Shown here: in pieces, positions 1 through 64,000 of the stretch
Numbering within the stretch: position 1 is the first letter of the stretch
How the letters are laid out: each line of letters opens with the position of its first letter
Source of the DNA: Magnetovibrio sp. PR-2
Lineage (GTDB): Bacteria > Pseudomonadota > Alphaproteobacteria > Rhodospirillales > Magnetovibrionaceae
DNA: 64,000 bases
Direction of reading: 5' to 3'
Assembly: GCF_036689815.1 (NCBI RefSeq)
Contig: NZ_JBAHUR010000001.1
Coordinates: 124,001 to 188,000, forward strand
Notes under the pieces: generated by a model
Seen by the model: the letters and a program-made list of their open reading frames with translations, nothing else
Database searches by the model: none
Told to the model about the DNA's origin: nothing
Made by a program: the position numbers and the translations under genes

Positions 1-13
1 AAGGAGCCCGGCT

Positions 14-997
14 ATGATGGGCAAAGCGGTGCAAGTACACGAATACGGTGGACCCGAAGTCATGAAGCTGGAGATGGTCGACGTCCCCAACCCCGGCCCC
101 GGTGAAGTGCAAATTCGTCACACGGCCATCGGGCTGAACTTCATCGACGTCTATATGCGCACGGGTCTCTACCCCCTACCCCAATTGCCCAGCGGTTTGG
201 GGCTGGAAGGTTCAGGCTTCATCGCCGATGTGGGCGAAGGGGTCCAAGGCTTTGACGTCGGCGATCGTGTGGCCTATGCCACACCGCCTGTTGGGGCGTA
301 TGCGGAGCTGCGCAACGTCTCACCGGAAAAACTGGTTAAGCTGCCCGACGCCATCGACGACAAAACGGCGGCGGCGATGATGCTTCAGGGTATGACCGCA
401 CAATATCTGTTGCGTCAAACCTACGAAGTCAAACCGGGCGACACCATTTTGATGCATGCTGCGGCCGGCGGGGTCGGTTTAATCGTGTGTCAGTGGGCCA
501 AACATTTGGGTGCAACGGTGATCGGCACCGTGGGCTCACCTGAAAAGGCCGAGCTTGCCAAAGCACACGGATGCAATCACACCATTTTGTACCGGGATGA
601 AAATTTCAAAGACCGGGTGCAAGACATCACCGACGGCGCTGGGGTCGAAGTGGTCTATGATTCCATCGGCAAAGACACCTTCATGGGCGGGCTAGAATGT
701 TTGAAGCCCCGCGGCATGATGGTCACTTACGGCAATGCGTCGGGACCGGTGGATGAGTTTTCACCCGCCATCTTAGGACCCTTAGGATCGCTCTATGTAA
801 CCCGCCCTACCCTGTTTTCTTATACCCATGACACCGCCAGCACCAACGCCATGGCAAACGAGCTGTTCGACGTGGTGCAATCGGGCAAGGTAAAAATCGA
901 AATTCATCAAGAATATTTGCTCAGCGATATTGCGAAGGCGCACGAAGATTTAGAAGCGCGCAAGACCACAGGTTCGACCGTCATCTTGCCGATGTAA
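14..997 (+). CDS. qor: NADPH:quinone oxidoreductase (zinc-free MDR family)
   Basis: Medium-chain dehydrogenase/reductase of the quinone oxidoreductase branch, expected to reduce quinones with NADPH in the cytosol. The N-terminal GroES-like half carries GLNFIDVYMRTGLYP near residues 43-57, typical of Qor. The Rossmann half carries HAAAGGVGLIVCQWAK near 148-163, the nucleotide-binding glycine motif. No structural or catalytic zinc cysteines are visible, as expected for this branch. The length of 327 aa is normal. An AAGGAG ribosome site lies 7 nt before the ATG; a second ATG follows directly. It is a single gene, convergent with rho and separated from it by a strong terminator. Family assignment is firm; the physiological substrate is not. 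Confidence 0.93.
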   Translation: MMGKAVQVHEYGGPEVMKLEMVDVPNPGPGEVQIRHTAIGLNFIDVYMRTGLYPLPQLPSGLGLEGSGFIADVGEGVQGFDVGDRVAYATPPVGAYAELRNVSPEKLVKLPDAIDDKTAAAMMLQGMTAQYLLRQTYEVKPGDTILMHAAAGGVGLIVCQWAKHLGATVIGTVGSPEKAELAKAHGCNHTILYRDENFKDRVQDITDGAGVEVVYDSIGKDTFMGGLECLKPRGMMVTYGNASGPVDEFSPAILGPLGSLYVTRPTLFSYTHDTASTNAMANELFDVVQSGKVKIEIHQEYLLSDIAKAHEDLEARKTTGSTVILPM

Positions 998-1013
998 GGT
1001 GTCACTGTTATCC

Positions 1014-1049
1014 AAAAAAAACCCCCGGCCAATCCGACCGGGGGTTTTT
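1014..1049. terminator. Bidirectional intrinsic terminator between qor and rho
   Basis: A 7-bp GC stem (CCCCCGG at 1022-1028 with CCGGGGG at 1038-1044) with a 9-nt loop is flanked by an A-run on the left and a T-run on the right. It can therefore stop transcription from both convergent genes. Confidence 0.9.
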
Positions 1050-1070
1050 AAGCAAAGATTTCGTTGAGGC

Positions 1071-2327
1071 TTAGGTGTTCATGGTCTCGAAGAAATCGTC
1101 GTTGTTTTTGGTTTCGCGCATTTTGCTCATCAAGAACTCCATGGCGTCCGTGACACCCATGGGCATCAAGATGCGACGCAACACCCACATTTTCGACAAC
1201 GTGCCTTTGTCCACCAGCAATTCTTCTTTCCGTGTACCGGACTTGGTGATGTCGATGGCCGGGAAGATGCGTTTGTCGGACACTTTGCGGTCCAAGATAA
1301 TTTCCGAGTTACCCGTGCCTTTAAATTCTTCGAAGATCACTTCATCCATGCGCGAACCTGTGTCGATCAAAGCTGTGGCGATGATGGTCATGGAACCGCC
1401 CTCTTCGATGTTACGCGCCGCACCGAAGAAACGTTTCGGGCGTTGCAAGGCGTTGGCGTCCACACCACCGGTGAGCACTTTGCCAGAGCTCGGCACCACG
1501 GTGTTGTACGCACGGGCCAGACGGGTGATGGAGTCCAACAAGATAATCACGTCGCGTTTGTGCTCGACCAGACGCTTGGCCTTTTGAATGACCATTTCGG
1601 CGACTTGCACGTGGCGCGCAGCAGGTTCGTCAAAGGTCGAGCTGATGACTTCGCCTTTGACCGAGCGGTCCATGTCGGTGACCTCTTCGGGGCGTTCATC
1701 GATCAACAACACGATCAAATAGCTCTCCGGGTGGTTGGCCGCCAAAGCGTGGGCAATGTTTTGCAACATGACGGTTTTACCGGTGCGCGGCGGTGCCACG
1801 ACCAGGGCGCGCTGGCCCTTACCGATGGGCGTGATCAAATCCATAATGCGCCCGGTGTAGTCTTTGCTTTCCGGGTTATCGACTTCCATCATCAAACGCT
1901 CGTCCGGATACAGCGGCGTTAAGTTGTCGAAGTTGATGCGATGACGCACCGCGCCTGGATCTTCGAAGTTGATGGTGTTGACTTTGAGCAAGGCAAAATA
2001 CCGCTCGCCATCTTTGGGAGAGCGGATTTCGCCCTCAACCGTATCGCCCGTGCGCAAACCGAATTTGCGGACTTGGCTGGGGGAGACATAAATATCGTCC
2101 GGACCGGCCAAATAGTTGGCTTCCGGTGAGCGCAAGAAACCGAACCCGTCTTGCAAAACTTCCAAAACGCCTTCGCCGTAAATCGACGTGCCTTGTTCGG
2201 CGGAGCGTTTCAAAATGGCGAACATCATGTCTTGCTTGCGCAAAGAGCTCGCGTTTTCGATTTCCAATTCTTCGGCAAAAGCCAAAAGATCGGCGGGTGA
2301 TTTCTTTTTCAGTTCTTTGAGATTCAT
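1071..2327 (-). CDS. rho: Transcription termination factor Rho
   Basis: Hexameric RNA-dependent ATPase that terminates transcription. The N-terminal Rho domain (residues 1-45) is followed by the cold-shock-like RNA-binding domain with [13 protein letters not shown] near 62-74. The RecA-like motor shows Walker A APPRTGKT near 178-185, a Walker B region with [16 protein letters not shown] near 260-275, and the conserved Q-loop/R-loop region [20 protein letters not shown]. At 418 aa it matches the usual length. It is the last gene of a minus-strand run reading away from the proposed origin, with a 246-nt gap to hemJ in which I see no further gene; the rho promoter and leader probably lie there. 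Confidence 0.98.
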
Positions 2328-2573
2328 AGCTGAACCCTAAATTTAATCTTGGATGGGGATATTCAAAAACACAATAACTTCAACAAGTTGTCGCGAATGA
2401 AAAGGTGAGAAACCGTCTGTATTGGGAAGGGAAATTTTTTGTCAGACGGGAAAAACAGCCGCTTTTTGTGAGACGATTTAAAACAACGTCCAAGTTCGGT
2501 CTGTTTGGTTGGTCCCCCACACATACCCGAACACGATTTTGAAGTCCAGCGAGATTTGGTATTAAGCTAAACG

Positions 2574-3026
2574 TCAGAACGGTTTGACGATGACAAAAAT
2601 GACAATGCCGATCATTAAGAGTGTCGGCACTTCGTTGGCGACGCGATAAAAGACTTCCGGTTTTTCGTTTGCATCTACGGCGAACCAAACGCGCCATTTC
2701 ATCATGAAAAAGTGCGAAACCGACAACAAAATCACCATGGTCAATTTTGCATGTACCCATGGCTCATCCCAAGCGTCCAGACTGTAAAACATCCACAACC
2801 CCAAAACCCAAGACACAACAGCTGCCGGGGTCATGATCGCGCGCAAAAGACGCCGTTCCATGATTTTAAAGGTTTCGGATTGGGTCGAACCCACTTGGGA
2901 TTGGGTGTGATAGACAAACAGGCGCGGCAGATACAGCAAGCCTGCCATCCAAGAAATCACAGCAATCACGTGTAAGGCTTTGACCCAGTTGTAGGCATCA
3001 CCGCTCAACATGAGGAAATCTTCCAT
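2574..3026 (-). CDS. hemJ: Protoporphyrinogen oxidase HemJ
   Basis: Small integral membrane haem protein that oxidises protoporphyrinogen IX to protoporphyrin IX in the haem pathway. The 150 aa form four predicted membrane segments. Conserved features visible are the first-helix histidine in VKALHVIAVISWMAGLLYLPRLF (near residues 15-37), the LRAIMTPAAVVSWVLGLWM helix and the VSHFFMMKWR loop. It lies directly downstream of hemH and hemE on the same strand, so the last steps of haem synthesis are clustered. No HemG or HemY is seen in the window. Confidence 0.93.
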   Translation of the reverse strand: MEDFLMLSGDAYNWVKALHVIAVISWMAGLLYLPRLFVYHTQSQVGSTQSETFKIMERRLLRAIMTPAAVVSWVLGLWMFYSLDAWDEPWVHAKLTMVILLSVSHFFMMKWRVWFAVDANEKPEVFYRVANEVPTLLMIGIVIFVIVKPF

Positions 3027-3086
3027 GGTGCTTTTCTGTCCATCACTCGTTTCAATGTGGCAGGGAGTTTACCCGTTCTTTGAACA

Positions 3087-4154
3087 TTAGCAAGTTGCGG
3101 GACAGGCTATGGCTTTGATGTCGCATTTGCGCGTCACATCGCCGCCTGGACACAGACCTTGGGACTGGCCCCGCGCACGCTGTACCAGCTGAGCCAAACC
3201 TTGAATGAAAGCCGGGTGGGTGCCAACCGCAGGCACGCGTTCGTAGACGCTCACACCTTTTTCATTGGCCAGATCTTTGTATTCGATATCGAGCTCAACC
3301 AGGGTTTCGGAATGTTCGGACACAAAGGCAATGGGTAAAATCACCAAGGCTTTTCCGTCTTGTCCAGCGCGTTCGATCTCATCGTCCGTAGAGGGTCCGA
3401 TCCATTCCAAAGGACCCACGCGGCTTTGGTAAGACACCAAGCCGTCTTCTATGGGTTTACCAATTTTGCGCTCATAGGCTGTTTTGATCCGATCCGCGCC
3501 CAGTTCCACTTGGTCAGGGTACGGATCCCCCTTTTTCTCCACCAGCTTTTTCGGCAAGCCATGGGCGGAAAACAGAACTCGCACGTTCTCACCACCCGTT
3601 TGGTTTTGTGCTGTCTCCATGGATCTACTCAACAGATCGACTTGCGCGTCCACCCAACCTTGATCGATGGGATAACAACAAATGCGTTTGGTTGGCACTG
3701 CGAGGCCAATTTTTTTCGCCGCCTGATCCCAATCTTCGAACGAACTTTCCGTCGTCGAGGTGGAATACTGAGGATAAAGCGGCAACATAACGATTTCATC
3801 AGGCGCAAAGGCTTTGACGTCCTTGGCGGTCTCGGCGCTCATGGGGTGCCAATAGCGCATGCAGACAAACGCTTTGACCTCAAGCCCTTCATCCAATGCC
3901 GACAGCGCCCTTTCCAGCGCACGGGCTTGTTCATTGGTCAAATCCAACAAAGGTGATTTGCCGCCCAGGTGTTTGTAGATGTCTTGGGCAATGGGCGCGC
4001 GGCGCGAAGATATCAGCTTTGCCAAAACCCAACGGATCGGCAACGGCGCACCGATGATGGCCGGATCCATGAACAGATTGAACAAAAAAGGCTGAACGGA
4101 TTCCAATTTGTCCGGACCGCCCAAATTGAACAAAACAATGGCCACACGCTTCAT
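3087..4154 (-). CDS. hemH: Ferrochelatase
   Basis: Inserts ferrous iron into protoporphyrin IX, the final step of protohaem synthesis. The N-terminus VAIVLFNLGGPDK is the class signature. The catalytic histidine lies in FSAHGLPKK, and the SEHSETLVELD motif supplies the metal-path acidic residues. The C-terminus holds four cysteines within about the last 25 residues (LCPGG, RKC, IACP, ATC). Some bacterial ferrochelatases, including the Caulobacter enzyme, bind a [2Fe-2S] cluster through cysteines, so this tail may do so here; that is inference. The ATG at 4154 was preferred over a TTG two codons upstream because GGAG stands 9 nt before it. Confidence 0.97.
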   Translation of the reverse strand: MKRVAIVLFNLGGPDKLESVQPFLFNLFMDPAIIGAPLPIRWVLAKLISSRRAPIAQDIYKHLGGKSPLLDLTNEQARALERALSALDEGLEVKAFVCMRYWHPMSAETAKDVKAFAPDEIVMLPLYPQYSTSTTESSFEDWDQAAKKIGLAVPTKRICCYPIDQGWVDAQVDLLSRSMETAQNQTGGENVRVLFSAHGLPKKLVEKKGDPYPDQVELGADRIKTAYERKIGKPIEDGLVSYQSRVGPLEWIGPSTDDEIERAGQDGKALVILPIAFVSEHSETLVELDIEYKDLANEKGVSVYERVPAVGTHPAFIQGLAQLVQRARGQSQGLCPGGDVTRKCDIKAIACPATC

Positions 4155-4182
4155 GCGCAAAGCTCCAATTTAAATTTCACCC

Positions 4183-5214
4183 TCAAACTTCACCCCGCAC
4201 CAAGGCACACAAACGTTCCACATGTTCCGGCGGCGTTTGCGGAACAATGCCGTGTCCCAAGTTGAAAATAAAGGGACCTTGACCCAAAATATCAAGGATG
4301 CGTTTCACTTCTGCGTCCATGGCGTCACCGCCAGCTACCAACAATAAATTGTCCAGCGTACCTTGAACCGTGGTTAAGGGCTGAAGCGTATCGCGTACCC
4401 ATTCCAGTGGCAGCGTGTGATCCAGACCGACGCCGTCCACTTTGGTTTCGCGCACATAATTTTCATACAGCGGACCAGCTCCACGCGGAAAACCAATAAT
4501 CGGCGTGTCGGGATGAACCGCTTTAACTCGTTCGACAATCTTGGCCATGGGCTCCATAGACCACTGGTAAAATTGCTTTTCAGACAACACACCGGCCCAA
4601 CTGTCGAACACCTGCAGACATTCAGCGCCGCGGTTAACCTGTTCAATGAGATATTTCGACGTGCTGTCGACCAACAAATCGATCAAGCGCTGGAAAAACA
4701 CAGGATCGGAATACGCGATGGAGCGAATTTCTTCGTAAGTTTTAGACCCCTTACCCTCAACCATGTAGGTCGCCACCGTCCAGGGTGCGCCGGCAAAACC
4801 GATCAGAGCGGTGGTTTCGGGGATCTCTTGGGAAAGCCTGTGCACCGTGGTGTAAACCGGATCTAAATGATCGTGCAGTCGGCTGGGGTCCAGCGTGGCG
4901 TCCAACTCGGCTTCGTTTTTAATAGGCTCCAACTGTGGGCCTTGTCCGGTGACGAACTCGACCTTTTGACCCAAAGCATCTGGAATAACCAAAATGTCGG
5001 AAAACAAGATGGCAGCGTCGAAATTATAACGGCGCAGGGGCTGAAGCGTCACTTCAACCGCCAAATCGGGGGTATAACAAAAATGCAGGAAGTTTTTCGC
5101 AGTCGAGCGCGTTTCGCGGTATTCCGGCAAATAGCGCCCGGCTTGACGCATGAGCCACATGGGGGGCGGAGAAAGCGTGTCACCTTGAAGGGCTTGGAGG
5201 AAGCGTTTGGTCAC
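4183..5214 (-). CDS. hemE: Uroporphyrinogen decarboxylase
   Basis: Decarboxylates uroporphyrinogen III to coproporphyrinogen III in cytosolic haem synthesis. The signature [17 protein letters not shown] (near residues 17-33) with its substrate-binding arginines is intact, and so are [12 protein letters not shown] and [16 protein letters not shown]. At 343 aa it has the normal length. The start is a GTG with AGGGAA upstream. It is the first gene of the minus-strand hemE-hemH-hemJ group and borders the presumed chromosomal origin, the same neighbour relation known for Caulobacter and Rickettsia. Confidence 0.97.
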
Positions 5215-5685
5215 GTATGAGTTCCCTGTGAAAGACGGAGTGATATCCTGAATTTTGGTAAGTTATCCCGAAATCGAGCGCTCTTAACAAACAATATATT
5301 TTTATAAATAAAAAGGATGTTGTTGTTGTTGTAGCGTGGATAACGGGGATTTCTTTTTGTGCACGGCTTTTACCCGGTTTCATACACAAGGTGTTGTGCA
5401 TTCGGGCCTATCATTGTGCACATGCACAAAACAACTGTCTTTAAGTCGTTGGTGTAATGTAAAACTTTTGCAAAATGAAACCTGTGAATCCTGGGGAGCA
5501 GTGTGCTAAAACAGCCCCGGTTTGGGAGATGTCCTGTGCACGTGGAGAATGTTGTACACTGGTGATCACCAACAGAAGAAGTCGCGGGTTATCCCGGTAA
5601 AACAAAGACGCTTTTATTTTGTCCTGTTTTGTCCACATTTTATCCTGGCTTAAATTGCCGTTTTTAGCTTCAAGGTTCTGGCTTG
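5215..5685. other. oriC: Probable chromosomal replication origin (oriC) between hemE and ppsR
   Basis: No gene fits this 471-nt stretch. It has an AT-rich tract at 5283-5316 and a GTT repeat at 5319-5332. DnaA-box-like 9-mers include TTATCCACG on the minus strand (5335-5343), TCATACACA (5380-5388), TTGTGCACA (5414-5422) and TTGTCCACA (5629-5637), each one change from TTATNCACA; weaker TTATCCC sites lie at 5263 and 5589. Genes to the left read left and genes to the right read right. Established knowledge: the origins of Caulobacter crescentus and Rickettsia lie between hemE and the ppsR/RP001 homologue, with maf-aroE-coaE-dnaQ following. The identification is therefore strong by synteny and moderate by motif. 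No clear pair of CtrA half-sites was found. Confidence 0.8.
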
Positions 5686-6504
5686 ATGACGACTTTAATT
5701 CTGCACAAAATTTCCGACAGCACCGGTGAAACCCTGGATGTGGTGGCGCGGGCGTGTTTGGTGCAGTTTCCCGACATGGAAGTGGTGGAAAAGCGCTGGA
5801 CCATGGTCCGCACCGCGGCCCAGCTCGATGAAATTTTGCAAGACATTCAAGCCAACCCAGGTTTTGTGATTTTTACCCTGGTGGACGACGATTTGTCTGA
5901 AAAAATTTCGCTGGGGTGTAAAAAGCTCAAAGTCCCCTGCATTGATTTGCTCAATCCCGTATTGGGCCAAATGGCCAATTACATCGGCGTGGCCCGTGAA
6001 AGCCGTCCGGGCTCTCAGCATGTCATGGACGCGGACTATTTTTCTAAAATTGCCGCATTGCATTTTGTTTTGGCCCACGATGACGGTCAGTCCATGAACG
6101 ACATTGAAGACGCCGATGTAATTTTGGTGGGTGTGTCGCGCACGACCAAAACGCCCACGTGTATTTATCTCGCCAACCGGGGCATCAAAGCCGCCAATGT
6201 GCCCATTGTTCCCGGCGTGCCTTTGGCGCCGGAAGTGTTGAATGCTGAAAAGCCTTTGGTGGTGGGCATCAGCAAGGACCCACGCCGCTTGGTGCAAATC
6301 CGCAAACAGCGCTTGAAGATGCAAGGCATGACCGAAGAAACCGACTACATCGATCCGGACGCGGTCGCCGAAGAAATTCGCCAAGCCCGCAAACTTTATG
6401 GCGATCAAAAATGGCCGATGATCGACGTCACGCGTAAATCCGTGGAAGAAACGGCGGCGACGATTTTGAACCTGTATAACGATCGCATCGACATGGCGTC
6501 GTAA
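5686..6504 (+). CDS. ppsR: Pyruvate phosphate dikinase / PEP synthase regulatory protein
   Basis: DUF299-family bifunctional serine/threonine kinase and phosphorylase that switches pyruvate phosphate dikinase or PEP synthase off with ADP and on with phosphate. The P-loop-like motif GVSRTTKTPTCIYLANRGIKAAN (near residues 151-173) is the family hallmark, and the N-terminus LHKISDSTGETL is typical. The 272 aa are full length. A TTG one codon upstream is a less likely start. It is the first rightward gene next to the origin and overlaps maf by one base. Whether the target is PpdK or PpsA cannot be told from this window, which contains neither. Confidence 0.95.
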   Translation: MTTLILHKISDSTGETLDVVARACLVQFPDMEVVEKRWTMVRTAAQLDEILQDIQANPGFVIFTLVDDDLSEKISLGCKKLKVPCIDLLNPVLGQMANYIGVARESRPGSQHVMDADYFSKIAALHFVLAHDDGQSMNDIEDADVILVGVSRTTKTPTCIYLANRGIKAANVPIVPGVPLAPEVLNAEKPLVVGISKDPRRLVQIRKQRLKMQGMTEETDYIDPDAVAEEIRQARKLYGDQKWPMIDVTRKSVEETAATILNLYNDRIDMAS

Positions 6505-7094
6505 TGACGGGTGTGGTCGTTCTTGCTTCCACCAGTCAGGCTCGCACACAAATGCTGAGCGCCGCGGGCCTTGAACACATCGTTCATGGGGCAAACATTG
6601 ACGAAACGACCCTTCAAAATAGTTGGTCCGATACCCCGGCGCGTTTAGCGGAAACTTTGGCTGAAGCCAAGGCGCTGAATGTGTCGCCAGAACATGCGGA
6701 TGCTTTGGTTATAGGATGTGATCAAGTTTTAGCCCTGGGCGATGAGATCTTGACCAAACCCGGTTCCCCTGAAAACGTGCGCGCTCAACTCAAATATCTA
6801 CGGGGAAAACAACACAGCTTGCTGTCTAGTGTGTCGGTGGTGCAAAATGGCGACGTTTTGTGGACACACACCGATATCGCCCATTTATCTGTACGTGATT
6901 TCAGCGATGCGTTTTTGGATGTTTACGTTGAACGTGTCGGTGAAGCGGTGAAAAGCAGCGTCGGTGGGTATCACTTAGAAGGTCTCGGCGCTCAATTGTT
7001 TGATCGTATTGACGGGGATTATTTTACGGTCCTTGGCTTACCCCTTGTTCCCCTGCTAAATTTTTTGCGCACGCATGGGGCTGTGCAAACTTAA
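6504..7094 (+). CDS. maf: Maf-like nucleotide pyrophosphatase
   Basis: House-cleaning nucleotide pyrophosphatase of the Maf/YhdE family that hydrolyses non-canonical or selected NTPs. The signature VLASTSQARTQML at residues 5-17 and the acidic loop IGCDQVLAL near 72-80 are present. At 196 aa the length is typical. The ATG shares a base with the ppsR stop, so the two are translationally coupled. The order ppsR-maf-aroE-coaE-dnaQ is conserved in alphaproteobacteria beside oriC. Confidence 0.93.
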   Translation: MTGVVVLASTSQARTQMLSAAGLEHIVHGANIDETTLQNSWSDTPARLAETLAEAKALNVSPEHADALVIGCDQVLALGDEILTKPGSPENVRAQLKYLRGKQHSLLSSVSVVQNGDVLWTHTDIAHLSVRDFSDAFLDVYVERVGEAVKSSVGGYHLEGLGAQLFDRIDGDYFTVLGLPLVPLLNFLRTHGAVQT

Positions 7095-7112
7095 AAGAAG
7101 ACAGATGGAGCC

Positions 7113-7985
7113 ATGAGCACAAACGACACTTATCAAATCCGGCGCGCCGGGGTCATGGGGTGGCCCGTGGATCATTCGCTTTCACCCGTGGTGCACGGCT
7201 ATTGGTTGGACCAGCTGCAAGTGCGCGGCGAATACGTGCACATCCCTGTACCGCCCGAAGACTTTGAAGCGAAGCTGCGCAATTTAAAAGCCGACGGTTT
7301 TGTCGGAGCAAACGTGACGGTGCCCCATAAAGAAGCCGCCTTGGCCGCCGTCGATAACGCCCACCCTCAGGCCCGGCGCATCGGTGCGGTGAACACGGTG
7401 GTGGTGTTTGAAGACGGCTCGCTTTATGGCTTCAACACGGACGGTTTTGGATTTTTGGAAAATTTAAAAGCCGGGCACAAAGGGTTCGACCCAACGGGTG
7501 GTCCGGCAGTGATTTTGGGCGCGGGCGGTGCCGCGCGCGCCGTGGTTGCGGCTTTGTTGGATGCCGGCGCACCCGAAGTGCGCATCTTAAACCGCACCCG
7601 CGCACGCGCCGAAAAGATCGCCAACGCCGTCGATCAAGCTGGAAGCGGTGAGATTGTGGTCGGCGATTGGGACGCGCGCGCCGATTACTTGGAGGGCGCA
7701 CATCTTTTGGCCAACACAACGACGCTGGGCATGAAAGGCCAGCGCGATTTGGAACTGGATTTAAGCCATTTGCCCAAAACCGCCCTGGTGAACGACATCG
7801 TCTATGCCCCGTTGATGACCGACTTGCTCACCCGCGCCCAGGCGCGCGGAAATCCGGTGGTGGACGGGCTGGGCATGTTGCTCCACCAAGCTCGTCCGGG
7901 CTTTGAATCTTGGTTCGGTCCGATGCCTGACGTGACAGAGGACCTGCGTCAAAAAGTGCTCGCCGCCGCCGGGCAAAAGGATTGA
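7113..7985 (+). CDS. aroE: Shikimate dehydrogenase
   Basis: NADPH-dependent reduction of 3-dehydroshikimate to shikimate in aromatic amino-acid synthesis. The substrate-binding GWPVDHSLSPVVHGYWL (near residues 16-32) and NVTVPHKEAAL with its catalytic lysine (near 68-78) are intact. The Rossmann motif ILGAGGAARAVVAALLDAG follows near 134-152. GLGMLLHQA near 253-261 completes the active site. The 290 aa are normal, and coaE starts 3 nt after the stop. Confidence 0.96.
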   Translation: MSTNDTYQIRRAGVMGWPVDHSLSPVVHGYWLDQLQVRGEYVHIPVPPEDFEAKLRNLKADGFVGANVTVPHKEAALAAVDNAHPQARRIGAVNTVVVFEDGSLYGFNTDGFGFLENLKAGHKGFDPTGGPAVILGAGGAARAVVAALLDAGAPEVRILNRTRARAEKIANAVDQAGSGEIVVGDWDARADYLEGAHLLANTTTLGMKGQRDLELDLSHLPKTALVNDIVYAPLMTDLLTRAQARGNPVVDGLGMLLHQARPGFESWFGPMPDVTEDLRQKVLAAAGQKD

Positions 7986-7988
7986 GCC

Positions 7989-8612
7989 ATGGTCATCTTG
8001 GGCCTCACCGGATCCATCGGTATGGGCAAGAGCTGGGGCGGGCGCTGTTTTCAAACCTTGGGTGTGCCTTTGCATGACGCGGATGCCTGTGTGCATCGGC
8101 TCATGGGTCCGAACGGCGCGGCTGTCAAAGACGTCGCTGCCGCCTTCCCCGGTGTTCTCAACGCCCAAGGCGGTGTCGATCGCCAAAAGCTCGGTGCGCG
8201 GGTTCTGGACGACGATGTTCAGTTAAAAAAACTTGAAGACATCTTGCATCCCCAAGTGCGGGCCGATCAAAAACGGTTTTTGGCTCGCGCCCAACGCACC
8301 CAAGCAGGGTTGGTGGTGTTGGACATTCCGCTGTTGTTTGAAACGGGTGCGCGTTCGCGTGTGGATGCGGTGGTGGTGATGAGCGCGCCACAACGCCTGC
8401 AACGCCAACGCGTTTTGCGCCGCCCCGGCATGACGGCGCAAAAATTTGAAGCCATCTTAGACCGTCAAACCCCTGACAGCCTCAAACGCCAACTGGCCCA
8501 TTTTGTTGTGAACACGGGCGGCACGAAGGGTGAAACCTTGCGCCAAATCACAAATCTCGTCAAAGTGGCGAAGACGTGGCCGGCCAAAGCCTGGTCGCCG
8601 CACTGGTCTTGA
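7989..8612 (+). CDS. coaE: Dephospho-CoA kinase
   Basis: Phosphorylates dephospho-CoA, the last step of coenzyme A synthesis. The P-loop GLTGSIGMGKS lies at residues 5-15, the HDADACVHRL substrate motif near 34-43 and LDIPLLFETG near 110-119. The residues after the P-loop (WGGRCF) are less usual than the common ST-rich version, but the fold motifs are all present. At 207 aa the length fits. It lies between aroE and dnaQ in the conserved origin-proximal block. Confidence 0.93.
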   Translation: MVILGLTGSIGMGKSWGGRCFQTLGVPLHDADACVHRLMGPNGAAVKDVAAAFPGVLNAQGGVDRQKLGARVLDDDVQLKKLEDILHPQVRADQKRFLARAQRTQAGLVVLDIPLLFETGARSRVDAVVVMSAPQRLQRQRVLRRPGMTAQKFEAILDRQTPDSLKRQLAHFVVNTGGTKGETLRQITNLVKVAKTWPAKAWSPHWS

Positions 8613-8625
8613 AACGGGAAAGCAT

Positions 8626-9315
8626 ATGCGTGAAATTTCGCTGGATACGGAAACCACAGGGCTGAACCCCAAATCGGGTCATCGGGTTGTGGAAATCGGC
8701 TGTGTGGAAATGATTAACCACATCGCCACCGACCAGTATTTTCACGTCTATATCAATCCCGAACGCGACATGCCCGAAGAAGCCTTCAAGGTGCATGGCT
8801 TGTCCGAAGAGTTTTTGCGTTCAAAACCCAAATTCAAAGAGGTTGCCAGCGACTTTATCGATTTCATCGGTGATTCACCGCTGGTTATTCATAACGCGGC
8901 GTTTGATATGGGCTTTTTGAACTGGGAGCTGGAAAATCTGGGCAAACCGGCCCTGGAGATGAGCCGTTCCATCGACACGGTGCAAATTGCGCGCAAAAAA
9001 TTCCCCGGAGCGCAAGCGAACCTGGATGCTTTGTGTCGACGCTTTGGCATTGACAACTCGTCGCGGGAACTGCACGGCGCTTTGTTGGACGCCCAACTTT
9101 TGGCCGATGTGTATCTGGAACTCATGGGCGGCCGCCAAACCGGCCTGGGGCTCAACACGGATGAAGAACAAGGTGTTGCGACCCAAGCCGATGACACCAT
9201 TGAGGTCGAAAAACGCCAGCGCCGCGAAGCGCGTGTGTTTGCGCCGACAGCGGACGAACTTGCGGCCCATGAAGCCTTTGTCGATCAGATTTCGGACCCC
9301 ATCTGGAAAACTTAA
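8626..9315 (+). CDS. dnaQ: DNA polymerase III epsilon subunit (3'-5' proofreading exonuclease)
   Basis: Proofreading exonuclease of the replicative polymerase. The DEDDh motifs are visible: Exo I EISLDTETTGL at residues 3-13, Exo II HNAAFDMGFLNWEL near 91-104, and Exo III HGALLDAQLLADVYLEL near 149-165. The C-terminal segment past about residue 180 is the flexible polymerase-binding tail. The ATG at 8626 was chosen because the exonuclease motif begins just after it and the next ATG upstream lies inside coaE. The 229 aa match alphaproteobacterial DnaQ. Confidence 0.96.
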   Translation: MREISLDTETTGLNPKSGHRVVEIGCVEMINHIATDQYFHVYINPERDMPEEAFKVHGLSEEFLRSKPKFKEVASDFIDFIGDSPLVIHNAAFDMGFLNWELENLGKPALEMSRSIDTVQIARKKFPGAQANLDALCRRFGIDNSSRELHGALLDAQLLADVYLELMGGRQTGLGLNTDEEQGVATQADDTIEVEKRQRREARVFAPTADELAAHEAFVDQISDPIWKT

Positions 9316-9401
9316 AAGACTTCTAAATACCCTACGAGTGGATTGAAAATTAACCCGGAATACTTGACAAGGGCAGTTGGTCAAACCATCTCTTTCTTAA
9401 C

Positions 9402-9417
9402 ATTAGTAAGTGCTAAT
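9402..9417. promoter_or_regulatory. Inverted repeat, possible operator of the downstream monooxygenase-fold gene
   Basis: A perfect inverted repeat ATTAG-TAAGTG-CTAAT stands 18 nt before the ATG of the next gene, just ahead of its AAAGGA ribosome site. A TTGACA hexamer lies at 9364-9369. The placement over the probable transcription start suggests a repressor site. The regulator is unknown. Confidence 0.35.
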
Positions 9418-9435
9418 AAAGAAAGGACCTTCCCC

Positions 9436-9885
9436 ATGGCCAGTTTTATTCCGAATTTTCCCGACGATGGTGTCGTCACCGTAAATCGGGTGATTTTAAA
9501 GCCCGAATATGACGTGGACGATTTGCAAGAGCGCGTGGCTTTGCTGTGCGAAAACGTCAAAACCTATCATTCCGAAACGGGTTTTGTCGGCGGCTTTGTG
9601 TCCATGAACAGTGGTATGATTTCAAATGAAGGCAGCCGAGCAGGTCAATCGGTGGCGTCTCCCCTTAAAGATCGCGAGGCGCTGGTGGTGACGTTTTGGC
9701 GCTCGTTCGAAGAACACGAAGCCTCACACAAAAGCAAAACCTTCCAGCCGTTATTTGAGGATGTGTTGGCGTTGTGCGACAACGGCAACGAAGAAACCGC
9801 GTACGCCATGTTGTGGTCGGGCGGTGCCTATTCTCCTGAACAAGCTCAGGTGGCCCAAGCGGCAAAGCTCAATCACGCGGCATAA
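9436..9885 (+). CDS. Antibiotic-biosynthesis-monooxygenase-fold (ABM-like) protein
   Basis: A 149-aa protein that looks like a dimeric alpha/beta-barrel (ABM/ferredoxin-like) protein. It has an N-terminal beta segment VNRVILKPEYD, a long helix DDLQERVALLCENVKTYHS, and a second strand-helix unit with ALVVTFWRSFEEHEASHKSK near residues 76-95. The ATG at 9436 follows AAAGGACC, and the base composition upstream is not coding. It stands alone between dnaQ and secB, with its own inverted repeat and a shared terminator. The family contains quinol monooxygenases and haem-degrading enzymes, but no specific substrate can be assigned. Confidence 0.7.
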   Translation: MASFIPNFPDDGVVTVNRVILKPEYDVDDLQERVALLCENVKTYHSETGFVGGFVSMNSGMISNEGSRAGQSVASPLKDREALVVTFWRSFEEHEASHKSKTFQPLFEDVLALCDNGNEETAYAMLWSGGAYSPEQAQVAQAAKLNHAA

Positions 9886-9918
9886 AAAAACGCCCGCGCC
9901 ATGTAGGGCGGGCGTTTT
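9884..9918. terminator. Bidirectional intrinsic terminator between ABM-like gene and secB
   Basis: CGCCCGC (9891-9897) pairs with GCGGGCG (9908-9914), preceded by an A-run and followed by TTTT. It can serve both converging genes. Confidence 0.88.
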
Positions 9919-9942
9919 CGTGCATGTGCTTTGAGAGGGGCG

Positions 9943-10464
9943 TTAAGCGTTGCCTTCCGGCTTGTCCATCTCGGCCACTTGATCGGCCACATCGTTGGCT
10001 TGTTGGTTCAAGTTTTGCTGGTACAAGGCGGCAAAATCGATTGGTTGCAGCATCAGCGGAACAAAACCGCCGTCGCGGGTGACATCGCCCAAGATATTGC
10101 GTGAGAACGGGAACAACATACGCGGGCATTCGATCAGCAACACCGGGCCCAAGTGTTCTTGGGGAACGTTAATGGTGAACACACCGGCGTATTTGAGCTC
10201 AGCCAAAAAACCGACTTTGTCGGCAACTTTCAGTTCGGCGCGCATATCCAAAACGACTTCGTAGACATTGTCCGCACCTTCAAGCTTGCCGGCCTTGGTG
10301 TCGACGTTGACGTTGACGTCGGGTTGTGCGCCTTGCAGCTCTCCCAAAATGCCGGGGCTGTTGGGCGATTCAAAGGAAAGATCTTTGATGTATTGCCCGT
10401 TGATCACCAGAGGCGGTTGTTGAGCTTCGGCGTTGTCGCCGCCGTTTGCAGGCGTCTCGTTCAT
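9943..10464 (-). CDS. secB: Protein-export chaperone SecB
   Basis: Tetrameric cytosolic chaperone that keeps preproteins unfolded and hands them to SecA. The core begins with INGQYIKDLSFESPNSP near residues 21-37 and contains the peptide-groove strands and ECPRMLFPFSRNILGDVTRDGGF near 109-131. The 173 aa include an acidic, glutamine-rich C-terminus. The secB/fxsA pair lies near the origin in Caulobacter as well. It is convergent with the ABM-like gene and downstream of fxsA on the same strand. Confidence 0.96.
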   Translation of the reverse strand: MNETPANGGDNAEAQQPPLVINGQYIKDLSFESPNSPGILGELQGAQPDVNVNVDTKAGKLEGADNVYEVVLDMRAELKVADKVGFLAELKYAGVFTINVPQEHLGPVLLIECPRMLFPFSRNILGDVTRDGGFVPLMLQPIDFAALYQQNLNQQANDVADQVAEMDKPEGNA

Positions 10465-10564
10465 TGGTTGGTCCCCTTGCGTTTAAAAAGCTCCGGATGT
10501 GCTCCGAACCCTTGGAAAATTGGTGCTCTTCGCTAACATGGATTGCGCCTACGAACAAGCGGCT

Positions 10565-11140
10565 CTAGGTGCGCGTATCGTCACTTTGGTCGATTTTTGG
10601 CGCGTTTTTGTGCTCCGTGACGTCTTGGTACTCACCGTCGATAACGTCACCGGCCCCACCTTGGGGCTGCCCCCCTTCTGGCGCACCTTGATAATCATAA
10701 GGGTCGAAGCCGTGCATGCCGCCTGCGGTGTCTCCATGCATGGCACTGTGCATACCGCTGTGCATGTTTGCATGACCGGATGTTTGCACCTGAACGTGAC
10801 GGGCCAAAAAGACGCGCAACAGCTTGCGCAGCGGCGGCGTAAAAAACATAAAGCCAAGGGCGTCGGTGAAAAAACCGGGTGTGAGAAGCAGCAATCCTGC
10901 GATCAAAATGCAAAACCCGTCGAACAAAGCGTCAACCGGCATCACCCCTTGGTCCAAGAAGCGCTGGACCTTTACAATGGTGCTGAGCCCTTGGTGGCGC
11001 AGTAAGGCTGTGCCGACGACAGCGGTCAAAATGACCACGGCGATGGTGCTCCACAAACCGATGGTTTCACCCACCTGAATGAACAGTCCAATTTCGATAA
11101 GCGGCACGGCGATGAACGCGGCCAAGATGATTAAACCCAT
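10565..11140 (-). CDS. fxsA: FxsA-family membrane protein with a His/Met-rich tail
   Basis: Inner-membrane protein of the FxsA family (named for suppression of phage T7 exclusion). Four hydrophobic segments span residues 1-30, 33-47, 70-89 and 92-101, with family motifs EIGLFIQVGETIGLWSTI and LLLTPGFFTDALGF. The C-terminal tail at about 122-144 is unusual: MHSG, MHSA, MHGD and MHG repeats give a run of histidines and methionines like copper-binding sequences. The tail is followed by a glycine/glutamine-rich acidic end. It is transcribed toward secB. Family certain, function of the family poorly known. Confidence 0.92.
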   Translation of the reverse strand: MGLIILAAFIAVPLIEIGLFIQVGETIGLWSTIAVVILTAVVGTALLRHQGLSTIVKVQRFLDQGVMPVDALFDGFCILIAGLLLLTPGFFTDALGFMFFTPPLRKLLRVFLARHVQVQTSGHANMHSGMHSAMHGDTAGGMHGFDPYDYQGAPEGGQPQGGAGDVIDGEYQDVTEHKNAPKIDQSDDTRT

Positions 11141-11337
11141 TTTTGCCCTTATGGCTTGCCCTCAGGCGGGCATCGGCCTATCTATCGGATAGCAAAACGT
11201 GCGGTTTTGCGTATAGTTAACGAAGTGGTCGTGGCCCGAAACATAAGCCTACGGCCTTGGGCGCGCAAGTTCTTGACAGTCGTGGGCCCAATTTGGCTCT
11301 TTTTGAGCCCGATTTAGAGATAACAACGGATATCGGC

Positions 11338-12045
11338 ATGCAATTTTTCGACATCGTCCTTTTCGCCTTGATCGCCATTTTTTTGGTTTTAAGGCTCAAA
11401 AATGTCTTGGGCAGCCGCGACGGCCATGACGGCAGCGGTTATGACGATATGTTCAAACGCGATCAAAACCGCGAGCGTCTAGACGAACAAGACAATGACA
11501 ATGTCATCGACATGCCGGGCAGCCGCGCACCGATGGATATACCCGAACCCGCTCCTGTAGAGGCGGAGCCTGAAGAAGAACTTCCCGAAGGCCCACTGGG
11601 CGAAGGTATCCGTGCTATTCGTGAATATGACGCCAGCTTCGACATGAACGAATTTTTGGGCGGTTCGCGTATGGCCTTTGAAATGATTTTGAACGCGTAT
11701 GCCGACGGCGATACAAAAATGCTCAAAAATTTGCTCAGCCCCGAAGTGTATTCCGGCTTTGAGCACGCCATTAAACAACGCGAAGCCGAAGGCCAAACCC
11801 TTCAAGAAACCTTGGTCGGTATTTCCAAAGCTGAAATGGTTGAGGCTTACATGGACGGACGCGACGCCCATGTGACGGTGAAATTTGTGTCCGAACAAAT
11901 CAGCGCGTTGATGGACAGCGACGGCAAAGTGATTGAAGGCGATCCCAGCGCGGTGACGGACGCGACAGACTTTTGGACCTTTGCGCGCTCCACCAAATCG
12001 CGCAACCCCAACTGGACCCTGGTGGGTACCGGCAGCTTGGATTAA
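11338..12045 (+). CDS. timA: Tim44/TimA domain-containing inner-membrane protein
   Basis: Bacterial relative of mitochondrial Tim44. One N-terminal membrane anchor (DIVLFALIAIFLVLRL at about residues 5-20) is followed by an acidic proline-rich linker near 45-85. The Tim44 domain follows, from DMNEFLGGSRMAFEMILNAYADGD to the VTVKFVSEQISAL strand. In Caulobacter the homologue TimA is an inner-membrane protein. The ATG at 11338 was chosen because the membrane anchor begins at once after it. It is divergent from fxsA and 11 nt upstream of mltA, so probably in one operon with it. Confidence 0.9.
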   Translation: MQFFDIVLFALIAIFLVLRLKNVLGSRDGHDGSGYDDMFKRDQNRERLDEQDNDNVIDMPGSRAPMDIPEPAPVEAEPEEELPEGPLGEGIRAIREYDASFDMNEFLGGSRMAFEMILNAYADGDTKMLKNLLSPEVYSGFEHAIKQREAEGQTLQETLVGISKAEMVEAYMDGRDAHVTVKFVSEQISALMDSDGKVIEGDPSAVTDATDFWTFARSTKSRNPNWTLVGTGSLD

Positions 12046-12056
12046 GGCAGACGTCC

Positions 12057-13253
12057 ATGCGCTGGGCCGCCCCTCTCACCGTATTGGCTTTGAGCTTGGC
12101 GGCCTGTGCGCCCAAGCCTGAACCTGTTCCTGAAAAGCCTGCACCCGAAAAACCGGGCCGCGTGCAGTTGAGCCCCTTAAGCTTTGCGGACCTGGCGGGT
12201 TGGCAGCAAGACAATTTGGGCGATGCGCTGGTGTCGTTCAAAAAATCGTGCAAAAAACTGCTGACTTTGCCCAAATCCAGAAAAATCGGGGCCAATGGCC
12301 AAGTTCCGGGGGGCACGGTTGGCCATTGGCATGGAGCGTGTCAAGCGGCCAACAGCGTTTCCGCCAAAGATCACGCAGCCGCGCGCCGCTATTTCGAAAC
12401 TTGGTTTTTGCCTTATGCAGTGTCCGATACTGGGGATGGCGAAGGTTTGTTCACGGGCTATTATGAGCCGCAGCTCAATGGGTCTTGGCAAAAAGGCGGC
12501 AAATTTCAAACGCCATTGTATGCCCGCCCGCGCGATTTGGTTTCGGTGTCGCTTGGCGCATTTGATCGCGAGCTGGGGGGCAACACCCTGTGGGGCCGGG
12601 TCGAAAACGGTAAACTGCGCCCCTACCCCGCCCGTGCGGATATCGAAGAAGGCAAAGTGTCCGGCTTGACGCCGTTGCTGTGGGTGGACGATGCGGTGGA
12701 CGCCTTTTTCTTGCAAATTCAAGGCTCCGGACAAGTTAAATTGGAAGACGGCACGGTCGTCCATGTGGGCTTTGCCGGTAAAAATGGGCGAACGTACAAG
12801 TCTGTGGGCCGCATTTTGATCAACAGCGGTGAAATTCCCGCAAATCGTTTGACCATGAACGCCATTCGAAAATGGGTGCATGCGCGCCCGGTCGAAGGTC
12901 CGGCTTTGTTGAAAAAGAACCCAACGTTTGTGTTTTTCCGGGTGCTGAAAGGCGACGGGCCTTTGGGTGCGCAAGGGGTGGCTTTGACGCCGGAACGTTC
13001 CGTCGCCATTGATCGGCGCTTTATCCCCTTGGGCGCGCCTATGTGGATTACCACGCACGAGCCGTTGGACAAATCCCAACCCCTGCAAAAGCTGATGATC
13101 GCCCAAGACACGGGCGGGGCAATCAAGGGGGTGGTGCGCGGCGATATTTTCTTTGGTCCAGGTGAACGCGCGGCGAAACGCGCGGGCAACATGAAACGCC
13201 CCGGCCAATACGCGATTTTGTTGCCGATTTCGGTGATTGTGCCCAACCCCTAA
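12057..13253 (+). CDS. mltA: Membrane-bound lytic murein transglycosylase A (lipoprotein)
   Basis: Outer-membrane lipoprotein that cleaves peptidoglycan glycan strands to 1,6-anhydro products. The signal peptide ends in LALSLAAC, a lipobox with the lipidated cysteine near residue 17. Family motifs GLFTGYYEPQLNGS near 130-143 and the 3D-domain segment IAQDTGGAIKGVVRGDIFFG near 345-364, with the catalytic aspartate, are intact. The 398 aa are normal. It follows the Tim44 gene closely. An AmpG-type permease for anhydromuropeptides is encoded further on, at 58.6 kb. Confidence 0.95.
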   Translation: MRWAAPLTVLALSLAACAPKPEPVPEKPAPEKPGRVQLSPLSFADLAGWQQDNLGDALVSFKKSCKKLLTLPKSRKIGANGQVPGGTVGHWHGACQAANSVSAKDHAAARRYFETWFLPYAVSDTGDGEGLFTGYYEPQLNGSWQKGGKFQTPLYARPRDLVSVSLGAFDRELGGNTLWGRVENGKLRPYPARADIEEGKVSGLTPLLWVDDAVDAFFLQIQGSGQVKLEDGTVVHVGFAGKNGRTYKSVGRILINSGEIPANRLTMNAIRKWVHARPVEGPALLKKNPTFVFFRVLKGDGPLGAQGVALTPERSVAIDRRFIPLGAPMWITTHEPLDKSQPLQKLMIAQDTGGAIKGVVRGDIFFGPGERAAKRAGNMKRPGQYAILLPISVIVPNP

Positions 13254-13301
13254 ACGGGGATCGCGCTTGAAATATCCGTTCGGAAGCCTCACTCTGTGTG
13301 T

Positions 13302-14069
13302 ATGACTGAGAGACCTCCCAAAATTGCCCTTTTCGTGACCTGTCTTGTGGACCTGATGCGTCCAAGCGTCGGTTTTGCCGCCATGCGCTTGTTGGAGCGT
13401 GCGGGCGCAGAAGTCGTGGTGCCGAAAAAGCAAACCTGCTGCGGCCAACCGGCTTACAACTCCGGTGATGAAGCGGATGCCCGCGCCATTGCACAACAGG
13501 TGATCGACGTTTTTGAAGGCTATGACACGGTTGTGGTTCCGTCCGGTTCGTGCGGCGGGATGATCAAAGAACACTATCCCAAATTATTTGCCGACGATCC
13601 GGCCTGGAAAACCCGCGCCCAAACCTTGGCGGCGCGCACCCAAGAGCTGACACAGTATTTGGCTGAGAATCTCGATCTCAATGACGTGAGCGCAACTGTG
13701 AACGGCACGGTAACTTACCATGACAGCTGTGCGGGTATGCGCGAACTGGGCATCAAAGACCAGCCACGCAAATTGCTCGCCACCGTGGATGGGTTGGAGC
13801 TGAAAGAGATGGACGACACCGAAAGCTGCTGCGGCTTTGGCGGTTTGTTTTCCATCAAGTACCCGGACGTCTCCGGCGCCATCGTCGACAAAAAGGCGGA
13901 CAACGTCGAAGCTCAGAAGACCGACATGTTGTCGGGCGGCGATTTGGGCTGCTTGATGAACGTGGCGGGTAAATTGAAACGCCGCGGCTCCAACGTGCGG
14001 GTTTATCACATTGCCGAAATTTTGGCGGGCATGACCGACCAGCCAGGTGTTGGGGATGCGGAGACATGA
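13302..14069 (+). CDS. lutA: L-lactate utilisation protein LutA (CCG-domain iron-sulphur subunit)
   Basis: First subunit of the LutABC L-lactate oxidation complex (YkgE/LldE family). Two CCG cysteine-rich domains are visible: TCCGQPAYNSGDEADAR near residues 45-61 and ESCCGFGGLFSIKYPDVS near 173-190, with further cysteines at VPSGSCGGM and YHDSCAGM. The 255 aa fit. The ATG at 13302 is two codons after a possible GTG. The stop overlaps the lutB start by 4 nt (ATGA), showing translational coupling. Confidence 0.94.
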   Translation: MTERPPKIALFVTCLVDLMRPSVGFAAMRLLERAGAEVVVPKKQTCCGQPAYNSGDEADARAIAQQVIDVFEGYDTVVVPSGSCGGMIKEHYPKLFADDPAWKTRAQTLAARTQELTQYLAENLDLNDVSATVNGTVTYHDSCAGMRELGIKDQPRKLLATVDGLELKEMDDTESCCGFGGLFSIKYPDVSGAIVDKKADNVEAQKTDMLSGGDLGCLMNVAGKLKRRGSNVRVYHIAEILAGMTDQPGVGDAET

Positions 14070-15490
14070 CCCACGAACCCCACTGCCAAGACTTTCTCAA
14101 AGCGTCTGAAAAAGCATTGAAGGATGACCAACTTCAAGAACTGCTGAACCGCACGCTCAAAAGCGGGTTTCAGAAAAAACGTCTTATGAGTATGGCCCGT
14201 CTGCCCGAATACGATCAGCTGCGCGATCAAGCACGTGATGTGAAAAATCATATCTTGGATCACTTGGACGCGTACTTGGAACGTTTTGAGCTCCAAGTCA
14301 AAAAGGCCGGTGGTCATGTGCACTGGGCTCAAGACGCTGAACAAGCGCGCGAGATTATCTTAAAGATTTGCCAAAACGCCGGGGCCAAGACCGTCACCAA
14401 GGGCAAATCGATGATCGCCGAGGAAATTGATCTTAACGATTATTTGCAAGACGCAGGCTTGGTCCCCATTGAAACGGACTTGGGCGAATACATCATTCAG
14501 CTGCGCGAAGAACTGCCCAGCCACATCATCGCCCCGGCGTTTCATCTGTCCAAAACCCAAGTGGCGGAAACTTTTAAAGAGCATCACACGCACTTGGATC
14601 CCGACCGCGACATGGTCGAGCCGACGTCGTTGCTGAAAGAAGCGCGCAAAGAACTTCGCGAAAAATTCATTCAAGCCGATGTGGGCATTACAGGCGCGAA
14701 CTTTTTGATTGCCGAAACCGGAACGGCCATGATTGTCACCAATGAAGGCAATGGGGACCTCACCCAAAGCCTGCCACGCGTGCACATTGCATTGAGCTCC
14801 ATCGAAAAAGTGGTGCCGACCTTAGAAGACGCCACACTATTTTTGCGTTTGTTGGCGCGCACCGCGACGGGTCAGGAACAAAGTGTCTACAACACGTTCT
14901 TTACGGGCCCAAAACGCGATGGCGATTTGGACGGACCTGAAGAATTCCATATGGTGCTGCTGGACAATCGCCGCACCGAATTGCTGGGCTCTGAATTTAG
15001 GGACATTTTACGCTGCATACGTTGCGGGGCGTGCATCAACCACTGCCCGGTTTACGGTGTGACCAGCGGTCATGCCTATGGCTGGGTCTACCCCGGTCCC
15101 ATGGGTTCGGTTTTAACACCGCATTTTGTCGGCATCAAAGAAGCTCACTTGCTGCCCAGCGCCTGCACCATGTGTGGGCGGTGCGGCGAAGTCTGTCCGG
15201 TGCGCATTCCCCTGCCCGACCTGTTGCGTAACTGGCGCGGCCACGCGTTTAACGCGGGCAAGCCCGGCGGGCTACAGCGTATGGGTTTGAAAGTATGGGC
15301 CTGGTTGGCGAAGCGCCCAACGCTGTATCACGCCATAACCCCGATAAAAATCTGGGGCATGAAGCTTCTTGCTGGAAAACGGGGACGCTTTAAAAGCATG
15401 ATCGGCGCGGGTGGTTGGACCAAGACCCGTGACTTGCCTGCACCACAAGGCGGCACGTTCCAATCGCGCCGACAAAAAGGGGAGCGTTAA
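14066..15490 (+). CDS. lutB: L-lactate utilisation protein LutB (ferredoxin-like subunit)
   Basis: Central subunit of the Lut complex (YkgF/LldF family). The N-terminal LUD domain spans roughly residues 70-300. Two [4Fe-4S] motifs follow: CIRCGACINHCPVYG near 318-332 and CTMCGRCGEVCPVRIP near 370-385. The C-terminal region resembles the usual DUF3390 tail. The 474 aa match the family. It starts inside the lutA stop and ends directly before the lutC ATG. Confidence 0.95.
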   Translation: MTHEPHCQDFLKASEKALKDDQLQELLNRTLKSGFQKKRLMSMARLPEYDQLRDQARDVKNHILDHLDAYLERFELQVKKAGGHVHWAQDAEQAREIILKICQNAGAKTVTKGKSMIAEEIDLNDYLQDAGLVPIETDLGEYIIQLREELPSHIIAPAFHLSKTQVAETFKEHHTHLDPDRDMVEPTSLLKEARKELREKFIQADVGITGANFLIAETGTAMIVTNEGNGDLTQSLPRVHIALSSIEKVVPTLEDATLFLRLLARTATGQEQSVYNTFFTGPKRDGDLDGPEEFHMVLLDNRRTELLGSEFRDILRCIRCGACINHCPVYGVTSGHAYGWVYPGPMGSVLTPHFVGIKEAHLLPSACTMCGRCGEVCPVRIPLPDLLRNWRGHAFNAGKPGGLQRMGLKVWAWLAKRPTLYHAITPIKIWGMKLLAGKRGRFKSMIGAGGWTKTRDLPAPQGGTFQSRRQKGER

Positions 15491-16201
15491 ATGTCATCCG
15501 ATGCTGCCCGCAAAGCGATTTTTGGCCGCTTAAAAGAAACTTTGGACCGCGTGCACAATCCGACGGTGCGCCTGTCCGGGGCGGATCAGCGCATGCATGA
15601 AGCGCCCTTGAACATCATTCCCAAACGTGGCCGTGCTGAGGGCAAGGCCCGCACGGAACTCTTTGTAAGCGAGGCTGAAACCGCTAGCGCCGAAGTCTAC
15701 CGTGTGTCCACGTTGGACAAAGTGGTGGGGGTGGTTCAACAGCTTGTGGCCGCGATGGGGGGCGTGAGTGTGAAAGTGGCTCCGGGCGCACAGCTCAAAG
15801 CTTTGGACTGGTCCGGTTTGGACGTGGCCTATGGCCGCGCCGTTGGGGACGATCAAATTAGCGTGTCTTGGGCCTTGGGCGCGGTGGCGGAAACCGGGAC
15901 CTTGGTGTTGGCGTCCAGTCCTGAAAGTCCAACCACCTTGAACTTCTTGCCCGATGTGCATGTGGTGGTGCTCTGCGAAGAAGATATTGCGCCCAACTAT
16001 GAAGAGGTTTGGTCGCGTTTGCGCATTGAGGCCAAAACGCGTACAACGGACACACCCGTTTTGCCGCGCACGGTCAACTGGATCACCGGGCCCTCGCGTA
16101 CGGCAGATATTGAACAGACCTTATTGTTGGGCGCACACGGACCGCGCAAGTTAGTCATAGTTTTGATCGATGAGCAAAACCCGCAAGTCACGACCGCATA
16201 A
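15491..16201 (+). CDS. lutC: L-lactate utilisation protein LutC (LUD domain)
   Basis: Third subunit of the Lut complex (YkgG family), a single LUD/DUF162 domain. The region SWALGAVAETGTLVLASSPES near residues 119-139 and the final PSRTADIEQTLLLGAHGPRKL near 197-217 are the family signatures. At 236 aa it is normal. It begins immediately after the lutB stop. Its last 32 nt are also the first codons of the Smr gene in another frame. No lactate permease or GntR regulator is seen beside the operon. Confidence 0.93.
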   Translation: MSSDAARKAIFGRLKETLDRVHNPTVRLSGADQRMHEAPLNIIPKRGRAEGKARTELFVSEAETASAEVYRVSTLDKVVGVVQQLVAAMGGVSVKVAPGAQLKALDWSGLDVAYGRAVGDDQISVSWALGAVAETGTLVLASSPESPTTLNFLPDVHVVVLCEEDIAPNYEEVWSRLRIEAKTRTTDTPVLPRTVNWITGPSRTADIEQTLLLGAHGPRKLVIVLIDEQNPQVTTA

Positions 16202-16742
16202 ATCTGGATCGCCGCATTTAAGCGGGGATGATGAACTGGTGTGGTATGCCGTCACCCAGTCGGTCAAGCCGCTCAAAGGCCGCGAAACACTCAAAAACCC
16301 GCTGGGTGATAAGCCCGTCCGCCTTGCGCCGACACCGAAATACGCGGTGCAAACCGAAACGTCTCAAGCCCACGTGCGCCCCCTGCCCGAACTTAGTCAC
16401 GGCACAGGCCCGGGTCTGGACAAAGCCACGGCCAAACGGATGCGGCGCGGGCAAATGCAAATCCAAGGGCGTATCGATCTTCACGGCATGTCCCAAACCC
16501 AGGCCCACCGCGCGTTGGAGGCCTTTATCGAGGCTTCTTGGATTGCGGGGCGGCGCGAAGTTTTGGTGATTACGGGAAAAGGCACCGGTCGGGACGGCTC
16601 CATCGGGGTGTTGCGCCAACAGGTGCCGCGCTGGTTGAACGACTATCCCAATCGTGGCCGCGTGGTGGCGTTTTCCCACGCGGCGCCCAAAGACGGCGGC
16701 GAAGGGGCTTTGTACATTCGTCTCAAACGCCGGGGCCGCTAA
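16170..16742 (+). CDS. Smr-domain protein (possible nuclease)
   Basis: Contains a C-terminal Smr domain (as in MutS2 and YdaL). RIDLHGMSQTQAHRALEAFI near residues 97-116 supplies the LDLHG-type motif, and ITGKGTGRDGSIGVLRQQV near 133-151 the glycine-rich TGKG loop. The first 90 residues are basic and low-complexity. Smr domains can nick DNA or cleave RNA, but the target here is unknown. The start codon lies 32 nt inside lutC, so it is probably co-expressed. This lutC-smr linkage is seen in other alphaproteobacteria as I recall. Confidence 0.88.
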   Translation: MSKTRKSRPHKSGSPHLSGDDELVWYAVTQSVKPLKGRETLKNPLGDKPVRLAPTPKYAVQTETSQAHVRPLPELSHGTGPGLDKATAKRMRRGQMQIQGRIDLHGMSQTQAHRALEAFIEASWIAGRREVLVITGKGTGRDGSIGVLRQQVPRWLNDYPNRGRVVAFSHAAPKDGGEGALYIRLKRRGR

Positions 16743-16760
16743 TCCGCTAAAGGAAAAATC

Positions 16761-17090
16761 ATGCATCCTTATGTTCTTTTGGCCGTCGCCATCGTTTCCG
16801 AAGTGGTGGCGACGTCGTCGTTGAAGTTGTCGGACGGCATGACCAAGCTTTGGCCTAGTTTGGTCGTGGTGGTGGGATATGCCCTGTCGTTTTGGCTGTT
16901 GTCGGTGACGTTGAAAACCTTGCCCATCGGTTTTGTTTATGCGGTATGGACGGGGATCGGTGTGGCGGCCATTGCAGTGATCGGTGTGTTTTGGTTTGAG
17001 GAGCCATTGAGTTGGGGCGGCGTCGCGGGCATTTCGATGATCATTGGGGGTGTGGCGGTACTACAAATCTCGGGCTCCGGTGCACACTAA
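16761..17090 (+). CDS. Small multidrug resistance (SMR) efflux transporter
   Basis: Four-helix drug/proton antiporter of the EmrE/QacE type. The 109 aa contain the essential membrane glutamate at residue 14 (AIVSEVVATSSLKLSDG), the WPSLVVVVGYALSFWLLS second helix and the GFVYAVWTGIGVAAIAVIG third-helix motif with the conserved tryptophan. A clear AAAGGAAAA ribosome site precedes the ATG. It is a single-subunit type; no paired SMR gene is adjacent. Substrate could be quaternary cations or guanidinium-like compounds, which sequence alone does not settle. Confidence 0.93.
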   Translation: MHPYVLLAVAIVSEVVATSSLKLSDGMTKLWPSLVVVVGYALSFWLLSVTLKTLPIGFVYAVWTGIGVAAIAVIGVFWFEEPLSWGGVAGISMIIGGVAVLQISGSGAH

Positions 17091-17123
17091 ACTTTAACGC
17101 TCACGCCCTATGGTTTTGAGATT

Positions 17124-17507
17124 ATGACACCGTTTGGCGAAAAGATGCGCGAACTGCGCGCCCAAAAGAACGTCTCGCAAAAAAATATGGCGAAGGCACT
17201 GGGCGTGTCTGCGGCCTATTTATCGGCGCTGGAACACGGCAATCGGGGTCGTCCAGCACCCGGAATGATTATGCAAATCTGTGATTTCTTTGACTTAATT
17301 TGGGACGACAGTGAAGACATTAAACGCCTAGCCAGCGTGTCGCATCCGCGGGTCACCATCGACACTGCAGGCCTCAGCCCCAAGGCGACGGAGCTTGCCA
17401 ATGAGCTCGCCAACTCCATCCAAGATTTGGACGATCAGAACCTGCAATGGATTTTGGATGAAATCCGCGCCCACAAAGTGACTAAAATTAAAGGCCCGCC
17501 TTATTGA
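17124..17507 (+). CDS. XRE-family helix-turn-helix regulator
   Basis: A 127-aa protein with an N-terminal Cro/C1-type HTH spanning residues about 6-65 (MRELRAQKNVSQKNMAKALG, then VSAAYLSALEHGNRG as recognition helix). A C-terminal helical tail (ELANELANSIQDLDDQNLQWI) probably dimerises. It follows the SMR pump by 33 nt on the same strand, but pump control is only a guess. HTH proteins with this longer loop after the recognition helix (RPAPGMIMQICDFF) are common in Rhodospirillales. Confidence 0.85.
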   Translation: MTPFGEKMRELRAQKNVSQKNMAKALGVSAAYLSALEHGNRGRPAPGMIMQICDFFDLIWDDSEDIKRLASVSHPRVTIDTAGLSPKATELANELANSIQDLDDQNLQWILDEIRAHKVTKIKGPPY

Positions 17508-17631
17508 GGTAAAAAGTTGTATCCCAAGGTTTTGTTTAGGTTTTGCGACTAATCTGGCCCACAATGACCATATAACAGAAGAAAACGACGTACCTAACCC
17601 CCCGTTACGTGCAAGGTAAGGGTGCTATTGG

Positions 17632-18579
17632 ATGGCTTCACCGAAGAAGGCTTCGGGTTTAATCGGCAAGATTACCGGCTCGTTCCGCAAGAAAAAAGCG
17701 GATGACAAGCCGAAAGCCCCTGCTGCGGACCAAGTCGCAGCGGATGCGGCCAAGGCTGCGCCAAAAGCGGAGAAAAAAGCCTGGCCTGCCAATCGCTTAA
17801 ACGTGATTGAACAGCTTTGGGGCGAAGGCTATACCACCCCTGGTGGGGCTGTGCGGGTAAAGCAGTTCGCGCCGTTGTTGGAGCTGGATGAAAAGAAAAG
17901 CCTGTTGTTGTTGGGTGCGGGCCTGGGCGGCATTTCCGAAACCTTGATCGAAGACACAGGCGTGTGGATTACAGGGCTGGAACCTGATCCCGAGCTTGCC
18001 AAAATGGGTCACGAAAGCATGGCGCGCGCGGGCCACAAGCGCAAAGCCCCGATCCGCCACAGCGATCTGGAGGCCTTGCAGCTCAAACCCAAATCTTTCG
18101 ACGCCATGCTGGCGCTGGACGGAATACAGTACGTTCAAGACAAAAAAGCCCTGTTTGAATCCGTCACCGCGTCGTTGCGGCTCAATGCTGAAATGCTGTT
18201 CGTGACATTTGTTTTGCCCGACACCAACCCGCCCAGCAAAAAGGTCGAAATCTGGGCCAAGCACCAAAGCCTGCCCGTACACCTTTGGCCCGCCCAGGCG
18301 ATGATGGGCATGCTGGGCCAGATGGATTTGGAAGTGCGCCCGCCCGACGACGTGACGCGGGATTTTCGCAACTGCGTGTTGAAAGCATGGGTGAATTTCC
18401 TCTCCACCATGGACCGCAAAGAGCTGTTAAGCAAAGCGGCAGACGTGGTCGGCGAATGCGAACGCTGGGCCGATATGATCACGGCCATCGATGCGGGCGA
18501 GCTCAAAATCCTCAAATTCAACTGCATCCGCATCGCCGAACGCCGCAAGTCGGTGGAAGAGCTGATGGCGCAGGCTTAG
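17632..18579 (+). CDS. Class I SAM-dependent methyltransferase-like protein
   Basis: A 315-aa protein with a lysine/alanine-rich, probably unstructured N-terminal 60 residues, then a Rossmann methyltransferase domain. Motif I is LLLLGAGLGGISETLIED near residues 87-104, an acidic residue ending the second strand is in ITGLEPDPEL, and MLALDGIQYVQDKKALFESV near 161-180 is the motif IV region. A C-terminal helical part of about 90 residues follows. The substrate is not recognisable. It is the last ordinary gene before the AT-rich island. Confidence 0.75.
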   Translation: MASPKKASGLIGKITGSFRKKKADDKPKAPAADQVAADAAKAAPKAEKKAWPANRLNVIEQLWGEGYTTPGGAVRVKQFAPLLELDEKKSLLLLGAGLGGISETLIEDTGVWITGLEPDPELAKMGHESMARAGHKRKAPIRHSDLEALQLKPKSFDAMLALDGIQYVQDKKALFESVTASLRLNAEMLFVTFVLPDTNPPSKKVEIWAKHQSLPVHLWPAQAMMGMLGQMDLEVRPPDDVTRDFRNCVLKAWVNFLSTMDRKELLSKAADVVGECERWADMITAIDAGELKILKFNCIRIAERRKSVEELMAQA

Positions 18580-18584
18580 GCCAC

Positions 18585-18602
18585 GCCGCATTAGCTCAGT
18601 TG
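18585..18602 (+). other. tRNA-5'-end-like fragment (possible integration scar)
   Basis: GCCGCATTAGCTCAGTTG looks like the 5' acceptor strand and D-arm start of a tRNA gene (the TAGCTCAGTTG box is typical), but the next bases do not continue a tRNA and no 3' half is present. It sits at the boundary between GC-richer core genes and the AT-rich island. It may be a scar of integration at a tRNA or chance similarity. Confidence 0.3.
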
Positions 18603-19032
18603 AATTTTTCGCACCTTGATTATTAGTGTTTCAAAAGGGGTAGCGTTTGTTCGTTTAATTCCAAAATATCTAAGTCCACTGAAAATAGATCCGGGCATCT
18701 ACAACCCATAGATATTTTATCTCTGATTTACGCTGTAATACGAGAAATCTTTCTACCCGGATCTGCCAGATCACTTTTCTCGATAAATACCTTACGTTCA
18801 CAGCTTTAGTGGTATTAACACTAAATTAACCATATGACCTACTATATATAGTGGTTTTTGTGTATATGTACCTAAAATAAAACGATTAATAACCTTAACG
18901 AATTAAAAAGATTTTGCCAGGTCTTGCCATAATTTTGTTGCAATAGGGCGTCTATAGAGGTTAGTTTGTCGTAGAGTTTGAAAGTTGTGAACATATTCGT
19001 GTGGTGAAAGCTATTTCTATCAAGAGGGGATC
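18603..19032. other. AT-rich intergenic region with nested palindromes
   Basis: No open frame of note lies in these 430 nt, and the base composition is clearly more AT-rich than the core genes around it. Three symmetrical elements stand out. AGATCCGGG (18687-18695) and CCCGGATCT (18756-18764) form a perfect 9-bp repeat around a 60-nt interior with a smaller AGATA/TATCT hairpin. TTTAGTG-gtattaa-CACTAAA lies at 18805-18825. The 12-bp palindrome ACTATATATAGT lies at 18841-18852. The last two lie 180-230 nt ahead of the next gene and could be operators; the first could fold as RNA. Confidence 0.55.
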
Positions 19033-19569
19033 ATGCCCACTTCTGGCCGTCCAACAGGGCACCGTTTCATGCCCGATATGCAACCACGTGGCGCCCAAGC
19101 CACGGAGGTCGTGGATGACCGTGGCCGCTTCCATCTCGCACCACGCAACCTGAATATTGTTATGTGGGACCAGCCTGGTCCTTACGAATGTTTGGCCGTT
19201 TTGCTGGAAGGGCCATCAGTGAGATTGTATGGAGTTCAAACTCCTACAGCTCAGACAGTCTTTGAACGGTATCGAGGTTATTACGCTGAAAACGACATCG
19301 CTTCAGCTCTTGAACTTGAAGAGTTGTTTATTCGGCACAAAATCCCAGCAGATCGTAGACTGACCCTCGCACCAGAGTTATTGGAGCACCTAGGTAAAAT
19401 ACCTGATGCTGAATTGAAGCTACGGGTATATTTCTTGGAAGACTTCGTCGAAATCAAACCGATAATTGCAGCGAAACCGAATTTCGATCTCGCTGAATCG
19501 TTAATTAATGACGTCAATCTTGTAGAGAAGAGAAGGGGTGTAGAGCTAAAAGATGTCAATTCTGAATGA
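19033..19569 (+). CDS. Divergent MraZ-like (double SpoVT/AbrB fold) protein
   Basis: 178 aa, not a recognised named protein. The layout follows MraZ. A first AbrB-like half has VDDRGRFHLAPRNL near residues 27-40, then strands PYECLAVLL and SVRLYG. A helical linker of about 35 residues follows. A second half has IPADRRLTLAPELLEHLGKI near 112-131, then LRVYFLEDFVEIKP. In MraZ the corresponding motifs are D-x-K/R-G-R-x-x-x-P and GRLLIAP...GL with a following VGQFNKFELW strand. A DNA-binding role is therefore inferred. It starts with a good AGAGGGG site. Composition is AT-richer than its neighbours, which suggests transfer. It is not the cell-division mraZ locus, because no rsmH or fts genes adjoin it. 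Confidence 0.5.
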   Translation: MPTSGRPTGHRFMPDMQPRGAQATEVVDDRGRFHLAPRNLNIVMWDQPGPYECLAVLLEGPSVRLYGVQTPTAQTVFERYRGYYAENDIASALELEELFIRHKIPADRRLTLAPELLEHLGKIPDAELKLRVYFLEDFVEIKPIIAAKPNFDLAESLINDVNLVEKRRGVELKDVNSE

Positions 19570-19690
19570 GCAAAAAGAGACAGCGCCCGTTGAGCAGCCT
19601 GGAAGCAAAACTCAACGGACGCCAGACTTTCACCACAAGCGCAAACTCATGTTGAAAGGACCACTATTATGGCCTCAATTACGAGACTAA
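19553..19690 (+). CDS. Possible small protein of 45 aa bridging the two island genes
   Basis: An ATG-to-TAA frame of 45 codons overlaps the end of the MraZ-like gene by 17 nt and the start of the next gene by 22 nt. The product is hydrophilic and basic in its second half (DFHHKRKLMLKG). The overlaps at both ends are those of coupled small genes, but no strong ribosome site stands at the usual distance, only an AGGGGTG about 14 nt away. It may be chance. Confidence 0.3.
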   Translation: MSILNEQKETAPVEQPGSKTQRTPDFHHKRKLMLKGPLLWPQLRD

Positions 19691-20076
19691 ACAATCATAC
19701 CTTATCCACAGCACATAATAGATGGTCAGATGACACCCGTCGGATATGGTCTTTAACAACAGACAGGTATTCATTAAGGGACCGAAAAGGCCTACGAATA
19801 GATCGGTTAGACTGCATTGTAAAAGCTGAAGACTTTAACAAGTCGCAGTTAAGTACAGGTTGGTTCGTATACTTTGTTACAGAATTTGATCCTGAGCCAA
19901 GTACCCAGCCCCAGCTTAGAATGAAATTGCAAGAAGAACTCATGGAGCTAAGGCAAGCTGGTGATCTAGATAATGAACTGCTTGTTTTGTCAAACCGCGC
20001 TGTACGTATGATAGAAAAGAAGCAAAAAAAATTATACTGGCACGGTGCAGTAATTCAAAATGTTATGGTGGTTTAA
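19669..20076 (+). CDS. Orphan protein of unknown function in the AT-rich island
   Basis: 135 aa, not recognised. The N-terminal half is basic and arginine-rich ([20 protein letters not shown]); the middle has a strand-like [14 protein letters not shown]; a helix [23 protein letters not shown] follows, and the end is lysine-rich ([13 protein letters not shown]). No signal peptide or membrane span is present. GAAAGGA stands 8 nt before the ATG. The stop overlaps the stop of convergent hslU by 4 nt. Its AT-rich codon use matches the MraZ-like gene, so the two likely arrived together. Confidence 0.6.
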
Positions 20077-21383
20077 AGAATAAACTTCTTCAAATCCGCG
20101 TCTTGGGCCAAGCTTGAAACCGTCTCACGGACGAAATCGTCGTCGATGACCACCGTTTCGCCGGAGCGCTCAGACGCTTCGAAGCTGATGGTTTCCAACA
20201 GTTTTTCCATCACCGTGTGCAAACGCCGGGCGCCGATGTTTTCCACACTTGAGTTGATGTCGGCGGCCAGGGTCGCCAGCTCTTCGATGGCGTCGTCGGT
20301 GATGTCGAGTGTGACCTCCTCCACCCCCATCAACGCCACGTATTGGCGGATCAGGCTGCTTTCGGGTTCTTTCAAAATGCGCACCAAATCGTCGCGTGTC
20401 AGAGCCGACAGCTCCACACGGATGGGCAGGCGGCCTTGCAGTTCGGGCAAAAGGTCGCTGGGTATCGCCACGTGGAATGCGCCGGAAGCGATGAAGAGGA
20501 TGTGGTCGGTTTTCACCGGACCGCGTTTTGTGGACACGGTGGTGCCTTCGATCAAAGGCAAGAGATCGCGCTGCACCCCTTCGCGGGACACATCACCGCC
20601 GCGGGTTTCTTGGCGCGCGGCGATTTTGTCGATTTCGTCCAAGAACACAATGCCGCCGGTCTCAACCTTTTCGATGGCTTCTTTGGTGAGCGCTTCTTCG
20701 TCCACCAGCTTGTCGGCTTCTTCGGCGACTAAGATGTCGTAGCTGGCCGAAACCGACATCTTTTTCGGCTTGGTGGGTGCGCCAAAGGCACCACCGAACA
20801 TGTCGGTCAAGTTGATCATGGAAATCTGGCCACCGGGCATGCCGGGGATGTCGAACTGCGGTGCACCGCCCTGACCGGCGTCGCGCACATCGATTTCGAT
20901 TTCTTTGTCGTCCAATTCGCCTTCACGCAACATCTTGCGGAATTTTTGGCGGGTGGAGTCCCCGGCACTGTCGCCCACCAACACGTCTAAAACGCGTTCT
21001 TCGGCGGCGAGCTCCGCTTTGGCGTGGACTTGTTTTTTGTGGCGTTCGCGCACCATGTGGCTGGCGGTTTCGACCAGATCGCGCACAATTTGCTCCACAT
21101 CGCGTCCCACATAGCCCACTTCGGTGAATTTGGTGGCTTCGACTTTGATGAAGGGCGCGTCGGCCAGTTTCGCCAAACGCCGTGCAATTTCCGTTTTGCC
21201 CACACCCGTGGGCCCAATCATGAGGATGTTTTTGGGCACGATTTCTTCACGCAGATCGTCATCGATTTGTTGGCGGCGCCAGCGGTTGCGTAGCGCCACA
21301 GCCACGGCACGTTTGGCGTCGTCTTGGCCGACGATGAAGCGGTCCAGTTCGGAAACGATTTCGCGGGGGGTGAAGCTACTCAT
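20073..21383 (-). CDS. hslU: ATP-dependent protease ATPase subunit HslU
   Basis: AAA+ unfoldase of the HslUV (ClpYQ) protease. The N-terminus [26 protein letters not shown] is typical. Walker [18 protein letters not shown] lies near residues 54-70, Walker [13 protein letters not shown] near 245-256, and the I domain lies between. The C-terminus DADLKKFIL inserts into HslV pockets and is intact. The 436 aa are normal. It is downstream of hslV by 2 nt on the minus strand, hence one operon. Confidence 0.98.
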
Positions 21384-21385
21384 GC

Positions 21386-21934
21386 TTATAATTTCTCAAT
21401 CGTAAAGTTGGCGTTGGTGTAAACGCAAATATCGGCGGCGATTTCCATGGCGCGGGTGGCGACCTCTTCGGCGCTGACACCGTTTTGGTGTTCCAGTGCC
21501 CGTGCGGCGGACAAGGCGTAGTTTCCGCCCGATCCAATAGCAACCACGCCGTGGTCGGGCTCCAACACATCGCCGGTGCCGGTCAAAACCAGCGAGACGT
21601 CCTTGTCGGACACCAACATCATGGCTTCGAGCTTGCGCAAATAGCGGTCCGTGCGCCAGTCCTTGGCCAGTTCCACACAGGCCCGGGTCAGCTGGTTTGG
21701 GTATTGTTCCAGCTTGGCTTCTAGGCGTTCGAACAGGGTAAACGCGTCCGCTGTTGCGCCTGCAAATCCGGCGATGACCTTGCCGTCGGCCAAGCGGCGG
21801 ACTTTTTTAGCCGAGCCCTTAAGAACCGTGTCACCCAGGCTCACTTGACCGTCACCGATCATCACCACCTCGCCGTCTTTGCGCACGTTTAAGATGGTGG
21901 TGGAATGCCAGCCGGGAAAATCATTGTCAGACAT
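21386..21934 (-). CDS. hslV: ATP-dependent protease peptidase subunit HslV
   Basis: N-terminal-nucleophile threonine peptidase of HslUV. The ATG at 21934 gives 182 aa. The short prosequence ending GWHS is followed by [23 protein letters not shown], in which the first threonine becomes the catalytic residue. Lysine-33-type and [14 protein letters not shown] motifs of the proteasome-like fold are present. The longer frame upstream lacks family similarity. It diverges from hisB across 158 nt, which must hold both promoters; heat-shock control is expected but no clear element was identified. Confidence 0.97.
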
Positions 21935-22092
21935 GAAATATCTTTCGTTTGGACCACAGGATTGCACACGGATGTAAGCCCCAATTTGCGTGCGGTCAAG
22001 CATCGAAATCCCTTTATTCTTGCTGGTGTGCGCCCTTGGGACCTGATAAAAGAAAGCTCATTATTTACATTTACTCAATTGGAGTTCCCCAG

Positions 22093-22692
22093 ATGCGCAC
22101 CGCAAGCGTAGACCGTAACACCCATGAGACCCAAATCTCTGTCGAGCTGAACCTCGACGGCGAGGGCAAGTACGACATTTCCACCGGGATCGGGTTTCTC
22201 GATCACATGCTGGAACAGCTGTCGCGCCACGCGCTCATTGATTTGACGGTCAAAGCGACGGGTGATCTCCACATCGATTTCCACCACACCACCGAAGACG
22301 TGGGCATTGCCATTGGCGAAGCGTTTACGCAGGCCCTTGGCGATCGCAAGGGCATTGGGCGTTATGGCTCGGCCCTGTCGCCCATGGATGAGGCCTTGAG
22401 CCGTATCGTCTTGGACGCATCAAACCGCCCGTTTTTGGTGTGGAAGGTCGAATTTGTGCGCGATAAATTGGGCGATATGGATACTGAGCTGTTTAAGGAA
22501 TGGTTCGCGGGCTTCGGCCAAGCCGCCGGCCTGACGCTGCACGTCGAAACTTTGTATGGTGAAAACAACCACCACATCATTGAAAGCATCTTCAAGGGCA
22601 CGGCCCGCGCGCTGCGCCAAGCGGTCGAAATCGATCCGCGCAAAGCCGATCAAGTGCCGTCCACCAAAGGCGTTTTGGGTGGCTCGCTCTAA
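22093..22692 (+). CDS. hisB: Imidazoleglycerol-phosphate dehydratase
   Basis: Dehydrates imidazole glycerol phosphate in histidine synthesis. Metal-binding histidine motifs [20 protein letters not shown] near residues 34-53 and [18 protein letters not shown] near 60-77 are intact, and [19 protein letters not shown] lies near 157-175. At 199 aa it is the monofunctional form, without the HAD phosphatase domain found in enterobacteria. It is the first gene of a six-gene his block with small gaps. Confidence 0.97.
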
Positions 22693-22707
22693 AAAAGGAA
22701 GCAGCGG

Positions 22708-23103
22708 ATGAGCATCTACACGGTTCACGTTCGCGACACGGGTATTCAGCCTACCTTGGCTGTGGTCAAGGACGGCTTTTCCTGGCCAGCTGCGGTTTTT
22801 GGGTTCATTTGGGCCCTGGTCGTGGGGGCTTGGGAAGTGGCGCTGATGCTGTTCGGCGTGCAGATCGGTGTGGGCTTCGTGTTGGAGCTGCTCATCAGCG
22901 ACCCCAGTGCTCTGGCCGTGGTGCAAATCGGCTTGGCCGTGGTGATCGGCTTGGTTGCCAACGAACTGCGCCGCTGGCACTTGGAAAAGCGCGGGCTTTA
23001 TGAAGACGCGGTGGTGACGGCCAACAATAAAGAAGAAGCGGAACGTCGGTATCTGGATGCCAATCCGTACATGACGGCAAAGTTATTGAGAGACGAATGT
23101 TAA
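22708..23103 (+). CDS. DUF2628 membrane protein in the his operon
   Basis: 131 aa with a short N-terminal strand region (YTVHVRDTG), then two or three hydrophobic segments from FSWPAAVFGFIWALVVGAW to VQIGLAVVIGLVANEL, then a charged C-terminal helix. The pattern matches DUF2628 inner-membrane proteins. It lies between hisB and hisH, overlapping hisH by 7 nt. This placement recurs in alphaproteobacteria. Function unknown. Confidence 0.82.
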   Translation: MSIYTVHVRDTGIQPTLAVVKDGFSWPAAVFGFIWALVVGAWEVALMLFGVQIGVGFVLELLISDPSALAVVQIGLAVVIGLVANELRRWHLEKRGLYEDAVVTANNKEEAERRYLDANPYMTAKLLRDEC

Positions 23104-23738
23104 TTTCCATCATCGATTATGGTTCAGGGAACCTGCGCTCTGTTGCGAAGTCTTTTGAGCGCGCAGCTCACGAACAAGGCCTCAACGCCGAAGTTCTGGT
23201 GACGCCAAACCCCGACGACGTGTTGAAAGCTGACCGGATCGTGCTGCCGGGTGTCGGCGCGTTTGCCGATTGCAAAAATGGTTTGGAAAGTGTGGACGGT
23301 TTGCACGACGCCCTCACCGAAGCCGTTATCCATAAAGCGCGTCCGTTTTTGGGCGTGTGCGTGGGCATGCAGTTGATGAGCGATGTGGGTCACGAGTTCG
23401 GCGACACCCCGGGCTTGGGCTGGATCGCGGGCGACGTTGTGGCGCTGGCCCCCAGTGATGCAAACCTCAAAATCCCGCACATGGGCTGGAACGATCTGCA
23501 CTTGGAAACGGACCACCCGGTGTTTGACGGGGTGAACACGGGTGAGCACGCGTACTTTGTGCACAGCTTTCAGTTCAAAACCATCGATCCCGCGCACGTC
23601 TTGGCGACGGTGGACTACGGTGGGCCCGTGACGGCGGCCATCGGGCGCGACAACTTGGTCGGCACGCAATTCCACCCGGAAAAAAGCCAAAAGCTGGGCC
23701 TGCACATTATTTCGAATTTCTTGAAGTGGAATCCGTAA
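23097..23738 (+). CDS. hisH: Imidazole glycerol phosphate synthase, glutamine amidotransferase subunit
   Basis: Releases ammonia from glutamine for HisF. The class I amidotransferase triad is visible: the cysteine in FLGVCVGMQLM near residue 85, and the histidine and glutamate in GTQFHPEKSQ near 195-204. The N-terminus IIDYGSGNLRSV is typical. The 213 aa are normal. The start lies 7 nt inside the DUF2628 gene. Confidence 0.97.
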   Translation: MLISIIDYGSGNLRSVAKSFERAAHEQGLNAEVLVTPNPDDVLKADRIVLPGVGAFADCKNGLESVDGLHDALTEAVIHKARPFLGVCVGMQLMSDVGHEFGDTPGLGWIAGDVVALAPSDANLKIPHMGWNDLHLETDHPVFDGVNTGEHAYFVHSFQFKTIDPAHVLATVDYGGPVTAAIGRDNLVGTQFHPEKSQKLGLHIISNFLKWNP

Positions 23739-23741
23739 ACG

Positions 23742-24467
23742 ATGATCTTTTACCCTGCCATCGATTTGAAAGACGGCCAGTGCGTGCGTTTGCTGCGCGG
23801 CGAAATGGATCAAGCCACCGTGTTCAACGACGACGCGGGCGCACAGGCGAAAGCCTTTGTGGACCAAGGGTGCGAATGGATTCATGTGGTCGATCTCAAC
23901 GGGGCCTTCGAAGGCAAGCCTGTGAACGCCGACGCGGTGCAAGCGATCTTGGACGCGGTGGACGTGCCCATCGAGCTGGGTGGCGGCATCCGCCATATGG
24001 ACACCATCCGCTTTTGGTTGGACAAGGGCGTCAAACGCGTGATCTTGGGCACCGTTGCCTTGCGCGATCCGGACTTGGTTATCGAAGCCTGCAAAGCATT
24101 TCCCGGTCGCATTGCGGTGGGTGTGGATGCCAAAGACGGCATGGTGGCGGTGGAAGGCTGGGCGGAAGTCTCAGATATTTCAGCCGTTGAGTTGGCCCAA
24201 AAGTTCGAAGATGCCGGCGTGGCCGTGATCATCTTCACCGATATTGGCCGCGACGGTTTGATGCAAGGCCCCAATGTGGCCTCAACCTTGGAATTGGCCA
24301 AAGCCATCTCCACTCCGGTCATCGTGTCGGGCGGTGTGTCGTCTATGGACGATCTCAAAGCCGTGAAAGACGCAGGCGGTGATTTGTTCGACGGCGTGAT
24401 TTCGGGTCGCGCGGTCTATGACGGTAAAATCGGCGTCAAAGAAGCCGTCGAGTTGTTGGGAGCTTAA
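23742..24467 (+). CDS. hisA: Phosphoribosylformimino-5-aminoimidazole carboxamide ribotide isomerase
   Basis: TIM-barrel Amadori isomerase of histidine synthesis. The N-terminal [19 protein letters not shown] with the catalytic aspartate at residue 8, and the C-terminal [15 protein letters not shown] with the second aspartate near 130-170, are intact. The phosphate-binding loops [12 protein letters not shown] and [11 protein letters not shown] reflect the half-barrel duplication. At 241 aa it is normal. It starts 3 nt after hisH. Confidence 0.97.
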
Positions 24468-24470
24468 GCG

Positions 24471-25250
24471 ATGAGTTTAAAAGCACGCATCATCCCCTGT
24501 CTGGACGTCGAAGGCGGACGTGTTGTCAAAGGTGTCAACTTCGTCGATTTGATCGACGCCGGCGATCCGGTGGAACAAGCGCGGGTTTATGACGCCGCAG
24601 GTGCGGACGAGCTCACGTTCCTGGACATCACGGCAAGCCACGAAAACAGGGACACTATTTTTGATGTGGTGAACCGCACGGCGGAACAGTGCTTTATGCC
24701 CTTAACCGTCGGCGGCGGTGTGCGCACCACGGATGACATTCGCAAATTGTTGTTGGCCGGTGCGGACAAAGCGTCCATCAACACGGCGGCGGTGAAAAAC
24801 CCGGAGTTCGTGAAAGAGGCTGCGGAAAAGTTCGGCAGCCAATGCATTGTCGTGGCGGTGGACGCCAAGACGGTGTCTCCCGGTAAATTTGAAATCTTCA
24901 CCCACGGCGGGCGCGAGCCCACGGGTATTGATGCGGTGGAATGGTCCAAGCGCATGGCCGCATACGGCGCGGGCGAAATTTTGTTGACCTCCATGGATCG
25001 CGACGGCACCAAACAGGGCTTTAACATCGACCTCACCCGTGCCATCGCGGATGCGGTGGACATCCCCGTGATTGCCTCGGGTGGTGTGGGTACGCTGGAC
25101 CATATGGTTGAGGGTGTTTTGGAAGGCCACGCTTCGGCGGTGCTTGCGGCCTCGATTTTTCACTTCGGGACGTATACCATTGGGGAAACCAAACGTTATA
25201 TGCAGGCGCACGGGGTTGATGTGCGCCTCGACAATATTGAAAAAGCTTAA
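24471..25250 (+). CDS. hisF: Imidazole glycerol phosphate synthase, cyclase subunit
   Basis: TIM-barrel cyclase that uses HisH ammonia to form imidazole glycerol phosphate and AICAR. The catalytic aspartates are in [19 protein letters not shown] (residue 11) and [11 protein letters not shown] (near 130). Phosphate loops [12 protein letters not shown] and [12 protein letters not shown] are present. The 259 aa are normal. It starts 3 nt after hisA. Confidence 0.97.
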
Positions 25251-25270
25251 AACGCAGGGAAGCCAAATTC

Positions 25271-25603
25271 ATGTCTGAGAGTCACATTGGCGTTTTGACA
25301 CGCCTGTTTGAAACCATCGAAAGCCGCCGTGGCGCGGATGCGGAAACATCCTATACCGCCAAACTGTTTTCGCGCGGACGCACCGCCATCGCTCAAAAAG
25401 TCGGCGAAGAAGCCGTCGAAGTGAACATTGCCGCCTTGGCTGAGGGCCCGGACGCTTTGGCTGCGGAAAGTGCGGATTTGATCTATCACCTGATGGTTTT
25501 GTGGGCCGACAGCGGCATCACGCCGGAACACGTTTGGGACGAGTTGCTAAAGCGCGAAGGCCTGTCCGGCATTGAAGAAAAACGTGCGCGCGGCGAACTC
25601 TAA
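25271..25603 (+). CDS. hisE: Phosphoribosyl-ATP pyrophosphatase
   Basis: Hydrolyses phosphoribosyl-ATP to phosphoribosyl-AMP, an early histidine step. The all-alpha MazG-like motif AQKVGEEAVEVNIAAL near residues 40-55 and ESADLIYHLMVLWAD near 65-79 are present. At 110 aa it is the stand-alone form, not fused to HisI. It is the fifth his enzyme in the block; hisG, hisD, hisC and hisI are not in this window. Confidence 0.95.
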   Translation: MSESHIGVLTRLFETIESRRGADAETSYTAKLFSRGRTAIAQKVGEEAVEVNIAALAEGPDALAAESADLIYHLMVLWADSGITPEHVWDELLKREGLSGIEEKRARGEL

Positions 25604-25617
25604 AAAGGTCGTTTGGG

Positions 25618-25980
25618 ATGAGTTACGATAAAGAAAACATTTTCGCCAAAATCCTGCGTGGAGAAATCCCGTGCGACAAAGTCTATGAAAACGAATACGT
25701 TTTGGCGTTCAACGACATTGGCCCCCAGGCACCAACGCACGTCTTGGTGATTCCTAAGGGCGCATACGTTTCCCAAGACGATTTTACGAATAACGCAAGT
25801 GATGAAGAGATCACGGGCCTGTGGCGCGCGGTGGGCTACATCGCCCGCGACGTGCTGGACTTGGCAGACGGCGGCTATCGCACCATCCAAAACACCGGAT
25901 CCGACGGTGGCCAAGAGGTCCCGCACTATCACGTGCATATCTTGGGTGGAAAACCCATAGGCCGCATGGTGCCCGGCTGA
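25618..25980 (+). CDS. hinT: HIT-family purine nucleoside phosphoramidase
   Basis: 120-aa HIT-fold hydrolase of the HinT type. The C-terminal catalytic triad motif H-x-H-x-H is in EVPHYHVHILGGKPIG near residues 103-118, and the N-terminal NIFAKILRGEIPCDKVYENEYVLAF is the family signature. It follows hisE by 14 nt, a link common in alphaproteobacteria. The natural substrate is uncertain. Confidence 0.93.
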   Translation: MSYDKENIFAKILRGEIPCDKVYENEYVLAFNDIGPQAPTHVLVIPKGAYVSQDDFTNNASDEEITGLWRAVGYIARDVLDLADGGYRTIQNTGSDGGQEVPHYHVHILGGKPIGRMVPG

Positions 25981-25982
25981 TC

Positions 25983-26501
25983 GTGGTGCATATCCGCACC
26001 AGTCATTCCAAAGACTTAGCTGGGATTGAGCGCGTATATGCAGACGCCTTTCCCGACGAAGACCTCCTCCCTGTCGTGCGCGAATTGCTGGATTTTGGCC
26101 CAGGGGTCTTGTCGTTGGTGGCTGTGAAAGAAAACATCATTGTCGGCCATGTGATTTTTTGCGATTGCCGGGTTGGCGAACAGAAGGTCTCCATGCTGGC
26201 GCCGCTGTGTGCCGCACCGGCTTTGCACAAACAGGGCATCGGCACGGCTTTGGTTCAGGGCGGGTTTGATCGTCTGAAAAGTGCCGGTGTCGCCTGGGTC
26301 TATGTGTTGGGCTCCCCCAACTATTATGGCCGCTTTGGCTTTGAAGCCGACGGTGATGTAGCCCCACCGTACCCTTTGCCGAAAGCGTATCAAGAGCTGG
26401 GCGCGTGGCAGTCGGTTGTGCTGAGCGATGCACCGAAGCCAAAAGGCAAGCTCGATGTGCCCGCCCCGTGGCAACAGGCAAAATATTGGTCCGAAGGTTA
26501 A
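25983..26501 (+). CDS. GNAT-family N-acetyltransferase (YhbS-like)
   Basis: 172-aa acetyltransferase. The acetyl-CoA loop is in APLCAAPALHKQGIGTALVQGGF near residues 74-96. The segment YVLGSPNYYGRFGFEADG near 110-127 is typical of the YhbS branch. The start is one of two adjacent GTG codons immediately after the hinT stop, so translation is likely coupled to hinT. Substrate unknown. Confidence 0.88.
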   Translation: MVHIRTSHSKDLAGIERVYADAFPDEDLLPVVRELLDFGPGVLSLVAVKENIIVGHVIFCDCRVGEQKVSMLAPLCAAPALHKQGIGTALVQGGFDRLKSAGVAWVYVLGSPNYYGRFGFEADGDVAPPYPLPKAYQELGAWQSVVLSDAPKPKGKLDVPAPWQQAKYWSEG

Positions 26502-26522
26502 GGCCCAGGGGTTTTTCCGGCG

Positions 26523-28073
26523 TTAGGCGCTCATGGCCGTTTGGCGTCCCGGCATGCGGCGGCGATACGACAGGGCTTCGGCCACGTGAACTTTGGTGAT
26601 GGTTTTTTGGCCTTCTAAATCGGCGATGGTGCGCGATACGCGTTGCACCCGGTGAAAGCCCCGGGCCGATAAGCGCATGCGACTTGCCGCGTCCGCCAAC
26701 AACGCTTTGGCAGCGTCGTCCATCAGGGCGACTTTTTCCAGGACTTTGCCATCGGCTTCTGAGTTGATGCGGGTGTTCACACCGATGGCGGCGAAGCGGC
26801 GCGCCTGCAAATCGCGGGCGGCCAAAACGCGTGCACGCACGTCGGCAGACGTTTCGGACGGGGGCGGCAGGGACAGGTCGCTGGCGGACACCATGGGGAC
26901 TTCCACATGCAAATCAATTCGGTCTAACAATGGTCCGGATAATTTGTTCTGATATTCCTCCGCACACTTCGGTGCGCGTGAACAGGCTTGTGCCGGATCG
27001 TCCAGATAGCCGCACCGGCACGGGTTCATTGCGGCCACCAATTGAAAACGTGCCGGATACGTAACGTGTGCAGAAGCCCTTGAAATTACGGCACTTCCAG
27101 ACTCAATAGGTTGGCGCAGGGCCTCCAATGCGGGGCGCTGGAACTCGGGCAATTCGTCCAAGAACAACACGCCTAAGTGGGCCAACGACACTTCACCGGG
27201 GCGCACTTGCACCCCGCCACCGACCAAGGCGGCTTGGGAAGCAGAGTGGTGGGGATCGCGAAAAGGACGGTCTTTCATGAGCCCCCCTTCGGGCAACATT
27301 CCGGCCAATGAATGAATCATCGACACATCCAGCGCTTCGGTGGGGGTGAGGGGGGGTAAAATGGTCGAAAGGCGCCGCGCGAGCAAAGATTTGCCCGATC
27401 CGGGCGGACCGCTCATGAGCAGGTTGTGACCCCCTGCCGCAGCGATTTCCAGGGCCCGTTTGGCCGATTCTTGGCCCTTGATATCTACTAGGTCCAAAGA
27501 ATCGAGCCCATCAGAGGTCCCTGAATCAGTATGATGAATTAAGGGCTCCGGATTGCTCAAAACCTGTGTGCCCTTGAAATGATTAACCAAATCCATGATG
27601 GAACGGGCCGCCAAGACACTCAGGTCCCCGGCCCACACGGCTTCACCCCCCTGACTAGCCGGGCAAATCAGGCCCAAATCGCGGCTTTGCGCGTGAATGG
27701 CGCTGGGCAAAACGCCGTTTACGGATGTGAGTGTTCCGTCCAAAGCTAGTTCCCCAAGTGCAACGAACTGGTCGATTTGGTCGGCGGGCAGCACATCCAT
27801 GGCGGTGAGCAATCCCAGCGCAATAGGCAGGTCAAAATGGCTGCCTTCTTTGAGTGTATCGGCCGGCGATAAGTTCACCGTGATGCGTTTGGGCGGCAGC
27901 GCCAGACCCAAAGCCGACAGCGCCGCACGCACGCGTTCTTTGGCCTCCGACACCGCTTTGTTGGGCAAGCCCACAAGGGTAAACGCCGGCAGCCCTTGGG
28001 CCATGTGGACCTGAACGTCCACGGGCAGAACTTCAATGCCTTGAAAGGCGACGGTGTTGATGCGTGCGACCAT
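26523..28073 (-). CDS. comM: ComM/YifB-family Mg-chelatase-like AAA ATPase
   Basis: 516 aa. The N-terminal Lon-like fold with PAFTLVGLPNKAVSEAKERVRAAL near residues 29-52 is followed by the AAA domain with Walker A MSGPPGSGKSLLARRL near 218-233 and Walker B GVLFLDELPEF near 297-307. A C-terminal Mg-chelatase domain with SARGFHRVQRVSRTIADLEG closes the protein. ComM is a hexameric helicase that promotes branch migration during natural transformation; whether this organism is transformable is unknown. It is convergent with the GNAT gene. Confidence 0.94.
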   Translation of the reverse strand: MVARINTVAFQGIEVLPVDVQVHMAQGLPAFTLVGLPNKAVSEAKERVRAALSALGLALPPKRITVNLSPADTLKEGSHFDLPIALGLLTAMDVLPADQIDQFVALGELALDGTLTSVNGVLPSAIHAQSRDLGLICPASQGGEAVWAGDLSVLAARSIMDLVNHFKGTQVLSNPEPLIHHTDSGTSDGLDSLDLVDIKGQESAKRALEIAAAGGHNLLMSGPPGSGKSLLARRLSTILPPLTPTEALDVSMIHSLAGMLPEGGLMKDRPFRDPHHSASQAALVGGGVQVRPGEVSLAHLGVLFLDELPEFQRPALEALRQPIESGSAVISRASAHVTYPARFQLVAAMNPCRCGYLDDPAQACSRAPKCAEEYQNKLSGPLLDRIDLHVEVPMVSASDLSLPPPSETSADVRARVLAARDLQARRFAAIGVNTRINSEADGKVLEKVALMDDAAKALLADAASRMRLSARGFHRVQRVSRTIADLEGQKTITKVHVAEALSYRRRMPGRQTAMSA

Positions 28074-28149
28074 AAAGAACCCTCATACCCGAAATACTTC
28101 TATATGAGTGTAACGATCTGCGAGATACGCGCAACGCGATATTGGAACT

Positions 28150-28761
28150 TTATCTGTCCGCCAATGCCAAGCGCACACCCAGCGCGCCAAAGGCTCCGGC
28201 AAATCCGCGCTTGAGCCATTTGAGCACCGCCGGGCGGTTCAACATCAGCACCTGCATGTGCGCGGCGGCCAAACCGTAGATTGCGAACACGATGGCGGTT
28301 AGCGCCATGAATACGGCAGACAGGCCCATCATATCCCACAGCGCGGTGTCGGATGCAGTGGGCACGAACTGGGGCAGGAACGCCAAAAAGAAGATCGAAA
28401 GTTTTGGATTCAAGATGTTGATCAGAAAACCGTGGCTGGCGATTTTCAGCGCGCGTTTTTGCGGCTGATCCTTAGGGATGTCCAGCGCGCCACCGTCTTT
28501 GAGGCTGCTCCACGCCAGATAAAACAGATAGGCCACGCCGGCGAATTTCACCACTTGGAACGCCACCGCGCTGGTGTGCAAAATGGCGGCGAGGCCAAAG
28601 ATGCTTGCGGCCATGTGCGGCACAATCCCAAATGTGCAGCCCACCGTCGCGGCCAAGGCTGCGCGTTTGCCACCACTTAAGCCTTGGGCCAGTGTATAAA
28701 TCACCCCGGTGCCGGGCATGATCACGACGATGAGAGAGGTCAGCAAAAATTCTGGGGACAT
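28150..28761 (-). CDS. LysE/RhtB-family amino-acid exporter
   Basis: 203-aa inner-membrane exporter with about six hydrophobic segments. The N-terminal VIMPGTGVIYTLAQGLSGGKRAALAATVGCTFG near residues 13-45 is the family signature, and GFLINILNPKLSIFFLAFLPQF near 110-131 carries the NPK motif. Substrate could be homoserine, threonine or another amino acid. It follows gshB on the same strand after 23 nt and may share its transcript. Confidence 0.92.
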   Translation of the reverse strand: MSPEFLLTSLIVVIMPGTGVIYTLAQGLSGGKRAALAATVGCTFGIVPHMAASIFGLAAILHTSAVAFQVVKFAGVAYLFYLAWSSLKDGGALDIPKDQPQKRALKIASHGFLINILNPKLSIFFLAFLPQFVPTASDTALWDMMGLSAVFMALTAIVFAIYGLAAAHMQVLMLNRPAVLKWLKRGFAGAFGALGVRLALADR

Positions 28762-28784
28762 GGCGTCATTCCGTCAGGTGGCCG

Positions 28785-29735
28785 TCAGGTGGAGACTTTA
28801 GCCTCAATAGCATCCCAGATTTTTTCTTCCAGCGCTACACCGTCAAAACGGCGGATTTCCTGCAGGCCGGTGGGCGAGGTGACGTTGATTTCGGTGAGAT
28901 AGCCGCCGATGACATCAATGCCGACAAACAACAGGCCGCGTTGCCTTAAATCTTCGCCGATGGTGGCGCAGATTTCCAAGTCCCGTGGGTTGAGGTCGGT
29001 TTGTTCCGGTCGCCCGCCCGCATGCATGTTGGAGCGCGCTTCGCCTGCTTGCGGTACCCGATTGATGGCGCCCACGGGTTCGCCGTCGACCAAAATGATG
29101 CGTTTGTCGCCTTGGCGCACGTCTTTGAGATACGCCTGAACCACCAACGGTTCGCGCAGGCCTTCCAAAAACATTTCCAGCAGGGAACCTAAATTTTCAT
29201 CGTCCGGTTTGACGTGAAACACCCCGGCACCGCCGTTGCCGTAGAGCGGCTTGACGATGATGTCTTCGTGCTTGGCGCGGAACGCTTTGATTTGCTCCAC
29301 ATTGCGCGTGATCAGGGTCGGCGGGACAAGCTCTGGGAAGCGCGCGATGTAGAGTTTTTCGGGGTTGTTGCGCACCTCGGTCGGGTTGTTAACTACCATT
29401 GTCGTTGAGGGCAGCATATCCAACAAATAGGTGGTCGTGATGTAGGCCATGTCAAAGGGCGGGTCTTGGCGCAGCCACACCACATCTAGGGTGCTCAAAT
29501 CCACTAGTCGTACATCATCAAGGGAAACGTGGTTTCCGGCTTCACGGCGCAGCTCGATTTTTTGCATCTTCGCGAGCACTTGGCCGTCTTCGAAAATAAG
29601 ATCATCCGGGTGGTAATAATACAGCTCGTGACCGCGTCGTTTCGCCTCCAAACCGATGGCGAACGTACTGTCAGCGTCGATATCGACGTCTTGAATGGGG
29701 TCCATTTGCAGGGCGACTTTAAGGGGGCGGGTCAT
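28785..29735 (-). CDS. gshB: Glutathione synthetase
   Basis: ATP-grasp ligase that joins gamma-glutamylcysteine and glycine. N-terminal substrate region LKVALQMDPIQDVDIDADSTFAIGLEAKRRG; ATP-grasp glycine loop IIVKPLYGNGGAGVFHV near residues 139-155; the metal and ADP-binding C-terminal part FVGIDVIGGYLTEINVTSPTG near 269-289. The 316 aa are normal. It starts within the stop of the SirB1-like gene (4-nt overlap). Confidence 0.97.
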   Translation of the reverse strand: MTRPLKVALQMDPIQDVDIDADSTFAIGLEAKRRGHELYYYHPDDLIFEDGQVLAKMQKIELRREAGNHVSLDDVRLVDLSTLDVVWLRQDPPFDMAYITTTYLLDMLPSTTMVVNNPTEVRNNPEKLYIARFPELVPPTLITRNVEQIKAFRAKHEDIIVKPLYGNGGAGVFHVKPDDENLGSLLEMFLEGLREPLVVQAYLKDVRQGDKRIILVDGEPVGAINRVPQAGEARSNMHAGGRPEQTDLNPRDLEICATIGEDLRQRGLLFVGIDVIGGYLTEINVTSPTGLQEIRRFDGVALEEKIWDAIEAKVST

Positions 29736-30565
29736 AGATCACCTTTGTTGATGCGGTGCGTGAGCTCTTGCAGCAGTTGGGAAGCTGTATAGCGCTGTGC
29801 GTCGTTGCCCGGCAACGTTAAAAACCGTTCCAGCGCACGTGCCGCGTCCAACAATTGGTCTTGGCGGGCGTACAAAACACCCAGCTCCCGCCACAACCGC
29901 GGTTCGTTTGGGGCCAAAAGGATTGACGCTTCAAGGGCTTGGGTAGCTGCCTCCGGTGCGGCGTGGCGCAGCTGGTGGGTTTTGACGCCGTCTTGAAGAC
30001 GCAGCAAAATTTGGCGCGAACTCAGGGGTTTGAGATCCAACAGTGTCAGGTCTTGGGGCCCGTCTTTGGCTGAGCTGAGCATCTGGCGCATGTGTCGGGC
30101 GGAAACGGGGCGGCCATCGGACAGGGGGTCGATCAAAAGCCGCTCGCCGCCGACGGGGATGCCTAACAATATGCGTGTGGAAAAGGCCAAAAGCTCAAGG
30201 TTGTGAACGTGTTCAGACAACACATGGGCGTACAAAATCGCTAAGGTTTCTGCCCCGCCGCACCGCCGGTCGATGGTGCGCACCTGGTTAACCTGAACCA
30301 CAGCATCGTCGAGGTAACAATAGCCATAGCGCCGCGCCAAGATTTGTCGGGCGGCTTCTATGGCCAAGGCGCTGTCGCCCTCATCCGCGCCGATGTAGGC
30401 CCGCACGTCGGAAGACAACAGCTGCAAATGACGGTGGTAGGGCGCCAAATTCAGATGGGGTTCGCTCCATTGCGCAAGATCAAGCGCGGCCGTCGCCAAA
30501 GGAATGTCGGCGTCCTCATGCTGACCATAGGCGCGGAGACGTTCGCGAGCACCCGGCCCGCTCAT
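29732..30565 (-). CDS. SirB1/transglutaminase-like protein with TPR tail
   Basis: 277 aa. The first about 190 residues resemble the SirB1 transglutaminase-like domain (IARRYGYCYLDDAVVQVNQVRTIDRRCGG, then GIPVGGERLLIDPLSDGRPV), but the canonical catalytic residues are not clearly matched. The last about 75 residues form tetratricopeptide-like helices (AATQALEASILLAPNEPRLWRELGVLY). It overlaps gshB and the BON lipoprotein gene by 4 nt at each end, so the three are translated together. Role unknown. Confidence 0.7.
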   Translation of the reverse strand: MSGPGARERLRAYGQHEDADIPLATAALDLAQWSEPHLNLAPYHRHLQLLSSDVRAYIGADEGDSALAIEAARQILARRYGYCYLDDAVVQVNQVRTIDRRCGGAETLAILYAHVLSEHVHNLELLAFSTRILLGIPVGGERLLIDPLSDGRPVSARHMRQMLSSAKDGPQDLTLLDLKPLSSRQILLRLQDGVKTHQLRHAAPEAATQALEASILLAPNEPRLWRELGVLYARQDQLLDAARALERFLTLPGNDAQRYTASQLLQELTHRINKGDL

Positions 30566-31212
30566 TTTACGCTAGCTGTGTTGGGTGCTGTATTTGGGTC
30601 GTAATCCGGTAGGGGTTGTTTGACACGCACATGTGAAACAATGCGGCGCACATAATCGATGGATCGTGCATGATCGCGGACCCGCTGTAATTCTGTATCG
30701 GACTGGGCAATGCCCATGAGATATACCGTGGCCCCTGTGGTTTCGATCATATAGTTGATGGCCAAAACTTTTTTGTCGAAGGTTAATTTGGCTTCCAGCT
30801 GTGTGGAAATCCAGGCGTCGCGTGCGGTGTTTAAAATGCCGCCTTCGGTGGTGACGTGAATTTCGTTGATCACGTCGACAATGCCGTCCACTTGCCAAGC
30901 CAGGCGTACGGCGTCGGCGCGTTGGTCTTCGCTGTCCAGTTGCCCGGTCAGCAAGGCCCGGCTCTCATAAACATCGACACCGACTTTGGCGATGAAGGTG
31001 TGATCATGGCTGCTGAGTTTTTCCAACACCCGGCTGGTGAGCGCCAAGTCCCGCGCCACGCCGTCAACGCCGCGTTCGGAATAGGCCGACACGCCGACAC
31101 CAGCGGCTCCGCCCAAGACCAAACCCACAGGCGTGCACGCCGAAACGCCAAGGCCTAAGCCCAAAACAGTGATCAAAACCAAAAGGGTGCGCGAACCGGA
31201 AAACATCACCAT
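30562..31212 (-). CDS. BON-domain lipoprotein
   Basis: 216-aa lipoprotein with signal peptide and lipobox LGVSAC, then two BON domains (VARDLALTSRVLEKLSSHDHTFIAK near residues 50-75; ARDAWISTQLEAKLTFDKKVLAIN near 127-150). Such proteins (DolP, OsmY relatives) bind phospholipids and support outer-membrane integrity. The ATG at 31212 with AGGA in front was preferred to a TTG upstream; an ATG at 31206 is also possible. It lies upstream of the SirB1-like gene in one operon. Confidence 0.88.
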   Translation of the reverse strand: MVMFSGSRTLLVLITVLGLGLGVSACTPVGLVLGGAAGVGVSAYSERGVDGVARDLALTSRVLEKLSSHDHTFIAKVGVDVYESRALLTGQLDSEDQRADAVRLAWQVDGIVDVINEIHVTTEGGILNTARDAWISTQLEAKLTFDKKVLAINYMIETTGATVYLMGIAQSDTELQRVRDHARSIDYVRRIVSHVRVKQPLPDYDPNTAPNTASVK

Positions 31213-31292
31213 ACGTCCTGCCAAAATTCTTCAAAACATGAAGATTAACTCTAACCCCAGATGGTTAACAAAGGGTGGCGAGAACAAGCCTT

Positions 31293-31709
31293 TTACGGGC
31301 GCCATGCGTCTTTAAGGTATTTAAATCGCAGAAAACCCGTAACCATTGCAACGTCAAAACGAATGTCGCAAGCTTGGAGCGGGGGGTGATGGATTAAAAA
31401 CTGCTGCGCCGCGCGCTCAATACGCCCGCGCTGTTTGGGGGTGATGGCGTCTAGGGCCGTTTGCACGTCGGACCGGGCTTTGACTTCGACAAAAACCAAC
31501 AGTTTGCCGCGTTTGGCGGCCAGGTCTAGTTCCCCCACATGGGTTTTGTAATTGCGCCCAACGATACGCCACCCTTGCAGCCGCAATCCCCACGCCACCA
31601 GGGTTTCTGCCCAGCGCCCACGTTTTTGCGCGCGCACCCGGGCAGTGCTGGGTTGGGCTTTGGGGGATGAGGACGGTTTACTCAAGGCGACGGTCTCGCT
31701 ACTCTTCAT
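31293..31709 (-). CDS. yraN: UPF0102/YraN-family protein (predicted nuclease fold)
   Basis: 138 aa. The YraN core runs from RGRWAETLVAWGLRLQGWRIVGRNYKT to GELDLAAKRGKLLVFVEVKAR near residues 59-79, which contains the E-D-(E)VK residues of a restriction-endonuclease-like fold. Function is not established. It diverges from the LpoA-like gene. In many alphaproteobacteria rsmI adjoins yraN; here it does not. Confidence 0.9.
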   Translation of the reverse strand: MKSSETVALSKPSSSPKAQPSTARVRAQKRGRWAETLVAWGLRLQGWRIVGRNYKTHVGELDLAAKRGKLLVFVEVKARSDVQTALDAITPKQRGRIERAAQQFLIHHPPLQACDIRFDVAMVTGFLRFKYLKDAWRP

Positions 31710-31780
31710 CAAACTTTGGCCGTTTTTCGTGGCTATATTTCAGAGCGTATCCGATTTTTCAGAAGGCATCAGCCCCGCAT

Positions 31781-33208
31781 ATGACCATTCGCACAGTTTT
31801 CCGCACGTCTTTGATGGCCGCCGCCAGCGCACTGCTGTTGGTGGCGTGTCAGCAGACCACTGGGTCCGATCCGCAACTGGCCAATACAAAACCCGAAACT
31901 GCACCGTCTTCGAACGGAACATATGCGGCGTCTGGGGGCACCGGCCCGCAAATTGTGGCGCGCGCCCAGCAGCCCAAACCACATCCCCGCCCGCCGGTGC
32001 TGCCGTCTTTGGAAGACTTGATTGGGCGCTTGCCGACCGCGAGCCCGCACACGGCTCAACCGAGCCAAAGTGTCGAGCCACCGCCCGTGCCCCTGGCGCG
32101 CGGGCTGCGTGTGGCTGTGTTGTTGCCGCTTTCAGGTGCTAATCAACGGGTTGGCGCGGCCATGTTGAACGCGGCGCAAATGGCGCTGTTCGATTTTGCC
32201 GGCACCGATTTCGAAGTCTTGGTGCACGACACCCAAGGCACACCCGACGGGGCGCGCGAAGCCGCGCGTTTGGCCATTGGCGATGGCGCACAGCTGATCG
32301 TCGGGCCCTTGTTGGCCCCGTCGGTGCGCGCGGTGACGGAGCTTGCACAACTGGCCAATGTGCCGGTGATGGCGTTTTCATCCGATCGTTCCGTGGTCGG
32401 CCCTGGGGTTTACACCATGGGTTTTTTCCCGGGCGACGAAGTTTCACGCGTGGTCCAATACGCCACCGCCAAGGGCTTGAAACGGTTTGCTTTGTTGGCG
32501 CCGGAAGGGCCTTACGGCGAAAAGGTTTCGGCGACGTTCAACGCGGCGGTGTGGCAAGCGGGCGGCGTTGTGGTTGAAAGCCAGTTTTACGATCCCAACC
32601 TGTCGGACTTTTCCGAGCCGGTCAAACGCATTGCCCACTATAACGAACGCCGCGGCGCTTTGGTGGCGCAGCGCAACGCCTTGAAAGCCAAGGGGGACGA
32701 GGTCTCTCAGCTGGCGTTGAAGCGTTTGGGCAATCTGCAAACCATCGGTGAGCTGCCCTATGACGCTTTGCTGGTGGCCGACGGTGGCCGGCGTTTGATC
32801 GCGGTGTCGGCGATGCTGCCGTTTTACGACATCGACCCCAACAAAGTGCAAATTATGGGCACGGGGCAGTTTGACGAGCCAGGTCTGGGCGCCGAGCCCG
32901 CATTGGTGGGCAGTTGGTACGCCGCCCCCAATCCCGACACCCGCCAGAAATTTTCCGACGAATATCTCAGCGCGTATGGCAACCGCCCGCACCGCTTGGC
33001 GACGTTGGCCTATGACGCGACCGCTTTGGCGGTTTTGTTGGGCCCGCACAAATACGATGCGAACGTGTTGGCGGACGTGGGTGGATTTTCCGGCAAAGAC
33101 GGCTTGTTCCGCTTCAATCAAAACGGCGAGGCCGAGCGCGGTCTGGCGGTGATGGAGGTGCGGCGCAAAGACGCAAAGATTATCGATCCCGCACCGACGG
33201 CGTTTTAA
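31781..33208 (+). CDS. LpoA-like penicillin-binding-protein activator lipoprotein
   Basis: 475 aa. The lipoprotein signal ALLLVAC is followed by a proline/serine-rich linker to about residue 105. A periplasmic-binding-protein type I fold comes next (LRVAVLLPLSGANQRVGAAMLNAAQMALFDF near 107-137; LIVGPLLAPSVRAVTELAQ near 172-190). This matches the LpoA-like group of alphaproteobacteria, thought to act from the outer membrane on peptidoglycan synthases. The ATG at 31781 begins the signal peptide; upstream codons in the frame are not signal-like. Confidence 0.85.
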   Translation: MTIRTVFRTSLMAAASALLLVACQQTTGSDPQLANTKPETAPSSNGTYAASGGTGPQIVARAQQPKPHPRPPVLPSLEDLIGRLPTASPHTAQPSQSVEPPPVPLARGLRVAVLLPLSGANQRVGAAMLNAAQMALFDFAGTDFEVLVHDTQGTPDGAREAARLAIGDGAQLIVGPLLAPSVRAVTELAQLANVPVMAFSSDRSVVGPGVYTMGFFPGDEVSRVVQYATAKGLKRFALLAPEGPYGEKVSATFNAAVWQAGGVVVESQFYDPNLSDFSEPVKRIAHYNERRGALVAQRNALKAKGDEVSQLALKRLGNLQTIGELPYDALLVADGGRRLIAVSAMLPFYDIDPNKVQIMGTGQFDEPGLGAEPALVGSWYAAPNPDTRQKFSDEYLSAYGNRPHRLATLAYDATALAVLLGPHKYDANVLADVGGFSGKDGLFRFNQNGEAERGLAVMEVRRKDAKIIDPAPTAF

Positions 33209-33229
33209 GGCGGGGTGTTAGGCATCGAA

Positions 33230-34474
33230 TTAGTTCATTTTGCCGCCGCTAAAGCCCGCAAACGGATCGGGTTCGGGATCGTCCGTGCGTCCGTCGTCCA
33301 GCAGTTGTGCTATGATGCCGTTCAGCATCAAGCGGCCGGCATCTGTGGTGCAAATGCCGTGCTTGGAAATCTCCAAAAGTCCCGCGTTGCTGAGGTTTTC
33401 GACAGAGCGGCCATTGAGGCACTGCATTAACGGGGTTCCGGTTTGCGCTTCGAACTGCTCAGAATTGAGGCCTTCAGATAGGCGCAAGCCGGTTAAGATC
33501 AGCTCTTCTTCACGCTCGGAGCGTGTCAGCTCGCTCGATTTTGCCGTGCCGTGACCTTGGCTGTCGACTTTGGCAAGCCAGCGCGCTGGGTCGGCGATTT
33601 GGTGGGTGGCATGGGTTGTGCCATTTTGCGTGATCCGACCGTGTGCGCCGGGGCCGATACCGATGTAATCACCACCTTGCCAATAGCTTAAATTATGGCG
33701 GCTTTCTGCACCCGGACGGGCGTGATTGGACACTTCATAGGCCGGCAAACCGTCGGCGTCGCACATCTCTTGGGTGAGTTGATAAAGGTCGGCGGCCATA
33801 TCTTCTTCCGCTTCCGAAACGTTTTGACGGAAAAAATCCGTTCCGGGTTCGACGGTCAGTTGATAAAGCGAAATGTGATCGGTCACCAAACCCAAAGCGT
33901 ACTCCAACTCATCGGCCCAATCGCCTTCGCCCTGACCGGGGCGGGCATAGATTAAATCGATAGAGTAACGGTCAAAAACCGCTTGGGCGATATCCACGGC
34001 GCCAAGCGCCTCCTCGACGCTGTGTTCGCGGCCAAGGCGTTGTAAATCTTCATCATTTAGAGCTTGTACCCCAACCGAAACGCGATTGACGCCGGCATCG
34101 CGAAAGGCGCGGAACTTGGCGGCTTCGACGGATGTGGGGTTAGCTTCCAAAGTGATTTCACAGCTGGGATCAACCGCCCATTGATCGCTGGCAGTCTCTA
34201 AAATTGCGTGCACGGTGTCGGGGTCCAAGAGGCTGGGCGTGCCGCCGCCGAAGAACACGGATGTGAGCGTGCGGCTACTTGTTTGGCTTGCGTAATGTTT
34301 TAAATCCTGCAAAATTGCGGTGCGATAGTGGTCCTGATCGACGCTGGACGGCACGTTTGCGCGGGAGTTGAAATCGCAGTACGGACATTTGGACAAGCAC
34401 CAGGGCCAGTGCACATAAAGCGCTAAGCTGTCAGCTGTCGGCGGGCTCACCAAAGGGGGAGGACGTTTGGCCAT
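33230..34474 (-). CDS. hemW: Radical-SAM haem chaperone HemW
   Basis: 414 aa. The radical-SAM cluster motif CLSKCPYC lies near residues 27-34, here with the following CDFNSR extension and fourth HemW cysteine. FFGGGTPSLLD near 76-86 and the C-terminal HemN domain follow. HemW binds haem and delivers it to respiratory enzymes; it is not the anaerobic coproporphyrinogen dehydrogenase. The ATG at 34474 was preferred to a GTG four codons upstream. It lies next to rdgB as in many relatives, here separated by the zincin-like gene. Confidence 0.93.
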   Translation of the reverse strand: MAKRPPPLVSPPTADSLALYVHWPWCLSKCPYCDFNSRANVPSSVDQDHYRTAILQDLKHYASQTSSRTLTSVFFGGGTPSLLDPDTVHAILETASDQWAVDPSCEITLEANPTSVEAAKFRAFRDAGVNRVSVGVQALNDEDLQRLGREHSVEEALGAVDIAQAVFDRYSIDLIYARPGQGEGDWADELEYALGLVTDHISLYQLTVEPGTDFFRQNVSEAEEDMAADLYQLTQEMCDADGLPAYEVSNHARPGAESRHNLSYWQGGDYIGIGPGAHGRITQNGTTHATHQIADPARWLAKVDSQGHGTAKSSELTRSEREEELILTGLRLSEGLNSEQFEAQTGTPLMQCLNGRSVENLSNAGLLEISKHGICTTDAGRLMLNGIIAQLLDDGRTDDPEPDPFAGFSGGKMN

Positions 34475-34590
34475 ATGGACTTTCACGTTTGCAGATCAAA
34501 TTCGTGTGACACAGGCGCGGGCACGCCCCGTCTTTAAAACAGTATTGATCCATTTGCTTCATTGCACAACAGAGGAAGAAAACACGGCCT

Positions 34591-35097
34591 GTGAAGATTT
34601 TGTGGACCTTGTCTGTTTTGTTGGGTGTCACGGCGTTTGTCATATTTGCACCGGGCCGCGCGCAGGCGGTGTCGTTTTCGTGCACCCTTGTGAACGGAAC
34701 GACCGTGCGCCTGGTGCAAGATGTCACACTGAACAACATCGCCGTGGCTCGCACGACCATCAACGGTCCGGTGATTGTGTTTAACAGGACCGTGTTGAAA
34801 AAGTTTTCGACCCAAACCCAGCTGTTTTGGCTGTCCCACGAATGTGCGCATCAAAAGCTCGGCCATTTTACCGGACAAAAGGCTCAGGCGCGAGCGACCA
34901 AAGAGCAACAGGCCGATTGCCAAGGGGCCAAAGACATGGTGCGGCGTTTTCGCATCAGCAGCTATGATTTACGTGTCATCACCAACGAAGTGTCCCAAGT
35001 CGGCCGCGGCCGCGGCGGCCAAGCGGTCAACTATATGACGGGGTCTAAGCGCGCCGTTTTTATTCGACAATGTGCCGTCGCTGCAGCGGGGGGTTAA
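34591..35097 (+). CDS. Secreted HExxH protein, possible zinc peptidase
   Basis: 168 aa, not a recognised named protein. A signal peptide ([24 protein letters not shown]) ends near residue 26. The mature part has strands [13 protein letters not shown] and [12 protein letters not shown], then [13 protein letters not shown] at 81-93 with the HExxH zinc motif at 83-87, and EQQADCQ at 105-111, where an acidic residue before AD often supplies the third ligand. A zincin fold is therefore inferred. Start is a GTG. It lies between divergent hemW and convergent rdgB, overlapping the latter by 4 nt. Confidence 0.65.
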
Positions 35098-35702
35098 GCG
35101 TCCTCAAAACACGCGGCGACCAGCAGTTTGAACGCATTGGCGCGGTGGCTCATGGCGTGTTTGGCTTGGGGCTCCATTTCTGCGAATGTGGTCTCGAAGC
35201 CGTCGGGGATGAAGGTTGGGTCGTAGCCGAACCCTTTCTCGCCCCGGGGCGGCCAGGTCATGTGGCCGTGCACTTGGCCTTCGAAGCTTTCCGTGTGTCC
35301 GTCCGGCCATGCGAGCGTTAAAGCGCAGGCGAAGTGGGCGGAGCGGTCTTCGGCGCCGGCATCGATGATGGCGGTTTCGACCTTTTCCATGGCGACGGAA
35401 AAATCTTTGTCCGGCCCGGCCCAGCGCGCGGAATAGACACCGGGGTTGTCGCCCAGGGCATGCACGCAAAGCCCGCTGTCATCGGCCAAGGCCACGTGAC
35501 CCGAAGCGGTGGCGGCGGCCAGGGCTTTGATTTGTGCGTTATCGATGAAGGTTTCCCCGTCTTCGACAGGTTCGGGCAAGCCCAGTTCGCCGACCGAGAC
35601 GACATCCGCGCCGAACGGTTCCAACAATTCGCCGATTTCGCGCACTTTGCCGGGATTGTGGCTGGCGATGACCAGCTTACCGCCTTCAAACTTACGGGGC
35701 AT
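35094..35702 (-). CDS. rdgB: XTP/dITP pyrophosphatase
   Basis: Removes non-canonical purine nucleotides such as XTP and dITP. The N-terminus [18 protein letters not shown] near residues 10-27 and [27 protein letters not shown] near 69-95 are family signatures; [11 protein letters not shown] and SHRANAF complete the active site. The 202 aa are normal. It is downstream of rph by 5 nt. Confidence 0.96.
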
Positions 35703-35707
35703 TGCGG

Positions 35708-36427
35708 TTACTCCAGCTCCAAAACGTCGCGTTGCAGCTCAACCAGTTCGCTCACCCCTTTTTTGGCGAGGCTCATGAGCTCCATGAACTGGTCTTCGGA
35801 GAACGGATAGTCTTCCGCCGTGCCTTGAATTTCGACGATGCCTTGGGCCCCCGTCAGCACGAAGTTGGTGTCGGCTTCCGCTGCGCTGTCTTCCAAATAG
35901 TCCAGATCCAAAACAGCCGCGCCTTGGTAAAGTCCGCACGAAACGGCGGCGACTTGATCGACCAGGGGCACACTTTCAATCAGTTCGCGTTCCACCGCTT
36001 GGCGCAGCGCCAAGTGGAGCGCCACATAGGCCCCGGTGATGGATGCCGTGCGCGTGCCGCCGTCGGCTTGGATGACGTCGCAGTCCACGGTGATTTGCAT
36101 TTCGCCCATGGCTTCCAAATCGGTGATGGCGCGCAGTGAGCGGCCGATCAGGCGTTGAATTTCTTGAGTACGGCCCGACTGTTTGCCGCGTGCGGCTTCG
36201 CGGTTCATGCGCGAATTGGTGGCACGCGGCAGCATGCCGTATTCCGCCGTGACCCAGCCTTTGCCCTGACCCCGGATCCACGGCGGCACGCGCTCTTCCA
36301 AGGTGGCGGCACACAACACGTGGGTGTCGCCGAACTTGATCAGGCACGAACCTTCGGCGTGTTTGGCGAAGCCGGGTTCAATGGTGACGGTGCGCATTTG
36401 GTCCAAGTCGCGGCCGCTGGGTCTCAT
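35708..36427 (-). CDS. rph: Ribonuclease PH
   Basis: Phosphorolytic 3'-5' exoribonuclease for tRNA maturation. [26 protein letters not shown] at the start, RTGSI-like [13 protein letters not shown] near residues 125-137, and [32 protein letters not shown] near 163-194 are characteristic. The ATG at 36427 gives 239 aa, the family length; longer frames upstream are not conserved. It diverges from hrcA, an order common in alphaproteobacteria. Confidence 0.96.
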
Positions 36428-36538
36428 ATGAATTATCCTCAAGTCTTTAAAATGTATTGGCCCCCAAGCTAAACGGGCTGGGAGCGTAGAACAAGCGCGC
36501 AATTGACGGAATTTGCCCACGTGATTACCTTGGAGTTC

Positions 36539-37573
36539 ATGATCACCGAACTCAACGAACGCTCCCGCGAAATCTTTCGCCGCATTGTCGACGGTTACCT
36601 GGACACAGGAGCACCGGTGGGCTCGCGCACGCTGAGCCGTCAGTCGGGGCTGGATATCTCGCCCGCGACCATCCGCAACGTCATGGCGGACTTGGAAGAC
36701 GCGGGCTTGTTGTGTTCACCGCACACATCTGCAGGCCGCCTGCCGACCGAGTTGGGGCTGAAGCTTTATGTGGACGGCATTTTGGAGGTGGGCAATCTGA
36801 CGAAGGACGAGCGCCAATCCATCGAGGGGGAGTGCAAAGCGTCCGGCACCTCGGTCGAGGGGATGTTGGAAAATGCCACCCAAGCCTTGTCGGGCCTGTC
36901 GCATTTGACGGGCTTGGTGGTTGCGCCCAAAACCCAGGCCCCCTTGAAGCACATTGAATTCGTCAGCCTGTCGCCGGGTCGGGCCTTGGTGGTCTTGGTC
37001 ACCGAAAACGGGGTGGTGGAAAACCGCATTATAGAAGTGCCCGCCAACATCTTGCCGAGCGCCTTGGTGGAAGCGACCAATTATTTGTCGGCGCGCTTGG
37101 TGGGGCGGACCTTGAACGAAGCCTTTGGGGCGATCCAAGCCGAACTCACGTCTCACAAGGCGCAATTGGACGCGCTCACCGCCAAAGTGGTGGAAGAAGG
37201 CTTGGCCGTTTGGGCGGGCGGGGACGGGGATAGCTCTCTGATCGTGCGCGGACAGGCGAATTTGTTGGAAGACATGGACGCCGCTGCGGATTTGGAGCAC
37301 ATCCGGTCTTTGTTCGAAGCGCTGGAAACCAAGGAATCCATGGCGCGGCTCATCGAAAGTGCCGACATCGCCGACGGTGTGCAAATTTTTATCGGTGCGG
37401 AAAACAACCTGTTTGGCATGTCGGGCTGCTCCATGGTGGTGGGGCCCTATCGCGACACCCAAGAACGCATCATCGGCACCATCGGCGTGATCGGTCCGAC
37501 GCGTATGAATTACGCCCGAATCATTCCCATGGTGGACTACACAGCGAAGATGGTGGGCCGCTTGATCGGCTAA
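36539..37573 (+). CDS. hrcA: Heat-inducible transcription repressor HrcA
   Basis: 344 aa. Winged-helix DNA-binding part near residues 1-75 ([29 protein letters not shown], then [22 protein letters not shown]), followed by the GAF-like domain with [10 protein letters not shown] and the C-terminal [21 protein letters not shown]. HrcA represses heat-shock genes by binding CIRCE elements with GroEL help. The ATG at 36539, with GGAG in front, was preferred to a TTG upstream. No CIRCE sequence was found in the block hrcA-grpE-dnaK-dnaJ, so the targets probably lie elsewhere (for example groESL). Confidence 0.95.
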
Positions 37574-37631
37574 AAGCTCGGCGAATGTCACATTTCCATA
37601 TCAAAAGAACGACTTTTCCGCGTTTCGCGGG

Positions 37632-37659
37632 TTGATTCGTGCGTCAAATCGGTTACATA
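37632..37659 (+). promoter_or_regulatory. Putative grpE promoter
   Basis: TTGATT (37632-37637) and TACATA (37654-37659) stand 16 nt apart in the 121-nt gap after hrcA, 36 nt before the grpE start. Confidence 0.4.
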
Positions 37660-37694
37660 CCTCCCAACCGAGGATCAGTGGGAAAACACACCCG

Positions 37695-38432
37695 ATGAAC
37701 ACAGAACACGAAGTGCCAGCCGAAGACGTTCCGGAAACGCCGGAAGAGGTCGCGGCTGCTCAAGCCGATGCCCAAGCCGAAGCCGCGCGCGAAATCGAGA
37801 TCGAAATCGCCGACGCGCAAGAAGAGGCTGCCGCCGAACAGCCCGAAGAGCTTGATTTGGAAGGTGAAATCGCCAAGCTGAAAGACCAGCTGCTGCGCGC
37901 CATGGCGGAAGCCGAAAACACGCGCCGCATTGCCGCGCGTGAAAAAACCGACGCGCAAAAGTACGCGGTCACCAACTTTGGCCGCGATATGCTGCGTGTG
38001 GCGGATTATTTGTCCATGGCGACCATGGCGGTGACCCAGGAAGCCCGCGATGCGGATTCCAACCTCAACAACCTGTGTGTCGGCATCGACATGACCATGA
38101 AGGAACTGTTGAACGTCTTTGAAGGCCACGGCATCAAGCCGATTAAGACCGATGGCGTGACGTTCGACCACAATCTGCACGAAGCGATCAGCCAAGAAGA
38201 AAACCCGGACGTGCCCAAAGGCACCATCCTGCGCGCTCAGCGCGGTGGGTTTACCTTGAAAGACCGTTTGTTGCGTCCCGCCCAGGTGGTTGTCGCCACC
38301 GGTGGCCCGAAACCGGAAAACCCGGATGCGGCGTCAGAGGCGGACACTTTGGACCAAGCCCCGGACGATGCCCAAAAGGCTTATGAAGGCGACGGTGCCG
38401 AGCCCGGTCAGCAAGTGGACCAAGAAACCTAA
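37695..38432 (+). CDS. grpE: Nucleotide exchange factor GrpE
   Basis: 245-aa co-chaperone that releases ADP from DnaK. An acidic, alanine-rich N-terminal region (to about residue 55) is followed by the long coiled coil EIAKLKDQLLRAMAEAENTRRIAAREKTDAQKYAV and the C-terminal beta domain with LHEAISQEENPDVPKGTILRAQRGGFTLKDRLLRPAQV near 156-195. It is a little longer than usual because of acidic tails at both ends. It precedes dnaK and has its own promoter candidate and terminator. Confidence 0.96.
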   Translation: MNTEHEVPAEDVPETPEEVAAAQADAQAEAAREIEIEIADAQEEAAAEQPEELDLEGEIAKLKDQLLRAMAEAENTRRIAAREKTDAQKYAVTNFGRDMLRVADYLSMATMAVTQEARDADSNLNNLCVGIDMTMKELLNVFEGHGIKPIKTDGVTFDHNLHEAISQEENPDVPKGTILRAQRGGFTLKDRLLRPAQVVVATGGPKPENPDAASEADTLDQAPDDAQKAYEGDGAEPGQQVDQET

Positions 38433-38433
38433 G

Positions 38434-38460
38434 AAAAACCCGACCTTTAGTCCGGTTTTT
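38434..38460 (+). terminator. Intrinsic terminator after grpE
   Basis: AAAAACCCGA (38434-38443) pairs with TCCGGTTTTT (38451-38460) with one mismatch and ends in a T-run. It would limit readthrough into dnaK. Confidence 0.6.
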
Positions 38461-38474
38461 CGCCATTTCAAGCG

Positions 38475-38503
38475 TTGCGGGGGCCAAATCCCAGGCTTAT
38501 ATA
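38475..38503 (+). promoter_or_regulatory. Putative dnaK promoter, possibly heat-shock sigma type
   Basis: TTGCGG (38475-38480), 17 nt, then TATATA (38498-38503) preceded by CT. The CTTATATA -10 resembles alphaproteobacterial RpoH promoters (CTTG... CYTATNT). It leaves a leader of about 125 nt before the dnaK start. Confidence 0.45.
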
Positions 38504-38636
38504 CCTCGCAACCAAAGCCCTTAACGGGGCATTTGAACATTAACCATTGAGGCGACAGCCTCTTTAACCCGAGGGGACCGACGCGGAGCTTGAGGATAAG
38601 GCCGCTAAAGTCCGCCTGAGACGGAGATTGAAAGAC

Positions 38637-40580
38637 ATGAGCAAAGTTATCGGTATTGACTTGGGCACCACGAACTCGTGTTTGTCCTTGATGGAAGGCT
38701 CCGATCCGAAAGTGATCGAAAATGCCGAGGGCGCGCGCACCACGCCGTCCATGGTCGCCTTCACAGATGATGGTGAACGCCTGGTGGGTCAGCCCGCCAA
38801 ACGCCAAGCCGTCACCAACCCCACGGACACCCTGTTCGCCATCAAACGTTTGATCGGCCGTCGCTACAACGACCCGCTGACCGAAAAAGACAAAGGTTTG
38901 GTGCCGTATCACATCACCGAAGGCAAAAATGGTGACGCATGGGTGGAAGCTCAGGGCAAAGATTACAGCCCGTCTGAAGTCTCCGCGTTCATTTTGCAAA
39001 AAATGAAAGAAACGGCGGAAAGCTACTTGGGCGCAGAAGTCACGCAAGCCGTGATCACCGTTCCGGCTTACTTCAACGACAGCCAGCGCCAAGCCACCAA
39101 AGACGCCGGTAAGATTGCCGGTTTGGAAGTGCTGCGCATCATCAACGAACCGACCGCTGCGGCTCTGGCTTATGGCCTTGAGAAAAAAGACGGCGGTGTG
39201 GTTGCTGTTTATGACTTGGGCGGTGGTACGTTTGACGTTTCTATTTTGGAAATCGGCGACGGTGTCTTCGAAGTGAAGTCCACCAACGGCGATACGTTCC
39301 TGGGCGGTGAAGACTTTGACCACTCCATCGTCGAATACTTGGCCGACGAATTCAAAAAAGAAAACGGCATCGACTTGCGCGAAGACCGCTTGGCCCTGCA
39401 GCGTCTGAAAGAAGCTGCGGAAAAAGCCAAGATCGAACTGTCGTCTTCCACGCAAACCGAAGTCAACCTGCCGTTCATCACGGCAGATGCCTCCGGCCCG
39501 AAACACTTGAACGTGAAAATGACCCGCGCCAAGTTGGAAGCGTTGGTGGGCGATCTGATCAAACGCACGGTTGCCCCTTGTGAAGCCGCGTTGAAAGACG
39601 CCGGCCTCAAAGCGTCCGAAATCGACGAAGTGATATTGGTTGGTGGCATGACCCGCATGCCGAAAGTCCAAGAGGTCGTCAAAGACATCTTCGGTCGCGA
39701 GCCGCACAAAGGTGTGAACCCCGACGAAGTTGTGGCCATCGGTGCTGCCATCCAAGGCGGTGTGTTGAAAGGCGACGTCAAAGACGTTTTGCTGTTGGAC
39801 GTGACGCCGTTGTCGCTGGGCATCGAAACCCTGGGCGGTGTGTTCACCCGCTTGATCGATCGCAACACCACGATCCCGACCCGCAAGTCTCAAGTCTTCT
39901 CCACCGCAGAAGACAACCAGTCGGCTGTGACCATCCGCGTGTTCCAAGGGGAACGCGAAATGGCGGCGGACAACAAACATCTGGGTCAGTTCGATCTGAT
40001 CGGTATTCCCCCGTCTCCGCGCGGCATGCCGCAAATCGAAGTCACCTTTGACATCGACACCAACGGTATCGTCAACGTGTCGGCCAAAGACAAAGCGACG
40101 GGCAAAGAACAGCAAGTTGCCATTCAGGCTTCCGGTGGTCTGTCCGACGACGACATCGAAAAAATGGTCCAAGACGCCGAAAGCCACGCGGAAGAAGACA
40201 AAACGCGTCGCGAATTGGTGGACGCGAAAAACAAGGCCGAAAGCTTGGTGCACGACACCGAGAAAAACGTCGCTGAGCATGGCGATAAAGTCAGCCCGGA
40301 CGATAAAGCTGCCATCGAAAGCGCCATCGCCGACACCAAAGCGGTGTTGGAAGACGAAGGTGCGGACGCCGAAGCCATCAATGGCAAGGCCGACACTTTG
40401 ATGCAAGCCGCCATGAAACTGGGCGAAGCCATGTATAAAGACCAGCAAGCCGAAGCCGGTGAAGCAGGTCCGGATATGGGCGCGGCGCCGGGTGGCGACG
40501 GGGGTGCAGAGGCACCCGCTGACGACAATGTGGTCGATGCCGACTTTGAAGAAGTCGACCCCGACCAAGACAAGAAGTAA
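38637..40580 (+). CDS. dnaK: Chaperone DnaK (Hsp70)
   Basis: 647-aa Hsp70. The ATPase domain starts [17 protein letters not shown], with [13 protein letters not shown]-type [19 protein letters not shown] near residues 190-210 and the linker [21 protein letters not shown] near 385-405. The substrate domain follows and the C-terminus ends [10 protein letters not shown], the conserved DnaJ-binding tail type. The ATG at 38637 follows an ACGGAGA ribosome site; a TTG three codons earlier is unlikely. It is part of grpE-dnaK-dnaJ. Confidence 0.99.
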
Positions 40581-40605
40581 GTCGTAACGACTGAATGACC
40601 CCAGC

Positions 40606-40682
40606 CGTCATTGCGAGCAAAGCGAAGCAATCCAGAATGTTGATACATGGATTGCTTCGTCACTTTGCTCCTCGCAATGACG
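40606..40682. repeat. Intergenic palindromic repeat (CGTCATTGCGAG type) between dnaK and dnaJ
   Basis: CGTCATTGCGAG at 40606-40617 is matched by CTCGCAATGACG at 40671-40682, and the inner parts AAGCGAAGCAATCCA and TGGATTGCTTCG also pair, giving a long imperfect hairpin of 77 nt. Palindromes of this sequence type occur in many alphaproteobacterial genomes. In the mRNA it could attenuate or stabilise the dnaK 3' end relative to dnaJ. Confidence 0.85.
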
Positions 40683-40713
40683 AAGCGGGTTAGATGTAAC
40701 TGGGACAAGACCT

Positions 40714-41880
40714 ATGTCGAAGCAAGACTATTACGATCTGCTGGGAGTCTCGAAAGACGCCGACGGCGACGAGATCAAAAAGGCATACCGTAAACTTGCC
40801 ATGAAGTATCACCCGGACCGCAATCCGGATGACAAAAGCGCTGAGCAAAGCTTCAAAGACGTTAACGAGGCCTATGAAATCCTCAAAGACGATGAGAAGC
40901 GCGCGGCTTACGACCGCTTTGGTCATGCGGCCTTCGAACAAGGCGGCCCCGGTGGCCCCGGTGGTTTTGGCGGTGGTTTCGAAGGCGGCTTCGGCGGCGG
41001 TTTTGCCGACATCTTCGAAGAAATGTTCGGCGGTGGCGGCGGCGGTTTTGGCGGTGGACGCGGTCGCGGCGGCGCGGAACAATCCGGCCGTGGGTCGGAC
41101 CTGCGCTTTAACATGGACATAACCTTGGAAGAAGCCTTTGAGGGCAAGTCCACGGAAATTCGTGTCCCCGGTTCTGCACAATGTGACGACTGCGGCGGCA
41201 CGGGTGCGAAAAAAGGCACCGAACCGACCACATGTTCGTCGTGTGGGGGCCATGGCCGCATTCGCGCGCAACAAGGTTTCTTCACGGTTGAGCGCACGTG
41301 CCCCACGTGTCACGGCCAAGGCAAAATGATCAAAGAGCCGTGCCGCAATTGCTCGGGCTCTGGCCGTGTGCACAAAGAAAAAACCTTGTCCGTCAACATT
41401 CCCGCCGGCGTCGAAGACGGCACACGCATCCGCTTGTCCGGCGAAGGCGAAGCTGGCCTGCGCGGCGCTCCGTCAGGTGATCTCTATATTTTCTTGAACA
41501 TTCGTTCGCACAACATCTTCCAACGCGAGGGTGCCAACATTTATGTACGTGTACCGGTGCCCATGACCACAGCGGCCTTGGGCGGGTCTTTGGAAGTCCC
41601 CACGGTGGGCGGTTCGCGCGCACGCATCAACATTCCCGAAGGCACCCAGTCGGGCCAACAGTTCCGCCTGCGCGGCAAAGGTATGAGCGTTCTGCGCTCC
41701 CCTGCTTTTGGCGACATGTTTGTGGAACTCAGCGTTGAAACACCGGTGAACCTTACTAAGAAGCAAAAAGAATTGATGGACCAATTCCGCGCCGAAGGTG
41801 GAGATGAAAACAAACACTCCCCCGAATCCGGCGGCTTCTTCTCCAAAGTCAAAGAGCTGTGGGAAGACTTGAAGGATTAA
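40714..41880 (+). CDS. dnaJ: Chaperone DnaJ (Hsp40)
   Basis: 388-aa Hsp40 that stimulates DnaK ATPase. The J domain has [35 protein letters not shown] near residues 6-40 with the HPD triad. A glycine/phenylalanine-rich region runs to about 130. Four CxxCxGxG zinc motifs follow ([32 protein letters not shown]). The C-terminal substrate domains complete it. It is the last gene of the heat-shock block. Confidence 0.98.
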
Positions 41881-41881
41881 A

Positions 41882-41915
41882 CGGGGACACCACTTAATTG
41901 GTGCCCCGTATTTCT
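41882..41915 (+). terminator. Intrinsic terminator after dnaJ
   Basis: GGGGACACCA and TGGTGCCCC form a nine-pair stem with one bulged A around a CTTAAT loop, just after the dnaJ stop; the following T-run is weak (GTATTTC). Confidence 0.65.
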
Positions 41916-41980
41916 CTCCTGATGCTAGAATATTGTAAAACGTAGGGCGGCAAAATCATGATGTCTTGGCGGTGGATTTC

Positions 41981-42640
41981 TCACTCCGCCGCCGCCATGC
42001 GTTTGGGTTGGGTACGTGTTTCGCGCTCCGCAATCACCGCCATGGGGGCCCAATAATCCCCCGCACGTCGTTTTTTGATTTTGCCGCGAATGATATTGAG
42101 GCGATTTTTTTTGAGCCCCATATCGTTCTGCCACGTCATCAAGCGTTCGCGAAAATCGTCTGTGCGCGACCGGATCACTTGGCGGCCATGGATACTTTCG
42201 GCCATGGTGGAAAACATCACCGCGCCAAACTGTAACGTGTTGCCGTCGACGCCATCGTTCATCAAATACAAAATGCGCTCCAAATCCGATTGAACGGTGC
42301 TGAAGAACTGCACGTCGCGTTTGATTTCAAAGGCCGCCTGCGGCTCTTTGCTGGACGCCCAACACATCAAGATGTCGCAGCGCCCACGCCCCATTTTCTG
42401 GTCAATGGGCGGCTGTTTGCCCCGTGCGGCCGAGCGCGCCTGTGACAACTGGAATTCCAGCCATGTGAGATGATTGGGCGCGGAACGATTGAGACGTTCT
42501 GCAACACTAACGGTTAAAAGATATTCCGGTGCTTGGTTAAAATGCAAAGTATTGGACGTCAGCTTGCTGAATTTCTTTTCCGCCAAATCCAATCCTGAGA
42601 ATGCAGCCCGGATCAGTTCTTGTTTCGGTATACCTCTCAT
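41981..42640 (-). CDS. Hypothetical protein with PD-(D/E)XK-like motif
   Basis: 219 aa, not a named family I recognise. Residues 84-107 read GRGRCDIL, then a 13-residue spacer and AAFEIKRD. This gives an aspartate at 89 and E105-x-K107 at the spacing of PD-(D/E)XK nucleases. The N-terminal half is helical; the C-terminal part is basic (KKNRLNIIRGKIKKRRAGDYW). No methyltransferase or helicase partner is adjacent. It is convergent with dnaJ and divergent from dapB. A nuclease role is an inference. Confidence 0.55.
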   Translation of the reverse strand: MRGIPKQELIRAAFSGLDLAEKKFSKLTSNTLHFNQAPEYLLTVSVAERLNRSAPNHLTWLEFQLSQARSAARGKQPPIDQKMGRGRCDILMCWASSKEPQAAFEIKRDVQFFSTVQSDLERILYLMNDGVDGNTLQFGAVMFSTMAESIHGRQVIRSRTDDFRERLMTWQNDMGLKKNRLNIIRGKIKKRRAGDYWAPMAVIAERETRTQPKRMAAAE

Positions 42641-42862
42641 TTATGTTCCACCCTTGTTTAGACATATGGTTGTAGCGAGAGCAGCATTAGTATCAAAAGA
42701 TGTACCAAAAATCACCCTTTATTATTGTTGGTGTACTTTATACACGACTAATACGGGTATTGGGCAAGATTGTGGTGTTTGGCTGAGGATAATGTTACAT
42801 CTGAAAATCTTGGGCGGGTCGCAGAACCCGGCTCAGTTGGAACGTGAAAAGTGAGACGATTG

Positions 42863-43660
42863 ATGAAGATCGGAATAGTGGGCGCGGCCGGGCGCATGGG
42901 TCGAATGTTGGTGGCGGCTGTTCAGGCTGCAGACGGGGCTTCGTTGGCCGGCGGAACGGAGTTTGCCTCCCATCCCAATAGGGGTGAGGACTTAGGTCTG
43001 TTGGCCGGTGGAGAAGCGGCAGGCGTTGAGCTTTCAACCGATCCGCGTGCGCTGTTTGACGTCAGTGATGCGGTCATCGATTTCACCATACCGACGGCCA
43101 CGGCGGCGCATGCGGCTTTGGCGGCTGAGACCGGCACGGTTTTGGTGGTCGGCACAACCGGCATGGACGAGGCCCAACAAGGCGCGGTCGATGCAGCGGC
43201 GCAAAAAGCAGCTGTTGTTCAGGCGGCGAATTTTTCGGTTGGTGTCAACGTGTTGCTCGGATTGGTTGAAAAAACGGCTGCCATCTTGCCCGAATCTTAT
43301 GACATTGAAATCGTCGAAATGCACCACTATCACAAGGTTGACGCTCCGTCCGGCACCGCTTTGGCGCTGGGCCACGCGGCGGCGGCGGGTCGTGAAGTCA
43401 ACTTGGACGATGTGGCGTGCAAAGCGCGCGATGGCATCGTCGGGGCCCGCCCCAAAGGTGAAATTGGCTTCGCCACCCTGCGCGGCGGTGATGTGGTCGG
43501 CGATCACACCACCATGTTCGCCGGCCCTGGCGAGCGTCTTGAGATCACGCACAAAGCGTCAAGCCGTGAAGTCTTCGCCAACGGCGCGGTGCGCGCGGCG
43601 ATTTGGGGCTGTTCGCAACAACCCGGCAAGTACGATATGAAAGATGTGTTGGGTCTCTAG
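42863..43660 (+). CDS. dapB: 4-Hydroxy-tetrahydrodipicolinate reductase
   Basis: NAD(P)H-dependent step of the diaminopimelate/lysine pathway. The N-terminal dinucleotide motif IGIVGAAGRMGRML lies at residues 3-16, GTTGMDEAQQ near 98-107, and the signature EIVEMHHYHKVDAPSGTAL with catalytic histidine and lysine near 150-168. The 265 aa are normal. GTG and TTG codons just upstream are alternative starts; the ATG at 42863 begins the conserved protein. Confidence 0.97.
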   Translation: MKIGIVGAAGRMGRMLVAAVQAADGASLAGGTEFASHPNRGEDLGLLAGGEAAGVELSTDPRALFDVSDAVIDFTIPTATAAHAALAAETGTVLVVGTTGMDEAQQGAVDAAAQKAAVVQAANFSVGVNVLLGLVEKTAAILPESYDIEIVEMHHYHKVDAPSGTALALGHAAAAGREVNLDDVACKARDGIVGARPKGEIGFATLRGGDVVGDHTTMFAGPGERLEITHKASSREVFANGAVRAAIWGCSQQPGKYDMKDVLGL

Positions 43661-43662
43661 AC

Positions 43663-43995
43663 ATGCTGCCCCGTCCGTTGCCAGACTTTGCCCCCGTTGA
43701 AATCGATTGCATCACGTCGGTGATGCTGAAGATTTTGGACGGTAAGTGCAAAATGGGCGCGGCGGAAAAAGACGTCATGTCCGCGCTTTATCACGCCGTT
43801 TTGGGTCAATCGGGAGAGGTGCTTGACCCCGCTTTACATGACGTGATTGCCAAGGCCCAAGAGGATCTGGACGAAGACATGCGCTTGGCGATTTATGAAA
43901 AACGCGTGTTGGCTGAGACGATGATTTCGCGCCCGATCATGAAAGCGTTTAAGGCACGGCTGCGTGACGAAGGCATTTTACCGAAACACACTTAA
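43663..43995 (+). CDS. Conserved-looking small protein downstream of dapB
   Basis: 110 aa, mostly helical, soluble, no signal peptide. The sequence DCITSVMLKILDGKCKMGAAEKDVMSALYHAVLG suggests a helical bundle. It begins 2 nt after the dapB stop, hence co-transcribed and probably coupled. I do not recognise the family. Confidence 0.6.
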   Translation: MLPRPLPDFAPVEIDCITSVMLKILDGKCKMGAAEKDVMSALYHAVLGQSGEVLDPALHDVIAKAQEDLDEDMRLAIYEKRVLAETMISRPIMKAFKARLRDEGILPKHT

Positions 43996-44010
43996 GTCCT
44001 ATCCCTTTGT

Positions 44011-44292
44011 ATGAAAAACCAAAACAACACAGAAAATATTTGGGGTCTCGGCTTCATCGCGTGTGTGGTGGTGGGTGTGCCGTGGTGGCTGTCCGGCTTC
44101 AACACAGATGTGTTTTTGTATTGGTTTCGCGTGGTGGCGACGTTGGGGCTTGCGGGGTTGATCGTGTTGCCGATGATGCGCTTTATCGAACGTAAGCTCA
44201 ACCGCACCATAGCGGTCTTGTTATCTATCGCGCTGTTGCCCGAAATTGTGTTGAGCTTGCATTTTATATTTATGCCGTGGATTTTTGACTAA
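44011..44292 (+). CDS. Small membrane protein
   Basis: 93 aa with three hydrophobic segments near residues 12-28, 36-56 and 66-90, joined by the basic loop RFIERKLNRT. No recognised domain. It lies 15 nt after the 110-aa gene on the same strand and may belong to the dapB transcript. Confidence 0.6.
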   Translation: MKNQNNTENIWGLGFIACVVVGVPWWLSGFNTDVFLYWFRVVATLGLAGLIVLPMMRFIERKLNRTIAVLLSIALLPEIVLSLHFIFMPWIFD

Positions 44293-44380
44293 GAGGTTTC
44301 CTTGTAAAGAGCAAAAGGGTGCGTTAATTTTCGTCTCAACTTATGAGTAGTATTAAGGGTGTCTACCGGGGGGGATTTAT

Positions 44381-44914
44381 ATGTTGAACTTCAGGTCATC
44401 CGTGCTGATCGCTGTAACGGCCATTCTTCTATCCGCGTGCCAATCGAACTATGGCCAGGGTGAACTCCGGCTGGCGGGAAGCACGGTTCGTGGGTTGGAA
44501 AAATATATGGCTGAAAGCCACCCAACCGTTTTTGCCGTTTCCATGGATGGCACTCGCTATCGTTACTATTTTTGTTCGATCGTCACATGCGGTGATAATG
44601 GTGCCGCTTATCACAAAGCGATTCAGGAATGCGAAAACGAATTGCATGAGTGCAAGCTCTTGGCATCACGCAAACGCATCGTTTGGCAAAAAGACAACGG
44701 TGAGTTTTTCACCTTGAAAGAAATTTTATCTTTGAGCCAGACAGTTCAACATTCTGCTCACATGTCAAAATCAGACAAAGACATTTGTACCCAAGCCTTG
44801 AACGATACGAAGGACCGTTGGACGGATGATGGTTCGCGCCGCGCGTTTATCAAGGCCGCGTTGATCAGAAAACTATCCCCCGCCGATTGCGCTCTCGTCT
44901 TGCACGAAAGCTGA
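44381..44914 (+). CDS. Hypothetical lipoprotein
   Basis: 177 aa. The signal VLIAVTAILLSAC ends in a lipobox with cysteine at residue 20. The mature part is charged and contains paired cysteines (YYFCSIVTCGDN and QECENELHECKLL), which suggests disulphides in the periplasm. A helical C-terminus follows. No family recognised. Convergent with the DUF2244 gene, one base apart. Confidence 0.6.
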   Translation: MLNFRSSVLIAVTAILLSACQSNYGQGELRLAGSTVRGLEKYMAESHPTVFAVSMDGTRYRYYFCSIVTCGDNGAAYHKAIQECENELHECKLLASRKRIVWQKDNGEFFTLKEILSLSQTVQHSAHMSKSDKDICTQALNDTKDRWTDDGSRRAFIKAALIRKLSPADCALVLHES

Positions 44915-44915
44915 A

Positions 44916-45428
44916 TCAGTTCGTGTTCAGCGGCGTGTGTTGCTGAAAGATGAGTGTGTTCAGCTGTTCAGCCATACGCTGTTTTTCGTGAGCGGATAAA
45001 AACTTGCCGATCTCTATCGCTTCGCCGTGGCTGCGCACTTCAAGCTCGCCGTTTTCTGTACTCGAGCCGGTATAGTTGACCTGAACCCAATATGCGGGGA
45101 AGTCGTGGTGGCGCACGCCGCTTAGGTCGCGTTGAGACACCCGTACGTTCTCTGACGTAATCTCAATGGTCTCAAAAACTTCGGTGCGTTTGATGAACAC
45201 GTGCACCATGGCGGCGATAAAGATGAACTCGGCCCCGAAAAAGCCCAAAACCGGCCAGCCGCCAAGTGTGGTCAAGAAAACCCCAGCCGCAAACCACACC
45301 ACGCCTAAGAAACCGCAAAACGTATAGGCCACCCGTGGGTCGGCGCTGCGGCGCGGACGCAAGGTGAGGACGAAGGCCTTGAGACCTTCAGACGTTTGTG
45401 TGTGTTCGGTTTTGTCGATACTTTGCAT
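44916..45428 (-). CDS. DUF2244 integral membrane protein
   Basis: 170 aa. Two membrane segments (YTFCGFLGVVWFAAGVFLTTLG and VLGFFGAEFIFIAAMVHVFI near residues 34-80) are followed by a soluble beta domain (FETIEITSENVRVSQRDLSG, then AYWVQVNYT). The arrangement is that of DUF2244 proteins. The ATG at 45428 was chosen; frame upstream of it overlaps the cyclase gene. DUF2244 genes often adjoin nth in alphaproteobacteria as I recall; here nth is 2.3 kb away. Confidence 0.8.
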   Translation of the reverse strand: MQSIDKTEHTQTSEGLKAFVLTLRPRRSADPRVAYTFCGFLGVVWFAAGVFLTTLGGWPVLGFFGAEFIFIAAMVHVFIKRTEVFETIEITSENVRVSQRDLSGVRHHDFPAYWVQVNYTGSSTENGELEVRSHGEAIEIGKFLSAHEKQRMAEQLNTLIFQQHTPLNTN

Positions 45429-45472
45429 CGTTGTTTTTATGTAGAAAGCGGTGCTGAAATGTCTAAGGTTTT

Positions 45473-46768
45473 TTACGTGGTGACCTGCCAACGATTGATA
45501 GCGATGGGGCGGCGGCGGCCTTTGACGGCGACGTCTTCGGAAGGTGAAAACCCGTCCAGAGCAGAAGCGTTCAAGGTCTCTTTGTCCGTCACCAGCTCGC
45601 CGCTACTGGCTTGGGAACAAAGGCGCGCAGACATGTTGACGCTGTCGCCGATGACTGTGAAGTCGCGTCGGTCCTTCGGTCCAATGGCGCCGGAAATGAC
45701 TGGCCCGGTGTAAATGCCGATGCCCAAGCCCCGGGGCTGGCCGGTCTTTTGAACGTCTTGGAGGATCTCTTGCGACGCTTGTATGGCGCGCTTTTGGGCA
45801 TCCGTTCCGGTAAAGCGCACCAAAAGGGCGTCGCCGATCATTTTGTCGACATCACCGCCGTGTCTTTGCACGATGGCCACCTGAATGCCCATCAAATCAT
45901 TGAGGAAAAAGACAACGCGTTCCGGATCATTGGTTTCGGAGTAGCTGGTGAAGTCGCGGACATCGGAATGAAACAGGGTCATTTCGATTTTTGAAGAGGG
46001 AATATCGTCGTGGGTATCGGCGCTCAACGCCGCGTTCACAGCGCTGGAGGACACAAAAGATTTGAGCCGTTCGCTCAGGCGGACAATGGCGGCGGATTGG
46101 CGGTCGATGGCGCGCTGCCCACGTTTGACCAGCATCCCGAAAACCAGGGCAAAGACCAGCTGAATGGCTATGGGAACGGCAATGGCGGGAACGGCTGTTC
46201 GGCGCAGTAGACCGTCCAAATAGGTGACCGTTTCATACATTTCAAACACCGCCGTCAAATGGCCTTGGTCATTGATGTATGGGGTGTAAATTTCATAGAC
46301 GGCGGTTCCGTCGGCTTCGACCTTTTCTTGAAGTAAAGGAACAGCGTCAATCAGTGTGGTGCGGAGCGCGGGGGCGGTTTCCCGAACGCCGATTTTGGTG
46401 GGATCGACGTCAAAAACAATGCGACCCGCAAGATCATAGACTTTAAGTTTGATCAGCTTTTGTCGCTCGATCTCTTCTTCAAAAATGTTGCGTAATTCAT
46501 CCAATTGCGCTTCGGTGGCTTGAGCGTCTTGCATGGCGTGCCAAGCTTCGGGGGCACTGTCTTCTAAAACGTGGGCGATCAATTCGCCCCGAAAAGCAGA
46601 CTGTTCGAGGTAGATGCCGCGCGTGAAGGAGTTGAACGCGTACCACAATGCCGCGCTTAAGAGGACGGCAAAGATCAAAATTGCCGGTATCCCTCGCCAC
46701 AAATACAGGCGCTGCAAGGGAAACGGTTGATGAATTTCGTCGGCGGTATGAGAAGATTCAGAAGGCAT
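45473..46768 (-). CDS. Membrane-anchored class III adenylate/guanylate cyclase
   Basis: 431 aa. TM1 lies near residues 27-44 and TM2 near 193-213, with a periplasmic sensor of about 145 residues between (VYDLAGRIVFDVDPTKIG resembles sCache/CHASE-type sensors). The catalytic domain has metal aspartates D269 (FHSDVRDFTSYSE) and D313 (MIGDALLVRF), the base-recognition pair K309 and D375, and transition-state residues N378 and R382 (GDSVNMSARL). All key residues are present, and the lysine/aspartate pair predicts cAMP. No HAMP domain is evident. The start at 46768 avoids a weak upstream codon. The ligand is unknown. Confidence 0.88.
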   Translation of the reverse strand: MPSESSHTADEIHQPFPLQRLYLWRGIPAILIFAVLLSAALWYAFNSFTRGIYLEQSAFRGELIAHVLEDSAPEAWHAMQDAQATEAQLDELRNIFEEEIERQKLIKLKVYDLAGRIVFDVDPTKIGVRETAPALRTTLIDAVPLLQEKVEADGTAVYEIYTPYINDQGHLTAVFEMYETVTYLDGLLRRTAVPAIAVPIAIQLVFALVFGMLVKRGQRAIDRQSAAIVRLSERLKSFVSSSAVNAALSADTHDDIPSSKIEMTLFHSDVRDFTSYSETNDPERVVFFLNDLMGIQVAIVQRHGGDVDKMIGDALLVRFTGTDAQKRAIQASQEILQDVQKTGQPRGLGIGIYTGPVISGAIGPKDRRDFTVIGDSVNMSARLCSQASSGELVTDKETLNASALDGFSPSEDVAVKGRRRPIAINRWQVTT

Positions 46769-46863
46769 GAAAACATTCCACATAAATTTTTTGCCAAATA
46801 TAAACGCCTATCGTTGCTTTGCCTAGCTGAACATCACCTGAACGGTGTACATGAGACATGAAT

Positions 46864-47679
46864 TTATGCGCTGTGGACAGTTTCCCACGCCAACAGTGCG
46901 TGTTTGCGCGCACTCCCCCAGCGGTAGCCGTCAACCAGCCCTGTTTCGCGGATCACTCGGTGACACGGAATGATCACGCCGACGGGGTTTGCGCCGACCG
47001 CACCGCCGACGGCCCTTGCGCTTTTTGGCGATCCCATATGAGCGGCCACACGTTTATAGGTAGACGCCGTACCCGGTGGAATTTGGATCAGCGCTTGCCA
47101 AACCTTGAACTGAAACGGTGTGGCTTTGACATGCAGCCGAACGGGGTTTTCGCGGCCTGATCCGAACAGCTGATCGACCAGCGTGGTGTCGGGTGCGACA
47201 GAGCAGAGAGACGCGTTCGGCCAGCGCGCCCGGGCTAGGTCCATGGGGGCAAGGCCGGGTTCCACAAACTCAAACCCACAAAGTCCGCGATCCGTGCGCA
47301 TTTCAACCGCGTCTCCAAAAGGGGTCGGGACGGGAGCGACAGTGATCGATAAGGCTTCCCCACCATTTTTGAACTCCCCGGGGGTCATGGCGTCGAGGCT
47401 GATGAACAGATCGTGCAGGCGCGACGGGCTCGACAGGCCCACGTCCAAGCTCGCCCCCAAAACGCTTTCGCCCGCTTTCAAAAGGTCTTGGGCATGGGCC
47501 AAGGTGAGGGCGCCCAAAAACTTTTTCGGGCTCACCCCGGCCCAGCGCACAAACAGGCGTTGAAAGTGAGAGGGGCTCAAACCCACCTCTGCCGCCACTT
47601 GGTCCAAGTCCGGCTGGTCCAAGCGGTGGTCCACAATGAAGCGGATGGCTTTTTCAATGCGGGTGTAGTCATTGCTCAT
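46864..47679 (-). CDS. AraC-type regulator fused to O6-methylguanine-DNA methyltransferase (Ada-like)
   Basis: 271 aa. Residues 1-104 form an AraC-type HTH (LDQVAAEVGLSPSHFQRLFVRWAGVSPKKF). The C-terminal part is the alkyltransferase domain with FQFKVWQALIQIPPGTASTYKRVA near 189-212 and the acceptor cysteine C239 in IIPCHRVI. The zinc-binding phosphotriester domain of full Ada is absent, so methyl-phosphotriester activation cannot occur the usual way. It diverges from nth (endonuclease III), giving a small DNA-repair locus. Confidence 0.92.
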   Translation of the reverse strand: MSNDYTRIEKAIRFIVDHRLDQPDLDQVAAEVGLSPSHFQRLFVRWAGVSPKKFLGALTLAHAQDLLKAGESVLGASLDVGLSSPSRLHDLFISLDAMTPGEFKNGGEALSITVAPVPTPFGDAVEMRTDRGLCGFEFVEPGLAPMDLARARWPNASLCSVAPDTTLVDQLFGSGRENPVRLHVKATPFQFKVWQALIQIPPGTASTYKRVAAHMGSPKSARAVGGAVGANPVGVIIPCHRVIRETGLVDGYRWGSARKHALLAWETVHSA

Positions 47680-47741
47680 AAATGGAGGTTAGCGTTTTCC
47701 GCCCTTGGAACCCACCCGGTTCTTGCGCTAGTGTTTGCGCC

Positions 47742-48323
47742 ATGAAAAAAGCTGACATCCAAGAGTTCTTCACCCGCCTGCGTGCCGGAAATCCGGAGCC
47801 AAAATCCGAGCTCAACTGGACCAATCCGTACACCCTTGTGGTCGCGGTTTCTTTGTCCGCGCAGGCCACGGATGTGGGCGTCAACAAAGCCACCGAAAAG
47901 CTGTTCAAAATCGCCGACACGCCTGAAAAGATGTTGAAGCTGGGCTTGGGCGGGCTCAAAGAGCACATCAAGACCATTGGGCTTTACAACAACAAAGCCA
48001 AAAACGCCTTGGCCATGAGCGAGATGTTGATCCGCGATTACGGCGGCGAGGTCCCCCGCGACCGGGCCGAGCTGGAAAAGTTGCCCGGCGTCGGCCGCAA
48101 AACCGCCAACGTGGTGTTGAACGTCTGTTGGGGCGAGCCCACCATGGCCGTCGACACCCACATCTTTCGCGTTTCCAACCGCACCACTTTGGCACCGGGC
48201 AAGACCGTCTTGGCGGTGGAAAAGAAGCTTTTGAAAGTGGTGCCGGACGAATTCATGGTGCACGCACACCATTGGCTGATTTTGCACGGGCGCTACATTT
48301 GTAAAGCACGCAAGCCCGATTGA
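47742..48323 (+). pseudogene. nth: Endonuclease III with in-frame TGA at the second iron-sulphur cysteine
   Basis: DNA glycosylase/AP lyase of the HhH-GPD family. Motifs are intact up to the end: LVVAVSLSAQATDVGVNKAT, the helix-hairpin-helix LEKLPGVGRKTANVVLN with catalytic lysine near residue 120, and VDTHIFRVSNR with the catalytic aspartate. The family ends in C-x6-C-x2-C-x5-C. Here C187 is followed by six residues and then TGA at 48321-48323, and the same frame continues LNCVVSDVCGFKGK to TAG at 48375-48377. So the stop replaces exactly the second ligand cysteine (E. coli C194), and the other two follow at correct spacing. A TGT/TGC-to-TGA change, a sequencing error or recoding are the options. 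As written, the product lacks the cluster. Confidence 0.85.
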
Positions 48324-48373
48324 TTGAATTGTGTGGTTTCGGATGTGTGCGGGTTTAAGGGTAAGACCACGGC

Positions 48374-48748
48374 CTAGTCTTGCAAGGTGCTCAGGCACGC
48401 GGCGCGATCCGTATTCGAGCCCTTGGCGTCCCGCGCATCAAAATGCAGGACTTTGAAGTCTTCGTTTTCGTCATAGAGAAAGACGTTCAGCACACACGCT
48501 TGGTTTTTGTACTGCCAAATGTGGGCGTTTAAATCTTGGCGGCTGAAATCCGGCCGGCCCATGTGGCTGAGCAACCACGGCCCCTTTGCGCCCAACAATT
48601 GCTGCGGGGTGATTTTGGGCTTGGCAGGTTTGGCGGGTTTGGCCGTTTCAGCGGGCTTTTGCGTCTCAACCGGTTTGGTCGCACCACCGCCGCACGCGCC
48701 AAGCGTGAGGCCGAGGCTCAATATCAAAAGCTTAAACGTTGTGGGCAT
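48374..48748 (-). CDS. Hypothetical lipoprotein
   Basis: 124 aa. Signal and lipobox LGLTLGAC at residues 12-19 are followed by a lysine/proline/alanine-rich linker near 22-46 (KPAETAKPAKPAKPK) typical of periplasm-spanning tethers. A short domain with LSHMGRPDFSRQDLNAHIWQYKNQACVLNVFLYDEN resembles SmpA/BamE-type small folds. That resemblance is tentative. Its stop lies 4 nt inside the extended nth frame. Confidence 0.7.
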   Translation of the reverse strand: MPTTFKLLILSLGLTLGACGGGATKPVETQKPAETAKPAKPAKPKITPQQLLGAKGPWLLSHMGRPDFSRQDLNAHIWQYKNQACVLNVFLYDENEDFKVLHFDARDAKGSNTDRAACLSTLQD

Positions 48749-48751
48749 CCA

Positions 48752-49504
48752 TCAAACTTCAGTTGGGGGTGTGCTTTCTGGCGGAACCGTGACGGCTCCC
48801 CCCTTGTGATGGATTACGGGCTTTTCGTCAATGTTGTCCTTCAACCGCCACGCTTCGAACAGGTGCACAACGGCAGCCGTGGCGATCACGGGCGTGAACA
48901 GGTTCAAGATCGGAATGCTCAACATGAACGCAAAGCCGACCCCGGCGATAAACAACGGAAACCGCCACCGTTTGCGCATGGCGGTGGTGTCGGCATAGGT
49001 CATGCGGCGATTGGCGACCAGCTCAAAATATTCCCGGCTGAGCAAATAACCGTTCAACGACCAAAGGGCGGCAAAAAACAGCGGCGGAATGATCAGCAGG
49101 GGCAGACACAACAAGTTCAGCCCGATGGTGGAGCCCAATAACTTAATGCTGGGCCAGATGGATTCTTTGAGCGTCTGGCCCGGGGCAACAGGACGGTCGG
49201 GGTAGTGGCGCGCTTCGACCGCGTCGACAACCTTGTCCAACATCAACGAACCGACAGCGATAACCACGGGCGGGAACAGATACCAGGCCGAAAAGATCGC
49301 GGCAAACTGCCCCAAAACATCGAGAAACCACTCCAACGGGCCGATCATCACAAACGTGGTGACGGACAAAAGGACGTGAATGCCGATAAACAGGGCGACA
49401 AACAGGCCGGCGGACAGGCCAATGGATTTCCACACGACCGAGCGCGTCTTCGGATCGGACAATTGTTCGAATGCCTTGTAATAAGACGAAATAATCAAGC
49501 TCAT
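48752..49504 (-). CDS. EI24-domain (CysZ-like) membrane protein
   Basis: 250 aa with several long hydrophobic segments (SIGLSAGLFVALFIGIHVLL, FAAIFSAWYLFPPVVIAVGSLML, IGLNLLCLPLLIIPPLFFAALWSLNGYLLSREYFELV, FIAGVGFAFMLSIPILNLFTPVIATAAVVHLF). The pattern with NGYLLSREYFELV is that of EI24/CysZ proteins, of which CysZ imports sulphate. No sulphur-assimilation gene adjoins, so the substrate is unknown. It lies 3 nt upstream of the lipoprotein gene. Confidence 0.88.
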   Translation of the reverse strand: MSLIISSYYKAFEQLSDPKTRSVVWKSIGLSAGLFVALFIGIHVLLSVTTFVMIGPLEWFLDVLGQFAAIFSAWYLFPPVVIAVGSLMLDKVVDAVEARHYPDRPVAPGQTLKESIWPSIKLLGSTIGLNLLCLPLLIIPPLFFAALWSLNGYLLSREYFELVANRRMTYADTTAMRKRWRFPLFIAGVGFAFMLSIPILNLFTPVIATAAVVHLFEAWRLKDNIDEKPVIHHKGGAVTVPPESTPPTEV

Positions 49505-49596
49505 AAACGAAAGTCCCCCGGCGGTCGTGCCTGTTTCATACGTTTTAGAGAAATAAACCCGAAACGGCGGTTTCGCAAGGCCTACACCCTCAAAAC

Positions 49597-49698
49597 CCCG
49601 TCATACGCGGGCTTGACCCGCGTATCCACGCCTGAACCCCCTGAGTATGAGGATGGACAAAAAAGACGTGGATGGCCGGGTCAAGCCCGGCCATGACG
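49597..49698. repeat. Intergenic palindromic repeat (CGTCAT...CCACG family), copy 1
   Basis: The left half CCCCGTCATACGCGGGCTTGACCCGCGTATCCACG contains its own hairpin, and the right half CGTGGATGGCCGGGTCAAGCCCGGCCATGACGG mirrors it. Both halves share the core CTTGACCC/GGGTCAAG. Copies of the same family lie at 51198 and 63308. Confidence 0.88.
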
Positions 49699-49722
49699 GT
49701 GATGGTCGGCCACGTAAAGGCC

Positions 49723-51141
49723 TCAATCCTTCATAATCAACCCCGTAAAACCCGCCACCGCGATGGTGGTGAAGACCCAACCGAGGATGATGTGGGCCCA
49801 CATATAAACCTGAACCCATCCGCGTTTGGGGGCCCAATTATCCTCTTGGCCCAAATCGACAAAAGGAATAAGCACATCCGTCACATAGGCAAACGCGCTG
49901 AATTCGACATAATCCGCTGGCAGCCCGTAGCGTGTGGGTTCACCAAACACGCTCTCCAACCCAGCCATGGGCCAGGGCGGTGAATAATCCATCCACGTGG
50001 CGTCGCAGGTGTCATTGGCCCGAGAATAACACATGTGCGTATAGACCCGGTCCTTGGCCGGTAAGATCTCACCCTTCACTTGGGCCCATTCAAAGATACA
50101 CAACCCCATGAGCCATACCGCCAGCAGAAATCCCAAGGCGCGGAGTGGCTGATAGCCATAACCGGACAGCACCCGCCATAATCCCAACTTAAAGCGCGAC
50201 CACCATGTGGATTTCTTTTCATGTTGTTGCTTGCGCACCAAGTAATCGCGGTAGGCTTCTTGCTTGGCGATGGCAATCTTACGGGGATCACGTTCATGGC
50301 CGGCGCGGCGCAAACAGGTGATCAGTTGTTCATAGGGTTGCGGCCAGTATTTGGGCTCCCTTAGATAGGTTTCACGAGGCATGTGCCCTAACCAGTCAAT
50401 CAGATGGTCGGCCCCCAAATCAGTGCCGAGGTTTTCATACACAAAGCCATCCATTTCAAAGTCTTCACCGCCCTCGCGCCAACCGCTGCCGTCGTCAATA
50501 TAAACGCCCACGCTTGCATGACTAAAATTCACGGTGCCCAGGGGGGGATGTGCAAAACCACGCCAAAACAATCGGCCCTGAATGCAGCCGCGTTCCATGG
50601 TGAAAGCTGTTTGCCCTTCATGTTCAAACCGGGCATTGGTGCAATCCAAAACGCCGCCAATATAAGCCCCCAGCAATCGGGCCTCCCCCTTTACGGAGGC
50701 CTTTTGCAAAACCACATCGCCCTTGGTTGTGAGGCCATCGGCAAAAAACCCGGGCAAGAAGCTGCCTGAAAAACGGATCCAGGTTACGGTGGCGTATAGC
50801 AGCATGACCTCTTGCTCAAAGCGGCTTTCCACAATTCTCAACGGCTTGGTCAAGTGAGCGAAACTGAGATCCAGGTGCCCGGAGATGAAAGCCCGCGAGA
50901 TGCCGATGCCTTTGACATCCATGTGGTAAAGGTCGGGGTTGAGGCACAGATGGCGTAAAAACCGGGCGCGGATGGTTTGCTTGGGCTCCCAGACGCTTTC
51001 ATCATCAACATCCAGATGTTTTGATATCTCAGCCACTTCACCCGTCTTCACGGTATCCAACACCAACTGCTCCGCCGGCGTTAAAGCCACGGCGCACCCT
51101 GTTTTTTCGTCGAAAGCGAGTTCGGAATCTGAAGTTGTCAT
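49723..51141 (-). CDS. Pentapeptide-repeat-like membrane protein
   Basis: 472 aa. An N-terminal part of about 70 residues is followed by a beta-helix-like region near 85-210 with regular turns (ISRAFISGHLDLSFAHLTKP; VLQKASVKGEARLLGAYIGGVLDCTNARFEHEG). A helical, tryptophan-rich region and a basic linker come next. Two C-terminal membrane segments (LRALGFLLAVWLMGLCIFEWA and YMWAHIILGWVFTTIAVAGFTGLI) end it, with a cysteine-containing loop between. The layout is that of proteins often labelled pentapeptide-repeat or membrane-associated oxidoreductase; no redox motif is visible. The ATG at 51141 was chosen because codons upstream run into the repeat. Confidence 0.65.
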   Translation of the reverse strand: MTTSDSELAFDEKTGCAVALTPAEQLVLDTVKTGEVAEISKHLDVDDESVWEPKQTIRARFLRHLCLNPDLYHMDVKGIGISRAFISGHLDLSFAHLTKPLRIVESRFEQEVMLLYATVTWIRFSGSFLPGFFADGLTTKGDVVLQKASVKGEARLLGAYIGGVLDCTNARFEHEGQTAFTMERGCIQGRLFWRGFAHPPLGTVNFSHASVGVYIDDGSGWREGGEDFEMDGFVYENLGTDLGADHLIDWLGHMPRETYLREPKYWPQPYEQLITCLRRAGHERDPRKIAIAKQEAYRDYLVRKQQHEKKSTWWSRFKLGLWRVLSGYGYQPLRALGFLLAVWLMGLCIFEWAQVKGEILPAKDRVYTHMCYSRANDTCDATWMDYSPPWPMAGLESVFGEPTRYGLPADYVEFSAFAYVTDVLIPFVDLGQEDNWAPKRGWVQVYMWAHIILGWVFTTIAVAGFTGLIMKD

Positions 51142-51500
51142 GGGAAAGTATTTACCCGTTTTGGCCGCAATGTCTAGAGACAGATATGTCCCCTCCACCG
51201 TCATGCCCGGACTTGATCCGGGCATCCACGTCTGAACCCCCAGAGTAGATGGAAAGTAAAGACGTGGATGGCCGGGTCTGGGCCCGGCCATGACAGGATT
51301 TGGGAGGGTGCGGGGGCCTCTGGTTACGTGCTTTTTCGGGAATGACGGCCCAAGGGGGGCGGCGGTCTCCAAAACCGCTGTTCGCGGGTTTAAACCCCCG
51401 CGCCTCCTTTTGCTGGACGCCCCGCTATTCCTGGCTATACTGCGGCCAAATTCTAGGCCTCCAGTTTTGGGGGCTCTTACTGTTTTGAGGAGATTTCACC
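51142..51500. other. Intergenic region with palindromic repeat and adenosine-kinase promoter candidate
   Basis: About 360 nt without a gene. It holds a palindromic repeat (listed separately) and a TATACT hexamer at 51436-51441 that could be the -10 box for the following kinase gene; no good -35 box was found at 17 nt. Confidence 0.5.
51198..51296. repeat. Intergenic palindromic repeat, copy 2
   Basis: CCGTCATGCCCGGACTTGATCCGGGCATCCACG on the left and CGTGGATGGCCGGGTCTGGGCCCGGCCATGACAGG on the right, with a 30-nt centre that includes GTCTGAACCCC, also found in copy 1 (CCTGAACCCC). The shared centre shows that the two copies are one dispersed element rather than chance hairpins. Confidence 0.88.
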
Positions 51501-52499
51501 ATGTCTGACGCACGCCTGGACGTTTGCGGGATCGGTAACGCCATCGTAGATGTGTTGAGCCACGAAGATGACGACTTTTTGACCCGTCATGGCATGACCA
51601 AGGGCACCATGGCGCTGATCGATGCCGATCAGGCCGATAAGCTTTATGACGACATGGGTCCGGGCATTGAATGCTCGGGCGGCTCCGCTGCGAACACCAT
51701 TGCGGGCATTGCGTCCCTGGGCGGCAAAGCGGCGTTCATCGGCAAGGTCAAGGACGACCAGCTGGGCAAAGTGTTTCGCCACGACATCAAAGCCATCGGC
51801 GTGGACTTCCCGACCTCTCCGGCCGAAGACGGACTGTCCACCGCGCGCTGCCTGATCAACGTCACCCCGGATGCCGAGCGCACCATGAACACGTTTTTGG
51901 GCGCGTGTGTCGAGCTGGGCCCGTCGGACGTGGACGAAGACGTGGTCCGTGCCTCGCAAGTCACCTATTTGGAAGGCTATCTGTGGGACAAAGACAACGC
52001 CAAGGCGGCTTTTGTAAAAGCGGCTGAGCTGGCCCATGCGGCGGGGCGCGAAGTGTCGCTGTCCCTGTCCGACCCGTTCTGTGTGGACCGTCACCGCGAT
52101 AGCTTCCTGGAGCTGGTGGAAAACCATGTCGACATCTTGTTCGCCAACGAAGACGAGATCATGTCCCTTTATCAAACCGACACCTTTGACGCGGCGTTGC
52201 AATACGTGCGTGGGCACACATCGGTGGCTGCTTTGACGCGTGGTGCCAAAGGCTCCGTCGTGCTCCAAGGTGACAAGCTTCACATTTCCGACGCCGAGCC
52301 CGGTGTAAACGTGGTGGATACCACAGGTGCGGGCGATGCTTACGCGGCGGGTTTCCTGTTTGGCTATACCGACGGCGGTCAAAACGACTTGGCGCTCTGT
52401 GCGCGCATGGGCGGAATTGCCTCGGCTGAAATTATTTCTCACTTCGGGGCCCGCCCGGAAGTGTCTTTGAAGGATCTTGTGGCCGAAAAAATCGGCTAA
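51501..52499 (+). CDS. PfkB-family sugar/adenosine kinase
   Basis: 332 aa. N-terminal VCGIGNAIVDVLSHEDDDFL, PfkB glycine motif GGSAANTIAGIASLGGKAAFIGKVKDDQLG near residues 60-89, and the C-terminal signature VVDTTGAGDAYAAGFLFGY near 270-288 with the catalytic aspartate. This group is commonly annotated as adenosine kinase in alphaproteobacteria; the exact nucleoside or sugar is not certain. A GAGGAG ribosome site stands before the ATG. Confidence 0.9.
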   Translation: MSDARLDVCGIGNAIVDVLSHEDDDFLTRHGMTKGTMALIDADQADKLYDDMGPGIECSGGSAANTIAGIASLGGKAAFIGKVKDDQLGKVFRHDIKAIGVDFPTSPAEDGLSTARCLINVTPDAERTMNTFLGACVELGPSDVDEDVVRASQVTYLEGYLWDKDNAKAAFVKAAELAHAAGREVSLSLSDPFCVDRHRDSFLELVENHVDILFANEDEIMSLYQTDTFDAALQYVRGHTSVAALTRGAKGSVVLQGDKLHISDAEPGVNVVDTTGAGDAYAAGFLFGYTDGGQNDLALCARMGGIASAEIISHFGARPEVSLKDLVAEKIG

Positions 52500-52521
52500 C
52501 CAACGCATTGCTCCGATCCGA

Positions 52522-52595
52522 AACCCGCTTGTGGGTTGAGGCAAGGCCGACTGGCCGCCGCGCGAATGCGCGTGAGCCAAGCGAGCACAGCTCGC
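52522..52595 (+). ncRNA. Four-hairpin structured leader of typA
   Basis: Four perfect short stem-loops lie in a row in the gap before typA: AACCC/GGGTT (52522-52537), GGCC/GGCC (52545-52556), CGCGC/GCGCG (52559-52572) and GCGAGC/GCTCGC (52581-52595). The typA AAAGGAATTCC ribosome site follows. Whether it acts as a leader, a small RNA or a dispersed repeat is unknown. Confidence 0.4.
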
Positions 52596-52635
52596 GCCCG
52601 GCGCTTGAGGGGCCAATATAAAAAGGAATTCCAAT

Positions 52636-54471
52636 ATGGAATTACGCAACATTGCGATTATCGCTCACGTTGATCACGGCAAAACAACCCTGGTTGACGA
52701 GCTCTTGAAACAGTCCGGCACGTTTCGCGACAACCAAAAGGTTGCCGAGCGCGCCATGGACTCAGGCGAGCTGGAGCAAGAACGCGGCATCACCATCACC
52801 GCCAAGCCCACATCGGTGGAATGGAAAGGCACGCGCATCAACATCGTCGACACCCCAGGTCACGCAGACTTCGGCGGCGAGGTGGAACGCATCTTGAGCA
52901 TGGTTGACGGCGTGTGTTTGTTGGTGGACGCCGCCGAAGGGGCCATGCCGCAAACCAAGTTTGTCACGGGCAAAGCGTTGAAGCTGGGCCTTAAACCCAT
53001 CGTCATCGTCAACAAGGTGGACAAGCCCGAACAGCGTGCGTTCGAAGTCCAAGACGAAATCTTCGATCTGTTCTCCGCCATGGAAGCCAACGACGATCAG
53101 TTGGACTTCCCGACCATTTTTGCCTCCGCCAAAAACGGCTGGGCCGCGTCCGAGCCCGATGGTGCGCAAGACAATATGGACGTAATTTTCGACACCATCT
53201 TGGAACACGTGCCCGCACCGAAACAGATCGCAAACGACGATTCCCAGCTGCCGTTTTCCATGTTGGCGACGACGCTGGAAAGCGACAACTTCTTAGGCCG
53301 TGTGTTGACGGGCCGGGTTGAAACCGGTATCGCCAAACCGAACATGACCATCAAAGCCATGAGCCGCGACGGCGAAGTCATCGAACAAGCCCGCATCACC
53401 AAGCTGTTGGCGTTCCGTGGTCTCGAACGCGTTCCGGCCGACGAAGTGCACGCAGGTGACTTGGTCGCCATCGCGGGTTTGCAAAAAGCCACCGTGGCCG
53501 ACACCCTGTGCGACACGGCTGTTGAAGAACCCCTGACGGCTCAGCCCGTTGATCCGCCGACCTTGGCCATGACGTTCTCGGTCAACGATTCGCCGTTGGC
53601 GGGCACCGAAGGTTCCAAAGTCACGTCGCGTATGATCCGCGATCGCTTGCTGGCCGAGGCGGAAGGCAACGTGGCCCTTCGCATCACCGAGGCTGAAAAC
53701 AAAGACGCCTTCGAAGTCGCCGGACGTGGCGAATTGCAGTTGGGCGTGTTGATCGAACAAATGCGCCGCGAAGGCTTTGAGCTCACCATTTCACGCCCGC
53801 GCGTGTTGATCCGCGAAGACGAAAGCGGCAGCCGCGAAGAGCCGTTGGAAGAAGTCACCGTCGACGTTGACGAAGAGTTTTCCGGCATCGTGGTCGAAGC
53901 CTTGTCTCTGCGCAAAGGCCAAATGAAAGAAATGCGGCCGTCGGGTGCCGGCAAAACCCGCCTGATCTTCCACGTGCCCGCACGCGGCATGATTGGTTAC
54001 TACGGTGAGTTCCTGACCGAAACACGTGGCACAGGTATCATGTCCCGTGTTTTTCACAGCTACACATCATACCAAGGCAAGCTGCCCGGTCGTCGCAACG
54101 GTGTGCTGATCTCCAACGCACCGGGTCAAACGGTGGCCTATGCTCTGCAAAACTTGGAAGGCCGCGGTCCGCTGTTCATCGGTAACCAAATCAAAGTTTA
54201 CGAAGGTATGATCATCGGCGAACATTCGCGCCCGGGTGATCTGGAAGTCAACCCCATGAAGGCCAAGCAGCTCACCAACGTGCGCGCGTCTGGTACGGAC
54301 GACGCCGTGCGCTTGACCCCGCCCATCCGCATGTCCTTGGAACAAGCCATCGCGTATATCCAAGACGACGAACTGGTGGAAGTCACGCCCGAAAACGTCC
54401 GCCTACGCAAACGCCACTTGGACCCCCACGAACGCAAACGCGAATCGCGCAAAGCGGAGGCTGAGGGTTAA
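52636..54471 (+). CDS. typA: Ribosome-associated GTPase TypA/BipA
   Basis: 611-aa translational GTPase acting on the ribosome in stress and assembly. G motifs: [16 protein letters not shown] (G1, near 7-22), ERGITI (G2), [17 protein letters not shown] (G3), VNKVD (G4). EF-G-like domains III and V follow with [19 protein letters not shown] near 366-384. The C-terminal domain ends [14 protein letters not shown], the BipA signature. Full length. Confidence 0.98.
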
Positions 54472-54476
54472 GAAAC

Positions 54477-54506
54477 AAAACGGGGCTGATACAAGCCCCG
54501 TTTTTT
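54477..54506 (+). terminator. Intrinsic terminator after typA
   Basis: CGGGGCT (54481-54487) and AGCCCCG (54494-54500) with a 6-nt loop and TTTTTT. It also has an A-rich left flank and may serve the convergent cyclase gene. Confidence 0.92.
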
Positions 54507-54517
54507 GTGTGTGCTTA

Positions 54518-55642
54518 TTAGCTTTCGATGTAATGCCCAGGCTTTTCTTTGGATTTGCCTTTGGCGGTGTACATTAGGGCATCTGCCGCTTTGACCAATG
54601 TGTCTGAATCGATAAATGAATCAGGCCCCGTTTGGGCAACGCCGATGGAAAAGGTGACACCGCTTGTTTCGTGGGCATCGTAATTTTGGATCAGGCGTTG
54701 GCAAATGTCAGCTGCAACGGCTTTATCGGTGTTGGGCATGATGACGCAAAATTCGTCACCGCCATAGCGACAAGCCACATCAACATCGCGGATGGTTTTT
54801 CGTATCGCATCACCGACACACTCTAAGATACGATCACCTTCTTTATGTCCCATATTGTCGTTGACGGCTTTGAAACCGTTGAGGTCGAAATAGACAATCG
54901 ACAAAGGGCGTGAGTTGCGCTCGGCGACGGAAATTTCGCGGCGCAAGTAATCGAAAAAGGCGCGCTGATTGAATAGGCCTGTGAGACCGTCGCGAATGGA
55001 TTGCTCTTGGAGTTGGCGGGTGCGTTCTGCGACCGTTGATTCGAGGCCTTCGGCGTAATCTTCCAGCTCAATTTTCGCGACTTCAACTTCGGCGACGAGA
55101 GACGAAATGTAGGTGTCGAAAACAAGCTGCATATCGAACATCAACAGCTTGTGGATGGATTTGCGTCCTGCATCACAAATGTCGCAGTTGTTGGTTTTAG
55201 AGCTCTGCTCAGAAATATATTGGTCCAACAACGTTTGCAGCAAATTGACGGCGGACACATAAAGCTTGGGGGACACGCCAATGCGTTTGTGCACTTTGCC
55301 GATGCGCAGGCGTTTGTTGACGTATTCGGCATCGTAAAAGCCTTCAAACATCTCAAGGATATAACGGCGCATGGCTTGGCTCAGGCGTTGCAAGGTGTCT
55401 GCGTCACCAATCAACAAAGAGATTTCGTTGCTTTTGAGTTGGGCCTCGTAAAATCTGTCGACAATTGTATCCACGCCGTCAATGATGATGTCTTTGACAG
55501 ACTTTAAATGCTGTTCATCTTCGTCGGTAAAGCCCAACAAGGTTTTGCGATATTCAATTTCACGTTCCGTAATTTGCATTTGTTCCGCGAGGGTCTTATC
55601 TGTGGCTTTACGATGTGTCAGGCTATCTGCAGATGAATCCAT
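54518..55642 (-). CDS. Globin-coupled diguanylate cyclase
   Basis: 374 aa. Residues about 30-195 form a protoglobin-like sensor; KVHKRIGVSPKLYVSAVNLLQ supplies the proximal histidine H118 and the family HxRIG motif. A CDIC pair (C153, C156) follows. A short coiled linker leads to the GGDEF domain: DGLTGLFNQRAFFDYL, GGDEF at 294-298, and an RxxD inhibitory site at 285-288. So the enzyme should make cyclic di-GMP and be feedback-inhibited, with oxygen or another haem ligand as signal. Start at 55642 preferred to an upstream codon. Confidence 0.88.
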   Translation of the reverse strand: MDSSADSLTHRKATDKTLAEQMQITEREIEYRKTLLGFTDEDEQHLKSVKDIIIDGVDTIVDRFYEAQLKSNEISLLIGDADTLQRLSQAMRRYILEMFEGFYDAEYVNKRLRIGKVHKRIGVSPKLYVSAVNLLQTLLDQYISEQSSKTNNCDICDAGRKSIHKLLMFDMQLVFDTYISSLVAEVEVAKIELEDYAEGLESTVAERTRQLQEQSIRDGLTGLFNQRAFFDYLRREISVAERNSRPLSIVYFDLNGFKAVNDNMGHKEGDRILECVGDAIRKTIRDVDVACRYGGDEFCVIMPNTDKAVAADICQRLIQNYDAHETSGVTFSIGVAQTGPDSFIDSDTLVKAADALMYTAKGKSKEKPGHYIES

Positions 55643-55747
55643 GGGTTTGGCCTTTTTTAAGAACATTCGTATCTATATGTGAATGATAACCCGATTTATC
55701 ATATGAAAAATACATCTCATATGAATTGTTTTGTTTATGGCTTTGCT

Positions 55748-56176
55748 ATGCTTGTTGTTACCCCCACCCTCTCCATCCCCGAAGACCGTCTCGATGAAAA
55801 ATTCGTGCGGGCACCCGGTGCGGGGGGGCAGAATGTGAATAAGGTGGCGACGGCGGTGCAGTTGCGCTTTGTCGCCAAAGGCTGCCCCGGACTGTCTCAC
55901 GCGGCGTTTCTGCGGCTCAAAGCGTTGGCGGGCAAGCGCATGACGGCGGATGGGGTGGTGGTGATTTCCGCCTCAAACTTTCGCACCCAAGACTTGAACC
56001 GCAAAGATGCACGGGATCGTTTGGTGGATTTGGTGCGCCGCGCTTTGGTATCGCCTAAAAAAAGGCACAAGACGCGGCCGACAAAAGCGTCGAAAGAACG
56101 CCGCCTTCAATCGAAAAAGCGGGCAAGCGATATCAAGCGAACACGCTCAAAGGTGCGCGGCGACAGCGAGTTATAA
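55748..56176 (+). CDS. arfB: Alternative ribosome-rescue factor ArfB (peptidyl-tRNA hydrolase)
   Basis: 142 aa. The catalytic GGQ sits in VRAPGAGGQNVNKVATAVQLRF near residues 18-39, and a basic C-terminal tail (KKRHKTRPTKASKERRLQSKKRASDIKRTRSKVRG) inserts in the mRNA channel of stalled ribosomes. The start is uncertain: the ATG at 55748 has no clear ribosome site, and in-frame ATGs lie at 55679, 55703 and 55721. It overlaps the convergent hydrolase gene by 6 nt. Confidence 0.93.
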   Translation: MLVVTPTLSIPEDRLDEKFVRAPGAGGQNVNKVATAVQLRFVAKGCPGLSHAAFLRLKALAGKRMTADGVVVISASNFRTQDLNRKDARDRLVDLVRRALVSPKKRHKTRPTKASKERRLQSKKRASDIKRTRSKVRGDSEL

Positions 56177-56917
56177 TCCTTTGAGCCACTGGATCACTTT
56201 GGCCGCACCCTTCATCGGCGTATTGCGGTGGCTGGCCCCGTCAATGACCACGTAGGCGTTTTTGGGATTGGCGGGGGCGTTGGCAAACGCATACGCCTCG
56301 CCGCGCTTAAACATGTTGTCTTTGGTGCCGACCATCCACAACAAAGCTGTGCCGGGTTTCAGCTGGGCGGTGTTGTTGGGCATGTGCGCAGGGCCGTTGG
56401 GCGAAAACCAGGACACATACGTTTTCGCCGTCATGCTCACGGTTTTTTTGCGGCCTTGGTTGATATCGGGGTAGCCGCTGACTTTGTCGCCCTGCCCCGC
56501 ATCAACGGCGGTTTGGGCCTGTTTGTAGGCATGGCCCAGGCGGTCTTGATAGTTTTGATCTTCGGGGATGTGCCCGGGAGCGAGCGCCAAGACCCCCGCG
56601 AGGCCGTTGCGGCGCGCGCCGTATCCCAGTGCGGCATTGGCCCCCATGCTTTGACCCGCCACCACAATTGTGGTGGCCCCTTGGGACTTGAGCCGTTGAA
56701 CCGCTGTGTCGATGTCGGTCATGGCGCTGTCGAAATCGCGATCGAGGTAGCGCGTGCGCGACCAAGCGACGCTGGGCAGTGCCACCAAAAAGCCAGCGGT
56801 TTTCAGCTTGGCTGCCAACTGGCCCATGGGGCTCTTGGGTTTGGTGGTGCTCCATTTACCGTGTAGGACAACGACGCCGACTTGGTCTGCCGCATAACCG
56901 GGCGCGGCGATGAACAA
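56171..56917 (-). CDS. Secreted alpha/beta hydrolase-fold protein
   Basis: At least 248 aa. The nucleophile elbow VVAGQSMGANAALGYG has the catalytic serine near residue 90 (G-Q-S-M-G), VGVVVLHGKW supplies the oxyanion strand near the start, and GASHRNTPMKG has the histidine near the end. The TTG start used here cuts the signal peptide: in-frame codons upstream encode IIFRLLIIALAALFIAAPGYAA, and an ATT at 56953 follows GGGGGA at a good distance, so the real start may be there. The pattern resembles DUF3530-like esterases; substrate unknown. Confidence 0.75.
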   Translation of the reverse strand: MFIAAPGYAADQVGVVVLHGKWSTTKPKSPMGQLAAKLKTAGFLVALPSVAWSRTRYLDRDFDSAMTDIDTAVQRLKSQGATTIVVAGQSMGANAALGYGARRNGLAGVLALAPGHIPEDQNYQDRLGHAYKQAQTAVDAGQGDKVSGYPDINQGRKKTVSMTAKTYVSWFSPNGPAHMPNNTAQLKPGTALLWMVGTKDNMFKRGEAYAFANAPANPKNAYVVIDGASHRNTPMKGAAKVIQWLKGL

Positions 56918-57164
56918 CGCCGCTAAGGCAATGATTAAAAGTCTAAAGATAATGGTTATCCCCCGCCGGATTGAAGTGTTCTCACGATTTAACGAAAACT
57001 CACACGATTAGGCAAGGCGGGCAGGCAAGGCCGCACAGATTGACTAACTATTTTTGATCCAAGGGGAATACAATCAAGCATAAAGAGATAAATCTTGGGT
57101 TTGAGGCACACCATTATACTTTTGATGCGTTGACGTTCTGTGGTGCGGGGCCAACAATACGTCC

Positions 57165-58553
57165 ATGGCGGTGCATCATCTGGCAATTGTGGAATGGGTC
57201 AAAAGGCTCCCGGTTTGGGCCTTTGTGAGTGTGTTTGTGGTAATCGCCGTGGCGATCTCCGAAACGCTGGTTGTGATCGAAAGCTTCGTGATGCACGGAA
57301 AGCTGGATGCGCATCTGATGCTCGCGGGTTTTATTACGCCGCTGATTACGGCCGCGATTATGGCGTGGGTGGTGGCGTGGGTTTTGGGCATTGCCACCGT
57401 CGGCCACCGCAATGAAAATAAAGCACGCCTGTTGCTGGTGGACGCCATCGAAAGCGTCAATGGCGGTGTGGTTCTGTTCGACAGCAAAGATCGCCTGGTT
57501 CTGTGCAATGAACAATACCGCCACATCTTACCGTGCAGCCCCGAAGTCGTCATTCCCGGCATCACGTTTGAACAGTTACTCCGTGAATTGGCGAAGTCCG
57601 GCACCTACTTGCCAGACGATATCGATGCTGAAACATTTTTGAAAAACCGGGTCGAAGCGCACCGCAAGGGCTTAGGCGTCAGCAATTATCAGGTCAAAGA
57701 CGGGCGTTGGTTCGAAATTGAAGAACGGCGCACCAACGAAGGCGGCGTGATCGTCATCGTGCGCGACATCACCCAGCAAATGCAGGCGCAACACGAATTG
57801 GAAAAATCCCGTGACGAAGCCGCGCTGGCCAATAAAACCAAGTCGGAGTTTTTGGCTTCCATGAGCCACGAGTTGCGCACACCCTTGAACGCCATTATCG
57901 GGTTTTCCGGCACCATGAAAGACGAATTGTTCGGTGCTATTGAGAATGAAAAATATCTCGATTATTTGGGCGACATACACCGTTCTGGCGAACATCTATT
58001 GGAGCTAATCAACGATATTTTGGACGCATCAGCGATTGAGGCTGGCGCCATGTCCTTAAACGAAAGCATTATCAATCTAGGGGACATGATAAATGTGTCG
58101 CTGCGTTTGATAAAGCCACGCGCCTTGACGGGTAAGGTGTCCCTGTCAACGGACATTGCTATTGGCTTGCCGCAAATCCAGGGTGATGCTCGTCGGGTGC
58201 GCCAGATTTTGTTGAATCTGCTCAGCAATGCTGTGAAGTTCACACCTGAAGATGGCAAAATTAAAGTCCGCGCGTTTATGAACGATGACGGTTCTCTATT
58301 CATTAGCGTTCAAGACACGGGGATCGGCATGGCTGAGGCGGACATCGAAACCGCCATGAGCGATTTTGGACAAGTGGACAGCGGGCTCAACCGCAAACAC
58401 GAAGGCACGGGTCTGGGCCTGCCGTTGACCAAGGGCTTGGTGGAATTGCACGGGGGCGTGTTGAAAATCAACAGCGAACCGGGCCAAGGCACGCAAGCCG
58501 TCGTTAGCTTCCCGCCCGTGCGTGTGATCCGTTCCGTGCGTGCCGTGTCGTAG
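57165..58553 (+). CDS. PAS-domain sensor histidine kinase
   Basis: 462 aa. Two membrane segments near residues 17-40 and 52-77 are followed by a PAS domain near 90-205 (VNGGVVLFDSKDRLVLCNEQYRHIL; VIVIVRDITQQM). The HisKA box MSHELRTPLNAIIGFSGTMKDELFG carries phospho-acceptor H235. The ATPase domain shows N box ILLNLLSNAVKFTPE, G1 DTGIGM and G2 GTGLGLPLTKG. It is complete and probably active. No response regulator adjoins, so it is an orphan; the partner is not in this window. Confidence 0.93.
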   Translation: MAVHHLAIVEWVKRLPVWAFVSVFVVIAVAISETLVVIESFVMHGKLDAHLMLAGFITPLITAAIMAWVVAWVLGIATVGHRNENKARLLLVDAIESVNGGVVLFDSKDRLVLCNEQYRHILPCSPEVVIPGITFEQLLRELAKSGTYLPDDIDAETFLKNRVEAHRKGLGVSNYQVKDGRWFEIEERRTNEGGVIVIVRDITQQMQAQHELEKSRDEAALANKTKSEFLASMSHELRTPLNAIIGFSGTMKDELFGAIENEKYLDYLGDIHRSGEHLLELINDILDASAIEAGAMSLNESIINLGDMINVSLRLIKPRALTGKVSLSTDIAIGLPQIQGDARRVRQILLNLLSNAVKFTPEDGKIKVRAFMNDDGSLFISVQDTGIGMAEADIETAMSDFGQVDSGLNRKHEGTGLGLPLTKGLVELHGGVLKINSEPGQGTQAVVSFPPVRVIRSVRAVS

Positions 58554-58617
58554 ATTTTTATGCGCAGAAAATGTCCGCCTTAACCCAATCACAACGCTCA
58601 CCGTGCACAATCGTCCC

Positions 58618-60165
58618 ATGACAGATCTTCTTCATGAAAAGCCGCATCGGTCTTGGGGCGAAAGTGCGCGCTTGTTTTTCACGCCCAAGGTGCTGGCCAT
58701 GCTGTTTTTGGGCTTCAGCGCGGGCGTGCCGTTGTATTTGGTGTTTTCGACCCTGTCCGTGTGGTTGCGCGAAGCGGGGGTGGAGCGCGCGACCATCGGC
58801 TTTTTCAGCTGGGCGGCGTTGGCGTACGGCTTCAAGTTCGTCTGGGCGCCTTTGATCGACAAACTGCCCGTGCCGGTGTTGGCGCGTTTGTTGGGGCGCA
58901 GGCGTGCGTGGCTGTTGGTGGCGCAGGTTTGTGTGATCGGCGCATTGGCGTTCATGGCGCTGACGGACCCCAGTCGCACCGTCACGGCCATGGCTTTGGG
59001 GGCGGTGTTGTTGGCGTTTTCGTCCGCGACACAAGACATTGTCATTGACGCTTACCGGATCGAATCGGCGGACGAAGATTTGCAAGGTTTGCTCAGCGCC
59101 ACTTACATTGCGGGCTATCGCATCGGCATGTTGGTGGCGGGCGCGGGTGCGTTGGAAATCGCCGGGTTTTTGGACGTTATAGAAGGCTACGATTATGCGG
59201 CCTGGCGCTCCACTTACTTTGCCATGGCCGGCGTGATGGGTATAGGCGTGTTGACCACCTTGTTTATTGCGGAACCCACTTATAAAAACGGTGTGGCCGA
59301 CAAGCTCAACGACAAGGGTGATTATGCGCGGTTCATCGCCTTGTTCATTTTGGCCGTGCTGGCGTTTGGCACAGTCTTCGCCCTGTGGCCGGGATTGGCC
59401 GAGCACTTAAAAGGCGTGCTGGGTGAAGGCTTGGCGAAGTTTATCGATGGAGCCGGGCGCCTGGCGGCATCGATCTTCGCGGCATTTGTCGCGGGGTCGG
59501 CTATGGTGCGCGGGGGCATGGTGCCCAAAGCTTTGGCTCACGAAACGTACGTGGCGCCTTTTGCCGACTTCTTTAAGCGCTATGGCCGGGTGGCATTGGT
59601 GATTTTGGCGCTGATCGCCACGTTTCGCATATCCGACATCGTTATGGGCGTCATGGCGAACGTATTTTATTTGGACTTAGGCTTCGACAAACAAGACATC
59701 GGCCGCATTTCCAAGGGCTTTGGATTGGGTGCGACGTTGGTGGGCGGCTTTGTCGGTGGCTTGCTGACGGTGCGGTTTGGGGTCATGCGGGTGATGGTCT
59801 TAGGCGCCGTGCTGGTGATCGCCACCAATGCGTTGTTTGCTGTTATGAGCCATATGGACCCGCTGATCTGGGTGCTGATGGTGGTGATTACAGCAGATAA
59901 TCTCGCGGGGGGCATCGCGTCTGCGGTGTTCGTGGCGTATCTGTCGGGTCTCACGTCCCGGGGCTTTACCGCGACACAGTATGCGCTGTTTAGCTCCATT
60001 ATGATGTTGGTGCCCAAGCTGATTGCCGGGTATTCGGGCGTGGCGGTGGATGCGGTGGGTTATGCTTGGTTCTTCGCCGGATCGGCGCTGATTGGCGTTG
60101 TTCCGCTGATTTTGCTGCTGGCTGTGGCGAAATTAACGCCGCCTGTGGTTGTGAAGCGCACATAA
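58618..60165 (+). CDS. ampG: AmpG-type muropeptide MFS permease
   Basis: 515-aa integral membrane protein with about 14 hydrophobic segments. LGFSAGVPLYLVFSTLSVWLREAGVERATIGFFSW near residues 22-55 is the AmpG signature; GRRRAWLLVAQ follows and SATQDIVIDAYRIE lies near 134-147. AmpG imports anhydromuropeptides for recycling, which pairs functionally with mltA at 12 kb. The ATG at 58618 lies 64 nt after the histidine kinase gene. A second AmpG-like paralogue in the genome would not be surprising. Confidence 0.9.
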   Translation: MTDLLHEKPHRSWGESARLFFTPKVLAMLFLGFSAGVPLYLVFSTLSVWLREAGVERATIGFFSWAALAYGFKFVWAPLIDKLPVPVLARLLGRRRAWLLVAQVCVIGALAFMALTDPSRTVTAMALGAVLLAFSSATQDIVIDAYRIESADEDLQGLLSATYIAGYRIGMLVAGAGALEIAGFLDVIEGYDYAAWRSTYFAMAGVMGIGVLTTLFIAEPTYKNGVADKLNDKGDYARFIALFILAVLAFGTVFALWPGLAEHLKGVLGEGLAKFIDGAGRLAASIFAAFVAGSAMVRGGMVPKALAHETYVAPFADFFKRYGRVALVILALIATFRISDIVMGVMANVFYLDLGFDKQDIGRISKGFGLGATLVGGFVGGLLTVRFGVMRVMVLGAVLVIATNALFAVMSHMDPLIWVLMVVITADNLAGGIASAVFVAYLSGLTSRGFTATQYALFSSIMMLVPKLIAGYSGVAVDAVGYAWFFAGSALIGVVPLILLLAVAKLTPPVVVKRT

Positions 60166-60317
60166 ACCCTGGAAAACTGCCATATTTTACACCAAATGGC
60201 GCGCAAATAGGCGCAAAAAGTCTGGACGCGCGCCCGTCATCCATGGCATACACCCATTGTGCAGCGCAGCATAACAGTGTGCGCCTCCTGATAACACTCA
60301 AAGCAGAGCGGCTTAAA

Positions 60318-60848
60318 ATGGACATTACCAAGCTTCCCATCGGCGATGACGCCCCCAACTCCTTCAACGTGATCATCGAAGTGCCCATGGGTGGCAACCC
60401 GGTGAAGTACGAACTGGACAAAGAATCCGGTGCCATGTTCGTGGATCGCTTCCTGCACACCGCCATGCACTATCCGTGTAACTATGGCTTTATCCCGCAC
60501 ACGCTGTCCGACGACGGCGACCCGGTTGATGCGGCTGTGTTGGGTCAACACGTTGTGGCCCCGGGCTCTGTCATTCCGTCCCGTCCCATCGGCGTGTTGT
60601 TGATGGAAGACGAAAGCGGCATCGATGAAAAAGTTCTGTGCGTGCCCGATCACAGCCTGCATCCTTACTACGAAGAGGTGGAAAGCTATACGGACATCCG
60701 CCCGATTTTGATCGAGCAAATTGCTCACTTCTTCACCCACTACAAAGACCTGGAAGACGGCAAGTGGGTGAAGGTCACGGGCTGGGAAGGTCCGGAACGC
60801 GCCAAAGAGCTGATCCAAGAAGGCATCGAGCGCGCCAAAAGCAAGTAA
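60318..60848 (+). CDS. ppa: Inorganic pyrophosphatase
   Basis: 176-aa family I soluble pyrophosphatase. Metal-binding signature DDGDPVDAAVLG near residues 65-76; YPCNYGFIPHTLSDDG just before it; the KDLEDGKWVKVTGWEG near 143-158 closes the active site. The ATG at 60318 gives the normal length. Confidence 0.97.
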   Translation: MDITKLPIGDDAPNSFNVIIEVPMGGNPVKYELDKESGAMFVDRFLHTAMHYPCNYGFIPHTLSDDGDPVDAAVLGQHVVAPGSVIPSRPIGVLLMEDESGIDEKVLCVPDHSLHPYYEEVESYTDIRPILIEQIAHFFTHYKDLEDGKWVKVTGWEGPERAKELIQEGIERAKSK

Positions 60849-60875
60849 GCTCAATCCAGCTTCCATAATTCATGC

Positions 60876-60910
60876 AAAAAGGGCGGTTCCTTTCTCAGGG
60901 GCCGCCCTTT
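60876..60910 (+). terminator. Intrinsic terminator after ppa
   Basis: AAAAGGGCGG and CCGCCCTTTT form a 10-bp stem around a 15-nt loop, then TGCTATACT, an extended -10 promoter (TATACT at 60914-60919), begins at once and may drive the macrodomain gene. Confidence 0.88.
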
Positions 60911-61011
60911 TGCTATACTGTGCGCGGAGAGGGGATCCAGACGGACGTGCACAAACAAAAGCTCGGGCAAGAAAGCCACGGGCGGGTGAGGGATTGCCGG
61001 GGAGGGCGCCT

Positions 61012-61545
61012 ATGGGGGTGGATGTATCCAACCGCATCAAAATTATCACGGCAGACATCACAACTTTATCCGTGGACGCCATTGTCAACGCGGCCAACGC
61101 ATCACTTCAGGGCGGTGGTGGCGTAGACGGTGCGATTCATAAAGCCGCCGGACCTGGGTTGTTGGCGGAATGTCGTCGTCTGAAACGCTGCATGACCGGC
61201 GACGCCAAGCTGACCGAGGGCTATGATCTACCCGCCGATTACGTGATCCACACCGTCGGCCCCATGTGGCACGGGGGCGGCAGTGGCGAGGATGCGGCCT
61301 TGGCGTCGTGCTACACAGCCAGCCTCCATATCGCGTGTGAACACAACTTTCACACCATCGCCTTTCCCGCCATTTCTACGGGTGTGTATGCCTTCCCGCC
61401 AAAGCGCGCCGCGCGCATTGCCGTGCACACGGTGGCGGGGTTTGTGGCGACCCAAGGCTGCCCGGCCCAAGTCGTCTTTTGCTGTTTTTCGGACGAAAGT
61501 GCAGAACTTCACCGACAGGCCTTGTCCGAACTCCATCCCTCTTGA
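61012..61545 (+). CDS. ymdB: Macrodomain protein (O-acetyl-ADP-ribose deacetylase, YmdB type)
   Basis: 177 aa. IKIITADITTLSVDAIVNAANASLQGGGGVDGAIHKAAG near residues 8-46 is the ADP-ribose-binding macrodomain core with catalytic asparagine and aspartate region; FPAISTGVYAFPPKRAARIAVHTV near 118-141 is the second phosphate loop. Such enzymes remove ADP-ribose or deacetylate O-acetyl-ADP-ribose. The ATG at 61012 follows GGGGAGGG. Confidence 0.93.
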   Translation: MGVDVSNRIKIITADITTLSVDAIVNAANASLQGGGGVDGAIHKAAGPGLLAECRRLKRCMTGDAKLTEGYDLPADYVIHTVGPMWHGGGSGEDAALASCYTASLHIACEHNFHTIAFPAISTGVYAFPPKRAARIAVHTVAGFVATQGCPAQVVFCCFSDESAELHRQALSELHPS

Positions 61546-61579
61546 TAGAGTGAAGTCCTTGTTATTCGGAGGTTTTCAT

Positions 61580-62506
61580 ATGTTGTTCAAAGCGTTTCAC
61601 CGTGCCCTTCTCATCTCGACCTTGGTTGCGCTGCCGCTCAGCGCCGAAGCAGCGGATGGCCGCTATGGGGCCTGGTCGCCGCCGGGGGCCAATTCATCAA
61701 GCCCCGCGGGCAACACCGAAGACCTGCTCAAAGACTTAAAGGCCCTGGTGGACGACGCGGAAAAAGCCAAGGCCGCGGACCGTTTGTTTTTACGCGATTT
61801 GCGCGATTTGATGGCGCGTTACGAAAACCCGTGGATCAAGCGCGCGCTGTTTGACGACTTTATGGACGGCGAGCTGGCGAAAAACCCCAGCTGGAAAACC
61901 GTGTCCGGTGAATTCTGGGTTGAACGCGGTTATGGCCTGCGCTCCAAAGCCGTGGCGGGCAGCGTGGGCTCGACCTCCAGCGGAAAGATGAGCAAAGAAG
62001 AGCTCGCCATTTCGATCTTAGGCGCAGTGCTACAGGGCAAAAACAAAAGTTCGACGCAGACACAAACCAAACCCACGCCTGCGACCCCTGCGGTGTTGAG
62101 CACGCGCGCGACCATCTCCAACGCGTTTGCTTTGAACGCAGAATTTTCCTCGTGGAAGGGTGAGGGCGATTTTGCCTTTGCCGTGACCCAAGGCTCCGGC
62201 GGGGCCGGGTATCGTCTGGTCTACACGCCCAAACAAAGCGGGCGCAGCGCCACAGTGGAGCTGGTGCGCAAATCCTCGCGCGGCGAAGGCGTGATCAACT
62301 CGCACTCCATCGATGCACTGGAAGACCAAAAAACCCACGCGCTGGCTTGGACCCGCGACAAGCTTGGCAACATGACCGTGAGCGTGGACGGCAAGCAAGT
62401 CATGAGCGCGCGTGACGCAAGCTTCCGCGATGCGTTCGACGGCGCGGCCATCATCAACGCCGGAGCGGACGTGATTGTGAAATCGGTTGAGGTTTTGGGC
62501 ATGTAG
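61580..62506 (+). CDS. Secreted protein with possible LamG/concanavalin-like domain
   Basis: 308 aa. Signal peptide with cleavage after AEA near residue 23. A charged helical region near 45-90 (DLLKDLKALVDDAEKAKAADRLFLRDLRDLMARYENPWIKRALFDDF) is followed by a beta-rich C-terminus (VLSTRATISNAFALNAEFSSWKGEGDFAFAVTQGSGG; GNMTVSVDGKQVMSARDASFRDAFDGA) like the sandwich domains that bind sugars or proteins. CGGAGG stands before the ATG. Function unknown. Confidence 0.65.
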   Translation: MLFKAFHRALLISTLVALPLSAEAADGRYGAWSPPGANSSSPAGNTEDLLKDLKALVDDAEKAKAADRLFLRDLRDLMARYENPWIKRALFDDFMDGELAKNPSWKTVSGEFWVERGYGLRSKAVAGSVGSTSSGKMSKEELAISILGAVLQGKNKSSTQTQTKPTPATPAVLSTRATISNAFALNAEFSSWKGEGDFAFAVTQGSGGAGYRLVYTPKQSGRSATVELVRKSSRGEGVINSHSIDALEDQKTHALAWTRDKLGNMTVSVDGKQVMSARDASFRDAFDGAAIINAGADVIVKSVEVLGM

Positions 62507-62532
62507 GGGGGATGTAGGCCCAAGCACCCGCT

Positions 62533-63201
62533 ATGACCGCAGATACGCGATCAACGTTTTGGCTGCTCTATGTGTTGTATGGGGCAGAGGTGCTCCATAT
62601 CGCTCTTTTGCTCAGCGGTTTTTTGGCCCAAGGTTTTTATGACACCGGTGCCGGCACGGGGTTGTTATATATTTTGCCCGCGCCTGTGCTCATCGGCTTT
62701 TGGACTCGCCATTATTTTGTGCGCGGCATCTGGTTGGCGTATGCATGGATTGTCGGTCTGGGCTATGCCTCGTCCGACGTGGGCGGGGATTTGCTCAGTA
62801 TCGATTGGGCGAACGCTTGGCCGTTTGTGCTGTACCCCATAATCCTGTCCCTTATATTGGTCGGGCACAAATCATCCCCTACATATTTCCACCGCACCAT
62901 GTTTGCCCGCACGCTGCAAGAAGTGGAGTCCCAAGCTGTTGAAGGGCAAGAGGTCTTTCAAAAAGGTCAAAAGCTCGACCCGGATGCGTTTTTGGCCATG
63001 CGCTTGGCGAAGGCGGAACAAAAACAAAGTCGCCGTCCTGCACCGGGTCTCGGCTGGGCCCAGGCGTTTTGGACAGGGGGGTATATCGCCCTTGCCGGGT
63101 ATGTGTTGGACGTCGCGCTGATTTGGGAATTCGGTTTGATGATCTTGGTCATGGGGTTCGTGCTTGGCCGCATCTGGCTCGCAGCGGCCCGGCGCGGGTG
63201 A
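62533..63201 (+). CDS. Membrane protein of unknown function
   Basis: 222 aa with hydrophobic segments near residues 8-30, 40-55, 65-80, 90-110 and a C-terminal pair (GGYIALAGYVLDVALIWEFGLMILVMGFVLGRIWLA). A hydrophilic coiled-like stretch (RTLQEVESQAVEGQEVFQKGQKLDPDAFLAMRLAKAEQKQSRR) lies between. No family recognised. It starts 26 nt after the secreted-protein gene. Confidence 0.6.
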   Translation: MTADTRSTFWLLYVLYGAEVLHIALLLSGFLAQGFYDTGAGTGLLYILPAPVLIGFWTRHYFVRGIWLAYAWIVGLGYASSDVGGDLLSIDWANAWPFVLYPIILSLILVGHKSSPTYFHRTMFARTLQEVESQAVEGQEVFQKGQKLDPDAFLAMRLAKAEQKQSRRPAPGLGWAQAFWTGGYIALAGYVLDVALIWEFGLMILVMGFVLGRIWLAAARRG

Positions 63202-63237
63202 GGGGGGGTGTTCCGTTTCGCGCGCTGTTGATTTCAC

Positions 63238-63262
63238 CACAGAGGACACAGAGGACACAGAG
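63238..63262 (+). repeat. Short tandem repeat of CACAGAGGA
   Basis: 2.8 copies of a 9-mer (CACAGAGGA) in the gap after the membrane protein gene. Similar CACAGAGG runs are scattered in many bacterial intergenic regions. Confidence 0.8.
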
Positions 63263-63307
63263 TTTCTGTCGTCGTTAGCTGGGCTTAGGCATGACAAAAA
63301 AGTAGAA

Positions 63308-63399
63308 GTGTCATGGCCGGACTTGATCCGGCCATCCACGTTTTTCTTTCAAACGACACCCAAAGACGTGGATACCCGGGTCAAGCCCGGGCATGACGC
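63308..63399. repeat. Intergenic palindromic repeat, copy 3
   Basis: GTGTCATGGCCGGACTTGATCCGGCCATCCACG on the left and CGTGGATACCCGGGTCAAGCCCGGGCATGACG on the right. The core is the same as copies at 49.6 and 51.2 kb, but the GC arms differ (GGCCGG versus CCCGGG) and remain self-complementary, showing compensating changes. Confidence 0.88.
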
Positions 63400-63410
63400 C
63401 CGTTAGAATA

Positions 63411-63448
63411 CTGTCACCCCGGACGTGATCCGGGGTCCATGGGCGTGA
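63411..63448. repeat. Related half-element
   Basis: CTGTCACCCCGGACGTGATCCGGGGTCCATGGGCGTGA is like one arm of the neighbouring palindrome (CACCCCGGA...TCCGGGGT) without a second half. It may be a solo arm of the same family. Confidence 0.55.
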
Positions 63449-63478
63449 ACGTCACGGGAAGGAAAAAAGCCCCACCCC

Positions 63479-64000
63479 TCAATCCGCCCGATCTGAGCAC
63501 GCCGCAATCTCCCGGCGCAAAATGTCGAGATTGTTGGCCACCCCTTGCGTCTTCGGATGCTCCGCCCCATAGGCCGCCAACAAAATTCCATGGGCACGCT
63601 CCATCAAAGGCTCGGCCTTGTCCAACCGATGGGTGTCATAATAGAGCGAGGCTAAATTGTTGAGTCGGGTGGCGACTTTGGGATGGTTTGGTCCAAAGGC
63701 ATTTTCGTCGATGTTCAGGGCGCGTTCCATCAAAGGCTCGGCCTTTTCCAACCGATGGGTGGCATGATAGAGCTGGGCTAAATTATTGAGTCGGATGGCG
63801 ACCTTGGGATGGTCCGGTCCAAAGGCGTTTTCGTGGATTTTCAGTGCGCGTTCCATCAAAGGCTCCGCCTTGTCCAACCGATTGGTGGCTTTATAGTGCA
63901 GCGCCAAATTGTTGAGGACGATTGCTGTCAGTGGAGCATCCGAAGAGAGATGTTGGTCTGCCAGTTCCTGCGCCGCGGTTAAAACGTTTTCGCCTTGTGA
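63479..64000 (-). CDS. Tetratricopeptide-repeat (kinesin-light-chain type) protein, 5' end beyond the window
   Basis: The frame is open to the window edge, so the start is missing; at least 173 residues are visible. Three near-identical 42-residue repeats carry LNNLAxLYxxTxRLxKAEPLMERALxIxENAFGPxHPKVAxR. The last is divergent and ends in an acidic-basic tail. This is the TPR-10/12 type found in signalling or scaffold proteins, and the protein probably continues with more repeats or an effector domain upstream. The repeats are also near-identical at DNA level (126-nt units), which suggests recent duplication and possible copy-number variation. Confidence 0.85.
   Translation of the reverse strand, partial: SQGENVLTAAQELADQHLSSDAPLTAIVLNNLALHYKATNRLDKAEPLMERALKIHENAFGPDHPKVAIRLNNLAQLYHATHRLEKAEPLMERALNIDENAFGPNHPKVATRLNNLASLYYDTHRLDKAEPLMERAHGILLAAYGAEHPKTQGVANNLDILRREIAACSDRAD

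Follow-up and report, generated by a model that had tools for sequence, protein, structure and literature searches.

The window considered here is a stretch of 64,000 nucleotides of Magnetovibrio sp. PR-2. On its plus strand lies nth, the gene for endonuclease III, as a frame of 193 codons (47742..48323) closed by a TGA and assigned from matches to TIGR01083, PF00730 and the helix-hairpin-helix family together with congener alignments. Translation from the ATG at 47742 runs up to LHGRYICKARKPD, meets the TGA, continues in the same frame as LNCVVSDVCGFKGKTTA and then reaches a TAG (48375-48377). An in-frame ATG is also found upstream, at 47682, and the family models agree with the start at 47742. 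TIGR01083 scores 268.8 bits (cut-off 211.7), and both PF00730 (71.8 bits) and the helix-hairpin-helix model PF00633 (38.9 bits) exceed their cut-offs; PRK10702 aligns over profile positions 1-192 of 211 with 277 bits, under its cut-off of 405. The NCBIfam endonuclease III models cover residues 1-192 and 5-192, and four congeners align over residues 1-193, and the fifth, whose gene is interrupted by a contig end, aligns over 57-193. According to the profile search, the predicted product has the HhH-GPD catalytic core with its helix-hairpin-helix motif, while the [4Fe-4S] ligand set C-x6-C-x2-C-x5-C is incomplete, the protein ending at ligand 2.

The first cluster cysteine is kept at codon 187 (TGT, 48300..48302). 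The second, which we take to be C194 in E. coli numbering, is expected at codon 194, where TGA (48321..48323) stands in place of the TGC or TGT of relatives. Beyond it the frame remains open through the former C-terminus of the protein (48324..48374), with C197 (48330-48332) and C203 (48348-48350), as far as the TAG, presumably the original nth stop. C187-x6-[194]-x2-C197-x5-C203 is an exact fit to the family motif, with the TGA at ligand 2. A preliminary description of this DNA had placed the end of the frame at a TGA in codon 194, exactly at the second cysteine of the motif, with two further cysteines in frame before the TAG; sequence and translation bear it out on both points. The nth TAG is part of a CTAG palindrome (48374-48377), in which it overlaps the TAG of a convergent minus-strand ORF (48374-48748).

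Related genomes carry a cysteine where the TGA stands. Sixty relatives were searched with the truncated Nth protein and 59 matched, a few of them weakly. Thirty nth genes were read, of which 29 belong to relatives represented in the 30 loci returned (G016 via a later copy, L131) and one to the congener G001, obtained separately, the whole cluster motif being read by pattern in 28 of them and by eye in two. Codon 194 encodes cysteine in all 30 (TGC in 16, TGT in 14). The five congeners are among these, and because all five align through the site with cysteine at codon 194, the position of the TGA at a ligand is more than chance. All four cluster cysteines are present in 29 of the 30 genes; the exception is G001, with TTC (Phe) at codon 197, the third ligand (L249:421-423, contig C361). 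Within the family, matches came from 17 of 18 genomes, that of the window included, and the sole match with an internal stop was the window's own nth. Within the class, the Nth search matched 377 of 385 genomes; among the matches listed, none of the 149 besides the window's own has an internal stop (counted by hand), and the best 100 of these 149 retain all four cysteines in an alignment-based count, with TGC at codon 194 in 75 and TGT in 25. The preliminary description had looked to related genomes for the original codon, and in the 30 nearer and 100 class genomes read it is TGC or TGT throughout. A premature stop set against intact orthologues in relatives, the mark of a nonsense (pseudogene) allele, is therefore what we find at this locus.

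We also looked for the same TGA elsewhere, with a degenerate DNA pattern of the exact motif run over genome contigs, a search that variants could escape and that may exclude the window's own genome. It returned 20 stretches, one of them an nth, from Colwellia sp. RSH04 (L063:about 2400-2660), in which TGA likewise takes the place of the second cluster cysteine. Three TAA codons stand in the same frame within 80 codons upstream, and one of these is far within the homologous part; the gene looks like the remnant of a decayed pseudogene. Around the motif of the remaining 19 stretches we saw no Nth, as judged by eye. As to the window's own genome, PF00730 matches two genes genome-wide, nth at ATG 47742 and one that reads as MutY by eye; therefore no second nth, a possibility raised in the preliminary description, was found by this search. 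The MutY gene has its own cluster motif intact, and so do all the MutY loci examined in the family, 12 of 12 with the window's genome included. The Fpg/Nei family is represented by one gene.

The age of the lesion can be approached through the selection acting on either side of it. Over codons 1-193, pN/pS is 0.09-0.15 against the congeners G002-G005, which give 0.06-0.13 in pairs; for the window's gene the ratio over codons 57-207 is 0.15-0.20 in comparisons with five congeners, slightly high next to their mutual 0.08-0.17. By these ratios the body of nth is under purifying selection, much as in the congeners, with little or no relaxed selection visible. For codons 195-207 the values are 0.39-0.86 against G002-G005 and 0.21-0.52 among them, in a tail too short for a useful ratio; calculated from 7 to 10 nonsynonymous differences, they could hint at relaxation. 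Private bases, seen in this genome alone among five, occupy 28 of 579 sites in codons 1-193, 4 of the 9 in codons 194-196 and 1 of the 33 in codons 197-207. Past codon 196 the tail has thus not decayed, and from its single private site we would conclude that it was translated until lately. Given a constrained body and an undecayed tail, either the lesion is very young, or the TGA is an error, or translation of the tail still goes on. A minus-strand ORF (47676-48398) also covers the tail of nth; it is broken in three of four congeners, so that we reject an overlapping gene as the source of the conservation and take the ORF as a shadow ORF.

Our preferred reading is that a recent nonsense mutation in the only nth-type gene found replaced the codon for the second [4Fe-4S] ligand by TGA, and we hold it to be somewhat better than an even bet. 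The competing reading, which is a real contender although we rate it modestly lower, is a sequencing or assembly error, with an intact nth and a cysteine at codon 194 in the organism. All 130 relatives read (30 nearer and 100 from the class) have cysteine there, and both the tail and the body of nth look constrained; an error would explain the near absence of relaxation in the body equally well. Moreover, the assembly is a draft in 54 contigs, and its contamination is put at 2.31%. Against an error speaks the position of the site, deep in a 473-kb contig and away from its edges, as well as the quality of the surrounding sequence. The window was set against 530 ORFs, none shorter than 100 residues, taken from stretches of the congeners G002-G005. 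The best alignments claim 48,855 bases of the window and contain 12 stop positions, of which the nth TGA, supported by four of four congeners, is the only one judged to be a premature stop inside a conserved gene; by inspection, each of the other 11 was taken to precede a start, to coincide with a last residue, or to belong to an over-extended or a shadow ORF. With a lone premature stop over this length, the sequence of the window looks clean. The same comparison listed no frameshifts; the sole sign of these that was sought was a query whose alignment was split.

A further point against an error is that the TGA is followed by two bases which are private as well. Private changes affect three adjoining bases, the third of codon 194 and the first two of codon 195, which a single miscall would not account for, and we read this as a hint only. 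The cluster of private bases in codons 194-196 is not unusual, given that a maximum as high arises in 5951 of 20000 permutations of the codons and that the congeners have similar clusters. No exact repeats of the segment of at least 8 bases were found within 1500 bases. On these two grounds we rejected a template switch or other multi-base origin of the TGA, keeping it as a hint. Taken together, we infer that the TGA, as read from one assembly of one isolate, is real in the organism, and a recent nonsense mutation is modestly favoured over an error.

If so, the stop after residue 193 would leave a product with its helix-hairpin-helix core and ligand 1 intact, but without three of the four cluster cysteines and without the C-terminal cluster region. 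By analogy with related enzymes, such a 193-residue Nth is probably unstable and would be non-functional; the truncated protein would most likely be both unstable and inactive, and the repair of oxidised pyrimidines would be left to other enzymes. E. coli tolerates the loss of nth. The closest experimental analogue is EndoIII2 of Deinococcus radiodurans, for which PMC9268735 describes serine variants attempted at C199, C206, C209 and C215, with the same spacing as here. C199S was the sole variant that could be over-expressed, and C206S, by spacing the same ligand as the one replaced by TGA, failed. With three of four ligand variants not over-expressible in that enzyme, loss of ligand 2 and everything beyond it likely destroys Nth, chiefly through instability. 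For human MUTYH, too, an abstract (PMC12000561) states that cofactor retention and activity are both lost in most variants close to the cluster.

The Deinococcus failures also count against another alternative, namely that the truncated, clusterless endonuclease III is functional and maintained by selection. We regard it as improbable. C199S, though unstable, had an activity comparable to that of the wild type (PMC9268735), clusterless MutY proteins are mentioned in PMC11078426, the body of nth is under purifying selection and the congener G001 has phenylalanine at its third ligand, all of which would suit a working truncated enzyme. Nevertheless, the four cysteines persist in the remaining four congeners, in all 25 further nearer relatives that were read and in all 100 genomes read from the class, and the tail of an established truncation should decay, which that of nth has not. 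Our literature search, under clusterless endonuclease III and under MutY 'lacking the iron-sulfur cluster', found no paper on either term.

Within the genus, a broken cluster-ligand codon in nth occurs in two of six genomes (codon 194 is TGA here, and codon 197 encodes Phe in G001), compared with none of the 125 relatives read outside it (25 nearer and 100 from the class), a comparison that was chosen after seeing the data and whose two sites both come from assemblies and await read support. The G001 assembly is 67% complete in about 430 contigs, and its nth is cut by the contig start; over codons 57-207 the constraint on this gene is ordinary (pN/pS 0.08-0.17). We consider its phenylalanine at the third ligand a weak lead. 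That the genus is losing its need for the iron-sulphur cluster of Nth, with the truncated enzyme working without it, seems to us a touch less probable still than a functional truncation in this genome alone. The nth of G001 also has Ala for Pro in the LPGVG hairpin. On its 3' side lies an ORF that resembles a cytosine-5 DNA methyltransferase by eye (L249:1933-2915), where the blastn match to the window breaks off.

The least probable reading of all is that the TGA is recoded or read through, as selenocysteine, cysteine or tryptophan, so that a full-length enzyme is made; its appeal is that the stop falls precisely at a cysteine, that the tail still looks constrained and that selD is present, and it fares poorly against the following. 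A profile search that detected the E. coli control found no selA in the genome, and none of the seven selB matches is over the cut-off (best 91.9 against 242.25 bits), which is what other translation GTPases would be expected to give. The top match of the tRNA-Sec model, with 47.1 bits (gathering score 47), is a tRNA-Ser with anticodon TGA. No anticodon TCA occurs in the 37 RF00005 matches read with ARAGORN, a list without tRNA-Tyr and tRNA-Ile and therefore incomplete. The RNA 3' of the TGA folds at -7.3 kcal/mol, in comparison with a shuffle mean of -11.68 (z +1.70), and 196 of 200 shuffles fold at least as well; no stable SECIS-like hairpin was found directly 3' of the TGA, and the impression of the preliminary description that none was obvious holds up. 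As for selD (369.1 bits, C27:6511-7449), it adjoins mnmH, the gene for tRNA 2-selenouridine synthase (C27:5220-6218; L040/L072, G000:C27:5220-7449), which accounts for its presence, so that it does not point to selenoproteins. Selenium in this genome is probably used for tRNA selenouridine only, selD and mnmH being present without selA or a selB over its cut-off. The relatives read have plain cysteine codons. With selA and tRNA-Sec not found, selB under its cut-off and no stable hairpin, selenocysteine was rejected, and a dedicated suppressor tRNA at codon 194 is likewise very unlikely. The sel genes, on which the preliminary description would have let the question turn, give a divided answer: selA, selB and tRNA-Sec fall on the side of exclusion, whereas selD is there, beside mnmH. 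Its lean towards error or mutation among three readings stands on the sel genes, the hairpin and the cysteines of relatives, and the recoding that it had kept as an option is now unlikely.

The stop therefore has the look of a recent mutation of the ordinary kind, or of an error in the sequence, and not of a novel form of decoding; a conserved cysteine position occupied by TGA is by itself no evidence of selenocysteine. If the TGA is real, one more base-excision-repair gene would be lost, which might raise the mutation rate. A truncated Nth would matter more only if it were active, in view of the role of the EndoIII cluster being called still disputed (PMC9268735).

Food for comparison is offered by three known systems. 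Selenoproteins are known in which UGA stands at a site that is cysteine in relatives, and nth resembles them in that its TGA aligns with such a cysteine; it differs in the selenocysteine machinery and hairpin discussed above, and in that the site is a structural cluster ligand. The clusterless MutY proteins are, like the product of this nth, helix-hairpin-helix glycosylases without a complete set of cluster cysteines; they are described as existing proteins (PMC11078426), whereas here we have one genome, a stop and an undecayed tail. The closest likeness is to endonuclease III itself, as modelled by TIGR01083, PRK10702 and PF00730. The gene shares with it the catalytic core, the helix-hairpin-helix motif and the first cluster cysteine, and its aligned start is the same as in four congeners; it departs from the usual enzyme at codon 194, where the stop takes away cluster ligands 2 to 4.
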